35,337 nucleotides of DNA from Betaproteobacteria bacterium (GTDB lineage Bacteria > Pseudomonadota > Gammaproteobacteria > Burkholderiales > Thiobacillaceae): assembly GCA_020061585.1 (NCBI GenBank), contig JAGUXX010000306.1:1-35337 (forward strand), in the 5' to 3' direction. The position numbers and the translations under genes are program-made. Below the pieces are notes generated by a model. That model saw only the letters and a list, made by a program, of their open reading frames with translations. It did no database searches and was not told the origin of the DNA. This document shows, one piece after another, positions 1-35,337 of the stretch (position 1 is the first letter of the stretch; every line of letters starts with the position of its first letter).

Positions 1-379
1 CAATTACGCGGTGACCGGCTTGTATTTCTATGACAACCGGGTGGTGGATGTGGCGAAGAACATGAAACCTTCGGCGCGCGGCGAGCTGGAGATTACCGAC
101 GTCAACAAACAGTATCTGGCCTGGAATGCGCTGAATGTATCGATCATGGGCCGCGGCATGGCTTGGCTGGATACCGGTACGCATGAATCGCTGCTGGAGG
201 CTTCGTTGTTCATTCAGACCATCGAGAATCGGCAAGGTTTGAAGATTGCCTGCCCGGAGGAAATCGCGTTCCGCCAGGGCTATATCGATGCGGAACAGGT
301 GGCAAGGTTGGCGGAGCCGTTGAAGAAGAATGCGTATGGGCAGTATTTGCTGGGGATGTTGAGCGAGAAGGTGTTTTAG
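1..379 (+). CDS. rfbA: Glucose-1-phosphate thymidylyltransferase, 3' part
   Basis: C-terminal portion of RfbA/RmlA, which joins glucose-1-phosphate and dTTP to give dTDP-glucose, the first step of dTDP-L-rhamnose synthesis. The reading frame is open from base 2 at the window edge, so the true start lies upstream. Visible family signatures are [23 protein letters not shown] and the [14 protein letters not shown] segment, followed by a normal C-terminus ending in LSEKVF. This copy looks intact where visible. Residues about 1-52 of the visible part are about 92% identical in DNA to a broken second copy at 1442-1898. rfbC and rfbD, the later pathway steps, lie downstream on the same strand, but about 1.7 kb of inserted or duplicated DNA separates them. 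rfbB is not in view and may lie upstream. Confidence 0.93.
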
Positions 380-392
380 GGGGGTCTGGGCC

Positions 393-558
393 GGCGCTTA
401 CGTAGCGCCCGATAAAGATCGTCATCCCGGCGCAGGCCGGGATCCAGAAGGGTTAATGGTGATTGACTCCCTGGATTCCCGTCTCCGCGGGATAAGCAGA
501 GACTTGGCGAGTGCTGTTTGCTCGCCTAGTCGGTTGCTTAGTAGCTTTATCAATGACG
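393..558. repeat. 166-bp duplicated repeat unit, copy 1
   Basis: Aligns without gaps to 1876-2041, with 13 mismatches counted by eye (about 92% identity). It contains REP-like arms (TCATCCCGGCGCAGGCCGGGA and CCTGGATTCCCG...CGCGGGA) and ends in a TTTATCAATGACG boundary shared by both copies. It sits just after a copy of rfbA in both places, so it was probably duplicated together with that gene. Confidence 0.85.
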
Positions 559-633
559 GGCCTGGGCTTAACTTAACGGCATTGGCCCCGGATTACCCCT
601 TTCCGGGGTGACCTAGGGAAACACTGCACTATT

Positions 634-702
634 CGTCATCCTAGCGAATGCGGGGATCCAGTACCTTGATTTCACTGGGTTCCCTCATGCGCGGGAACGA
701 CG
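634..702. repeat. REP-like element with inverted ends
   Basis: Begins CGTCATCCTAGCGAATGCGG and ends GCGCGGGAACGACG, with inner GGATCCAG and CTGGGTTCCC arms. The layout matches the dispersed REP-like elements at 421-490, 1903-1972 and 7828-7853, but the sequence is more diverged. No transposase is present, so any mobility would have been in trans. Confidence 0.6.
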
Positions 703-762
703 AAAACTCATGAATCAGCGTTTTCCTAGATCAATTTTGTAACTGGGATTAAAGGTGTCCAC

Positions 763-1053
763 ATGAAACCATCGCAAGTTCTAGATTCGCACCGGGAAGC
801 CATTCGACATGTTGTTGAATCTCACCGGGCGCGAAATGCGCGTGTTTTTGGCTCTGTTGTCCACGGTTGCGACACCGCTGACAGCGACCTGGACATTTTG
901 ATTGATCCCACGCCGGAAACGACACTTTTTGATATTGGCGCAATCCGTCACGAATTGCTGCAACTCCTTGGTATACCGGTTGATGTGTTGACGCCGAAGG
1001 CACTGCCTGAAAAATTCCGTGCAACTGTGCTTGCTGAGGCTTTGCCTATATGA
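763..1053 (+). CDS. mntA: MNT-type nucleotidyltransferase antitoxin (MntA)
   Basis: Minimal nucleotidyltransferase of 96 aa. It has the GSX10DXD signature: G30-S31, then ten residues, then D42-L-D44, with a third carboxylate at D74 in the PVDVL strand, so the active site looks complete. In characterised MNT/HEPN pairs such as Shewanella MntA/HepT, this protein is the antitoxin and adds AMP to a tyrosine of the HEPN toxin. The next gene overlaps it by four bases (ATGA), as usual for this pair. An AAAGGTG site about seven bases upstream supports the start. The pair lies inside the rhamnose cluster between two rfbA copies, which suggests it was acquired. Orphan MNT proteins exist, but the partner next door makes the TA call firm. 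Confidence 0.9.
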   Translation: MKPSQVLDSHREAIRHVVESHRARNARVFGSVVHGCDTADSDLDILIDPTPETTLFDIGAIRHELLQLLGIPVDVLTPKALPEKFRATVLAEALPI

Positions 1054-1445
1054 CTCGGGATCAGCAAAGGCTTTCTGATTACCTGGCGCATATCCTTGAA
1101 GCCATTGAGCGCATCGAACGCTATACCGATGACATGGTTGAGGTTACGTTTCTTGAAAATCAGATGGCGCAGGATGCCGTGATCCGCAACCTTGAAATCA
1201 TTGGCGAGGCCAGTCACAACATTGATATCCATTACCCAGCGTTCGTGTCTGCAAACCCTGCGTTACCTTTGGCCTACGCCTATCAGATGCGCAATGCCGT
1301 GGCACATGGATATTTCAAAGTGGACATGGAGATTGTCTGGAAGACGATCCAAAGCGATTTGCCAGGTCTTTACCAACAGGTGAAGTCAGCGTTGGCTGCC
1401 GAATTACCAATGAATGGCCATTCTGAAGGGCAGAGTTTGATATGA
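1050..1445 (+). CDS. hepT: HEPN-family toxin ribonuclease (HepT, DUF86)
   Basis: All-helical HEPN/DUF86 protein of 131 aa. The catalytic RX4HXY motif is R81-NAVA-H86-G-Y88, intact. In this family the R and H form the RNase site and the Y is the residue AMPylated by MntA, so this should be an active, controllable toxin. Its start overlaps mntA by four bases. Its last codons overlap by four bases the start codon of the broken rfbA copy (ATG at 1442, TGA ending at 1445), so hepT is also start-stop coupled to a sugar nucleotide gene, which is unusual. The C-terminal tail after about residue 115 looks non-conserved and may have been altered when the element joined rfbA. Confidence 0.9.
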
Positions 1446-1898
1446 CTAGCAAAGGCATCATCCTCGCCGGCGGCTCCGGCACCCGTTTGTATCCGGCCAC
1501 GCTGGCGGTATCCAAGCAACTGCTGCCGATCTACGACAAACCGAGGATCTATCACCCGCTGACCACGCTGATGCTGGCCGGCATGTGCGAGATTCTGATC
1601 ATCTCCACACCGCAGGACACGCCGTGTTTCGCGGGAACGCTGCGGTGTGGTGGAGTTTGATGCAACCGGTCTCGCAATCAGTCTGGAGGAGAAACCCAAA
1701 CAGCCGAAATCCAATTACGCGGTGACCGGCTTGTATTTCTATGACAACCGGGTGGTGGATGTGGCCCGCAACATGCAGGCTTCGGCGCGCGGCGAGTTGG
1801 AGATTACCGATGTCAACAAACAGTATCTGGCGTGGAATGCGCTGAATGTGTCGATCATGGACCGCGGGGCGAAATGGCGCTTACATATCGCCCGATAA
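1442..1898 (+). pseudogene. rfbA: rfbA second copy, doubly deleted and frameshifted
   Basis: Starts like a normal RfbA ([14 protein letters not shown] nucleotide-binding loop, then [11 protein letters not shown]) but breaks after about 65 codons. The sequence then jumps to ERCGVVEFD in another frame, missing roughly 90 residues of the middle. The 3' part (1712-1867) matches bases 1-156 of the intact copy. A second deletion then removes the equivalent of 157-392, which encodes WLDTGTHES and the C-terminus, leaving eight replacement bases before the shared repeat. Typical residues are also changed (KPRIYHPL where KPMIYYPL is usual). The product cannot be a functional transferase. It follows hepT with a four-base overlap. 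Confidence 0.92.
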
Positions 1899-2041
1899 AG
1901 ATCGTCATCCCGGCGCAGGCCGGGATCCAGAAGGGTTGATGGTGGTGGTCTAACTGGATTCCCGCCTTCGCGGGATAAGCAGAGACTTGGCGAGTATTGT
2001 TTGCTCGCCAAGTCGGTTGCTTAGTAGCTTTATCAATGACG
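1876..2041. repeat. 166-bp duplicated repeat unit, copy 2
   Basis: Same length as 393-558 and about 92% identical. It directly follows the truncated rfbA copy, as copy 1 follows the intact gene. The following bases to 2124 hold another repeat-like stretch (GTCATTGCGAGCGATGGCGC at 2048) and then an AAGGG site before rfbC. Confidence 0.85.
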
Positions 2042-2124
2042 CAAGGGTGTCATTGCGAGCGATGGCGCGGTAATCCTGAGGCATGTGTTGTGAGCGATAA
2101 CGATCTATTCAAAAAGGGCATTGT

Positions 2125-2679
2125 ATGAACGTGATTGAAACGAAACTCCCCGAAGTCCTGCTGCTGGAACCGAAAGTGTTCGGCGATGCGCGCGGCTTTT
2201 TCATGGAAAGCTGGAACAAGCAGACCTTCGCCGAGCGCGGGCTGAATCTGGATTTCGTGCAGGACAACCATTCCCGCTCGGCGCGCGGTGTGTTGCGCGG
2301 TATTCACTATCAGATCAAGCAGCCGCAGGGCAAACTGGTGCGGGTGGTGGCCGGCAGCGTGTTCGATATTGCTGTTGATCTGCGCAAGTCTTCGCCGCAT
2401 TTCGGCAAGTGGGTGGGCTATGAACTTTCAGCCGAGAACCAGCGCATGTTGTGGGTGCCGCCGGGCTTCGGGCATGGGTTTCTGGTGCTGTCGGAAAGTG
2501 CCGACTTTCTTTACAAGACGACCAACTACTACGCGCCGGAGTGGGACCGGGGCGTGCGCTGGGATGATCCGGAAATTGGCATTGATTGGCCGCTGGCCGA
2601 GCTGCGGGGTATCGCGCCGCAACTTTCCGCCAAGGATCAGGCGCAACCGCTGTTGAAGGATGCGGAGGTGTTCGCATGA
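2125..2679 (+). CDS. rfbC: dTDP-4-dehydrorhamnose 3,5-epimerase
   Basis: Cupin-fold epimerase of 184 aa, the usual length, acting on dTDP-4-keto-6-deoxy-glucose in rhamnose synthesis. Family landmarks are FGDARGFFMESW near the N-terminus, VLRGIHYQ with the catalytic His61, WVPPGFGHGF (residues 110-119), and the KTTNYYAPEWDRG segment carrying the catalytic tyrosine region near 135. The ATG is preceded by AAAAAGGG about six bases upstream. The stop overlaps the rfbD start by four bases, so the two are translationally coupled. All expected residues are present. Confidence 0.95.
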   Translation: MNVIETKLPEVLLLEPKVFGDARGFFMESWNKQTFAERGLNLDFVQDNHSRSARGVLRGIHYQIKQPQGKLVRVVAGSVFDIAVDLRKSSPHFGKWVGYELSAENQRMLWVPPGFGHGFLVLSESADFLYKTTNYYAPEWDRGVRWDDPEIGIDWPLAELRGIAPQLSAKDQAQPLLKDAEVFA

Positions 2680-3554
2680 GCGCGCGCATCTTGCTGACCG
2701 GTTGTCGCGGCCAAGTGGGTTGGGAACTGGCGCGCAGTTTGTCGACGTTGGGCGAAGTGGTGGCGCTGGATTCCAGCCAGCTCGATCTGACCGATGTGGC
2801 GGCCATCCGTCGGGCGGTGGCCGACATCCAGCCACGCATCATCGTCAATCCGGCGGCGCATACGGCGGTGGACAAGGCCGAAAGCGAAACCGAGCGCGCC
2901 TATGCGCTGAACGCGACCGCGCCGGGGGTGCTGGCCGAGGAAGCAGAGAAACTCGGGGCGCTGCTGGTGCATTACTCCACCGATTACGTGTTTGACGGCA
3001 GCGGCGATCAAGCCCGCGTCGAAACCGATGCCACCGGGCCGCTCAATGTCTATGGCGCCAGCAAGCTGGCCGGTGAACAGGCGATTCAGGCGGCTTGCCG
3101 GCGGCATCTGATTTTCCGTACTTCGTGGGTGTATGGCGGGCGCGGGGCGAACTTTCTGCTGACCATGCGGCGGTTGATGCGCGAGCGGCCGGAACTGAAG
3201 ATCGTCGCCGACCAGATCGGCGCGCCGACCTGGTGCCGCAATATTGCCGATGCGACGGCGCAGGTTCTGGCGCAGGTGAATTCGAACTTTGTCGGGGCCG
3301 ACAAGCCGCAGCCTTGGGGCGTGTATCACCTGACCAATGCCGGCGAGACCAGTTGGCATGGCTTTGCGCAGGCGATTCTCGATCTGGACGCGCCGGATTC
3401 CGCAACCCGTTTGCTGCCCATCCCGAGCAGCGATTATCCGACCCCGGCCAAACGGCCGCTCAACTCGCGGTTGAACAACGACAAGCTGGAACGCGTGTTC
3501 GGCGTGCGTTTGCCGGATTGGCGGGTGGCGTTGCGGATGTGTATGGCGGGGTAG
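2676..3554 (+). CDS. rfbD: dTDP-4-dehydrorhamnose reductase
   Basis: Last enzyme of dTDP-L-rhamnose synthesis, reducing the 4-keto sugar with NAD(P)H. The protein is 292 aa from the ATG that overlaps the rfbC stop. A longer in-frame extension back to 2586 exists, but it reads through rfbC and has no family match. Short-chain dehydrogenase-type features are ILLTGCRGQVGWEL (a GxxGxxG nucleotide-binding loop, residues 4-17), the STDYVFDG strand, and VYGASK with the catalytic Y-x3-K. It ends the cluster and faces the nrdJ gene tail to tail. Confidence 0.95.
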   Translation: MSARILLTGCRGQVGWELARSLSTLGEVVALDSSQLDLTDVAAIRRAVADIQPRIIVNPAAHTAVDKAESETERAYALNATAPGVLAEEAEKLGALLVHYSTDYVFDGSGDQARVETDATGPLNVYGASKLAGEQAIQAACRRHLIFRTSWVYGGRGANFLLTMRRLMRERPELKIVADQIGAPTWCRNIADATAQVLAQVNSNFVGADKPQPWGVYHLTNAGETSWHGFAQAILDLDAPDSATRLLPIPSSDYPTPAKRPLNSRLNNDKLERVFGVRLPDWRVALRMCMAG

Positions 3555-3569
3555 GTTGTGCGTCTTTGC

Positions 3570-3615
3570 GCGCAGGCCGGGATCCAGAAGGGTTGATGGT
3601 GGTGGTCTCCCTGGA
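3570..3615. repeat. Third, partial copy of the rfbA-linked repeat
   Basis: About 46 bases (GCGCAGGCCGGGATCCAGAA and onwards to CCTGGA) nearly identical to 1913-1958 inside repeat copy 2. It lies in the short gap between the convergent rfbD and nrdJ ends. Only this inner part of the 166-bp unit is present. Confidence 0.75.
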
Positions 3616-3632
3616 ATGGAACCCCGCCCCCC

Positions 3633-6600
3633 TCAACCGCACGCCCCTACCGCGCCGCAAGCGGTACAGAAATCGCAACCGTCTTTCTTGATCACCGTGG
3701 CGTTGCCGCATTCCTTGCAGACTGCGCCAGTCATGATGACTTTGGCGGGTTCGCCACTGGCCGAGGGCGGCAAGGACGGGGTTTGCAGGATGCCCATTTC
3801 CTTCACCGGCAGGCCGTCTTCGGTGAGGATGCCGAGCATGGCGTAGCGGTGGATGATCAGGCGTGCCAGGTAGGCGATGGTGGACGGCCAGTTGGTTTGC
3901 TTGGCACTCCCTGGCACGAAGGCCATGAAGTCGCCCAGCGGTTCCGGGTAGTTCAGCAGCTTGCGCAGTTTCATGCCGATCCAGGCCGGGTCCATCACGC
4001 GCATGTCGAGCGACAACAGTTTGCACAATCCGTCGAGGGCGCGCGGGTATTCGCCGGACAGCCAGACCGAATACGGCCGGGTGACGCCATCCGGCAGGGT
4101 GATTTCCTTGAGGCCGAGAACGAAGTCGTCGCCGGTATGCGGGTTGAGCACGTCGACGGTCCACGACAGCGTGCCGTCGGTGCCGGTTTTCGGCTCCTTG
4201 TGCGAGAACAGGGCGTCGAGAACAGGCGTTTCACCCGCGCCATCGAGCGCATTCAGATCTTCCAGGCGCCAACGCAGCAGTTGCGCGACGGCGGCGACCA
4301 GGCTGGGCATCTGGCGCGGTTCGCCATCAGGCGGGAAGGGAATCGCGCAGCTGTCGTCGCCGCGTGTTTTGGCCAGGGTATCGAGCTTGAGCTTGAGCCA
4401 GCCGCGATCGTTGGCGCGCATGTCCATCGACAGCGTCTTGGCGATGGCCCCGAGACCGCGCGGTTGTTCGGCGCCATTGACCCAGACTTCGAACGGCCAG
4501 GCGCGGCCTTCGCTTGCGCTGGGCTCCGTGTGGCCGACGAACAGCGCGAAGCTGCCGCAGTCGCTGTCGATCATGTAGCACCAGGCCGGGTTGCCGCCGG
4601 ACAGCTTCGGCCGGCCGGGCCATTTCAGGCTTTCCAGCACCGGCGCCGGCAGCGCCTTGATTTCGATGCGCCGGTTGACGTCGGACAGTTCGAAATCTTG
4701 CGGCGATTTGGCGTGCGCGGCGGTGGTCTGGGCGCCCGGCGCTTCGGCGGTGGTGGACAGCACGCTGCCGAGCACGGCATTAGGCCTGTACGTTGCCAAG
4801 CCTTTCAGACCGGCCTTCCAGCCGGCGAAGTAGAGCCCTTCGAATTCGGTGTAGGGGTAGTCGGCCGGTACGTTGACGGTTTTGGAGATGGCCGAATCGA
4901 CATACGGCGCGACGGCGGCGACGGCGTTCATGTGCGCGGTGGCGGAGATTTCCAGCGCGGTGACGAAGGCCGCCGGCAGTTGCGTGACATCGCCGCCCTG
5001 TTCGCGGAACAGCCGCCAGGCGTGGTCTTCCACCTGATATTCCTTCCAGCCGCCGTCGGCTTCGCGCTTTTTGCGCGTGTAGGCCCAGGAGAACGGTGGT
5101 TCGATGCCGTTGCTGGCGTTGTCGGCGAAAGCCAGCGAGATGGTGCCGGTGGGGGCGATGGACAGCAGGTGCGAGTTGCGCATGCCGTGCGCGCGGATGG
5201 CGTCCTTGATGTGTGCCGGCAGGCGGCTGGCGAAACTGCCGCCGGACAGATACAGATCGGCGTTGAACAGCGGAAACGCGCCACGCTCCTTGGCCAGTTC
5301 GACCGAGGCGAGGTAGGTCTGGTCGCGCATGAATTCAGCGATTTTGGTCGAGAAGGCCAGCGCATCCGGGGTGTCGTAACGCAATCCAAGCATCACCAAC
5401 GCGTCGCCCAGGCCAGTGAAACCCAAGCCGACGCGGCGTTTGTTGTGCGCTTCGGCGCGTTGCTTTTCCAGCGGCCAAGCGGTCAGGTCGAGCACGTTGT
5501 CCAACGCCCGCACACACACCGGCAGCATCCGCGCGAGCCCGTCGAAATCGAAATTGGCCTGCTCGGTAAACGCCTGGCGCACGAAGCGGGTCAGGTTGAC
5601 CGAACCGAGGCAGCAGCAGCCGTAGGGCGGCAAGGGTTGCTCACCACATTGTCCGGTAACCAGACCGTTGAAGATGACGCTGTTGTGGTCGGGCTGAGTC
5701 GTGTCGTACACCGCCTCGCGGCCGGCGTGGACAATGCTTGCGATGCGCGAAGTGAAGCGTTGAGTCTTGCGTAGCGCCTTGTCTTTTACCCATTCGAGGT
5801 ACTTCGCATTCTTGTAGTCAAGCAGGAAACCAACCTCATTCATGAACACTTCGCGCGATTCACCATCGATGATCAGTTCGTGATCGGCCTGACAGTCGTA
5901 CTCGCGGCGGCCACCCTTGCCGTCCGGCAGGAAACGAAGGCAGGCCTCGCGACGTTGACGGATACGGCAGAACACGCCCAGGTTTGCGAGCAGCATCTGG
6001 ACTTCCCGCAGCAGACCGGGCTGGCTGGAGGCTAGGCGAACTGAGCAGCTTTGACTGTTGCCGGAGATGTTGACAGTTCCGTCAGCCTGAAACAGGGCGC
6101 GCAAATAACCCTTCACGCAGTCCTCATTGCCACGCCACACCACTTCCGGCACATGCAGCTTGGTGGCGCGAGTGAAACCATAGTGCGCCAGTACGCGCGC
6201 CAGCCTCACCGAGCGCACGAACACATGATTGCGCTGGGGCACGGCAACCGGACTGACTTGATATTCCCGACCGTTGGCGGCGAGGCCTGCGATAAGGAAA
6301 TTGACGATACGCACGGTCTCGGTGGCGAGGGCGCGATCCTCATTCCAGAAGTTGATGATAGCGGCCTCTTGGCCGAGTCCCCGATTGGTGAAATGGCCGT
6401 CACCGGTAATCAACCCCAGTAATACACCCAGTTCCCTGCTGCCCTGCTGACCGAACTGGCCTTTGCCGGACTGCACCAGGATTTCGTCACCGGGGCGCAA
6501 ATCCTTCAATTTCAGTTTGCCTCGTACGGTATAGAAGTCATGCCAGGCAGTGGCTTTGAGGCAATACCCATCCTCGGTGGTGACTTCATACACATCGGCC

Positions 6601-7646
6601 AGTTCTGCCGTCTTGAACGCTGGCTTGGCCGGTCGGGTTGCCACGCCACGCACCGACTCGTCCAAGGTGCGCCTATCCACGCTGGCTTCAAGGGAGACGC
6701 CCTGGGCATACAACTCACCAATAGGAACTAAACCGTATTGCGTCGCCAACCGGGTATCCGCCGTCACGCACGGGTTGGTTGCCTCGATGCTCTCGCAGTA
6801 ATACAGATTGTTGTCGCGGTTGATCCGGTCGAGGAACAGGATGCCGGGTTCGGCGTGGTCGTAGGTGGAGGCCATGATCTGGGTCCACAGATCGCGCGCG
6901 CGGAATTTCTTGTACACCCACAAGCCATCGCTCTGGCGTTGATAGGCGCCGGCGGCTTTCTGTTCGGCGCCGGGTTCGGCGCGGTGCGTCAGTTCCACGT
7001 CGGTGTCGTCTTCCACCGCCTGCATGAAGGCATCGGTGACGCCGACCGAGATGTTGAAGTTCTTCAGATCGCCCTGGTCCTTGGCGTGGATGAACAGTTC
7101 GATATCCGGATGATCGCAGCGCATCACGCCCATCTGCGCGCCGCGCCGGGAGCCGGCGGATTCCACGGTTTCGCAGGAACGGTCGAACACGCGCATGTAG
7201 GAAACCGGGCCGCTGGCGCGTGATTGGGTGCCTTTGACCAGCGCGCCCCTCGGTCGGATGGTGGAGAAGTCATAGCCGACGCCGCCGCCGCGGCGCATGG
7301 TTTCGGCGGCTTCTTCGAGCGCCACGTAGATGCCCGGTTTGCCTTCCGATTCGCCGGAAATCGCATCGCCCACCGGCTGCACGAAGCAGTTGATCAAGGT
7401 CGCCTGCAAGCCGGTGCCGGCGGCGGAATTGATACGTCCAGCGGGAATGAAGCCGGCTTCCATCGCGGCGAAGAAGATTTTTTCCCAATGCGCGCGCAGG
7501 TTTTTCTTTTCCGCCGAGGCCAAGGCCTTGGCGACACGGATGCGCACATCGACGACATTTTTCTCGTCCCCCTTGGCGTATTTTTCCAGCAGCACCTCGC
7601 TGGAAATGGCTTGGTCGGCAAGCTCGGGGAACAGGGCTTCCTGCAT
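3633..7646 (-). CDS. nrdJ: Adenosylcobalamin-dependent ribonucleotide reductase with intein
   Basis: Class II RNR, which reduces ribonucleotides to deoxyribonucleotides with a B12-generated thiyl radical. The precursor is 1337 aa; without the 374-aa intein the enzyme is 963 aa, normal for the long proteobacterial form. The ATG at 7646 is preferred over an in-frame TTG at 7682, because TTTGGAG lies nine bases upstream and the TTG falls inside an operator-like site. Numbered from the ATG: the first redox Cys87 (INCF), the N-x-C-x-E active site (N291, C667, E669) split by the intein, a CCC cluster at 677-679, and PTGTISL further on. The C-terminus has a CxxC...CxxC zinc-ribbon-like end (CKECG, CTACG). 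The enzyme needs no oxygen and no second subunit. No other RNR is in the window. Confidence 0.95.
5649..6770 (-). mobile_element. In-frame LAGLIDADG intein in NrdJ
   Basis: 374-residue insertion, residues 293-666 of the precursor. It starts at Cys293 (CVTADTRL, block A) right after NP and ends just before Cys667 of [12 protein letters not shown]; joining the flanks restores the uninterrupted NPCGEQPL active site. Splicing block B has T366-x2-H369 (KATAWHDF). The homing endonuclease domain has two LAGLIDADG motifs, LLGLITGDG (D416) and ALFQADGTV (D522), both with their acidic residue, so it may be active. Block F/G reads [11 protein letters not shown]: the last two residues are Gly-Gln, not the usual His-Asn. 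The DNA is visibly less GC-rich than its surroundings (two 60-base lines, 5761-5880, hold 28 and 29 G+C), consistent with transfer. Confidence 0.95.
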
Positions 7647-7662
7647 GGCGGATGGCTCCAAA

Positions 7663-7710
7663 TAACTAGATGTAAGGTTCAACTAGCTTTTTAGACGCTA
7701 CATACAGTGT
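7663..7710 (-). promoter_or_regulatory. Tandem NrdR-box-like sites upstream of nrdJ
   Basis: Read on the plus strand, 7695-7710 (ACGCTACATACAGTGT) matches the NrdR consensus ACACTATATATAGTGT at 13 of 16 bases. 7663-7678 matches at about 10 of 16. The sites are 16 bases apart, the helical-phase spacing known for paired NrdR boxes. They lie 17 to 64 bases before the chosen ATG. NrdR is the common repressor of RNR operons. The second box is weak, so this is a prediction. Confidence 0.55.
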
Positions 7711-7827
7711 CTGCAAGCTTCTATTTCATCTATCCGTAATTCTATGGGGGTTTTCCGCCACGGAAACGCTGCTCTACATCGCCGGATCTTGTGACTGAAC
7801 AGAGGCAAACTCGAAACTACCGTGCAC

Positions 7828-7853
7828 GTCATTCCCGCGAATGCGGGAATGAC
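7828..7853. repeat. REP-like perfect inverted repeat after xthA
   Basis: GTCATTCCCGC - GAAT - GCGGGAATGAC: a perfect 11-bp stem with a 4-base loop. It lies just beyond the xthA stop and upstream of nrdJ, so it may stop xthA transcription. It has no T-run and its sequence matches the dispersed REP-like arms in the rfb region. Confidence 0.7.
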
Positions 7854-7870
7854 AGCACCCTACAAAATCA

Positions 7871-8656
7871 TCAGGGAGCCACTTGAGCACTCAAATCCAG
7901 CGTCGCCAGCACCGGCGTGTGATCCGACGGCCGTTCCAGTTTGCGCGGCGCCTTGTCGATTTCGCTGGCGCGGCATAACGGCGCCAGTTCCGGCGACAGC
8001 AGGATGTGGTCGATGCGCATGCCGAGATTGCGGCGGAAACCCATCATCCGGTAATCCCACCAACTGAAGCTCTTCTCGGGCTGATCGAACAGCCGGAAAG
8101 CATCCTTCAGACCGAGATCGAGCAAGGCCTGGAAGCGCGCGCGTTCCGGTTCGGAGACCAGGACTTGACCGACCCAGGCAGCGGGGTCGTGGCAATCGCG
8201 ATCTTCCGGCGCGATGTTGTAGTCGCCCAGCAAAGCCAGCCTGGGATGGCACCGCATCTCGTCCTTCAGCCAGACAATCAACGCATCCAGCCAGGCCATC
8301 TTGTACTGGTATTTGTCGGAATCCAGGCTCTGGCCGTTGGGAATGTAGACGCAGACGATGCGCGTACCCTCGACAGTGGCGGCAAGCACGCGCTTCTGTT
8401 CATCAACGAAACCGGGGATGCCGGCCTGCACCTCGGTGATCGGCAAGCGGCTCAGTATCGCCACGCCGTTATAGGTTTTCTGGCCGGAAAAAGCGCTTTC
8501 ATAGCCAGCCTCGCGCAATGCTTCGGCCGGAAAGACATCGTCGGTCTGCTTGGTTTCCTGCAAGCACACCACATCCGGCTGCGCACTTTGCAGCCAGTCG
8601 AGCAGATGCGGCAGGCGAACCTTCAGGGAGTTGACGTTCCAAGTGGCAATTTTCAT
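7871..8656 (-). CDS. xthA: Exodeoxyribonuclease III
   Basis: AP endonuclease/3'-5' exonuclease of base excision repair, 261 aa. The endonuclease/exonuclease/phosphatase-fold active site is complete: N7 (WNVNS), E34 (LQETK), Y104 (VCVYIPNG), D145 and N147 (LLGDYNIAP), D216-H217 (RIDHIL) and D245-H246 (SDHTPV). The start is ATG at 8656. It lies between the deacetylase gene (upstream, same strand, about 195 bases away) and nrdJ (downstream), and looks like its own unit. Confidence 0.96.
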   Translation of the reverse strand: MKIATWNVNSLKVRLPHLLDWLQSAQPDVVCLQETKQTDDVFPAEALREAGYESAFSGQKTYNGVAILSRLPITEVQAGIPGFVDEQKRVLAATVEGTRIVCVYIPNGQSLDSDKYQYKMAWLDALIVWLKDEMRCHPRLALLGDYNIAPEDRDCHDPAAWVGQVLVSEPERARFQALLDLGLKDAFRLFDQPEKSFSWWDYRMMGFRRNLGMRIDHILLSPELAPLCRASEIDKAPRKLERPSDHTPVLATLDLSAQVAP

Positions 8657-8757
8657 ATGACCGCTGACATCCCTGTGTATCTAGCAAAAACAATTTGTAC
8701 CCAATGCCACTACCTGAAGCAAGAACCACCGTCATGCCGACGCTGGCGGACATCCAA

Positions 8758-8788
8758 GACCTGACAGGTTTGTAAAACCTGTCAGGTC
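8758..8788. repeat. Perfect 14-bp inverted repeat between two genes
   Basis: Left arm GACCTGACAGGTTT (8758-8771), loop GTA, right arm AAACCTGTCAGGTC (8775-8788), with no mismatch. It lies after the deacetylase stop and before xthA on the minus strand. A terminator hairpin is possible, though no T-run follows on either strand. A dispersed repeat or protein-binding palindrome are alternatives. Confidence 0.7.
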
Positions 8789-8851
8789 GGCATCGGCGAG
8801 GCTGCGTGCCCAGTTCCTGGAATGCTGTGCACGATTTTGACGAAGGCGGGT

Positions 8852-9853
8852 TCAGCCAGTTTGCCGCAAATTGTTGATCAGCATCGGCACAAAACGGCTC
8901 GGACCGCCCCAGCCCGGGGTGAAGCGGCGCAACTGCCAGGGATCGGTGGCGCGCGTGGAGACGCCATATTGCGTCGACACCGCGCCTTCGAAGCCCAGGC
9001 CTTCGACGATGCGCGCCTGTTCCGCGCGATAGTCGGCAACCGGGCGGCCGTTGGGGTAGGCGAACACCCGCACCTTGCCGCCCAGCGTGGCTTCCAGCCA
9101 GTCCTTGCCGGCGGCAATTTCGTCGCGTGTGGCGGTGTCATCCAGACCGGCGATGATCGGGTGACGCTGCGTGTGACCGCCGATTTCCATGCCGGCGCCA
9201 TGCAGCGCCTTGAGTTGCTCGGTGGTCATCATCAGATCGTCCGGCAACGCTTGGCGGGTGACGCGTTGCGCCAGTTCGGCGACGGTGTCCTCACGCTTGC
9301 CCAGCGGCAGGTACTTGACGACGGGCAGGATGTGACCGATGGCTTGGGCCTTGGCTTGCGGTGTCGAGACATCGTGCTCGCCCAGGTCCAGGGCGCGCAG
9401 GTCGAGGTGTTCGCTGTCGGCGCGGCGTATGGCTTCGATGACGGTATCGTTGAACATGCGACCGCCGTTCAGATAGGCGGTGGCAATGAAGAAGGTCGCG
9501 TTGAGGCCGTGCTTTTGCAGGATCGGCGTGGCCAGCGTCAGGTTGTCGGCATAGCCATCATCAAACGTGATGCAGGCGGCGCGCGCCGGCAGGCTGCCGG
9601 CTTTCAGGCGCGCCACGGCTTCCGGCAGCGGCAGTACGTTGAACACGCGCTTCACCTGCGCCATCTGGCGGTCGAAGCTGGCGACCGTCGCTTCATCGGG
9701 AAACAGCGGATCGGTCTCGGCCTGGACCCGGTGATAGATCAGGATGCTCAGGCGCGCATTCGTGCCCGCGGGCGAAAACCAGCTTCCAGCGAGGCGGTAG
9801 ATCGGATCGAACGGCATGGTTGGCGTGTCTGTGTGATGTGAGCGGATTATCAT
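8852..9853 (-). CDS. Polysaccharide deacetylase family protein
   Basis: NodB-homology (carbohydrate esterase 4-like) protein that would remove acetyl groups from a surface or cell-wall sugar polymer. Motifs: [12 protein letters not shown] with the metal-binding [10 protein letters not shown] with the H-x3-H pair, and VFAYPNG. The ATG at 9853 gives about 333 aa and is preceded by AAGAGG seven bases upstream. Other in-frame starts lie at 9817 (MPFDPIYRL) and 9868, the last overlapping aroB. No signal peptide is clear. It is transcribed away from aroB with a very short shared control region. Proteins of this form often serve exopolysaccharide or LPS clusters; the substrate cannot be told here. 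Confidence 0.88.
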
Positions 9854-9887
9854 TGCCAACCTCTTCATGTCACAACCCGCCAGCCTC

Positions 9888-10976
9888 ATGCAAACCCTGA
9901 CCGTTGAACTCGGCGACCGCGCCTACCCCATCCACATCGGCCCCGGCCTGCTCGACCGCGCCGATCTGGTGCTGCCGCATCTGATCCAGAAACGCGCGGT
10001 GATCGTCACCAACACCACGGTCGGACCGCTGTATCTGGATCGCTTTGCCTCCGCCTTGCGCAATGCCGGCGTGTTGATCGATTCAGTGATCCTGCCGGAT
10101 GGCGAGGAGTACAAGAACTGGGAAACCCTGAACCTGATCTTCGACGGCCTGCTGACCCAGCGCGCCGAGCGCAAGACCACGCTGATCGCGCTGGGTGGCG
10201 GCGTCATCGGCGATCTCACCGGCTTCGCGGCGGCCTGTTATCAGCGCGGCATGCCGTTCATCCAGATTCCCACCACCTTGTTGGCGCAGGTCGATTCGTC
10301 GGTCGGCGGCAAGACCGGCATCAATCATCCGCTCGGCAAGAACATGATCGGCGCCTTCTACCAGCCGCAACTGGTGCTGGCCGATACCGAGACGCTGAAC
10401 ACATTGCCGGCGCGCGAGTTGTCCGCCGGTCTGGCGGAAGTCATCAAATACGGTTTGATCCGCGACCTGCCGTTCCTGGAATGGCTGGAAACGCACATGG
10501 AAGCCCTGATGGCGCGCGATACCGCCGCGCTGACCTACGCCATACGCCATTCCTGCGAGAACAAGGCGGAGGTGGTGGCCGCCGACGAGCACGAAGCCGG
10601 TCAGCGCGCGCTGCTCAATCTCGGCCATACCTTCGGCCATGCGATAGAAACCGGCGTCGGTTATGGCATCTGGCTGCATGGCGAAGGCGTTTCCGCCGGG
10701 ACCATGCTGGCGGCCGATCTGTCGCGCCGGCTGGGGATGATTTCGCAGGATGACGTGGATCGCATGGCGTCGTTGTTCCAGCGCGCCGGCTTGCCGGTGG
10801 TCGCGCCGAACCTGGGTTATGACGCGTATATGGCGTACATGGGCGTCGACAAAAAGGTGGAAGCCGGGCGCATCCGCTTCGTGTTGTTCAAGCAACTGGG
10901 CGAAGCCTACGTGACCGGCGACTATGACCCGAACGCCTTGCGCGCCACATTGAGCGAAGCGGCCGGCAAAGCCTGA
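9888..10976 (+). CDS. aroB: 3-dehydroquinate synthase
   Basis: Second step of the shikimate pathway: converts DAHP to 3-dehydroquinate using NAD and zinc. Landmarks are [11 protein letters not shown] (NAD site), [30 protein letters not shown] (zinc-binding Glu), [11 protein letters not shown] and HGEGVSAGT (zinc-binding His residues). An upstream ATG at 9867 is also in frame (seven more residues), but the family usually begins at the [14 protein letters not shown] level, so 9888 is preferred; neither has a clear ribosome binding site. In many Betaproteobacteria aroB is followed by dgt; here a hipBA pair sits between them. Confidence 0.95.
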
Positions 10977-10992
10977 CTAACAGAAAACATCA

Positions 10993-11027
10993 TTTCCATT
11001 AATCGCCTATTTTGCCGATAATGGAAA
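10993..11027. promoter_or_regulatory. Inverted repeat, candidate HipB operator
   Basis: TTTCCATTA (10993-11001) and TAATGGAAA (11019-11027) form perfect 9-bp arms with a 17-base spacer, right before the hipB start. HipB-type XRE antitoxins bind inverted repeats of this TCC...GGA kind to repress their own operon. The right arm covers a possible ATG at 11021, which is a reason to prefer the ATG at 11030. Confidence 0.5.
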
Positions 11028-11029
11028 CC

Positions 11030-11332
11030 ATGATTTCTGAAAACATATCCACCCTGCTGCAAACCCTTGGCGACCGCCTGCGCGTCGAACGCCTGGCGCG
11101 CAACGAATCGCAAACCCGCTTTGCCGCCCGCCTCGGCATTTCCGTGCCGACCCTGCGGCGCATGGAACAGGGCGATGCCAGCGCGCAATTCGGCCACTGG
11201 CTGACCGCGTTGACTTTGCTGGGCCGCATCAACGAGGCGGAAGCGCTGCTGGCGCCGCGCTACAGCCTGTTCGATGCCGCCGCGCGGGTGGAAAAGCCGC
11301 CGCGCCAACGCGCCCGGAGAAAAGCCGGATGA
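11030..11332 (+). CDS. hipB: HipB-like XRE-family antitoxin
   Basis: Small DNA-binding antitoxin of about 100 aa. A helix-turn-helix is visible at roughly residues 15-50 (LGDRLRVERLARNESQ, then FAARLGISVPTLRRMEQGD), typical of Cro/C1-type regulators. A basic tail (QRARRKAG) follows. In-frame starts exist at 11021 and 11030; the latter keeps the operator-like repeat outside the gene. The stop overlaps hipA by four bases. By family, it should bind HipA to block its kinase and repress the operon. Confidence 0.85.
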   Translation: MISENISTLLQTLGDRLRVERLARNESQTRFAARLGISVPTLRRMEQGDASAQFGHWLTALTLLGRINEAEALLAPRYSLFDAAARVEKPPRQRARRKAG

Positions 11333-12540
11333 TTCGTCTCGATGTCTGGCTGACGCAGGTCAACGGCGGACAACTGCGCGCCGCCGAACTGGTATTCGGC
11401 GATGCCGACCGGCAAGGCCGCTACGCCGGCGCCCTGCGCTACACGCCGGAATACCTGGCGGATGCGCGCGCTTTCCCGCTCGACCCGGCCGCGTTGCCGT
11501 TGCAGCCGGGCGATTTCTCCAGCCGGCAACTCGACGCTCCGCTGATGCTGCTGGACGATGCCCTGCCCGACGACTGGGGACGCCGGTTGCTGATCCTGCG
11601 TCATGGCTTGCCGCGCGGCCAACAGTCTGAACCGCATCTGTTGCGGGCGCTGGCCGGCCAGGGACTGGGCGCCTTGAGCTTCCACGCGCCCGGCCTGCCG
11701 CCCGGAGAAGAAGCGCATGCCGCCGCGTTGCTTGAACTCGACAGCTTGCTGGATGCCGCGCAGCGCCTGGAAAGCGACGCTAGCGCCGCCATCGACGATA
11801 CCTTCCGCGGCCTGCTGGCCGCCGGCAGTTCTCCTGGCGGCGCGCGACCCAAAGCGCTGGTGCATGACGCCGAAAGCCAGTGGATCGCCAAATTCCCCAG
11901 CCGGCGCGACGATGTCGACATGGTCGGCCTGGAAGCCGCCAGCCTGGAACTGGCGCGGCTGGCCGGTCTGGAAGTGGCGGATTTCCGGCTGCTAGAGTTG
12001 ACCGGTTCGCGCCGCGTCCTGCTGGTCAAGCGCTTCGATTTGACAACGCAAGGCGGTCGCCGGCACATGCTGAGTTTCCGCAGCCTGCTGCAAGCCGGCG
12101 GCTACTACGTATCGCGCTATGCCGACCTGATCGACGCCTTGCGCCGCTACAGCGCCTGGCCGGAACGCGACGTGCCGCAAATGTACCGGCAGATGGTGTT
12201 CAACGCCCTGCTCGGCAACACCGACGACCACCTGAAGAACTTCTGGCTGCTGGCCGATGCCGACGGCTATCGTCTGTCGCCCGCCTTCGATCTGCTGCCG
12301 GACACCGGCGCGCGGCGCGAACATGTGCTGCTGTTCGATCTGACGCCGCTGGCGCCCGGCCCGCAGGAACTGGCCGCGCTGGGCCGCAAATGGGGCATCG
12401 GCGGCGCCGCGAATATCTGTCAGGAAGTCGAAGCCGCCGTCACGCGGTTTGCCGCAATCGCCGCCGTCTACAACGTGCCGGAACCCGAAATCCATCGCTT
12501 TCAACAGGACATCGCCCGTCGGTGTCGCACCGAAAGGTAA
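11329..12540 (+). CDS. hipA: HipA-family serine/threonine kinase toxin
   Basis: 403-aa HipA-like kinase. In E. coli HipA phosphorylates glutamyl-tRNA synthetase and induces persistence; the target here is unknown. Kinase landmarks: the autophosphorylation/P-loop segment SSPGGARPK with S168 in the place of E. coli S150, WIAKFPS, the catalytic loop TDDHLKNF with D299, and AFDLLP with the metal-binding D321. All are intact, so it is probably active. The N-terminal subdomain is the part often called couple_hipA. It starts within the end of hipB (ATGA overlap), and dgt starts two bases after its stop, so it looks built into the aroB-dgt transcript. Confidence 0.92.
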
Positions 12541-12542
12541 CC

Positions 12543-13682
12543 ATGTCCGAACTCGCCCAGGCCCACACAGCCCCGTATGCCGCAAAATCCGCCGAAAGCC
12601 AAGGCCGTCGCCATCCCGAACCGGCCGCCGCGCCGCGTTCCGAATTCCAGCGCGACCGCGACCGCATCGTGCATTCCACCGCCTTCCGCCGGCTGGAATA
12701 CAAGACCCAGGTGTTCATCAACCACGAGGGCGATCTGTTCCGCACGCGTCTGACGCACAGCCTGGAAGTCGCCCAGATCGGCCGCACGTTGGCGCGCATG
12801 CTGGGCCTGGACGAGGACCTGACCGAAACCCTGGCGCTGGCGCACGACCTCGGCCATACGCCGTTCGGCCATGTCGGCCAGGATGTGCTGAACGCCTGCA
12901 TGAAGGAACACGGCGGCTTCGAACACAACCTGCAATCGCTGCGGGTGGTCGATGAACTGGAACAGAAGTACGCGGAATTCGAAGGACTCAATCTGACCTT
13001 CGAGTCGCGCGAAGGCATCCTCAAGCACTGTTCACTGAAAAACGCCGAAAAACTCGGCGATGTCGGCCGCCGATTCATCGAAGGCCGGCAACCTTCGCTG
13101 GAAGCGCAGATCACCAATCTGGCCGACGAAATCGCCTACAACAACCATGACGTCGACGATGGCCTGCGCTCCGGGCTGATCACCGTGGAACAACTGGAAC
13201 AGGTGGAAATCTTCGCCCGCCACCTCGACACCGTGCGCGCGCTCTACCCCGACCTGACCGATCGCCGGCTGATCCACGAAACCGTGCGCCGGATGATCAA
13301 CACGCTGGTGGTCGACCTGCTGCAACAGACTCGCGCCAACATTGCGCTGCACCAGCCGCAAAGTCTGGACGATGTGCGTCGCTGTCCAACGCTGGCGGCT
13401 TTCAGCGTGGGCATGCTGGCCGAACACCGCGAACTCAAGCATTTCCTGTTCCAGAACCTGTATCGCCACTACAAGGTGGTGCGCATGAGCGAAAAAGCCC
13501 AACGCCTGCTGCGCGAACTGTTCGTCGCGTTCACCAGCGAACCCCGCTTGATGCCGCCGGAACACCAGGCCCGCGCCGACCAGGCCCCGCAGCGCGCGGT
13601 CTGCGACTACATCGCCGGCATGACCGACCGCTACGCGATCCGCGAACATCGGCGGATTTATGACATCGAGGAACTGGCCTGA
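12543..13682 (+). CDS. dgt: dGTP triphosphohydrolase-like protein
   Basis: HD-domain dNTPase of 379 aa that splits dGTP (or other dNTPs) into deoxynucleoside and triphosphate. HD metal ligands are H72 (RLTHSLEVA), H101-D102 ([12 protein letters not shown]) and D195 ([12 protein letters not shown]). The ATG at 12543 follows AAGGTAACC and gives the MSELAQ start; the frame stays open far upstream through hipA but that part is not dgt. The form matches the shorter 'type 2' dGTPase-like proteins. Being two bases behind hipA, its translation probably depends on hipA translation. Besides dNTP balance, dGTPases are known in phage defence; that role here is only a possibility. Confidence 0.94.
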
Positions 13683-13801
13683 TCCCGGGACGCGACGCCC
13701 GGGGATGGCGCGATGGCTGACTGCCGCGGCCGGCAGCGGACTCACGCGAAGCATGTGGCTGTGTTCCAATCAGACACCTTCTCCATCCCAAGAAAACAGC
13801 C

Positions 13802-14368
13802 ATGAATATCCTGATTTTTGCCGGCAGCACCCGCCGTGACTCGGTCAACCGCAAACTGGCACAGGTCGCCGCGCAAGCCGTCAAAGCCGCCGGCGCCGAG
13901 GCCACGCTGCTGGAACTGGCCGATTATCCGATGCCGCTGCTGTGCGGCGAGATCGAGGCGGAGAACGGTCCGCCGGAAAACGCTTTCAAATTGCAGGCGA
14001 TCATCGCCGCGCATGCCGGGCTGATCATCGTCTCGCCGGAGCACAACCACAGCATTTCCGCGTTGCTGAAGAACACCCTGGACTGGATCTCGCGCACGCC
14101 ACGCGTCAGCGGCGGCAACCCGTTCGCCGGCAAGATCGCCGGCATCATGGCGGCCTCGCCCGGCGGGCTTGGTGGATTGCAAGGTCTGGATCATATGGAA
14201 CGCGTGCTGACCACGCTGGGGGCGCTGGTGCCGCCGAAAAAAGTCGCCGTGCCGAAGGCGGACCAGGCATTCGGCGCCGCCGGCGAACTGCTCGACGAAG
14301 CTTCGTCGCGCCGGGTCAACGAACTGGCGAGTGAAGTCGTCAACCTGACGCGCAAGCTGAGCGCGTGA
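13802..14368 (+). CDS. NADPH-dependent FMN reductase
   Basis: Flavodoxin-fold reductase of 188 aa, of the family that includes chromate/quinone reductase ChrR/YieF. Features: ILIFAGSTRRDSVNRKL with the FMN-phosphate-binding GSTR...S region (residues 3-18), and SPEHNHSISALLKNTLDW, a close match to the family's SPEYN...LKNAIDW flavin loop. Probably cytoplasmic quinone or oxidative-stress protection; the true substrate cannot be seen. The gap to dgt is 119 bases and holds a GC-rich CCCGGG...CCCGGG hairpin (13684-13703) that may end dgt transcription. Confidence 0.88.
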   Translation: MNILIFAGSTRRDSVNRKLAQVAAQAVKAAGAEATLLELADYPMPLLCGEIEAENGPPENAFKLQAIIAAHAGLIIVSPEHNHSISALLKNTLDWISRTPRVSGGNPFAGKIAGIMAASPGGLGGLQGLDHMERVLTTLGALVPPKKVAVPKADQAFGAAGELLDEASSRRVNELASEVVNLTRKLSA

Positions 14369-14390
14369 AGCCGTGGAAAAGCCGTCAAAC

Positions 14391-14732
14391 ATGTTGTTGA
14401 CCGAATCGCTGGCCGCCTGGCAAACCCCGGCGTTCAGCGAGGTCTTCAAGGCTGAAGTCGAACGACTGAATCCCGACCTGCTGCCCCTGCAACAAGGCCT
14501 GGCGCATTCCAGCAGCGCCAATGGCGCGAATCTCGGGGTGTCGATCCTGAACGTCGGCGAGACGCCGGATGCCATTCAGGTCAAGGCCGGGTTGTTCTAT
14601 ACCGGCATCATCGCTGGTTGCAGTTGCGCCGATGACCCGACCGTCCAGCACGAAGTCAACGAATACTGCGAAGTGCGTTTCGAGATTGCCAAACTCGGCG
14701 CGACGGCGACGGTTACCTTGTTGCGCGACTGA
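14391..14732 (+). CDS. Conserved hypothetical protein with CxC motif
   Basis: About 113 aa from the ATG; a GTG at 14373 would add six residues. I do not recognise an assigned function. The protein has an amphipathic N-terminal half (LAAWQTPAFSEVF, then LPLQQGLAHSS) and a second half with GIIAGCSCADDP and EYCEVRF, so three cysteines and nearby acids that could bind a metal. No signal peptide or membrane segment. It closely follows the FMN reductase gene (22 bases) and is probably in the same transcript. Its last 20 bases overlap the 3' end of the RND pump gene on the other strand. Confidence 0.75.
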   Translation: MLLTESLAAWQTPAFSEVFKAEVERLNPDLLPLQQGLAHSSSANGANLGVSILNVGETPDAIQVKAGLFYTGIIAGCSCADDPTVQHEVNEYCEVRFEIAKLGATATVTLLRD

Positions 14733-17700
14733 TCACGGACAAGCGTTTGCGCATCAGCCAGCCATGCATCAGCGGCGTGACGAACAGCGTCAGCGGCGTG
14801 GCCACCGCCAGCCCCCAGATGATGCTGGCGGCCAACGGCCCCCACAGCAAGGAGTCGCCGCCCCAGCCGAAGGCCAGCGAAACCAGGCCGCCGATGACGG
14901 TCAGCGTGGTGATGATGATCGGAATCAAGCGCCGCCGGCCGGCAAAGAAAGCGGCGGCCAACGGCGGCAGACCACGCGCCAGGCGATCTTCGCCGGCCGA
15001 CACCAGAACGATGGAGGCATTCACCGCCACGCCGGACAATGCCACGCAGCCATACAGCGTGTAGAGGGTGATCGGCTGGCCGGTCAGCAGCAGCCCGAGC
15101 ACCACCCCGGCCAGCGCCATCGGCGCGGTCGCCAGAATCACCAGCGGCAGCACAAAGCGTCCGAACTGCACGGCGAGCAGGGCGTACATCAGGATGAAGC
15201 CCAGCACCAGGAACGCCAGCAGATCGCGCAAGCTGGCTTTCACGTCATCCAGCTCGCCGCCTTGTTGCAGGATGACGTCGGGATGCCGCGACGCGATGTC
15301 GGCCCAGGCGGCATCCACCGCCGCCACCGCCTGGCGGGCGGTGATGCGGTCCTGATCGAAACCGGCATGCAGGGTGATGGCGCGCTCGCCATTGACCCGG
15401 CGCAATTCGCCCGGCGTCGATTCCAGAGTCACCGTGAACAATTGCGCGGGATCCACCAGGCCGCCGTCCGGCAGACGCCAGGGTTTGGCCAGCCAGCGCT
15501 GCACTTCGACCTGATTCATCGCCTTGCCGCGCACCACGACATCCAGCGATTGCCGGCCATCGTCGATCTTGCCCACCGCGACGCCCTCGAAATGCAGACG
15601 CACCAGCGCCGCCAGCTTGAACGGATCGAGCCCGGCGCGGGCGGCGGCGGGCGCATCGACTTGCAGGGTCAGGCGCGGCTGACTGAAACCGGCGTCGTCG
15701 TTCATGTCGCTGAAGCCCGGTGTTTCGACCAGCGCCTGACGCAGATCGCGCGCCGCCGCCGCGAGATGCTCCAGCGTTGCGCCGGTCAGGCGCAGCGACA
15801 GGCTGGACAGCATCGGCAGATCGGCGGACAGCACCTGCACCGAGACGCTCTCGGCGCCGGTGTTGCCGAGTTCCTCCAGCAACGCCGGGCGCAACGCCGC
15901 GACAAAGTCGGCGACGCCGCGACCGCTCACCGATTGCGGCGCCAGGCTGATGGTGATCTGACCCATCTGCTCGCCGAGGACCAGTTCGCTGGGCGTGAAT
16001 TGCAGCCCGGCCATGGCCAGCGTGGCGTTCAGTTCGCCGGGGCGGGCGACGCGCTTCGCCGCCAGTTCGAGTTGGCGCGCGGCGGCCAGCGTGGTTTCCA
16101 GATTGCTGGCCGGCGGCATCTGCAGGTTGACGTTGAATACCCGCAACGGGTCGGAGGCGAACCAGCGCGGCTTGACCCAGTCCAGCATCAGCGCCGCGCC
16201 GGCGAGCAGGAACACGCTGGTGAACAGGGCGAATACCGGCGCCGGGTGGCGCATGTTCCAGCGCAGACCTCTGCCATAATAACGCCGCAAATGTCGCGCG
16301 AAGCTATCGCGCCAGCCGGGTTCGGCGGCGTTGCCGCCCCAGGCCACGGCATGTCGCGGCAATATCCACAACGAGGCGGCCAGGCTGCACAGCAGCGTCA
16401 GCATCACCGCCAGCGGCGTGACGAACATGAAGCGGCCCATCAGACCAGGCAAGAACAGCAACGGCGCGAAGGCCAGACAGGTGGCGAAGATCGATGCGGT
16501 GACCGGTCGCGCGACTTCCTTCAACGCCGCCGTCACCGCCGCCACGCGATCCATGCCGGCGGCCAGGCGCAGGCGTATCGCTTCCGCCACCACCACCGCG
16601 TCGTCAAGCGGAATGCCGAGCACGATGGCCACCCCCAGCAATACCGAGACATTCAGGGTATGGCCCATCAGATGCAAGGCCAGGAACATCCCGGCCAGCG
16701 CGAACGGCACACCGATGCTGGTCAGCAAGGCCAGGCGATGTCCGAGGAAGAACCAGGTCACCAGCAACACCACGGCCAGGCCGAACAAGGCGTTGGCTTC
16801 CATCACGCCGATCGCCTCGCGGGTGGTGGCGCTCTGGTCGTCAAGCAAGGTCAGCACCGGCGCGTCGAACGCCTGATTGGTCTCCTTGACCAGCGCGTGC
16901 ACGGCGTCGGTCAGCTCCAGCGTGTTGACGTTCTCGCGCTTGATCACCGACAGCAACACCGCCGGCCGGCCATCCAGATGCACCAGTTCGCGCGCCGGCG
17001 AGATGCCGGTGGCGACGCTGGCCAGTTCGCCGATTGGCGTCATCCGTCCATCGGCGCCGACGATGGGCAATTCGGCGAGGAAATCCGGATTGGCGTTGAG
17101 CCCCTGGACGCGCATCGCGTAGCGGCGACCGGACATGTCGGCCATCCCCGCCGGCAGACTGCGGGTCTGCTCGGCGACCGCGCGGGTCAACGCTTCGAGC
17201 GAGACGCCGCGACTTTCCAGTACGGCGGGGTCGAAACGCACGGCCAGTTCGCGGCTGCGCATGCCATAGGACCAGATGCGGCCGACGCCGGGCAGTTTTT
17301 CCAGCTTGTCGCGCGTCGCCTCGGCCAGATCGCAGACCTGGCCGTCGGCCACGCCACCGCTGACCACGACCATGGCGGTGGGAAAGAAATTCGAGGAGGT
17401 CAGTTCGATGACCTGCGGCGGTCGCGCCTCCTTGGGAAAATCCGCCGAAGCCTGGCGAATCTCGCGATCCAGCGCCGCCAGCCGACGCTCGAAACGCCCC
17501 GAGTCGATGTCATGGAAACGCACCAGCAAGGTGGCGACATGATCGCGCGAGGTGGCGGCGACAAACCGCACATCGCTGACCCGTCGCGCGGCGGCCTCCA
17601 GCGGCAAGGCGATTTCGCGCTCGACATCCTGCGCGGTGGCGCCCGGCCAGACCACCGCCACCGCCACCCAATTGAGTTCGACCTCCGGATACTGGGCGCG

Positions 17701-17790
17701 CGGCATGGCGTGATAGGCCCAGGCGCCGAGCAGCAGCAGCAACACCAGAGTCAAATCCGCTAGACGGTGGGAACGAAAAATCGACGGCAT
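14713..17790 (-). CDS. RND-family efflux permease (AcrB/MdtB-like)
   Basis: Inner-membrane proton-driven transporter of about 1025 aa, the size of a full HAE/HME RND pump. N-terminal membrane segment LADLTLVLLLLLGAW is followed by a large periplasmic loop, then a run of membrane helices with GIPLDDAVVVAEA, where the DD pair matches the proton-relay aspartates of AcrB TM4. A second periplasmic loop and six more helices follow (for example FLVLGFILMYALL). The ATG at 17790 is preferred to a TTG at 17808. No membrane-fusion protein or outer-membrane channel is adjacent, which is unusual for this class. Substrate unknown. Its gene is divergent from the SRPBCC pair and tail-to-tail with the CxC protein. 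Confidence 0.93.
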   Translation of the reverse strand: MPSIFRSHRLADLTLVLLLLLGAWAYHAMPRAQYPEVELNWVAVAVVWPGATAQDVEREIALPLEAAARRVSDVRFVAATSRDHVATLLVRFHDIDSGRFERRLAALDREIRQASADFPKEARPPQVIELTSSNFFPTAMVVVSGGVADGQVCDLAEATRDKLEKLPGVGRIWSYGMRSRELAVRFDPAVLESRGVSLEALTRAVAEQTRSLPAGMADMSGRRYAMRVQGLNANPDFLAELPIVGADGRMTPIGELASVATGISPARELVHLDGRPAVLLSVIKRENVNTLELTDAVHALVKETNQAFDAPVLTLLDDQSATTREAIGVMEANALFGLAVVLLVTWFFLGHRLALLTSIGVPFALAGMFLALHLMGHTLNVSVLLGVAIVLGIPLDDAVVVAEAIRLRLAAGMDRVAAVTAALKEVARPVTASIFATCLAFAPLLFLPGLMGRFMFVTPLAVMLTLLCSLAASLWILPRHAVAWGGNAAEPGWRDSFARHLRRYYGRGLRWNMRHPAPVFALFTSVFLLAGAALMLDWVKPRWFASDPLRVFNVNLQMPPASNLETTLAAARQLELAAKRVARPGELNATLAMAGLQFTPSELVLGEQMGQITISLAPQSVSGRGVADFVAALRPALLEELGNTGAESVSVQVLSADLPMLSSLSLRLTGATLEHLAAAARDLRQALVETPGFSDMNDDAGFSQPRLTLQVDAPAAARAGLDPFKLAALVRLHFEGVAVGKIDDGRQSLDVVVRGKAMNQVEVQRWLAKPWRLPDGGLVDPAQLFTVTLESTPGELRRVNGERAITLHAGFDQDRITARQAVAAVDAAWADIASRHPDVILQQGGELDDVKASLRDLLAFLVLGFILMYALLAVQFGRFVLPLVILATAPMALAGVVLGLLLTGQPITLYTLYGCVALSGVAVNASIVLVSAGEDRLARGLPPLAAAFFAGRRRLIPIIITTLTVIGGLVSLAFGWGGDSLLWGPLAASIIWGLAVATPLTLFVTPLMHGWLMRKRLSVISRATR

Positions 17791-17905
17791 GGATATACTT
17801 CGTGGCAAGGCGAATATATTGTGACCAATTGTGCTCGATTAGCGTAATTTTCTATTCCGAGATCGCCAGCAAATCAGGCAACAACCTCGGATATCGGCGA
17901 CCCGC

Positions 17906-18472
17906 GTGAAGACTCTACTCCAAACCCTTTTTGTTTCCTGCCTGCTGGCGCTGTCGGCATTGCCGGCGCACGCCGCCGAGCCGCGCATGAGCCTGCGTCA
18001 GGTCGGCAATCTGCTGACCATCGAAGGTCAATTGGATGTGCCTGTCAACCAAACCACAGCCTGGGCGGTTTTAACCGACTATGCGCGCTTTTCCGAATTT
18101 GTTCCCGGCATCACCAGCAGTCGTATCGTGGAGCAGCGCGACAACCTTAAATTGCTCGAACAACGTGGCGTGGTCAATACCGGCCAATTTCGCATGCCGT
18201 TTCAAGGCGCGGTGCGCGTCGAGGAACGACTGCGCGGAGGCCGTCCGGACAGCCTGGCGATTGCGTTTGTCAGCGGACCATTGAAAGATATTCAGGGCGA
18301 GTGGAACATTAAATCCGGCGCGCCTCTCGAACTCAGCTACCGAATGCACATGGATCTGATGAAATCCCCATTTCCGCCGCCCATCGCTGTGACTATCATC
18401 GAACAACAAGTCCGAACCTGGGTCGAAGCTTTCGCCCGTGAAATGCAAGCCGTGAAAAGGAACAAGGAATGA
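17906..18472 (+). CDS. Periplasmic SRPBCC/START-like protein 1
   Basis: 188-aa exported protein with a GTG start and a clear signal peptide (hydrophobic LLQTLFVSCLLALSALP, cleavage after AHA near residue 23). The mature part resembles the polyketide cyclase/START (SRPBCC) fold: an opening strand with LDVPVNQTTAWAVLTDY, then FSEFVPGITSSRIV, and a late helix WVEAFAREM. This fold binds hydrophobic ligands such as lipids or sterols, but none can be assigned. It overlaps the next gene, a paralogue, by four bases. About 115 bases separate it from the divergent RND gene. Confidence 0.8.
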   Translation: MKTLLQTLFVSCLLALSALPAHAAEPRMSLRQVGNLLTIEGQLDVPVNQTTAWAVLTDYARFSEFVPGITSSRIVEQRDNLKLLEQRGVVNTGQFRMPFQGAVRVEERLRGGRPDSLAIAFVSGPLKDIQGEWNIKSGAPLELSYRMHMDLMKSPFPPPIAVTIIEQQVRTWVEAFAREMQAVKRNKE

Positions 18473-19089
18473 AACGCGCTCTATTGGCGGCGGTCGTGCT
18501 GTTGCTCGCTTCGGCAGCCGCACTGGCGAGCACCGCCCGCGTGAAGGCCAACACCGGATTGTCCGGGGTGAAAGTCGAGGCCTCGCAAACGCTGCAAACC
18601 GATGCCCGCACACTTTGGGACACCATTACCGACTACAACCGCCTGGCGACCTTCATACCAGACATGGTTTCCAGCCGGGTGATCTCCGCGCCGGGCGCGC
18701 CCAAGCGCGTCGAACAGATCGCCGATGCCGGGCTGTTCGCTTTCGTCATGCCCGACCAGGTGGTCCTGGCCCTGGAAGAGGTTCCGCATAGCGTGATCCG
18801 GTTTCGCGCCATCTCCGGCAAGCTGGTGTCGATGACCGGCGAATGGCGTATCGTCGGCGACAAAGCCCCGGTGACCCTGATTTACCGCGCCCACATCGTG
18901 CCGCTGAGCCCGATTCCGCCGCTGGGGTCGGGGTACTTTGTCGAGGACGAAGTCCGCGCCCGCTTCGAGGCGGTGGGGCGCGAGGCGGAACGGCGGGTCC
19001 GCGAAGCGCGACGCTCGGCGATACCCAACACGCCGCTGCTGACTTCGCCCTATCTGGCGCCTTATCAGCCCCCTTTTTTAGCGCGTTGA
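18469..19089 (+). CDS. Periplasmic SRPBCC/START-like protein 2
   Basis: 206-aa paralogue of the previous gene, also exported (signal peptide RALLAAVVLLLASAAALA, cleavage near ALA-ST). Shared pattern: TLQTDARTLWDTITDYNRLATFIPDMVSS lines up with AWAVLTDYARFSEFVPGITSS of protein 1, and both end in a PLGSG/PFPP turn plus a terminal helix (RARFEAVGREAERRV here). A proline-rich tail (YLAPYQPPFLAR) is specific to this copy. The ATGA overlap with protein 1 and their similarity suggest an old tandem duplication, working together or as a heterodimer. Confidence 0.8.
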   Translation: MKRALLAAVVLLLASAAALASTARVKANTGLSGVKVEASQTLQTDARTLWDTITDYNRLATFIPDMVSSRVISAPGAPKRVEQIADAGLFAFVMPDQVVLALEEVPHSVIRFRAISGKLVSMTGEWRIVGDKAPVTLIYRAHIVPLSPIPPLGSGYFVEDEVRARFEAVGREAERRVREARRSAIPNTPLLTSPYLAPYQPPFLAR

Positions 19090-19137
19090 CCGGCGACATC
19101 GTCTTGCAAGCGCGACCATAACAACAAGGAACCTTTG

Positions 19138-19530
19138 ATGTCACGGCAAGCCGTCTGGCTGATTTCCGTCCTGTTTGCCGGCATGCTGTCGGGCTGCGAC
19201 CAGATTTCCGAACGCGCCGGCTTTCCCGACCCGGTCAAGATCGAAGCCGAAGGCAAAGCCATCGGCGGCGCCTGCCGCCATGCCGGACGCGGCCTGGAAG
19301 ATTGCTATCGACTCAACAAGCTGGCGCAGAAAGCGGCGGTCTACGCGGGCTGGAAGGAAATGAACGAGTACATGCTGAAGAACAATATGCAGGCGGTAAC
19401 GCCCGCCATTCCGCTGGACTTGCCGACATCCCGGCGCAAGGCGAATACCGACGACATCGCGGAAAGCCCGGACGCGTCCAAAACTAGTGACGCGGCGGAC
19501 AGCAAAAAAACCGACGTCAAGCACAAGTGA
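19138..19530 (+). CDS. Small lipoprotein of unknown function
   Basis: About 130 aa. The N-terminus has a hydrophobic stretch and lipobox LSGC (GMLSGCDQ), so it should be lipid-anchored in the envelope. The middle has two cysteines (ACRHAGRGLEDCYRLN) that could form a disulfide, in a short helical part with LNKLAQKAAVYAGWKEMNEYM. The C-terminal third is a charged, low-complexity tail (KTSDAADSKKTDVKHK). AAGGA lies about eight bases before the ATG. It sits between the SRPBCC pair and the ybhP-like gene in what looks like one transcript. No function is assigned. Confidence 0.8.
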   Translation: MSRQAVWLISVLFAGMLSGCDQISERAGFPDPVKIEAEGKAIGGACRHAGRGLEDCYRLNKLAQKAAVYAGWKEMNEYMLKNNMQAVTPAIPLDLPTSRRKANTDDIAESPDASKTSDAADSKKTDVKHK

Positions 19531-19550
19531 CCGGTTATACCGAAATCAGC

Positions 19551-20306
19551 ATGAGCCCCTCTCTGCGCATCGCCAGCTACAACATCCACAAGGGTTTATC
19601 GTTCTTCAACCGTCGCAACGTGCTGCATGATGTACGCGACCGGCTGATGGGATTGAACGCCGAGATCGTGTTTCTCCAGGAAGTGCAGGGCCACCATACC
19701 CGCGGCGCGAAACGCTTCGAAAGCTGGCCGGCGATGCCGCAGCACGAGTTCATCGCCGGCGACCTGTGGAACGATGTCGCCTACGGCATGAACTCGGTTT
19801 ATGACCACGGTCATCACGGCAACGCCATCCTGTCGCGGTTTCCCATACTGCGCTGGGAGAATATCGACATCTCCGCGCATGTCTTCGAAAACCGCGGCCT
19901 GCTGCACTGCGAACTGGCCGTTCCCAACATGACCCAGCCGCTGCACGCCATCTGCCTGCATCTGGCGCTGAACGAATCTGGTCGACGCAAGCAGATTCAA
20001 CAGCTCAGCGAGCGCATCCGCCGCATGGTGCCGGACGACGCGCCGCTGATCATCGCCGGCGACTTCAATGACTGGCGGCAACGCACCAGTTCCTATCTGG
20101 CCGAAGAGCTGGGTCTGAAAGAAGTTTTCGAATCCCACCATGGTCACCACGCGCGTAGTTTTCCGGCGGCGCTGCCGTTTCTGACGCTCGATCGCATCTA
20201 TGTCCGCGGCTTCAGCATCGCCTCCGCGCAGGTGCTGCATGGCCAACGCTGGCGCCGCCTGTCCGACCATGCCGCATTGACCGCCCAGTTGCGCCCCTTG
20301 GTCTGA
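19551..20306 (+). CDS. ybhP: Endonuclease/exonuclease/phosphatase-family protein (YbhP-like)
   Basis: EEP-fold protein of about 251 aa with the metal-dependent hydrolase residues: SYNIHKG, FLQEVQG with catalytic Glu, HLALNESGR, AGDFNDW with Asp/Asn, and SDHAAL at the end. Unlike xthA it lacks the AP-endonuclease features. The next gene is clsB, as in the E. coli ybhP-clsB-ybhN operon, so this is best read as YbhP. Its substrate is not firmly known; a phosphoester in phospholipid metabolism would suit the context. A GTG at 19527, overlapping the lipoprotein stop, could add eight residues. Confidence 0.88.
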   Translation: MSPSLRIASYNIHKGLSFFNRRNVLHDVRDRLMGLNAEIVFLQEVQGHHTRGAKRFESWPAMPQHEFIAGDLWNDVAYGMNSVYDHGHHGNAILSRFPILRWENIDISAHVFENRGLLHCELAVPNMTQPLHAICLHLALNESGRRKQIQQLSERIRRMVPDDAPLIIAGDFNDWRQRTSSYLAEELGLKEVFESHHGHHARSFPAALPFLTLDRIYVRGFSIASAQVLHGQRWRRLSDHAALTAQLRPLV

Positions 20307-20325
20307 CCCGGCCGGTTTCGACGGC

Positions 20326-21522
20326 ATGTTGAAGGGCGGTAACCAGCTCATCTTGCTGGAGAACGGCGCGGAGTACTTTCCCGCGCTGATCAAGGCGCTG
20401 GACGACGCGCGGCGGGAAATCCATCTGGAAACCTATATTTTCGCCAACGACGCCGCCGCCGCCGAGATCGCCGCCGCGCTGATGCGGGCGGCCAGGCGCG
20501 GCGTGGAAACCCGCTTGCTGCTCGATGGATACGGCTCGCGGCACTTTTCCAGCCAGACGCTGGAAGCGTTGCGGGCGTCCGGCGTGGCGGTCATGGTGTT
20601 TCGCCCGGAGCGCGGCCTGATGCCGCTGCGTCGCGGTCGATTGCGGCGCATGCACCGCAAATTGGCGGTAGTCGACGCGCGCGTCGGTTTTGTCGGCGGC
20701 ATCAATCTGATCGACGATCTGCACGGCCGCAAGTTGATCGCGCCGCGCCAGGATTACGCGGTGCGGATCGAAGGCCCGCTGGTCGCCGACATGCATGTCG
20801 CCGCGCGCCACCTGTGGCGGCAGGTGTTGTGGAGTCGACTCGGCCTGCGCCGTGGCGAGGACGCCTGGCTCAAACCCGAAACGCAAGCCGTCGGCTCGCA
20901 ACGCGCCAGTTTCCTGACGCGCAACAGCGTGCGCCGGCGGCGGGCGATCGAAACCGCCTATCTGCGCGCGATCCGTCGCGCGCAGCGGGAAATCCTGCTC
21001 GCCAATGCCTACTTTCTGCCCGGCTTGCGCTTCCGCCATGCCCTGATCGCCGCCGCCAGGCGCGGCGTACGGGTGCGCCTGATCGTGCAGGGACATTCCG
21101 ACCATCCGCTCTATCATCTGGCGGCGCGCGCGCTGTATCGCCACTTGCTCGATAACGGCATCGAGCTTTACGAATATCACGCCACCGAATTGCACGCCAA
21201 GGTCGCGGTCATCGACCAACGCTGGGCCACCGTCGGCTCCAGCAACATCGACCCGTTCAGTTTGCTGCTGTCACGCGAAGCCAATGTCGTTGTGCAGGAC
21301 CGCGGTTTCGCCGCGCAGTTGCAAGCCAGCCTGGAAAGCGCCCTGGCGCGTGGCGCACACCGGATCTATCGGCGCGCCTGGCGGCGCGTGCCGTGGTATG
21401 CCCGGTTCGCCTCCTGGCTGGCCTATGGCGTGGTGCGGCTGCTGATGGGCGTCAGCGGCTACGCGCAGACTTACGATGCGATGCGCGGCGGTGAATCGCG
21501 CAATCGCCGTGCGGCCGAGTAG
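20326..21522 (+). CDS. clsB: Cardiolipin synthase B
   Basis: 398-aa phospholipase-D superfamily enzyme that makes cardiolipin at the inner membrane. Two HKD motifs are complete: H110-x-K112-x4-D117 (MHRKLAVVD) and H290-x-K292-x4-D297 (LHAKVAVID), followed by GSSNIDPFS. Like E. coli ClsB it lacks the N-terminal membrane helices of ClsA; the C-terminal region (WYARFASWLAYGVVRLLMG) is the likely membrane contact. It starts 19 bases after the ybhP-like gene. The third partner, ybhN, is not found downstream. The 200-base gap after it shows nothing recognisable. Confidence 0.93.
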   Translation: MLKGGNQLILLENGAEYFPALIKALDDARREIHLETYIFANDAAAAEIAAALMRAARRGVETRLLLDGYGSRHFSSQTLEALRASGVAVMVFRPERGLMPLRRGRLRRMHRKLAVVDARVGFVGGINLIDDLHGRKLIAPRQDYAVRIEGPLVADMHVAARHLWRQVLWSRLGLRRGEDAWLKPETQAVGSQRASFLTRNSVRRRRAIETAYLRAIRRAQREILLANAYFLPGLRFRHALIAAARRGVRVRLIVQGHSDHPLYHLAARALYRHLLDNGIELYEYHATELHAKVAVIDQRWATVGSSNIDPFSLLLSREANVVVQDRGFAAQLQASLESALARGAHRIYRRAWRRVPWYARFASWLAYGVVRLLMGVSGYAQTYDAMRGGESRNRRAAE

Positions 21523-21726
21523 TTGCCATATTGCACAGGTCTGGTGCACCATTCGTTACAGGGCTTTCCTTAAACAATACCAAGCACCTTCGCGGATCGT
21601 CTGTCCGCCCCCCTTGGCTCGACTTGAGCAACATCAAGGATGGCTCCGACGTCGTTCCGAGCCGGAGAATAGCGAACCGATCCAACGCGGCGGCAAGACC
21701 GCTCATCAAGTATTTTCCGATCCGTG

Positions 21727-23835
21727 ATGACCCAACCGTTGCAGAACATCCTCAACGCCAAGCCGATCAGCGTGTCCGCGGCGACGCCGATCATCGAAGT
21801 GCTGAGCATCATGGAGCAGCAACATATCAGTTGCGTGCTTGCGGTCGATGCCGAGGACAAGCCGGTGGGCATATTCACCGAACAGGATGTGGTGGCGCTG
21901 ATGGCCAGCGCCGAGAATCTGAGCGGTGTGCCGATGGCGGCGGTCATGCACGCACCGGTATTCACCCTGCCCGCCGACATGGATTACCGCGACGCCTACC
22001 GATTGATGTCGGCGCGCGGTTATCGGCATCTGGCGGTGGTGGATGCGCTTGGACGGCTGACCGGCATCGTCAGCGAAGGCGATTTCCTGCATCACCTGGG
22101 CATGGATTATCTGGTCGAACTGAAAACCGTCGCCAGCGCCATGGACCGCTCGCCGCTCACCCTGCCGGAACAGGCCAACCTCGCCGATGCGGCGGCGTTG
22201 CTGGCCGAACGGCATGCAAGCTGTTTGCTGGTGACGCGCGACCAGGAACCCATCGGCATACTGACCGAACGCGATCTGGTGCATCTGGCGCGGTTGAACC
22301 TTGATCAAGCCAAGACCATGCTGGTCGACGTGATGCATGCGCCGGTCATCGGCATCGGCGCCGAAACTTCTTTGCAGTCGGCGATTCGGCAAATGGAACA
22401 GGCCGGCATCCGACGGCTCGCGGTCCTGGACGGGCGGCGGCTGGTGGGTCTGGTCACCCGCCATGACATCGTCAGGATGCTGCAAGGTCGGTTCGTCGAA
22501 TATCTGCATGAGACCATCGAGCGTCAGCGTCTCGACCTGGAGCGCATCCAGCGCCAGGACGCGCAATTGCAATTGCAGGTCCATGCGCTCAACGCGGCCG
22601 GCAACGCCATCGTCATCACCGATGCCGAACCACGCATCCTGTGGGCCAACGCCGCCTTCTCGACACTGACCGGTTATGGCGTGCAGGAAGCGATAGGCCG
22701 CAAACCCTCCGAGCTGGTCGCCTCCGGCAAACAGGACCAAGCCTTTTACCAGAACCTGTGGCAGACCATCCTGGCCGGCGACATTTGGCGCGGCGAACTG
22801 ATCAACAAGCGCAAGGATGGCCGCCTGTACGACGAGGAACTGACCATCACCCCGGTCCGATTGGGCCGGGACGGACAGGAAATCACCCATTTCATCGCGG
22901 TCAAGCAGGACATTTCCGAACGCAAGGCGGTGGAACGCAGACTGCAAGCGAGCGAGGCGCACTTCCGGCTGTTCTACGAACACGCGCCGGTGGCGTACCA
23001 GTCGCTGGACGCGGCGGGCAACCTGCTGGAAGTCAACGACGAGTGGTTGCGTCAATTCGGCTACGCGCACGATGCGGTGATCGGTCGCCACATCGGCGAG
23101 TTTCTCGCCCCCGGGCAGGAAGTTCTGTTGAAAACACGTTTCGAGAGCTTCCTGCGCGACAGCGTGCTTCGCAAAACCGAATTCGACTTTCTGCATCGCG
23201 ACGGCGGCATCGTCACGGTGGCCGTGGACGGCCTGGTGGATCGCGATGAACAAGGCCATTTCCAGCGCACCCAATGCGTGCTGCACAACATTACCGCGCG
23301 CAAGCAGATTGAACAGGAATTACGCTATCTGGCCACCACCGACGCGCTCACCGGGCTGGCCAATCGGCGCCATTTTCTCGATCAGATGCGCTTGGCGCTG
23401 GCCCGTCATCAACGCCACGGCACACCGACCGCGCTGCTGATGATCGACCTGGACTGGTTCAAACGGGTGAACGACCAGTATGGACATGCGGTCGGCGACG
23501 AAGTGCTGCAACATTGCGCCAGGACTATCGCCAGCCGCTTGCGGCGCAACGATCTGCTGGGCCGCCTGGGCGGCGAAGAATTCGCCATTCTGATGCCGGA
23601 TACCGACGTCGAGGGTGCCCGCGAATTCGCCGAACGCGTGCGTCAACTGGCCGCCGGCAACCCGGCGTCGACGCGAACCGGCGAGATATTGGTGACGCTG
23701 AGCATCGGCGTGACCTGCTTTCAGGAGCGGGACCAGAACATCGACGGCATCCTGGCGCGCTCCGATCAGGCCTTGTATCGGGCCAAGCACAACGGCCGCA
23801 ATCGCGTCGAACTGGAACCGCCGCCTTCAAGTTGA
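21727..23835 (+). CDS. Diguanylate cyclase with four CBS and two PAS domains
   Basis: 702-aa cytoplasmic signalling protein. N-terminal CBS repeats come in two pairs (roughly residues 8-125 and 138-255), the kind of module that binds adenine nucleotides. A short helical linker (ETIERQRLDLERIQRQ) leads to PAS1 (about 285-390, ending in VKQDISERK), PAS2 (about 410-525) and a GGDEF domain. The active site is GGEEF (615-619) and the inhibitory site RRND (606-609) is present, so c-di-GMP synthesis with product inhibition is expected. No EAL domain and no membrane segment. GTG at 21724 directly precedes the chosen ATG. It stands alone between clsB and the convergent ubiX. Confidence 0.92.
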   Translation: MTQPLQNILNAKPISVSAATPIIEVLSIMEQQHISCVLAVDAEDKPVGIFTEQDVVALMASAENLSGVPMAAVMHAPVFTLPADMDYRDAYRLMSARGYRHLAVVDALGRLTGIVSEGDFLHHLGMDYLVELKTVASAMDRSPLTLPEQANLADAAALLAERHASCLLVTRDQEPIGILTERDLVHLARLNLDQAKTMLVDVMHAPVIGIGAETSLQSAIRQMEQAGIRRLAVLDGRRLVGLVTRHDIVRMLQGRFVEYLHETIERQRLDLERIQRQDAQLQLQVHALNAAGNAIVITDAEPRILWANAAFSTLTGYGVQEAIGRKPSELVASGKQDQAFYQNLWQTILAGDIWRGELINKRKDGRLYDEELTITPVRLGRDGQEITHFIAVKQDISERKAVERRLQASEAHFRLFYEHAPVAYQSLDAAGNLLEVNDEWLRQFGYAHDAVIGRHIGEFLAPGQEVLLKTRFESFLRDSVLRKTEFDFLHRDGGIVTVAVDGLVDRDEQGHFQRTQCVLHNITARKQIEQELRYLATTDALTGLANRRHFLDQMRLALARHQRHGTPTALLMIDLDWFKRVNDQYGHAVGDEVLQHCARTIASRLRRNDLLGRLGGEEFAILMPDTDVEGAREFAERVRQLAAGNPASTRTGEILVTLSIGVTCFQERDQNIDGILARSDQALYRAKHNGRNRVELEPPPSS

Positions 23836-23836
23836 G

Positions 23837-24442
23837 TCAGTCGCTGTCGCCCCAGCGCGCCATCAGGCGATGCTCGATGGCCAGTTGATCGAGCACCCGC
23901 GCGACGACGAAGTCGATCACCTGTTCGACGTTTTGCGGGCGATGGTAGAAGCCGGGGTTGGCCGGCAGGATAGTCGCCCCGGCTTCCGCCAAAGCGGTCA
24001 TGTTGCGCAAGTGGATCAGCGAGAACGGGGTTTCCCGCGCCACCAGTATCAGCGCTCGCTTTTCCTTGAGGATCACGTCGGCGGCGCGCTCGATCAGGTT
24101 GTCCGCCAGACCGTGGGCGATCGCCGCCAGGCTGCCCATGGTGCAGGGGCAGATGACCATGGCATCGGCCGGATTGGAACCGGACGCCGCCGGCGCGAAC
24201 CACTCTTCCTTGCCGTAGGCCGCCAGCTTCCCGGCATGCCCGGCGAAGCGCGCATCGAAAAACGCCACCAGTTGCGCATTGCCGGCGGGCAACTGCAGGT
24301 CGAGTTCCTGTTTGGCGACGATGCGGGCGGCCTGCGACAGCAGCAGATCGACCCGACATCCCGCGCGCAGCAGACATTCCAGCAGACGCATGCCGTAGGC
24401 CATGCCGGAGGCGCCGGTGAGAGCAAGCGTGATGCGTTTCAT
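23837..24442 (-). CDS. ubiX: Flavin prenyltransferase UbiX
   Basis: 201-aa flavoprotein that attaches a dimethylallyl group to FMN, making the cofactor used by UbiD-type decarboxylases, including in ubiquinone synthesis. Landmarks: LALTGASGMAYGMRLLE (FMN site, residues 5-21), CPCTMGSLAAIAHGLADNLIERAADV, and LVARETPFSLIHLRNM. Unspecific old name: 3-octaprenyl-4-hydroxybenzoate carboxy-lyase partner. The start overlaps the stop of the Gx transporter gene by four bases and GGAG lies about seven bases upstream. No ubiD is in view. Confidence 0.95.
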   Translation of the reverse strand: MKRITLALTGASGMAYGMRLLECLLRAGCRVDLLLSQAARIVAKQELDLQLPAGNAQLVAFFDARFAGHAGKLAAYGKEEWFAPAASGSNPADAMVICPCTMGSLAAIAHGLADNLIERAADVILKEKRALILVARETPFSLIHLRNMTALAEAGATILPANPGFYHRPQNVEQVIDFVVARVLDQLAIEHRLMARWGDSD

Positions 24443-24969
24443 ACAGACTCCGTTCGCGAGGGTTTTCCGAGTAGATGCGCGGCGGCCAGGCCGTTGACCA
24501 GACCGGTCAACCAGGCGGCGCCGAGAAACAACGGCAGCAGACCGAGTATGCTCACCCCGGGCAGCAGCCAGGCATCGACGATCCAGAGTTGCGTGCCGAT
24601 ATGGGCGAAGGCCGCCAGCAAGGACAGACCGACCGGCCCGAACAGGCGGCGCGGCAGATGCATCGCCACGGCGAGGATGGCGAGGCTCATCATGCCGCCG
24701 GTCAGGCTCAGCACGAAAGCCGGGGTCAGGAACTGGCCCAGCACCAGCGCCCCGGCGATGATCCGCAAACCGGCGACCCAGGCCGCGCTGCGCCAGCCAT
24801 AGCGATACAGCACCAGCAGCGTGACGATGTTCGCCAGCCCCGGCTTGACGCCGGGGATCGGCAAGGGGATCGCGGCTTCGGCCAGGGTCAGGCCGATGGC
24901 GGCGGCGGCCAGACCGGCGATGCGCCTATCCTCGGCGCTGGCGGTAAGTTCAATAGTTGAGGGTGTCAT
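24439..24969 (-). CDS. Gx transporter family membrane protein
   Basis: 176-aa, very hydrophobic protein with about five membrane helices, matching the Gx transporter / 'heptaprenyl diphosphate synthase component I' family (Hpre_diP_synt_I). Typical stretch: LAEAAIPLPIPGVKPGLANIVTLLVLY (family GxKxGLAN loop), then helix runs such as LSLTGGMMSLAILAVAM. Start chosen at ATG 24969 because the residues before it, open to 25143, are the NusG_II gene in another frame. It overlaps that gene by 20 bases and ubiX by four. The transported molecule is unknown; flavin, isoprenoid or quinone precursors fit the neighbours. Confidence 0.88.
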   Translation of the reverse strand: MTPSTIELTASAEDRRIAGLAAAAIGLTLAEAAIPLPIPGVKPGLANIVTLLVLYRYGWRSAAWVAGLRIIAGALVLGQFLTPAFVLSLTGGMMSLAILAVAMHLPRRLFGPVGLSLLAAFAHIGTQLWIVDAWLLPGVSILGLLPLFLGAAWLTGLVNGLAAAHLLGKPSRTESV

Positions 24970-25327
24970 AGCCGGCGGCGGCATTTTCCACACTGATTCG
25001 ATTCGGCAAGCACACCGCCGCGCCGCCGGGCGGGATCCAGCCCTGCCGCACACACAGCTGACGCGGGCTGGGATCGGCGACCACCCGCACCCGGCCGGCC
25101 TGAATCTCGATGCGGCTGGGCCCCAACGGACCGGCGACTTCAATGACGCGATTCAGCCGTAAACCGGCGGTTTCGACGACTTGCCCATCCACCCGCACCA
25201 CCACGCGTCCCTCCAGGCTGTCGGCCTGACGCAACCAGAGTCCGCCGACCAGCGCCAGGCCGGCGCCGGCCAACAGCCAATCACCGGGGCGAAAAGTGGC
25301 GAAAAGCCCTCTGGCGGCGATAAGCAC
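24950..25327 (-). CDS. NusG domain II-containing protein
   Basis: 125 aa, with one N-terminal membrane helix (DWLLAGAGLALVGGLWL, residues 16-32) and a beta-rich domain resembling NusG_II (VVVRVDGQVVETAGL ... IEIQAGRVRVVADPSPRQLCVRQGWI). Two cysteines, C92 and C106, are in the exported domain. This family usually sits beside a Gx transporter and sometimes ApbE, as here, and the domain should face the periplasm. The GTG start has no clear ribosome binding site. Gx follows with a 20-base overlap. Its job is not known. Confidence 0.85.
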   Translation of the reverse strand: MLIAARGLFATFRPGDWLLAGAGLALVGGLWLRQADSLEGRVVVRVDGQVVETAGLRLNRVIEVAGPLGPSRIEIQAGRVRVVADPSPRQLCVRQGWIPPGGAAVCLPNRISVENAAAGYDTLNY

Positions 25328-25336
25328 CCTGGTAAG

Positions 25337-26170
25337 CTAACTCAGTTCGCGATGCCGGATCAGCACCTGCTGTTGCTCGCCGAACAGGTCCGCCAGCGTC
25401 TCGGCGAAATACACCGAACGGTGCTGGCCGCCGGTGCAGCCCAGACCGACGGTGAAGTAATTGCGATTGTCCTTGATGTAGGCCGGCAACCATTTGGCGA
25501 TGTAGACACGGATGTCCTCCAGCATCTCCCGCACCATGGCCTGCGACTGGAGGAAGGCGATCACCGGGCCATCCCGTCCGGTCAGCGGTTTCAGCGTGAC
25601 GTCGTAATGCGGGTTGGGCAGGCAGCGCACGTCGAACACCAGATCGGCATCCATCGGAATGCCATGTTTGAATCCGAAGGATTCGAATACCAAGGTGAAC
25701 TTGGCGTTGTGCAAGTCGAGGATATCCTTGATCCAGGCACGCAGATTGTTGGCGGAAAGGTCGCTGGTATCCATCATATGGCTGTTGGCGGAAATGCCCT
25801 CGAGCATTTCCCGCTCGGCGCGGATGCATTCCTCCAGCGACCGCTCGCCGCTCGCCAGCGGGTGTCGACGGCGCGTTTCCGAGAAGCGGGTGACCAGCGT
25901 GGCGTCCTTGGCGGTGAGGAACAACACCCGCAGGTCGTACCGCAGCCGCAAGCGGTCCAGATCGCCGGGCAAGCCGGTCAGTCCGAGCCCGCTGCGGGCA
26001 TCGATGCTGATACCGGCATCGGCAACCCCGGACAGGCGCAAATATTCGACGGTTTCCGGCAGCAAGGCGGCGGGAAGGTTGTCGACGCAATAGAAACCGG
26101 TGTCTTCCAGCACCTTGAGCGCGACGCTCTTGCCCGAGCCGGATAGTCCGCTGATGACCACGATGCGCAT
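25337..26170 (-). CDS. rapZ: RNase adapter protein RapZ
   Basis: 277-aa P-loop protein. In E. coli RapZ binds the sRNA GlmZ and directs RNase E to it, controlling glucosamine-6-phosphate synthase. Walker A GLSGSGKS (residues 8-15), VDNLPAALLPE, and the C-terminal signature GLGCTGGQHRSVY are present. In many Betaproteobacteria it is followed by PTS genes (EIIA-Man, HPr, EI); here NusG_II follows instead after nine bases. Fifteen bases separate it from hprK upstream. Confidence 0.95.
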   Translation of the reverse strand: MRIVVISGLSGSGKSVALKVLEDTGFYCVDNLPAALLPETVEYLRLSGVADAGISIDARSGLGLTGLPGDLDRLRLRYDLRVLFLTAKDATLVTRFSETRRRHPLASGERSLEECIRAEREMLEGISANSHMMDTSDLSANNLRAWIKDILDLHNAKFTLVFESFGFKHGIPMDADLVFDVRCLPNPHYDVTLKPLTGRDGPVIAFLQSQAMVREMLEDIRVYIAKWLPAYIKDNRNYFTVGLGCTGGQHRSVYFAETLADLFGEQQQVLIRHRELS

Positions 26171-26185
26171 ATCGCCGTACCCGTG

Positions 26186-27175
26186 CTATTGGCCATCGGC
26201 CGCGATGGCGGCGCGCTGGCGTTCGGTAAATTCCTCGACCGAGTCGAAGCCGCGCAACTTGAGGATGTGATTGCGTACCGCGACTTCCACCAGCACCGCC
26301 AGATTGCGCCCGACCGCGACCGGAATGCGCACTTCCGGAATTTCGACACCGAGGATGTTGCGGCTGCTGGCGGCCATGTTGAGTCGATCGACTTCCTGCC
26401 ATTTGTAGCCCAACTCATCAGCGGGCGTCAGATGCAGCATCAATTTCAGATTCTTCTTCTGCTTGACCGCCGTCTCGCCGAACAAGCGGCGTACATTGAG
26501 CACGCCGAGCCCGCGCACCTCCATGAAATCCATCAACAAGGTCGGACAACGGCCTTCCAGCGTATCGGGCGAGACGGCGTACACGTCGACCGCGTCATCG
26601 GCGATCAATCGGTGGCCGCGGGTGATCAATTCCAACGCCAATTCGCTCTTGCCGGCGGAAGGCGAACCGGTGATCAACACGCCCAACCCCGAGACTTCGA
26701 GAAATACGCCATACAACATGGTCGACGGCGCCAGCGCCTGCGCCATCAGGTGGGAAAGCAGCCGCATCAATTGCGGGCCGGGGTCCGGCGAGGTGAACAA
26801 GGGCGTCGAACTGCGCTCGGCGTGTTCGATCATCGTCTCGGGAACACTTTCCCCATTGGCGATCACCACCGCCGCGATTTCGGCGGAAAACAGGTTGGCG
26901 ATGGCCTGGTCGCTATCGCCACGCGACAGATTGCGCAGATAGTCCATCTCGGCGCAACCCAGCACCTGCACCCGATTGGGATGCACGAAAGTGAGATGGC
27001 CGATCAAGGCCAGGGTCGGTTTCTGGATGGTATCCGAGGTCAGCAGCTTGTCGCCGCCGGCGTGACCGGCGATCCAGTTCAGTTGCAGACGCTCGCTGAC
27101 CGAGCGAAACAGATCCGCGACTGAAATCGGGTGTTGAGTGACCGCCTGAGCGGCGGGCCACTCGTCGGAGGCCAT
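26186..27175 (-). CDS. hprK: HPr kinase/phosphorylase with altered active site
   Basis: About 329 aa from the ATG at 27175 (an in-frame GTG at 27187 lies inside ptsN). It phosphorylates or dephosphorylates Ser of HPr or a homologue. N-terminal domain QLNWIAGHAGGDKLL, then Walker A GSPSAGKS (170-177), RLIADDAV with the key Asp, and the C-terminal EVRGLGVLNVRRLFGE signature. The family's active-site His, in the VHG or KHG segment before the P-loop, is replaced by Tyr155 (LYGVFLEV). The P-loop also differs from the usual GDSGxGKS. The start codon shares one base with the ptsN stop. No HPr gene is in the window. Confidence 0.92.
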   Translation of the reverse strand: MASDEWPAAQAVTQHPISVADLFRSVSERLQLNWIAGHAGGDKLLTSDTIQKPTLALIGHLTFVHPNRVQVLGCAEMDYLRNLSRGDSDQAIANLFSAEIAAVVIANGESVPETMIEHAERSSTPLFTSPDPGPQLMRLLSHLMAQALAPSTMLYGVFLEVSGLGVLITGSPSAGKSELALELITRGHRLIADDAVDVYAVSPDTLEGRCPTLLMDFMEVRGLGVLNVRRLFGETAVKQKKNLKLMLHLTPADELGYKWQEVDRLNMAASSRNILGVEIPEVRIPVAVGRNLAVLVEVAVRNHILKLRGFDSVEEFTERQRAAIAADGQ

Positions 27176-27630
27176 CAGGGCGTCCACTCGGTAATCAGGC
27201 GATGCAATTCCGCCGCATCCGCCGCGGCGCGCAAGCGGGCGCGAAACTGATCATCGGAAAACATGGCGGCCAGCTCGCCCAGAATCTGCAGATGCAGATC
27301 ACTGGCGGCAGCCGGCGCGAGCAGAACGAATACCAAGTCCACCGGCAAGTTGTCGGGCGCGTCGAAATCGGTGGGCGTATGCAGGCGGATGAACGCGCAG
27401 GCCGTTTCCTTGAGGTGCTTGATCCGGCCATGCGGAATGGCGATGCCATAGCCCAGCGCGGTCGAACCGAGTTTCTCGCGCGAGAACAGGCTGTCGAAAA
27501 CTTCCGCCGCGGATACGCCGTCGCTGTCGAGAAACAACTGGCCGGCTTGCTCGAACAAGCGCTTCTTGCTGGTGGTTTCGAAATCCGCCAGGACATTGGC
27601 GGGCTTCAACAGGGGTGAAATGAGGTTCAT
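27175..27630 (-). CDS. ptsN: PTS IIA-like nitrogen regulatory protein
   Basis: EIIA(Ntr) of 151 aa, the last phosphate carrier of the nitrogen-related PTS, which regulates rather than transports. The phosphorylated His is H67 in IAIPHGRI; other family parts are FSREKLGSTALGYG and LVFVLLAPA. It lies between hpf and hprK, the normal betaproteobacterial order next to rpoN. The 110-base gap to hpf holds no visible gene. Stop and hprK start share a base, so translation is linked. Confidence 0.95.
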   Translation of the reverse strand: MNLISPLLKPANVLADFETTSKKRLFEQAGQLFLDSDGVSAAEVFDSLFSREKLGSTALGYGIAIPHGRIKHLKETACAFIRLHTPTDFDAPDNLPVDLVFVLLAPAAASDLHLQILGELAAMFSDDQFRARLRAAADAAELHRLITEWTP

Positions 27631-27740
27631 GGGATATGGCGGGTTATTTCGCGGCGGGTTGTTGCGCGCTTCGAATGATGCGGAAGCCGAGCCGCTCCGG
27701 CAACCTGAACGGCTCCAGCATCCGCATTCACGTTCGCCGA

Positions 27741-28073
27741 TTATTCGATTTCTATGCTTTGACCTTTGACGCCGCCCGATGCGCGATGCACATCGCCGGA
27801 TTTTTCCTTGTGCTTGACGACCTGGCGATCGAGCTTGTCGGTCAGGGCATCGATCGAGGCATACATGTCGGATTCGATCGCTTCAACGTAAATATCCTTG
27901 CCGCGTAAATGCAGATTGACCTCGGCCTTGTGCTTTAGTTTCTCGACGGTGAGGATGACCGATACGTCGATGACCTGATCGAAATGCCGATTGATGCGCC
28001 CCATTTTTTCTTCGATGTATCCACGTATGGCGGGGGTAATTTCCAGATGATGACCCGTGATGGTGAGGTTCAT
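27741..28073 (-). CDS. hpf: Ribosome hibernation promoting factor (short HPF)
   Basis: 110-aa protein of the YfiA/HPF family. It binds the 30S decoding centre and helps ribosomes dimerise or rest in stationary phase. The sequence [31 protein letters not shown] and the AESD-like core ([25 protein letters not shown]) are typical. It lies 27 bases after rpoN and usually shares its transcript. Confidence 0.95.
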
Positions 28074-28100
28074 ACAAACACTCCTTGATGAATGCGCCAG

Positions 28101-29546
28101 TCAGATCGACTTGCGCTGGTTGGCGGGAGGAATATTCAACAACTCCCGGTACTTGGCCACGGTACGGCGGGCAACCACAAAACCCTGCTTGCCCAACAGT
28201 TCCGCGATGGTATTGTCGGAAAGCGGCTTGGACCGGTTTTCCGCGTCGATGAATTGTTTGATCAGCGCGCGTATCGCGGTACTGGAAGTGGCGCCACCTT
28301 CCTCGGTGGCCAGCGAACTGCCGAAGAAATACTTGAATTCATACAAGCCGCGCGGCGTCATCATGTATTTCTGGGTGGTCACCCGCGAGATCGTCGATTC
28401 GTGCAACTCCACCGTATCGGCGATCTCCTTCAGTGTCAGCGGCCGCATGGCCACTTCCCCATGCTCGAAAAACATACGTTGGCGATCGACTATGGCTTGA
28501 GACACTTTAAGAATAGTCTCGAATCGCTGTTGCACATTCTTGATCAACCAGCGCGCCTCCTGCAACTGAGTGCTCAGCGAACTGCCGCCGTCCTTGTTGC
28601 CGCGCAAAATGCCGGCATACAACTCGTTGATGCGCAGTTTGGGCACCGCTTCGGCATTCAGGCTGACCATCCACATGCCCTTGACCTTCTTCACGAACAC
28701 ATCCGGCGCGACATAGCGCGTATCGAGCTGAGCGAACTTGCCGCCAGGTCGCGGATTCAGCGAAGTGATCAGTTGCCGCAGATAGGTGAATTCGGTATCG
28801 GTCAGGTCCAGCAGGCGCTTGATCTTGCCGTACTCGCGTTCCGCCAGCAGATGGAGGTGCTCGCGTACCAGCAGTTTGGCCTTTTCCAGATTCGGTGTGG
28901 TTGTCGGCAAAGCCCTGAGCTGCAGCCATAGACATTCACCCAGATCGCGCGCGCCGACGCCGGTGGGATCCAGGCTCTGCAACAATTTCAAGGCGGTGGA
29001 CAGCTCGATCGGATCGAGTTCCATTTCATCCGGGAACAAGCTCTGCAGCTCTTCCAGGCTAGCGGTGAGATACCCGTCGTCATCCAGCGCCTCGATCAGC
29101 AGCGAGATCAGTTCGCGATCGCGCGGACTCAGCGGCGTCAGCGAGAGCTGATCGGCGAGGTGCTGGTGCAGTCCGGTCTGGCTGGTATCCGCCTGCTGAA
29201 AGCCGTGTTCGTCATCGTCATCGTTGTTGCCGCTGGATGAGGCGACCGCGCGGTCGCCCCAGGCCATTTCGTCGTAGATTTCGTCACGTTCCTGGCGCGG
29301 CTCGACGGCGGCATCCGCACCGCCCTCCCCGCCCGCCTCGCCGGAGGCTGTTCCGCTCATCTCGCTCGGACCGCCATCGAAGCGGTCCTCGCCATCGAGA
29401 CGTTCGAGCAACGGATTGTCCTGCAACATCTGCGAGATCTCCTGGCTCAGCTCCAATGTGGAAAGCTGCAACAAGCGGATCGACTGCTGTAGTTGCGGGG
29501 TGAGGGTAAGCTGCTGGTGCAGCTTGAGCTGTAGGCTCTGCTTCAT
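28101..29546 (-). CDS. rpoN: RNA polymerase sigma-54 factor
   Basis: 481 aa. N-terminal activator-binding region with LTLTPQLQQSIRLLQLSTLEL (Gln-rich, residues 13-33), an acidic linker (about 95-125), the core-binding domain, a helix-turn-helix (LKEIADTVELHESTISRVT) and the RpoN box ARRTVAKYREL near residue 460, which reads the -24 promoter element. All parts are intact. It lies 57 bases after lptB and upstream of hpf, ptsN and hprK. Confidence 0.97.
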   Translation of the reverse strand: MKQSLQLKLHQQLTLTPQLQQSIRLLQLSTLELSQEISQMLQDNPLLERLDGEDRFDGGPSEMSGTASGEAGGEGGADAAVEPRQERDEIYDEMAWGDRAVASSSGNNDDDDEHGFQQADTSQTGLHQHLADQLSLTPLSPRDRELISLLIEALDDDGYLTASLEELQSLFPDEMELDPIELSTALKLLQSLDPTGVGARDLGECLWLQLRALPTTTPNLEKAKLLVREHLHLLAEREYGKIKRLLDLTDTEFTYLRQLITSLNPRPGGKFAQLDTRYVAPDVFVKKVKGMWMVSLNAEAVPKLRINELYAGILRGNKDGGSSLSTQLQEARWLIKNVQQRFETILKVSQAIVDRQRMFFEHGEVAMRPLTLKEIADTVELHESTISRVTTQKYMMTPRGLYEFKYFFGSSLATEEGGATSSTAIRALIKQFIDAENRSKPLSDNTIAELLGKQGFVVARRTVAKYRELLNIPPANQRKSI

Positions 29547-29603
29547 CTGTGAAGCTTTATGATCGGTCGCGTGGTTGACAAGGGCGGGTTATGAAGACAA
29601 GGT

Positions 29604-30326
29604 TCAAAGCCGGAAATGTTCACCGAGATAAACCTTGCGGACATCCTGATTGTAGATGATTTCATCGGGTGTCCCGGCGGCCAGCACCTGACCGGCATTA
29701 AGGATATAGGCGCGATGGCAGATCCCCAGGGTTTCCCGCACATTGTGGTCGGTAATCAGCACGCCTATGCCTCGTTCAGTCAGGAAGCCGACAATTTTCT
29801 GGATGTCGATGACGGATATCGGATCAATACCGGCAAACGGCTCATCCAGCAGAATGAAACGCGGCGAGGTCGCCAGCGCGCGGGCGATTTCCACCCGGCG
29901 CCGTTCGCCGCCGGAAAGTCCGGCCGCCGGCGCTTCGCGCAAATGCGAAATATGCATATCTTCCAGCAGGTTCTCCAGCCGCGTCTCCACTTCGGAGCCG
30001 TCATGACCCGATAGTTCCAGCATGGCGGCGATATTGTCCGCCACATTCAGGCGGCGAAAGATCGAAGGTTCCTGCGGCAGGTAGGACAGCCCGAGCCGGG
30101 CGCGTTTATGCACCGGCATATTGGTCAGATCGACGTCGTCGAGACGGATCACACCGGCTTGCGCGCGGATCAGGCCGACCAGCATATAGAAGCAGGTGGT
30201 TTTCCCGGCGCCGTTCGGTCCCAACAGGCCGACCACTTCGCCGCTCTCGACCTGTAGCGAGGCATCGGACACGACCTGCCGCGCCTTGTAGCGTTTGGCC
30301 AGATGCTCGGCGCGCAGAATGCTCAC
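29604..30326 (-). CDS. lptB: LPS export ABC transporter ATP-binding protein
   Basis: 240-aa ATPase of the LptB2FGC complex that drives LPS out of the inner membrane. Walker A GPNGAGKT (36-43 region), [12 protein letters not shown]-loop, [15 protein letters not shown] signature, [12 protein letters not shown] Walker B, and the switch His in TDHNV. The start overlaps the lptA stop by four bases. LptF and LptG are not in the window, as usual for Betaproteobacteria. Confidence 0.97.
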
Positions 30327-30835
30327 GGTTTGACAGCCTGCGCCGGCTGCGTCGATTTGGGGAGTATCACCGCGCGAACCCGCCCCTTGACGCCGTTGCC
30401 GCCGCCCTGGGCCTGATAGAACTCGGTCTTGGCGTCATACACAATGCGGTTGCCGCGCAATTCATCCTCACCGCGCTTGAGTCGAGCCTGACCAGTCAAT
30501 TCGAGGGTTTCGGCGCGCGCGTCGTAGATGACGCGTTCCGCCCAACCTTCGGCATATTCTTCACGACCATCGAGTTTCTGGCGGAAATTCACCGGTTTTC
30601 CAGTCGCGACGCCGACCGAGAAACCCCGCTCGTCCTGCTGCACTTCAATCAGATCGGCGGCCATCATCATGGTGCCCTGGGTCATCACCACACGGCCCTC
30701 GTAAATCGCGGTTCTCTGCGCATCGATCACCCGCACGCTATCCGCCTCCAGGCTGACCGGTTTGCTCCGATCGGCCTTTTCGGCATGTGCCAGGCAACTC
30801 AGCGACAGACAGGCAACCAACCATACAACTCGCAT
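30323..30835 (-). CDS. lptA: LPS transport periplasmic protein LptA
   Basis: 170 aa with a signal peptide ([16 protein letters not shown], cleavage near AHA-EK). The mature beta-jellyroll part ([47 protein letters not shown]) is typical of the LptA/OstA family that bridges the periplasm for LPS. It lies 37 bases after lptC. Confidence 0.94.
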
Positions 30836-30872
30836 ATTCTCGTTCCTTACCCGGTGGCTCGCGGAGCAGCGC

Positions 30873-31445
30873 TCAAGGCGTCCGCTCGATGACCGCTTTG
30901 ACGCCGCCGGACAGCGTCATCAACCTGTTGTTGTCATCCGCCATGAACTGGTTGGCGGTAATGACCGAAGCGCCCTGACGAAACGTCACCAGTTGATTGC
31001 CGCGCATGATGCGTTCGTCCGGGGTGACTTGAAGATACTCCGTATCCAATGTAATGGGCATTTGATCCTCGAAGCCAAGACGCACGACATGTACCTTTTG
31101 CAGAAAATAAACCTGCCGGCCATCGGCCGATATTTGCGCCCGTTGCGATTTCACTTCGACCGGCAGCAAGGGGTCGAGCGAAGTGAATACCGGTCGATCG
31201 AGGACCGTGGTGTCATCGTCCATATAGTGGACCATGCGCTCGGCTTCCAGACGATGCAGCGGCAAGCCACGCGCATCGAACGACAAGGCATTGAAATGTT
31301 CCACAATATAATCCGGTTCATGGGCGAACCCGGCATCGTCGGCTATTTGCGGGCGCACGGCAACCTGATTCAGCCAATAGCCGAGCACCGTCAAGATCAA
31401 GGCCAGCGCCAGCGGCGGCCAATGCACATGATAGCCGAGCGTCAT
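30873..31445 (-). CDS. lptC: LPS export protein LptC
   Basis: 190 aa, anchored by one N-terminal helix (PPLALALILTVLGYWLNQVAV, residues 10-30) with a periplasmic beta domain (LEAERMVHYMDDDTTVLDRP, YFLQKVHVVRLG, LQVTPDERIMRGNQLVTF). It links LptB2FG to LptA. Sequence is weakly conserved in the family, so the call rests also on its place between kdsC and lptA. Confidence 0.9.
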   Translation of the reverse strand: MTLGYHVHWPPLALALILTVLGYWLNQVAVRPQIADDAGFAHEPDYIVEHFNALSFDARGLPLHRLEAERMVHYMDDDTTVLDRPVFTSLDPLLPVEVKSQRAQISADGRQVYFLQKVHVVRLGFEDQMPITLDTEYLQVTPDERIMRGNQLVTFRQGASVITANQFMADDNNRLMTLSGGVKAVIERTP

Positions 31446-31471
31446 CGCGCGCCGTTCAAGCCAGCCACCAA

Positions 31472-32029
31472 TCAGCGGTCATACAGCGCGATCTGCGCGG
31501 CCCATGTGCCTTGCAGGCGCATGATCAGCTCGCACGCCTCGCGCGCCGCGCCGCGTCCGGCCTGAGCCAGGGTAACGACATGGCTGCGCTGTTTCACTTC
31601 CGCCGGGGCATCCGGCACGGTAATCGCCAGGCCGCAGCGATTGAGCACCGGCAAGTCGACGACGTCGTCGCCCATATAGGCGATCTGTTGCGCTTGCAAG
31701 CCGGTGTCCCGCAGCAGAGTCCGCAGCGCCTCCAGCTTGTCCTCCGCGCCCTGATGGATATGCTCGATACCCAGGTTGCGCGCCCGGTGCAAGACTATCC
31801 GCGATGTACGCCCGGTAATGATGCCGGATTCCACGCCACTGGCGCGCAGCATCTTGATGCCATGACCATCGCGTGAATTGAACGCCTTGTATTCCTGACC
31901 CTGATTGTCATAGAACAGACTGCCATCGGTGAGCACGCCGTCGACATCGAACACCAGCATGCGCACTTCACGCGCGCGTCGCTCGATCTCGCCATGATCA
32001 AGCGGCTGCTTCGGGTCATTACCGGTCAT
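31472..32029 (-). CDS. kdsC: 3-deoxy-D-manno-octulosonate-8-phosphate phosphatase
   Basis: 185-aa HAD phosphatase that makes Kdo for the LPS core. The catalytic loop is VFDVDGVLTDG (both Asp present), with NSRDGHGIKML, IITGRTSRIV and the metal-binding GDDVVDLPVL. The start overlaps the kdsD stop by four bases; lptC follows after 26 bases. Confidence 0.96.
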   Translation of the reverse strand: MTGNDPKQPLDHGEIERRAREVRMLVFDVDGVLTDGSLFYDNQGQEYKAFNSRDGHGIKMLRASGVESGIITGRTSRIVLHRARNLGIEHIHQGAEDKLEALRTLLRDTGLQAQQIAYMGDDVVDLPVLNRCGLAITVPDAPAEVKQRSHVVTLAQAGRGAAREACELIMRLQGTWAAQIALYDR

Positions 32030-33012
32030 ACCACGCCCGCTCTCAATAGATCATGCATATTCAAGGCGCCCGCCAGACGCCCCTCGTCGTCCAGCGCCAG
32101 TAGTCCGTTCACTTTGTATTCCTGCATCAAGCGCACCGCCTCGACCGCCAGATGCGCGGCGGCCACGGTGCGCGGATGGCGATGCATGACCTCGGCGACC
32201 ATGGCGCTGCGCACATCGACATCCTGATCCAGCAAGCGGCGCAGATCGCCATCGGTAAAGATGCCCTTCAGCTTGTCGTCGGCATCGACGACCGCCGTCA
32301 TGCCTAGGCCCTTGCGGGTCATTTCCAGCAGCGCCGTTTTCAGGCTGTCGGATTCATGCACTTTCGGCAAGGCATCGCCGCCATGCATCAGATCGCGCAC
32401 ATGCACCAGCAAACGCCGGCCGAGCGCGCCGCCGGGATGGGTGCGGGCGAAGTCATCGGCGCTGAAGCCGCGCGCGTGCAGGGTCGCCACCGCCAGCGCG
32501 TCGCCCAGGGCCAGCGCGGCGGTGGTGCTGGCGGTCGGCGCCAGATTGAGCGGGCAGGCCTCCTGTTCGACACTGGCATCGAGATGAATATCCGAGGCCT
32601 GAGCCAAGGTCGAAGCCGGCTTGCCGGTCATGCTGATGAGCTTCGCGCCGCGGCGCTTGATCAGCGGCACGATGGCGACGATCTCGGCGCTTTCGCCGGA
32701 GTTGGACAGCGCGATCACCACGTCCTGGCCGGTGATCATGCCCAGGTCGCCGTGGCTGGCTTCCGCCGGGTGCATGAAAAACGCCGGCGTGCCGGTACTG
32801 GCCAGGGTGGCCGCGATCTTGCCGCCGATATGGCCGGATTTGCCCATGCCGGTGACCACCACGCGGCCGCCGCAGGCCAGCAGGATCTCGACCGCGCGCA
32901 GAAAATTGTCATCGATACAGGCAATCAGCCGCGCCACGGCGGATGCCTCGATCTCCAGCGTGCGTCGCGCCAGGTCGAGGATATCGGAGGAAGTAGGAAT
33001 CTGGGATGTCAT
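32026..33012 (-). CDS. kdsD: D-arabinose-5-phosphate isomerase
   Basis: 328 aa; converts ribulose-5-phosphate to arabinose-5-phosphate, the first Kdo step. The N-terminal SIS domain has VVTGMGKSGHIGGKIA, MHPAEASHGDLGM and ALSNSGESAEI; two CBS domains follow (about residues 210-320). No Shine-Dalgarno is visible before the ATG and a TATACT -10-like hexamer sits only eight bases upstream, so the mRNA may be nearly leaderless. It heads the kds-lpt-rpoN run. Confidence 0.96.
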   Translation of the reverse strand: MTSQIPTSSDILDLARRTLEIEASAVARLIACIDDNFLRAVEILLACGGRVVVTGMGKSGHIGGKIAATLASTGTPAFFMHPAEASHGDLGMITGQDVVIALSNSGESAEIVAIVPLIKRRGAKLISMTGKPASTLAQASDIHLDASVEQEACPLNLAPTASTTAALALGDALAVATLHARGFSADDFARTHPGGALGRRLLVHVRDLMHGGDALPKVHESDSLKTALLEMTRKGLGMTAVVDADDKLKGIFTDGDLRRLLDQDVDVRSAMVAEVMHRHPRTVAAAHLAVEAVRLMQEYKVNGLLALDDEGRLAGALNMHDLLRAGVV

Positions 33013-33020
33013 AATCGCCG

Positions 33021-33049
33021 AGTATAGCGATTAGCCCCTGACGGCTCCA
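33021..33049 (-). promoter_or_regulatory. Possible kdsD promoter
   Basis: On the minus strand TATACT (33021-33026) matches the sigma-70 -10 element at five of six, with a weak TTGGAG -35 18 bases upstream. Expected start of transcription is at or next to the kdsD ATG. Judged by eye only. Confidence 0.35.
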
Positions 33050-33069
33050 AGCGACCCTCATCCTAGATC

Positions 33070-35028
33070 ATGCATTCCACCCTAGAACTGACCCTGATCC
33101 TGTTGGCGGCAGGCGTTTTCTCGCTGGCGCTGCTGAAAGCGGCCAAGCTGCCGGCGCTGCTCGGCTACGTCATCATCGGCATCGCGCTGGGGCCGTTTTT
33201 CCCCGGCATGGACGCGGATTCCTCCACCGCCCATCTGGCCGAATTTGGCGTCGTATTCCTGATGTTCTCGATCGGTCTGGAGTTTTCCCTGGCGCGCCTG
33301 AAATCGATGCGCCAGGCGGTATTCGGGCTCGGCGGACTGCAAGTGACGCTGACCATGTTCATTGTCATGGTCATCGGCCTGATGCTGGATCTGTCCTGGG
33401 AAGCCGGCCTGGCGCTGGGCGGCGTGATCGCCATGTCGTCGACCGCCATCGTCAGCAAACTGCTGTCCGAGCGCGACGAACTGGACAGCGAACACGGTCG
33501 CCTGATCCTCGGCGTACTGCTGTTCCAGGATCTGGCGGTGGCGCCGTTGATCATCTTCGTGCCGGCCCTGGCGCAAAGCGCCGGGCTCGGCGAAGCGCTG
33601 TTGTACGCCTCGCTGAAAGCCGTGCTGGTGCTGACCTTGATCCTGACCCTGGGCCAGAAATTGATGCGGCCCTGGTTCCATATCGTCGCGCAAGGCAAGT
33701 CTAGCGAGCTGTTCATGCTCAATGTGCTGCTGGTGACGCTGGGCCTGGCCTACATCACCGACCGCGCCGGACTGTCGCTGGCGCTGGGGGCGTTTCTGGC
33801 CGGCGTGTTGATCGCCGAAACCGAGTATCGCTATCAGGTCGAGGCGGACATCCGCCCGTTCCGCGATGTGCTGATGGGCCTGTTCTTCGTGTCGGTCGGG
33901 CTGATGCTGGATTTGCATGTGGTCATCGATCACTGGGACAAGGTGCTGGTCATCCTGGCGATGCTGATCCTCGGCAAGCTGCTGGTCATTTCCCTGCTGG
34001 CGGGCTTGTTTACCCAGTCCTGGCCGGTCGTGGTGCGGGTCGGCAGCGGCCTGGCGCAAGCCGGTGAATTCGGTTTCGTGCTGCTTGGCCTGACCTTGGC
34101 CAACGGTCTGCTGCCGGGCCCGTTGCATCAGGTGATACTCGCCGCCATGGTGCTGTCCATGCTGGCCGCGCCGTTGCTGCTGATGGGGGGGACGCGACTG
34201 GCGCAACGCATGGAAGGCGGCGCCTGGATGGCCGAAGCGCGCGGTGTGCATGAAATTGCCGCGCGCGCCTTCGGCAAGCAAAAGCATGTGATCCTGTGCG
34301 GTTACGGCCGCAGCGGTCAGAGCCTGGCCCGCCTGCTGGAATCGGAACAGATCCCGTTCATCGCCCTGGACCACGATCCGCGCCGGGTACGGGCCGCCGC
34401 CCAGGCCGGCGACAACGTCGTGTTCGGCGACTCGACCCGCGCCGAAGTGCTGATGGCGGCCGGCGTGCATCGCGCCCGGGCGGTGGTGATCAGCTTCGCG
34501 CACACGCCATCGGCGTTGAAGATCATTGCCTCGGTACAGCGCCTGCGGCCCGAGGCGCCGGTAATCGTCCGCACCGTGGACGACAACGACCTGGACAAGC
34601 TACGCGAAGCCGGCGCCAGCGAAGTGGTGCCGGAAGTCATGGAAGGCGCGCTGATGTTGGCTTCGCAAACCATGTTGATGGCCGGCGTGCCGTTGGCGCG
34701 CGTGCTGAAACGCATCCGCCAGACCCGGGAAGCCCGCTACGGCTCGATGCGCGGCTATTTTCGCGGCTTGACCGATGACATAGCCGATGATTCCGGCGGC
34801 GAGCGCTTGACCTCGGTCATGCTCGATGCGCGGCATGCCGGCTGTGGCAAGACCCTGACCGATCTGGCCCTGGAAAGTCTGGGCGCCAGCGTGGTCGGAC
34901 TGCGTCGTCCCGGCACGCCAAGCGCCGAATACAACACCGCGAGTCGCCTGCAAACCGGCGACATCGTATTGCTGCGCGGCGAGCCGGATGCCTTGGCGGC
35001 GGCGGAAATCGCCCTGCGCGGCAATTGA
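33070..35028 (+). CDS. kefB: CPA2-family cation:proton antiporter, KefB-like
   Basis: 652 aa with about 12-13 membrane helices (first ELTLILLAAGVFSLALL) in the Na+/H+ exchanger fold, then a cytoplasmic TrkA-N domain (HVILCGYGRSGQSLARLLE, Rossmann GxGxxG near residue 415) and a TrkA-C domain at the end (residues about 570-650). In E. coli KefB/KefC let K+ out when glutathione adducts form. A regulatory kefF/kefG partner is not adjacent, so glutathione control is not shown. It is divergent from kdsD with 57 bases between. Confidence 0.92.
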   Translation: MHSTLELTLILLAAGVFSLALLKAAKLPALLGYVIIGIALGPFFPGMDADSSTAHLAEFGVVFLMFSIGLEFSLARLKSMRQAVFGLGGLQVTLTMFIVMVIGLMLDLSWEAGLALGGVIAMSSTAIVSKLLSERDELDSEHGRLILGVLLFQDLAVAPLIIFVPALAQSAGLGEALLYASLKAVLVLTLILTLGQKLMRPWFHIVAQGKSSELFMLNVLLVTLGLAYITDRAGLSLALGAFLAGVLIAETEYRYQVEADIRPFRDVLMGLFFVSVGLMLDLHVVIDHWDKVLVILAMLILGKLLVISLLAGLFTQSWPVVVRVGSGLAQAGEFGFVLLGLTLANGLLPGPLHQVILAAMVLSMLAAPLLLMGGTRLAQRMEGGAWMAEARGVHEIAARAFGKQKHVILCGYGRSGQSLARLLESEQIPFIALDHDPRRVRAAAQAGDNVVFGDSTRAEVLMAAGVHRARAVVISFAHTPSALKIIASVQRLRPEAPVIVRTVDDNDLDKLREAGASEVVPEVMEGALMLASQTMLMAGVPLARVLKRIRQTREARYGSMRGYFRGLTDDIADDSGGERLTSVMLDARHAGCGKTLTDLALESLGASVVGLRRPGTPSAEYNTASRLQTGDIVLLRGEPDALAAAEIALRGN

Positions 35029-35044
35029 GCGGGGCGCGAAAAAA

Positions 35045-35337
35045 CTAAAACAGCGCCGCTGCGCCGCAATTCGCCTCGTTCTCGGCCGCTCGCCAAAGCC
35101 CGCTTTGCGGATCGAAGCAACGACTTTCGGAAGGCGGCCCCCCGCCGCCATCATAAGCGCTGAAGCGAAACTGGCCGCTGTTGGCGCGGCCGTCGTCGAT
35201 CTTGCGATCGATTTCGGCCAATATTCGCGCCGGCACCTGATTGCCGGTCTTCAGATTCAGTCGCGGCATGCCGCCGGAATCGGCGAACAGGGCGTCGTAA
35301 TGCAATTTCAAGGTGGCGCCATAGGGATTGCGCGGCC
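35045..35337 (-). CDS. Pilin-like protein, C-terminal part (cut by window end)
   Basis: Frame is open to the window edge on the minus strand, so the N-terminus is beyond the window; an apparent TTG start at 35311 is not needed. The visible 97 residues end in CGAAALF. The segment ARILAEIDRKIDDGRANSGQFR resembles the 'IDxKxDDG.x.TGxxR' stretch in many type IV/type II prepilin-like proteins, and two Cys (CFDP, NCGA) could form the usual C-terminal disulfide. It converges on kefB 16 bases away. The pilin call is tentative. Confidence 0.5.
   Translation of the reverse strand, partial: PRNPYGATLKLHYDALFADSGGMPRLNLKTGNQVPARILAEIDRKIDDGRANSGQFRFSAYDGGGGPPSESRCFDPQSGLWRAAENEANCGAAALF

Follow-up and report, generated by a model that had tools for sequence, protein, structure and literature searches.

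Paired START-like genes between a divergent RND permease gene and a lipoprotein-ybhP-clsB group form what looks like two joined envelope modules

In a stretch of 35,337 nucleotides from a member of the Thiobacillaceae (GenBank assembly GCA_020061585.1, contig JAGUXX010000306.1), hereafter the window, we find a row of five genes for two exported SRPBCC/START-like proteins (S1 and S2), a lipoprotein (LP), YbhP and cardiolipin synthase B (ClsB), with a divergent RND permease gene facing S1. Because S1 and the permease share the same 16 of 61 genomes, the row looks like two joined modules, one of the RND gene with S1-S2 and one of LP-ybhP-clsB. The row combines known kinds of protein in a new arrangement, and any joint function is a prediction. 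The gene order, the fold of S2, the co-inheritance of S1 with the permease and the linkage of SRPBCC genes to ybhP-clsB were computed. The passage of phospholipids and quinones across the periplasm is only partly understood. Tentatively, and with somewhat less than even confidence, we favor a reading of two joined envelope modules in which S1 and S2 ferry membrane lipid through the periplasm.

Table 1. Features of the gene row and of the permease gene that faces it
Feature	Position	Strand	Evidence
RND permease, AcrB family, 1025 aa from ATG 17790	14713..17790	-	PF00873 E=4.7e-133
Divergent intergenic region RND gene/S1, 115 bases	17791..17905		sequence
S1, exported SRPBCC/START-like, 188 aa, GTG start	17906..18472	+	PF03364 E=4.9e-17
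S2, exported SRPBCC/START-like, 206 aa	18469..19089	+	PF03364 E=7.5e-8
LP, small lipoprotein	19138..19530	+	lipobox LSGC-DQ; no Pfam/NCBIfam match
YbhP, endonuclease/exonuclease/phosphatase fold	19527..20306	+	PF03372 E=3.7e-18
ClsB, cardiolipin synthase B	20326..21522	+	NF008427 381.5 bits, equivalog cut-off 281

An earlier note on this DNA had read the row as five close genes on one strand, and all five are present on the plus strand with operon-like spacing: S1 overlaps S2, and LP overlaps ybhP, by 4 bases each, and the remaining gaps are 48 and 19 bases. Genes were called with a home-made gene caller, and the export signals of the row's proteins were judged by eye. The known ybhP-clsB pair that the note recognized is confirmed by identity to the E. 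coli K-12 proteins (45% over 244 residues for YbhP, directly before clsB; 39% for ClsB). YbhP has all of the motifs YNIH, LQEV, GDFN and SDH, and ClsB, predicted to make cardiolipin, has two intact HxKx4D catalytic motifs, at residues 110 and 290. The lipoprotein, called uncharacterised in the note, does belong to an undescribed family. Its alignment (20 of the 21 LP rows, with the near copy L146 left out) shows a conserved C-x9-C and GWKEMNEYM core and a variable charged tail; we preferred its ATG start at 19138 over a TTG at 19135. A near-identity search of plasmid records gave no match to the whole row. Our search of the open-licence literature, mostly judged from search listings, found no description of an SRPBCC/lipoprotein/ybhP-clsB arrangement, in keeping with the note, whose author knew of no described system of this make-up.

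That five-gene make-up was nevertheless incomplete, as it overlooked the permease. The permease satisfies Pfam ACR_tran, scores 383.5 bits against its best NCBIfam model, NF033617 (RND_permease_2), below the cut-off of 1250, and has as its nearest solved structure by sequence the multidrug efflux permease MexK. A TTG at 17808, upstream of the chosen ATG, is also open as a start. The permease gene is flanked by a gene read by eye as FMN reductase-like and by a 113-aa ORF to which Pfam gives no match; among the neighboring genes we found none for an adaptor (membrane fusion) protein or an outer-membrane channel. The intergenic region is presumed from its position in the sequence to hold the promoters of both the RND gene and S1, and a promoter scan of it returned no sigma-70-like site. 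S1 itself has a hydrophobic N-terminus ending in ALPAHAA. Searching the whole class with S1 turned up only weak matches (at most 31 bits) outside the window's own genome.

The S1 gene and the RND orthologue are adjacent and divergent in 16 of 16 genomes and jointly absent elsewhere (Fisher p=5e-15 over the 61 genomes, kinship ignored). In a tree of S2 from 24 genomes, five changes are needed to explain the joint S1/RND label, three of them forced by starred branches. Three genomes (G005, G015 and G021) keep remnants of S1 without the RND gene. Single deletions may have removed both genes at once, in which case the pattern shows linkage but not necessarily joint function. The note had treated the SRPBCC pair and clsB as one unit, which these data divide: S1 goes with the divergent permease, and S2 goes with LP-ybhP-clsB, a group that holds together even in genomes that have lost S1 and the RND gene.

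This pattern bears on an explanation in which S1, perhaps with S2, is part of a unit for efflux or detoxification, the START-fold protein presenting a hydrophobic compound that the RND permease removes. The clsB link would then be incidental or stem from shared membrane-stress regulation. The perfect co-occurrence and adjacency of S1 and the permease, its AcrB family membership and likeness to MexK, and two genomes (G025 and G030) that carry the S1-S2 pair without ClsB beside it all speak for such a unit. Against it, the permease has no adaptor gene beside it, S2 keeps its place beside LP-ybhP-clsB in genomes that lack both the RND gene and S1, and SRPBCC-ybhP-clsB rows recur in families with no such permease seen nearby. 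We consider an efflux unit unlikely, and plain multidrug efflux was rejected as a full account because S2 persists without the permease.

The two SRPBCC proteins, called paralogues in the note, both match PF03364 and PF10604 above gathering scores (for PF03364, 62.8 bits for S1 and 33.1 bits for S2 against a cut-off of 23.4) and they share 34% identity over 140 residues. An origin of S2 by recent local duplication of S1 was dismissed because the two fall in separate clades with long branches, S1 forming a clade of its own in the SRPBCC tree. Identity with the RatA toxin was also rejected; against NF007999, S1 scores 19.8 bits (cut-off 258) and S2 has no match. The SRPBCC tree carried the S1 of one genome (G007) twice, and one comparison with SRPBCC references used 94 of 95, leaving out a 247-aa row from G026. 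A search with an alignment of closer relatives returned 24 named loci, all from metagenome-assembled genomes, with labels that include Hydrogenophilales, Thiobacillus, Gallionellaceae and Betaproteobacteria.

The AlphaFold model of S2 shows, with confidence (pLDDT 89.4), the helix-grip START-like fold, consistent with the fold that the note assigned. Foldseek returned 336 matches to this model at E<=0.001, of which the best 50 are START-like proteins, aromatase/cyclases and PYL. The top match is 3qsz (E=1.6e-8, 16% identity), a Xanthomonas axonopodis protein classed as a STAR-related lipid transfer protein. Lipid-carrying START domains also align with the model (CERT with ceramide, Z 14.1; MLN64, 13.7). 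The fold by itself does not point specifically to lipid carriage, because the highest VIA scores go to polyketide aromatase/cyclases (Z 16-17).

The solved sequences nearest to the SRPBCC family profile are 1t17 (CC1736; E=5.8e-6) and 3qsz (7.1e-6), and the first of these raises a different ligand. The exported SRPBCC proteins could be periplasmic Coq10-like quinone carriers or chaperones, with S1 and S2 extracting or delivering ubiquinone or a related quinone and the phospholipid genes being neighbors that also serve the membrane. According to the available part of one report, CC1736 is a Coq10 orthologue that binds CoQ (PMC11541779). RquA, a rhodoquinone enzyme, adjoins an SRPBCC gene in 4 of 31 RquA places (G052, G318, G403 and G423). 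Since 1t17 is a Coq10 orthologue and RquA adjoins SRPBCC in four genomes, a quinone is a serious rival ligand. UbiX is also encoded in the window, as read from the sequence (23837-24442), but on the opposite strand and with one gene in between. Moreover, 3qsz equals 1t17 in sequence score and leads in Foldseek, the window's genome gave no RquA match, and RquA linkage is rarer than ClsB linkage. On balance we give the quinone-carrier explanation a low probability, on the order of that given to efflux.

Turning to conservation, 21 of the 23 genomes in the window's genus have S2, LP and ClsB within about 4 kb of one another on a single contig, and this grouping is therefore more than chance. The exceptions are one genome in which they are split over contigs (G005) and one, 58% complete, without a match (G013). 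The note had asked whether the SRPBCC pair occurs mostly apart from clsB, and had suggested a gene-neighborhood survey. Where the pair is present it adjoins clsB in 14 of 16 genomes; G025 has its modules on separate contigs, as does G032, and in G030 a distance of about 34 kb separates LP from ClsB. At the order level, at least 18 of the 57 genomes that have both an exported SRPBCC gene and ClsB place the two within about 4 kb of each other, against about 0.15 expected (assuming a genome size of 3.7 Mb and a reach of 5 kb), and this linkage spans six families beyond the window's own. The link of exported SRPBCC proteins to cardiolipin synthesis genes is thus real but partial. It recurs in other families of the order; as a majority state it is not established at this count, and up to 39 of the 57 genomes are without it among the matches listed. 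On the SRPBCC tree, the ybhP/clsB label requires 17 changes, where shuffled labels need 23.9 on average and 1 of 500 shuffles is as low. These figures, on which we place no weight, understate the linkage because the label is missing for short-locus rows and for G351, in which the gene caller failed to find clsB.

A frequent order-level row is aspS-nudB-(nadA)-SRPBCC-(X10)-ybhP-clsB, in which X10 is an undescribed lipoprotein that adjoins SRPBCC in 13 of 31 genomes and ClsB in 10 of 31 among the matches listed. Neither LP nor X10 has a match in Pfam or PDB sequence profiles. X10 has no Foldseek match at E<=0.001, and its C-terminal half aligns, weakly, only with NPP1-like proteins (Z ~9, 10-16% identity), a likeness on which we base no functional assignment. 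Members of the LP family are present in 75 of the 300 genomes sampled from the order, and their linkage to ClsB in the order sample is confined to the window's family. Such rows invite an account in which an aspS-nudB-ybhP-clsB housekeeping row gathers exported accessory genes in a loose conserved order, with no joint process. That aspS, nudB and nadA share the row without an envelope role, that LP is found elsewhere in the order, and that the modules are separated in G025, G030 and G032 would fit it. In the window's genus, however, the S2-LP-ybhP-clsB block sits outside the aspS-nudB row and still holds together, and X10, SRPBCC and ClsB are pairwise linked in differing combinations. We think loose gene order improbable, about as much so as a quinone carrier.

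A lipid-carrier reading of the row is plausible, if unproven. In the first module of the reading we favor, an inner-membrane RND permease would have S1, divergently encoded, as its dedicated periplasmic START-fold partner, with S2 behind S1. In the second, older in the family, LP-ybhP-clsB would make or remodel anionic phospholipid. S1 and S2 may each bind a single hydrophobic molecule in the predicted helix-grip pocket, a membrane lipid being the likeliest; S1 would swap cargo with the permease, S2 would handle lipid made or altered by YbhP and ClsB, and LP might be a membrane-anchored docking protein. Ligand binding, the identity of the cargo, the direction of transport, the role of LP and contacts between the proteins are what we infer here. 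A bolder version, to which we assign only a small chance, is a START-domain envelope shuttle in which the permease, S1, S2 and LP, with YbhP and ClsB, transport an anionic phospholipid (cardiolipin or another) or else a quinone between the two membranes. If true, the shuttle would parallel MCE/Mla or Bst transport but work with START proteins, and the SRPBCC-X10-ybhP-clsB rows would be a second form of it in other families of the same order. Should START-fold proteins carry lipid or quinone beside ClsB and an RND permease, a eukaryotic lipid-carrier fold would gain a bacterial envelope counterpart. The named gene rows make the carrier idea checkable in few strains, and the S1-RND pair offers a well-defined and inexpensive target whether or not the lipid link to ClsB holds.

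Membership of the row in the Mla/MCE systems was rejected, as none of the five proteins has an MCE domain match in Pfam or NCBIfam. Coq10/CC1736 and RatA-type START proteins have PF03364 in common with the window's proteins, which, unlike these, are exported. Further comparisons draw on the available part of each source. In Methylococcus capsulatus, BstA, BstB and BstC transport sterols with an RND-superfamily permease and periplasmic lipid binders (PMC10942540). BstA is MMPL/HpnN-like, whereas the row's permease is of the AcrB family, and BstB is a PF12974 binding protein and not, like S1 and S2, of START fold; Pfam found no PF12974 protein among the row's five. MxaD of Methylobacterium, a 17 kDa protein of Bet v 1 type, is likewise periplasmic, and it stimulates the interaction of methanol dehydrogenase with cytochrome cL (PMC2577659); the row has no methanol oxidation genes. 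AhfA of Corynebacterium glutamicum is an SRPBCC helix-grip protein required for envelope lipid synthesis and is duplicated in tandem in M. smegmatis; it belongs to the actinobacterial DUF2505 family, and no cardiolipin synthase context is seen in the part of the report available (PMC9671496). In the E. coli ybhP-clsB-ybhN operon, beside the ybhGFSR ABC exporter, ybhP likewise directly precedes clsB. The E. coli row has no SRPBCC, LP or RND gene, and the window has neither ybhN nor ABC genes beside clsB. In two relatives, G029 and G032, an ABC-2 pair adjoins LP-ybhP-clsB.

All five genes that the earlier note had described, encoding two exported SRPBCC/START-like proteins (S1 and S2), a small lipoprotein (LP), YbhP and ClsB, were found in the window, which spans all of contig C65 in a draft genome of 4.6 Mb. 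The named relatives of this genome are metagenome-assembled and are labeled Hydrogenophilales, Thiobacillus, Gallionellaceae or Betaproteobacteria. Neighboring genes of the row overlap or almost touch, and by their spacing they look like a single transcription unit; a promoter scan upstream of S1 gave no clear promoter. Read by eye, the N-termini of S1 and S2 are hydrophobic and terminate in Ala-x-Ala motifs. In LP, the lipobox cysteine is followed by Asp and Gln, which by the E. coli rule would direct inner-membrane retention, if that rule applies in this group. Motif checks found both HxKx4D motifs of ClsB and all four motifs sought in YbhP retained.

The proposed link between SRPBCC genes and clsB is real and extends beyond the window. 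Of 300 genomes of the order, taken as a fixed sample, 79 encode an exported-type SRPBCC protein, 183 a close ClsB and 57 both. The two lie within ~4 kb of each other in at least 18 of these 57 genomes, against a chance expectation of ~0.15; six of the 18 belong to the window's genus and 12 to six other families. Among the places listed, the linkage is not seen in most genomes having both. Gene maps from these other families, that of G059 included, follow all or part of the order DUF502-aspS-nudB-(nadA)-SRPBCC-(X10)-ybhP-clsB, where the names aspS, nudB, nadA and DUF502 were assigned by reading sequences rather than by family search. Three more loci (G307, G356 and G415) pair SRPBCC with ybhP, with no adjoining clsB called in their gene maps.

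Within the family, the row appears to consist of two modules. S2, LP and ClsB occur on one contig within ~4 kb in 21/23 genomes of the genus, whether S1 is present or absent. Outside the genus, LP adjoins ClsB in eight of the 14 remaining family genomes, and the six of these that were mapped (G023, G024, G025, G029, G031 and G032) all carry an LP-ybhP-clsB row, with no SRPBCC gene in that locus. G025 holds S1-S2 and its divergent RND permease on a separate contig from LP-ybhP-clsB, and in G030 the permease, S1, S2 and LP stand together with ClsB ~34 kb distant. In the simplest account, the permease-S1-S2 module would have joined onto an LP-ybhP-clsB row that is probably older.

The permease gene, which lies upstream of S1 in divergent orientation and was left out of the module in the earlier note, encodes an AcrB-family RND protein (PF00873, E=4.7e-133); no adaptor gene adjoins it in the window. 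When the window's genome is compared with 60 relatives, close orthologues of S1 and of the permease occupy the identical set of 16 of the 61, and the two genes are adjacent and divergent in every one. Identity to the window's proteins is 45-72% for S1 in the other genomes and 53-88% for the permease; both sets are cleanly separated, because the runners-up reach only 37% (S1-like, S1 remnants aside) and 43%. An S1 remnant of 38 residues in G015 and G021 and a stop-containing S1 fragment in G005 remain where the permease is absent. On an S2 tree of 24 genomes, the joint S1 and permease label requires five changes, three of them forced by starred branches. Together with the remnants lacking a permease, this makes several separate joint losses likely, each of which may have been a single deletion. 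The permease itself retains the proton-relay aspartate pair and has Asn where the aligned MexK sequence carries a basic residue (Lys940 in AcrB). This Asn lies within the motif LSGVAVNAS, present in four of six permease copies checked, the window's among them, and not found in the other two.

The START-like nature claimed for S2 is borne out by its predicted model (94 sequences; mean pLDDT 89.4, pTM 0.81), whose order of strands and helices is that of a helix-grip domain. Foldseek placed it closest to 3qsz, a STAR-related lipid transfer protein from Xanthomonas (E=1.6e-8). A structural aligner ranked polyketide aromatase/cyclases at the top (3tvr; Z 17.1, rmsd 2.6, 159 aligned) and START lipid carriers lower (CERT, Z 14.1; MLN64, Z 13.7). 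The closest solved chains in sequence are 1t17 (5.8e-6) and 3qsz (7.1e-6), the former being CC1736, described as a Coq10 orthologue in PMC11541779. The modeled fold fits a carrier of hydrophobic molecules without specifying which one, and helix-grip relatives include many enzymes.

Other genes recur beside these modules. X10, a lipoprotein family of ~490 residues (loci L122, L184, L186, L190, L191, L192, L196, L203, L210, L215 and L246-L275), occurs in 31/300 order genomes and adjoins SRPBCC in 13 of the 31 and ClsB in at least ten (one a fragment). Thirty members gave no Pfam matches, and the X10 model, although confident (pLDDT 91.8), matched no solved structure in the PDB by Foldseek at E<=0.001. 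For the C-terminal half of X10, the only structural alignments are with NPP1-like proteins (Z ~9, identity 10-16%). The rhodoquinone enzyme RquA, confirmed for the G403 copy by NF038261, adjoins an exported SRPBCC gene in 4/31 RquA places; RquA, exported SRPBCC and X10 are neighbors in four order genomes (L122, L191, L203 and L215). An ABC-2 permease pair adjoins other exported SRPBCC genes at L120, L128, L145 and L147, and LP-ybhP-clsB at L119 and L141. The latter arrangement recalls E. coli, where the ybhGFSR exporter adjoins ybhP-clsB; the permeases are distant relatives (19-23% identity). The recurrence of a phospholipid synthase, a quinone enzyme, exporters and lipoproteins as neighbors points to hydrophobic envelope molecules.

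From this comparative evidence, we tentatively suggest, at somewhat under even odds, that S1 and S2 are periplasmic carriers of a cargo that may be phospholipid or quinone and might move either way. Both would be soluble in the periplasm, S1 exchanging cargo with the RND permease and S2, for which LP might be a docking site, with the membrane at which ClsB and YbhP work. The protein kinds involved are all known, except for the two lipoprotein families, LP and X10. The earlier note knew of no described system with such a make-up, and our searches of open-licence papers likewise found no account that places exported START-fold proteins beside ybhP-clsB or pairs them with an RND permease of their own. 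Some parts of the carrier idea have precedents: MxaD, a periplasmic member of the SRPBCC superfamily (PMC2577659); Coq10/CC1736, quinone-binding START proteins (PMC11541779); BstA/B/C, in which sterol-binding proteins of the periplasm accompany an RND protein (PMC10942540); and AhfA, an SRPBCC protein required for mycolic acid synthesis (PMC9671496).

Elsewhere in the window are an intein-split gene and a HipBA-type pair, and the contig begins with two similar partial genes that resemble disrupted duplicates or a seam in the assembly.

Features of the window and the basis of their assignment
Feature	Position	Strand	Basis
Similar partial nucleotidyltransferase (RmlA-like) pieces, contig start	2-379, 1442-1898	+	One matches PF00483
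Ribonucleotide reductase split by intein with LAGLIDADG homing-endonuclease domain	3633-7646	-	Pfam; intein-splicing domain slightly below cut-off
HipBA-type pair: small helix-turn-helix gene, then HipA	11021-12540	+	First by eye; HipA PF07804
RND permease	14713-17790	-	
S1	17906-18472	+	
S2	18469-19089	+	
LP	19138-19530	+	
YbhP	19527-20306	+	
ClsB	20326-21522	+
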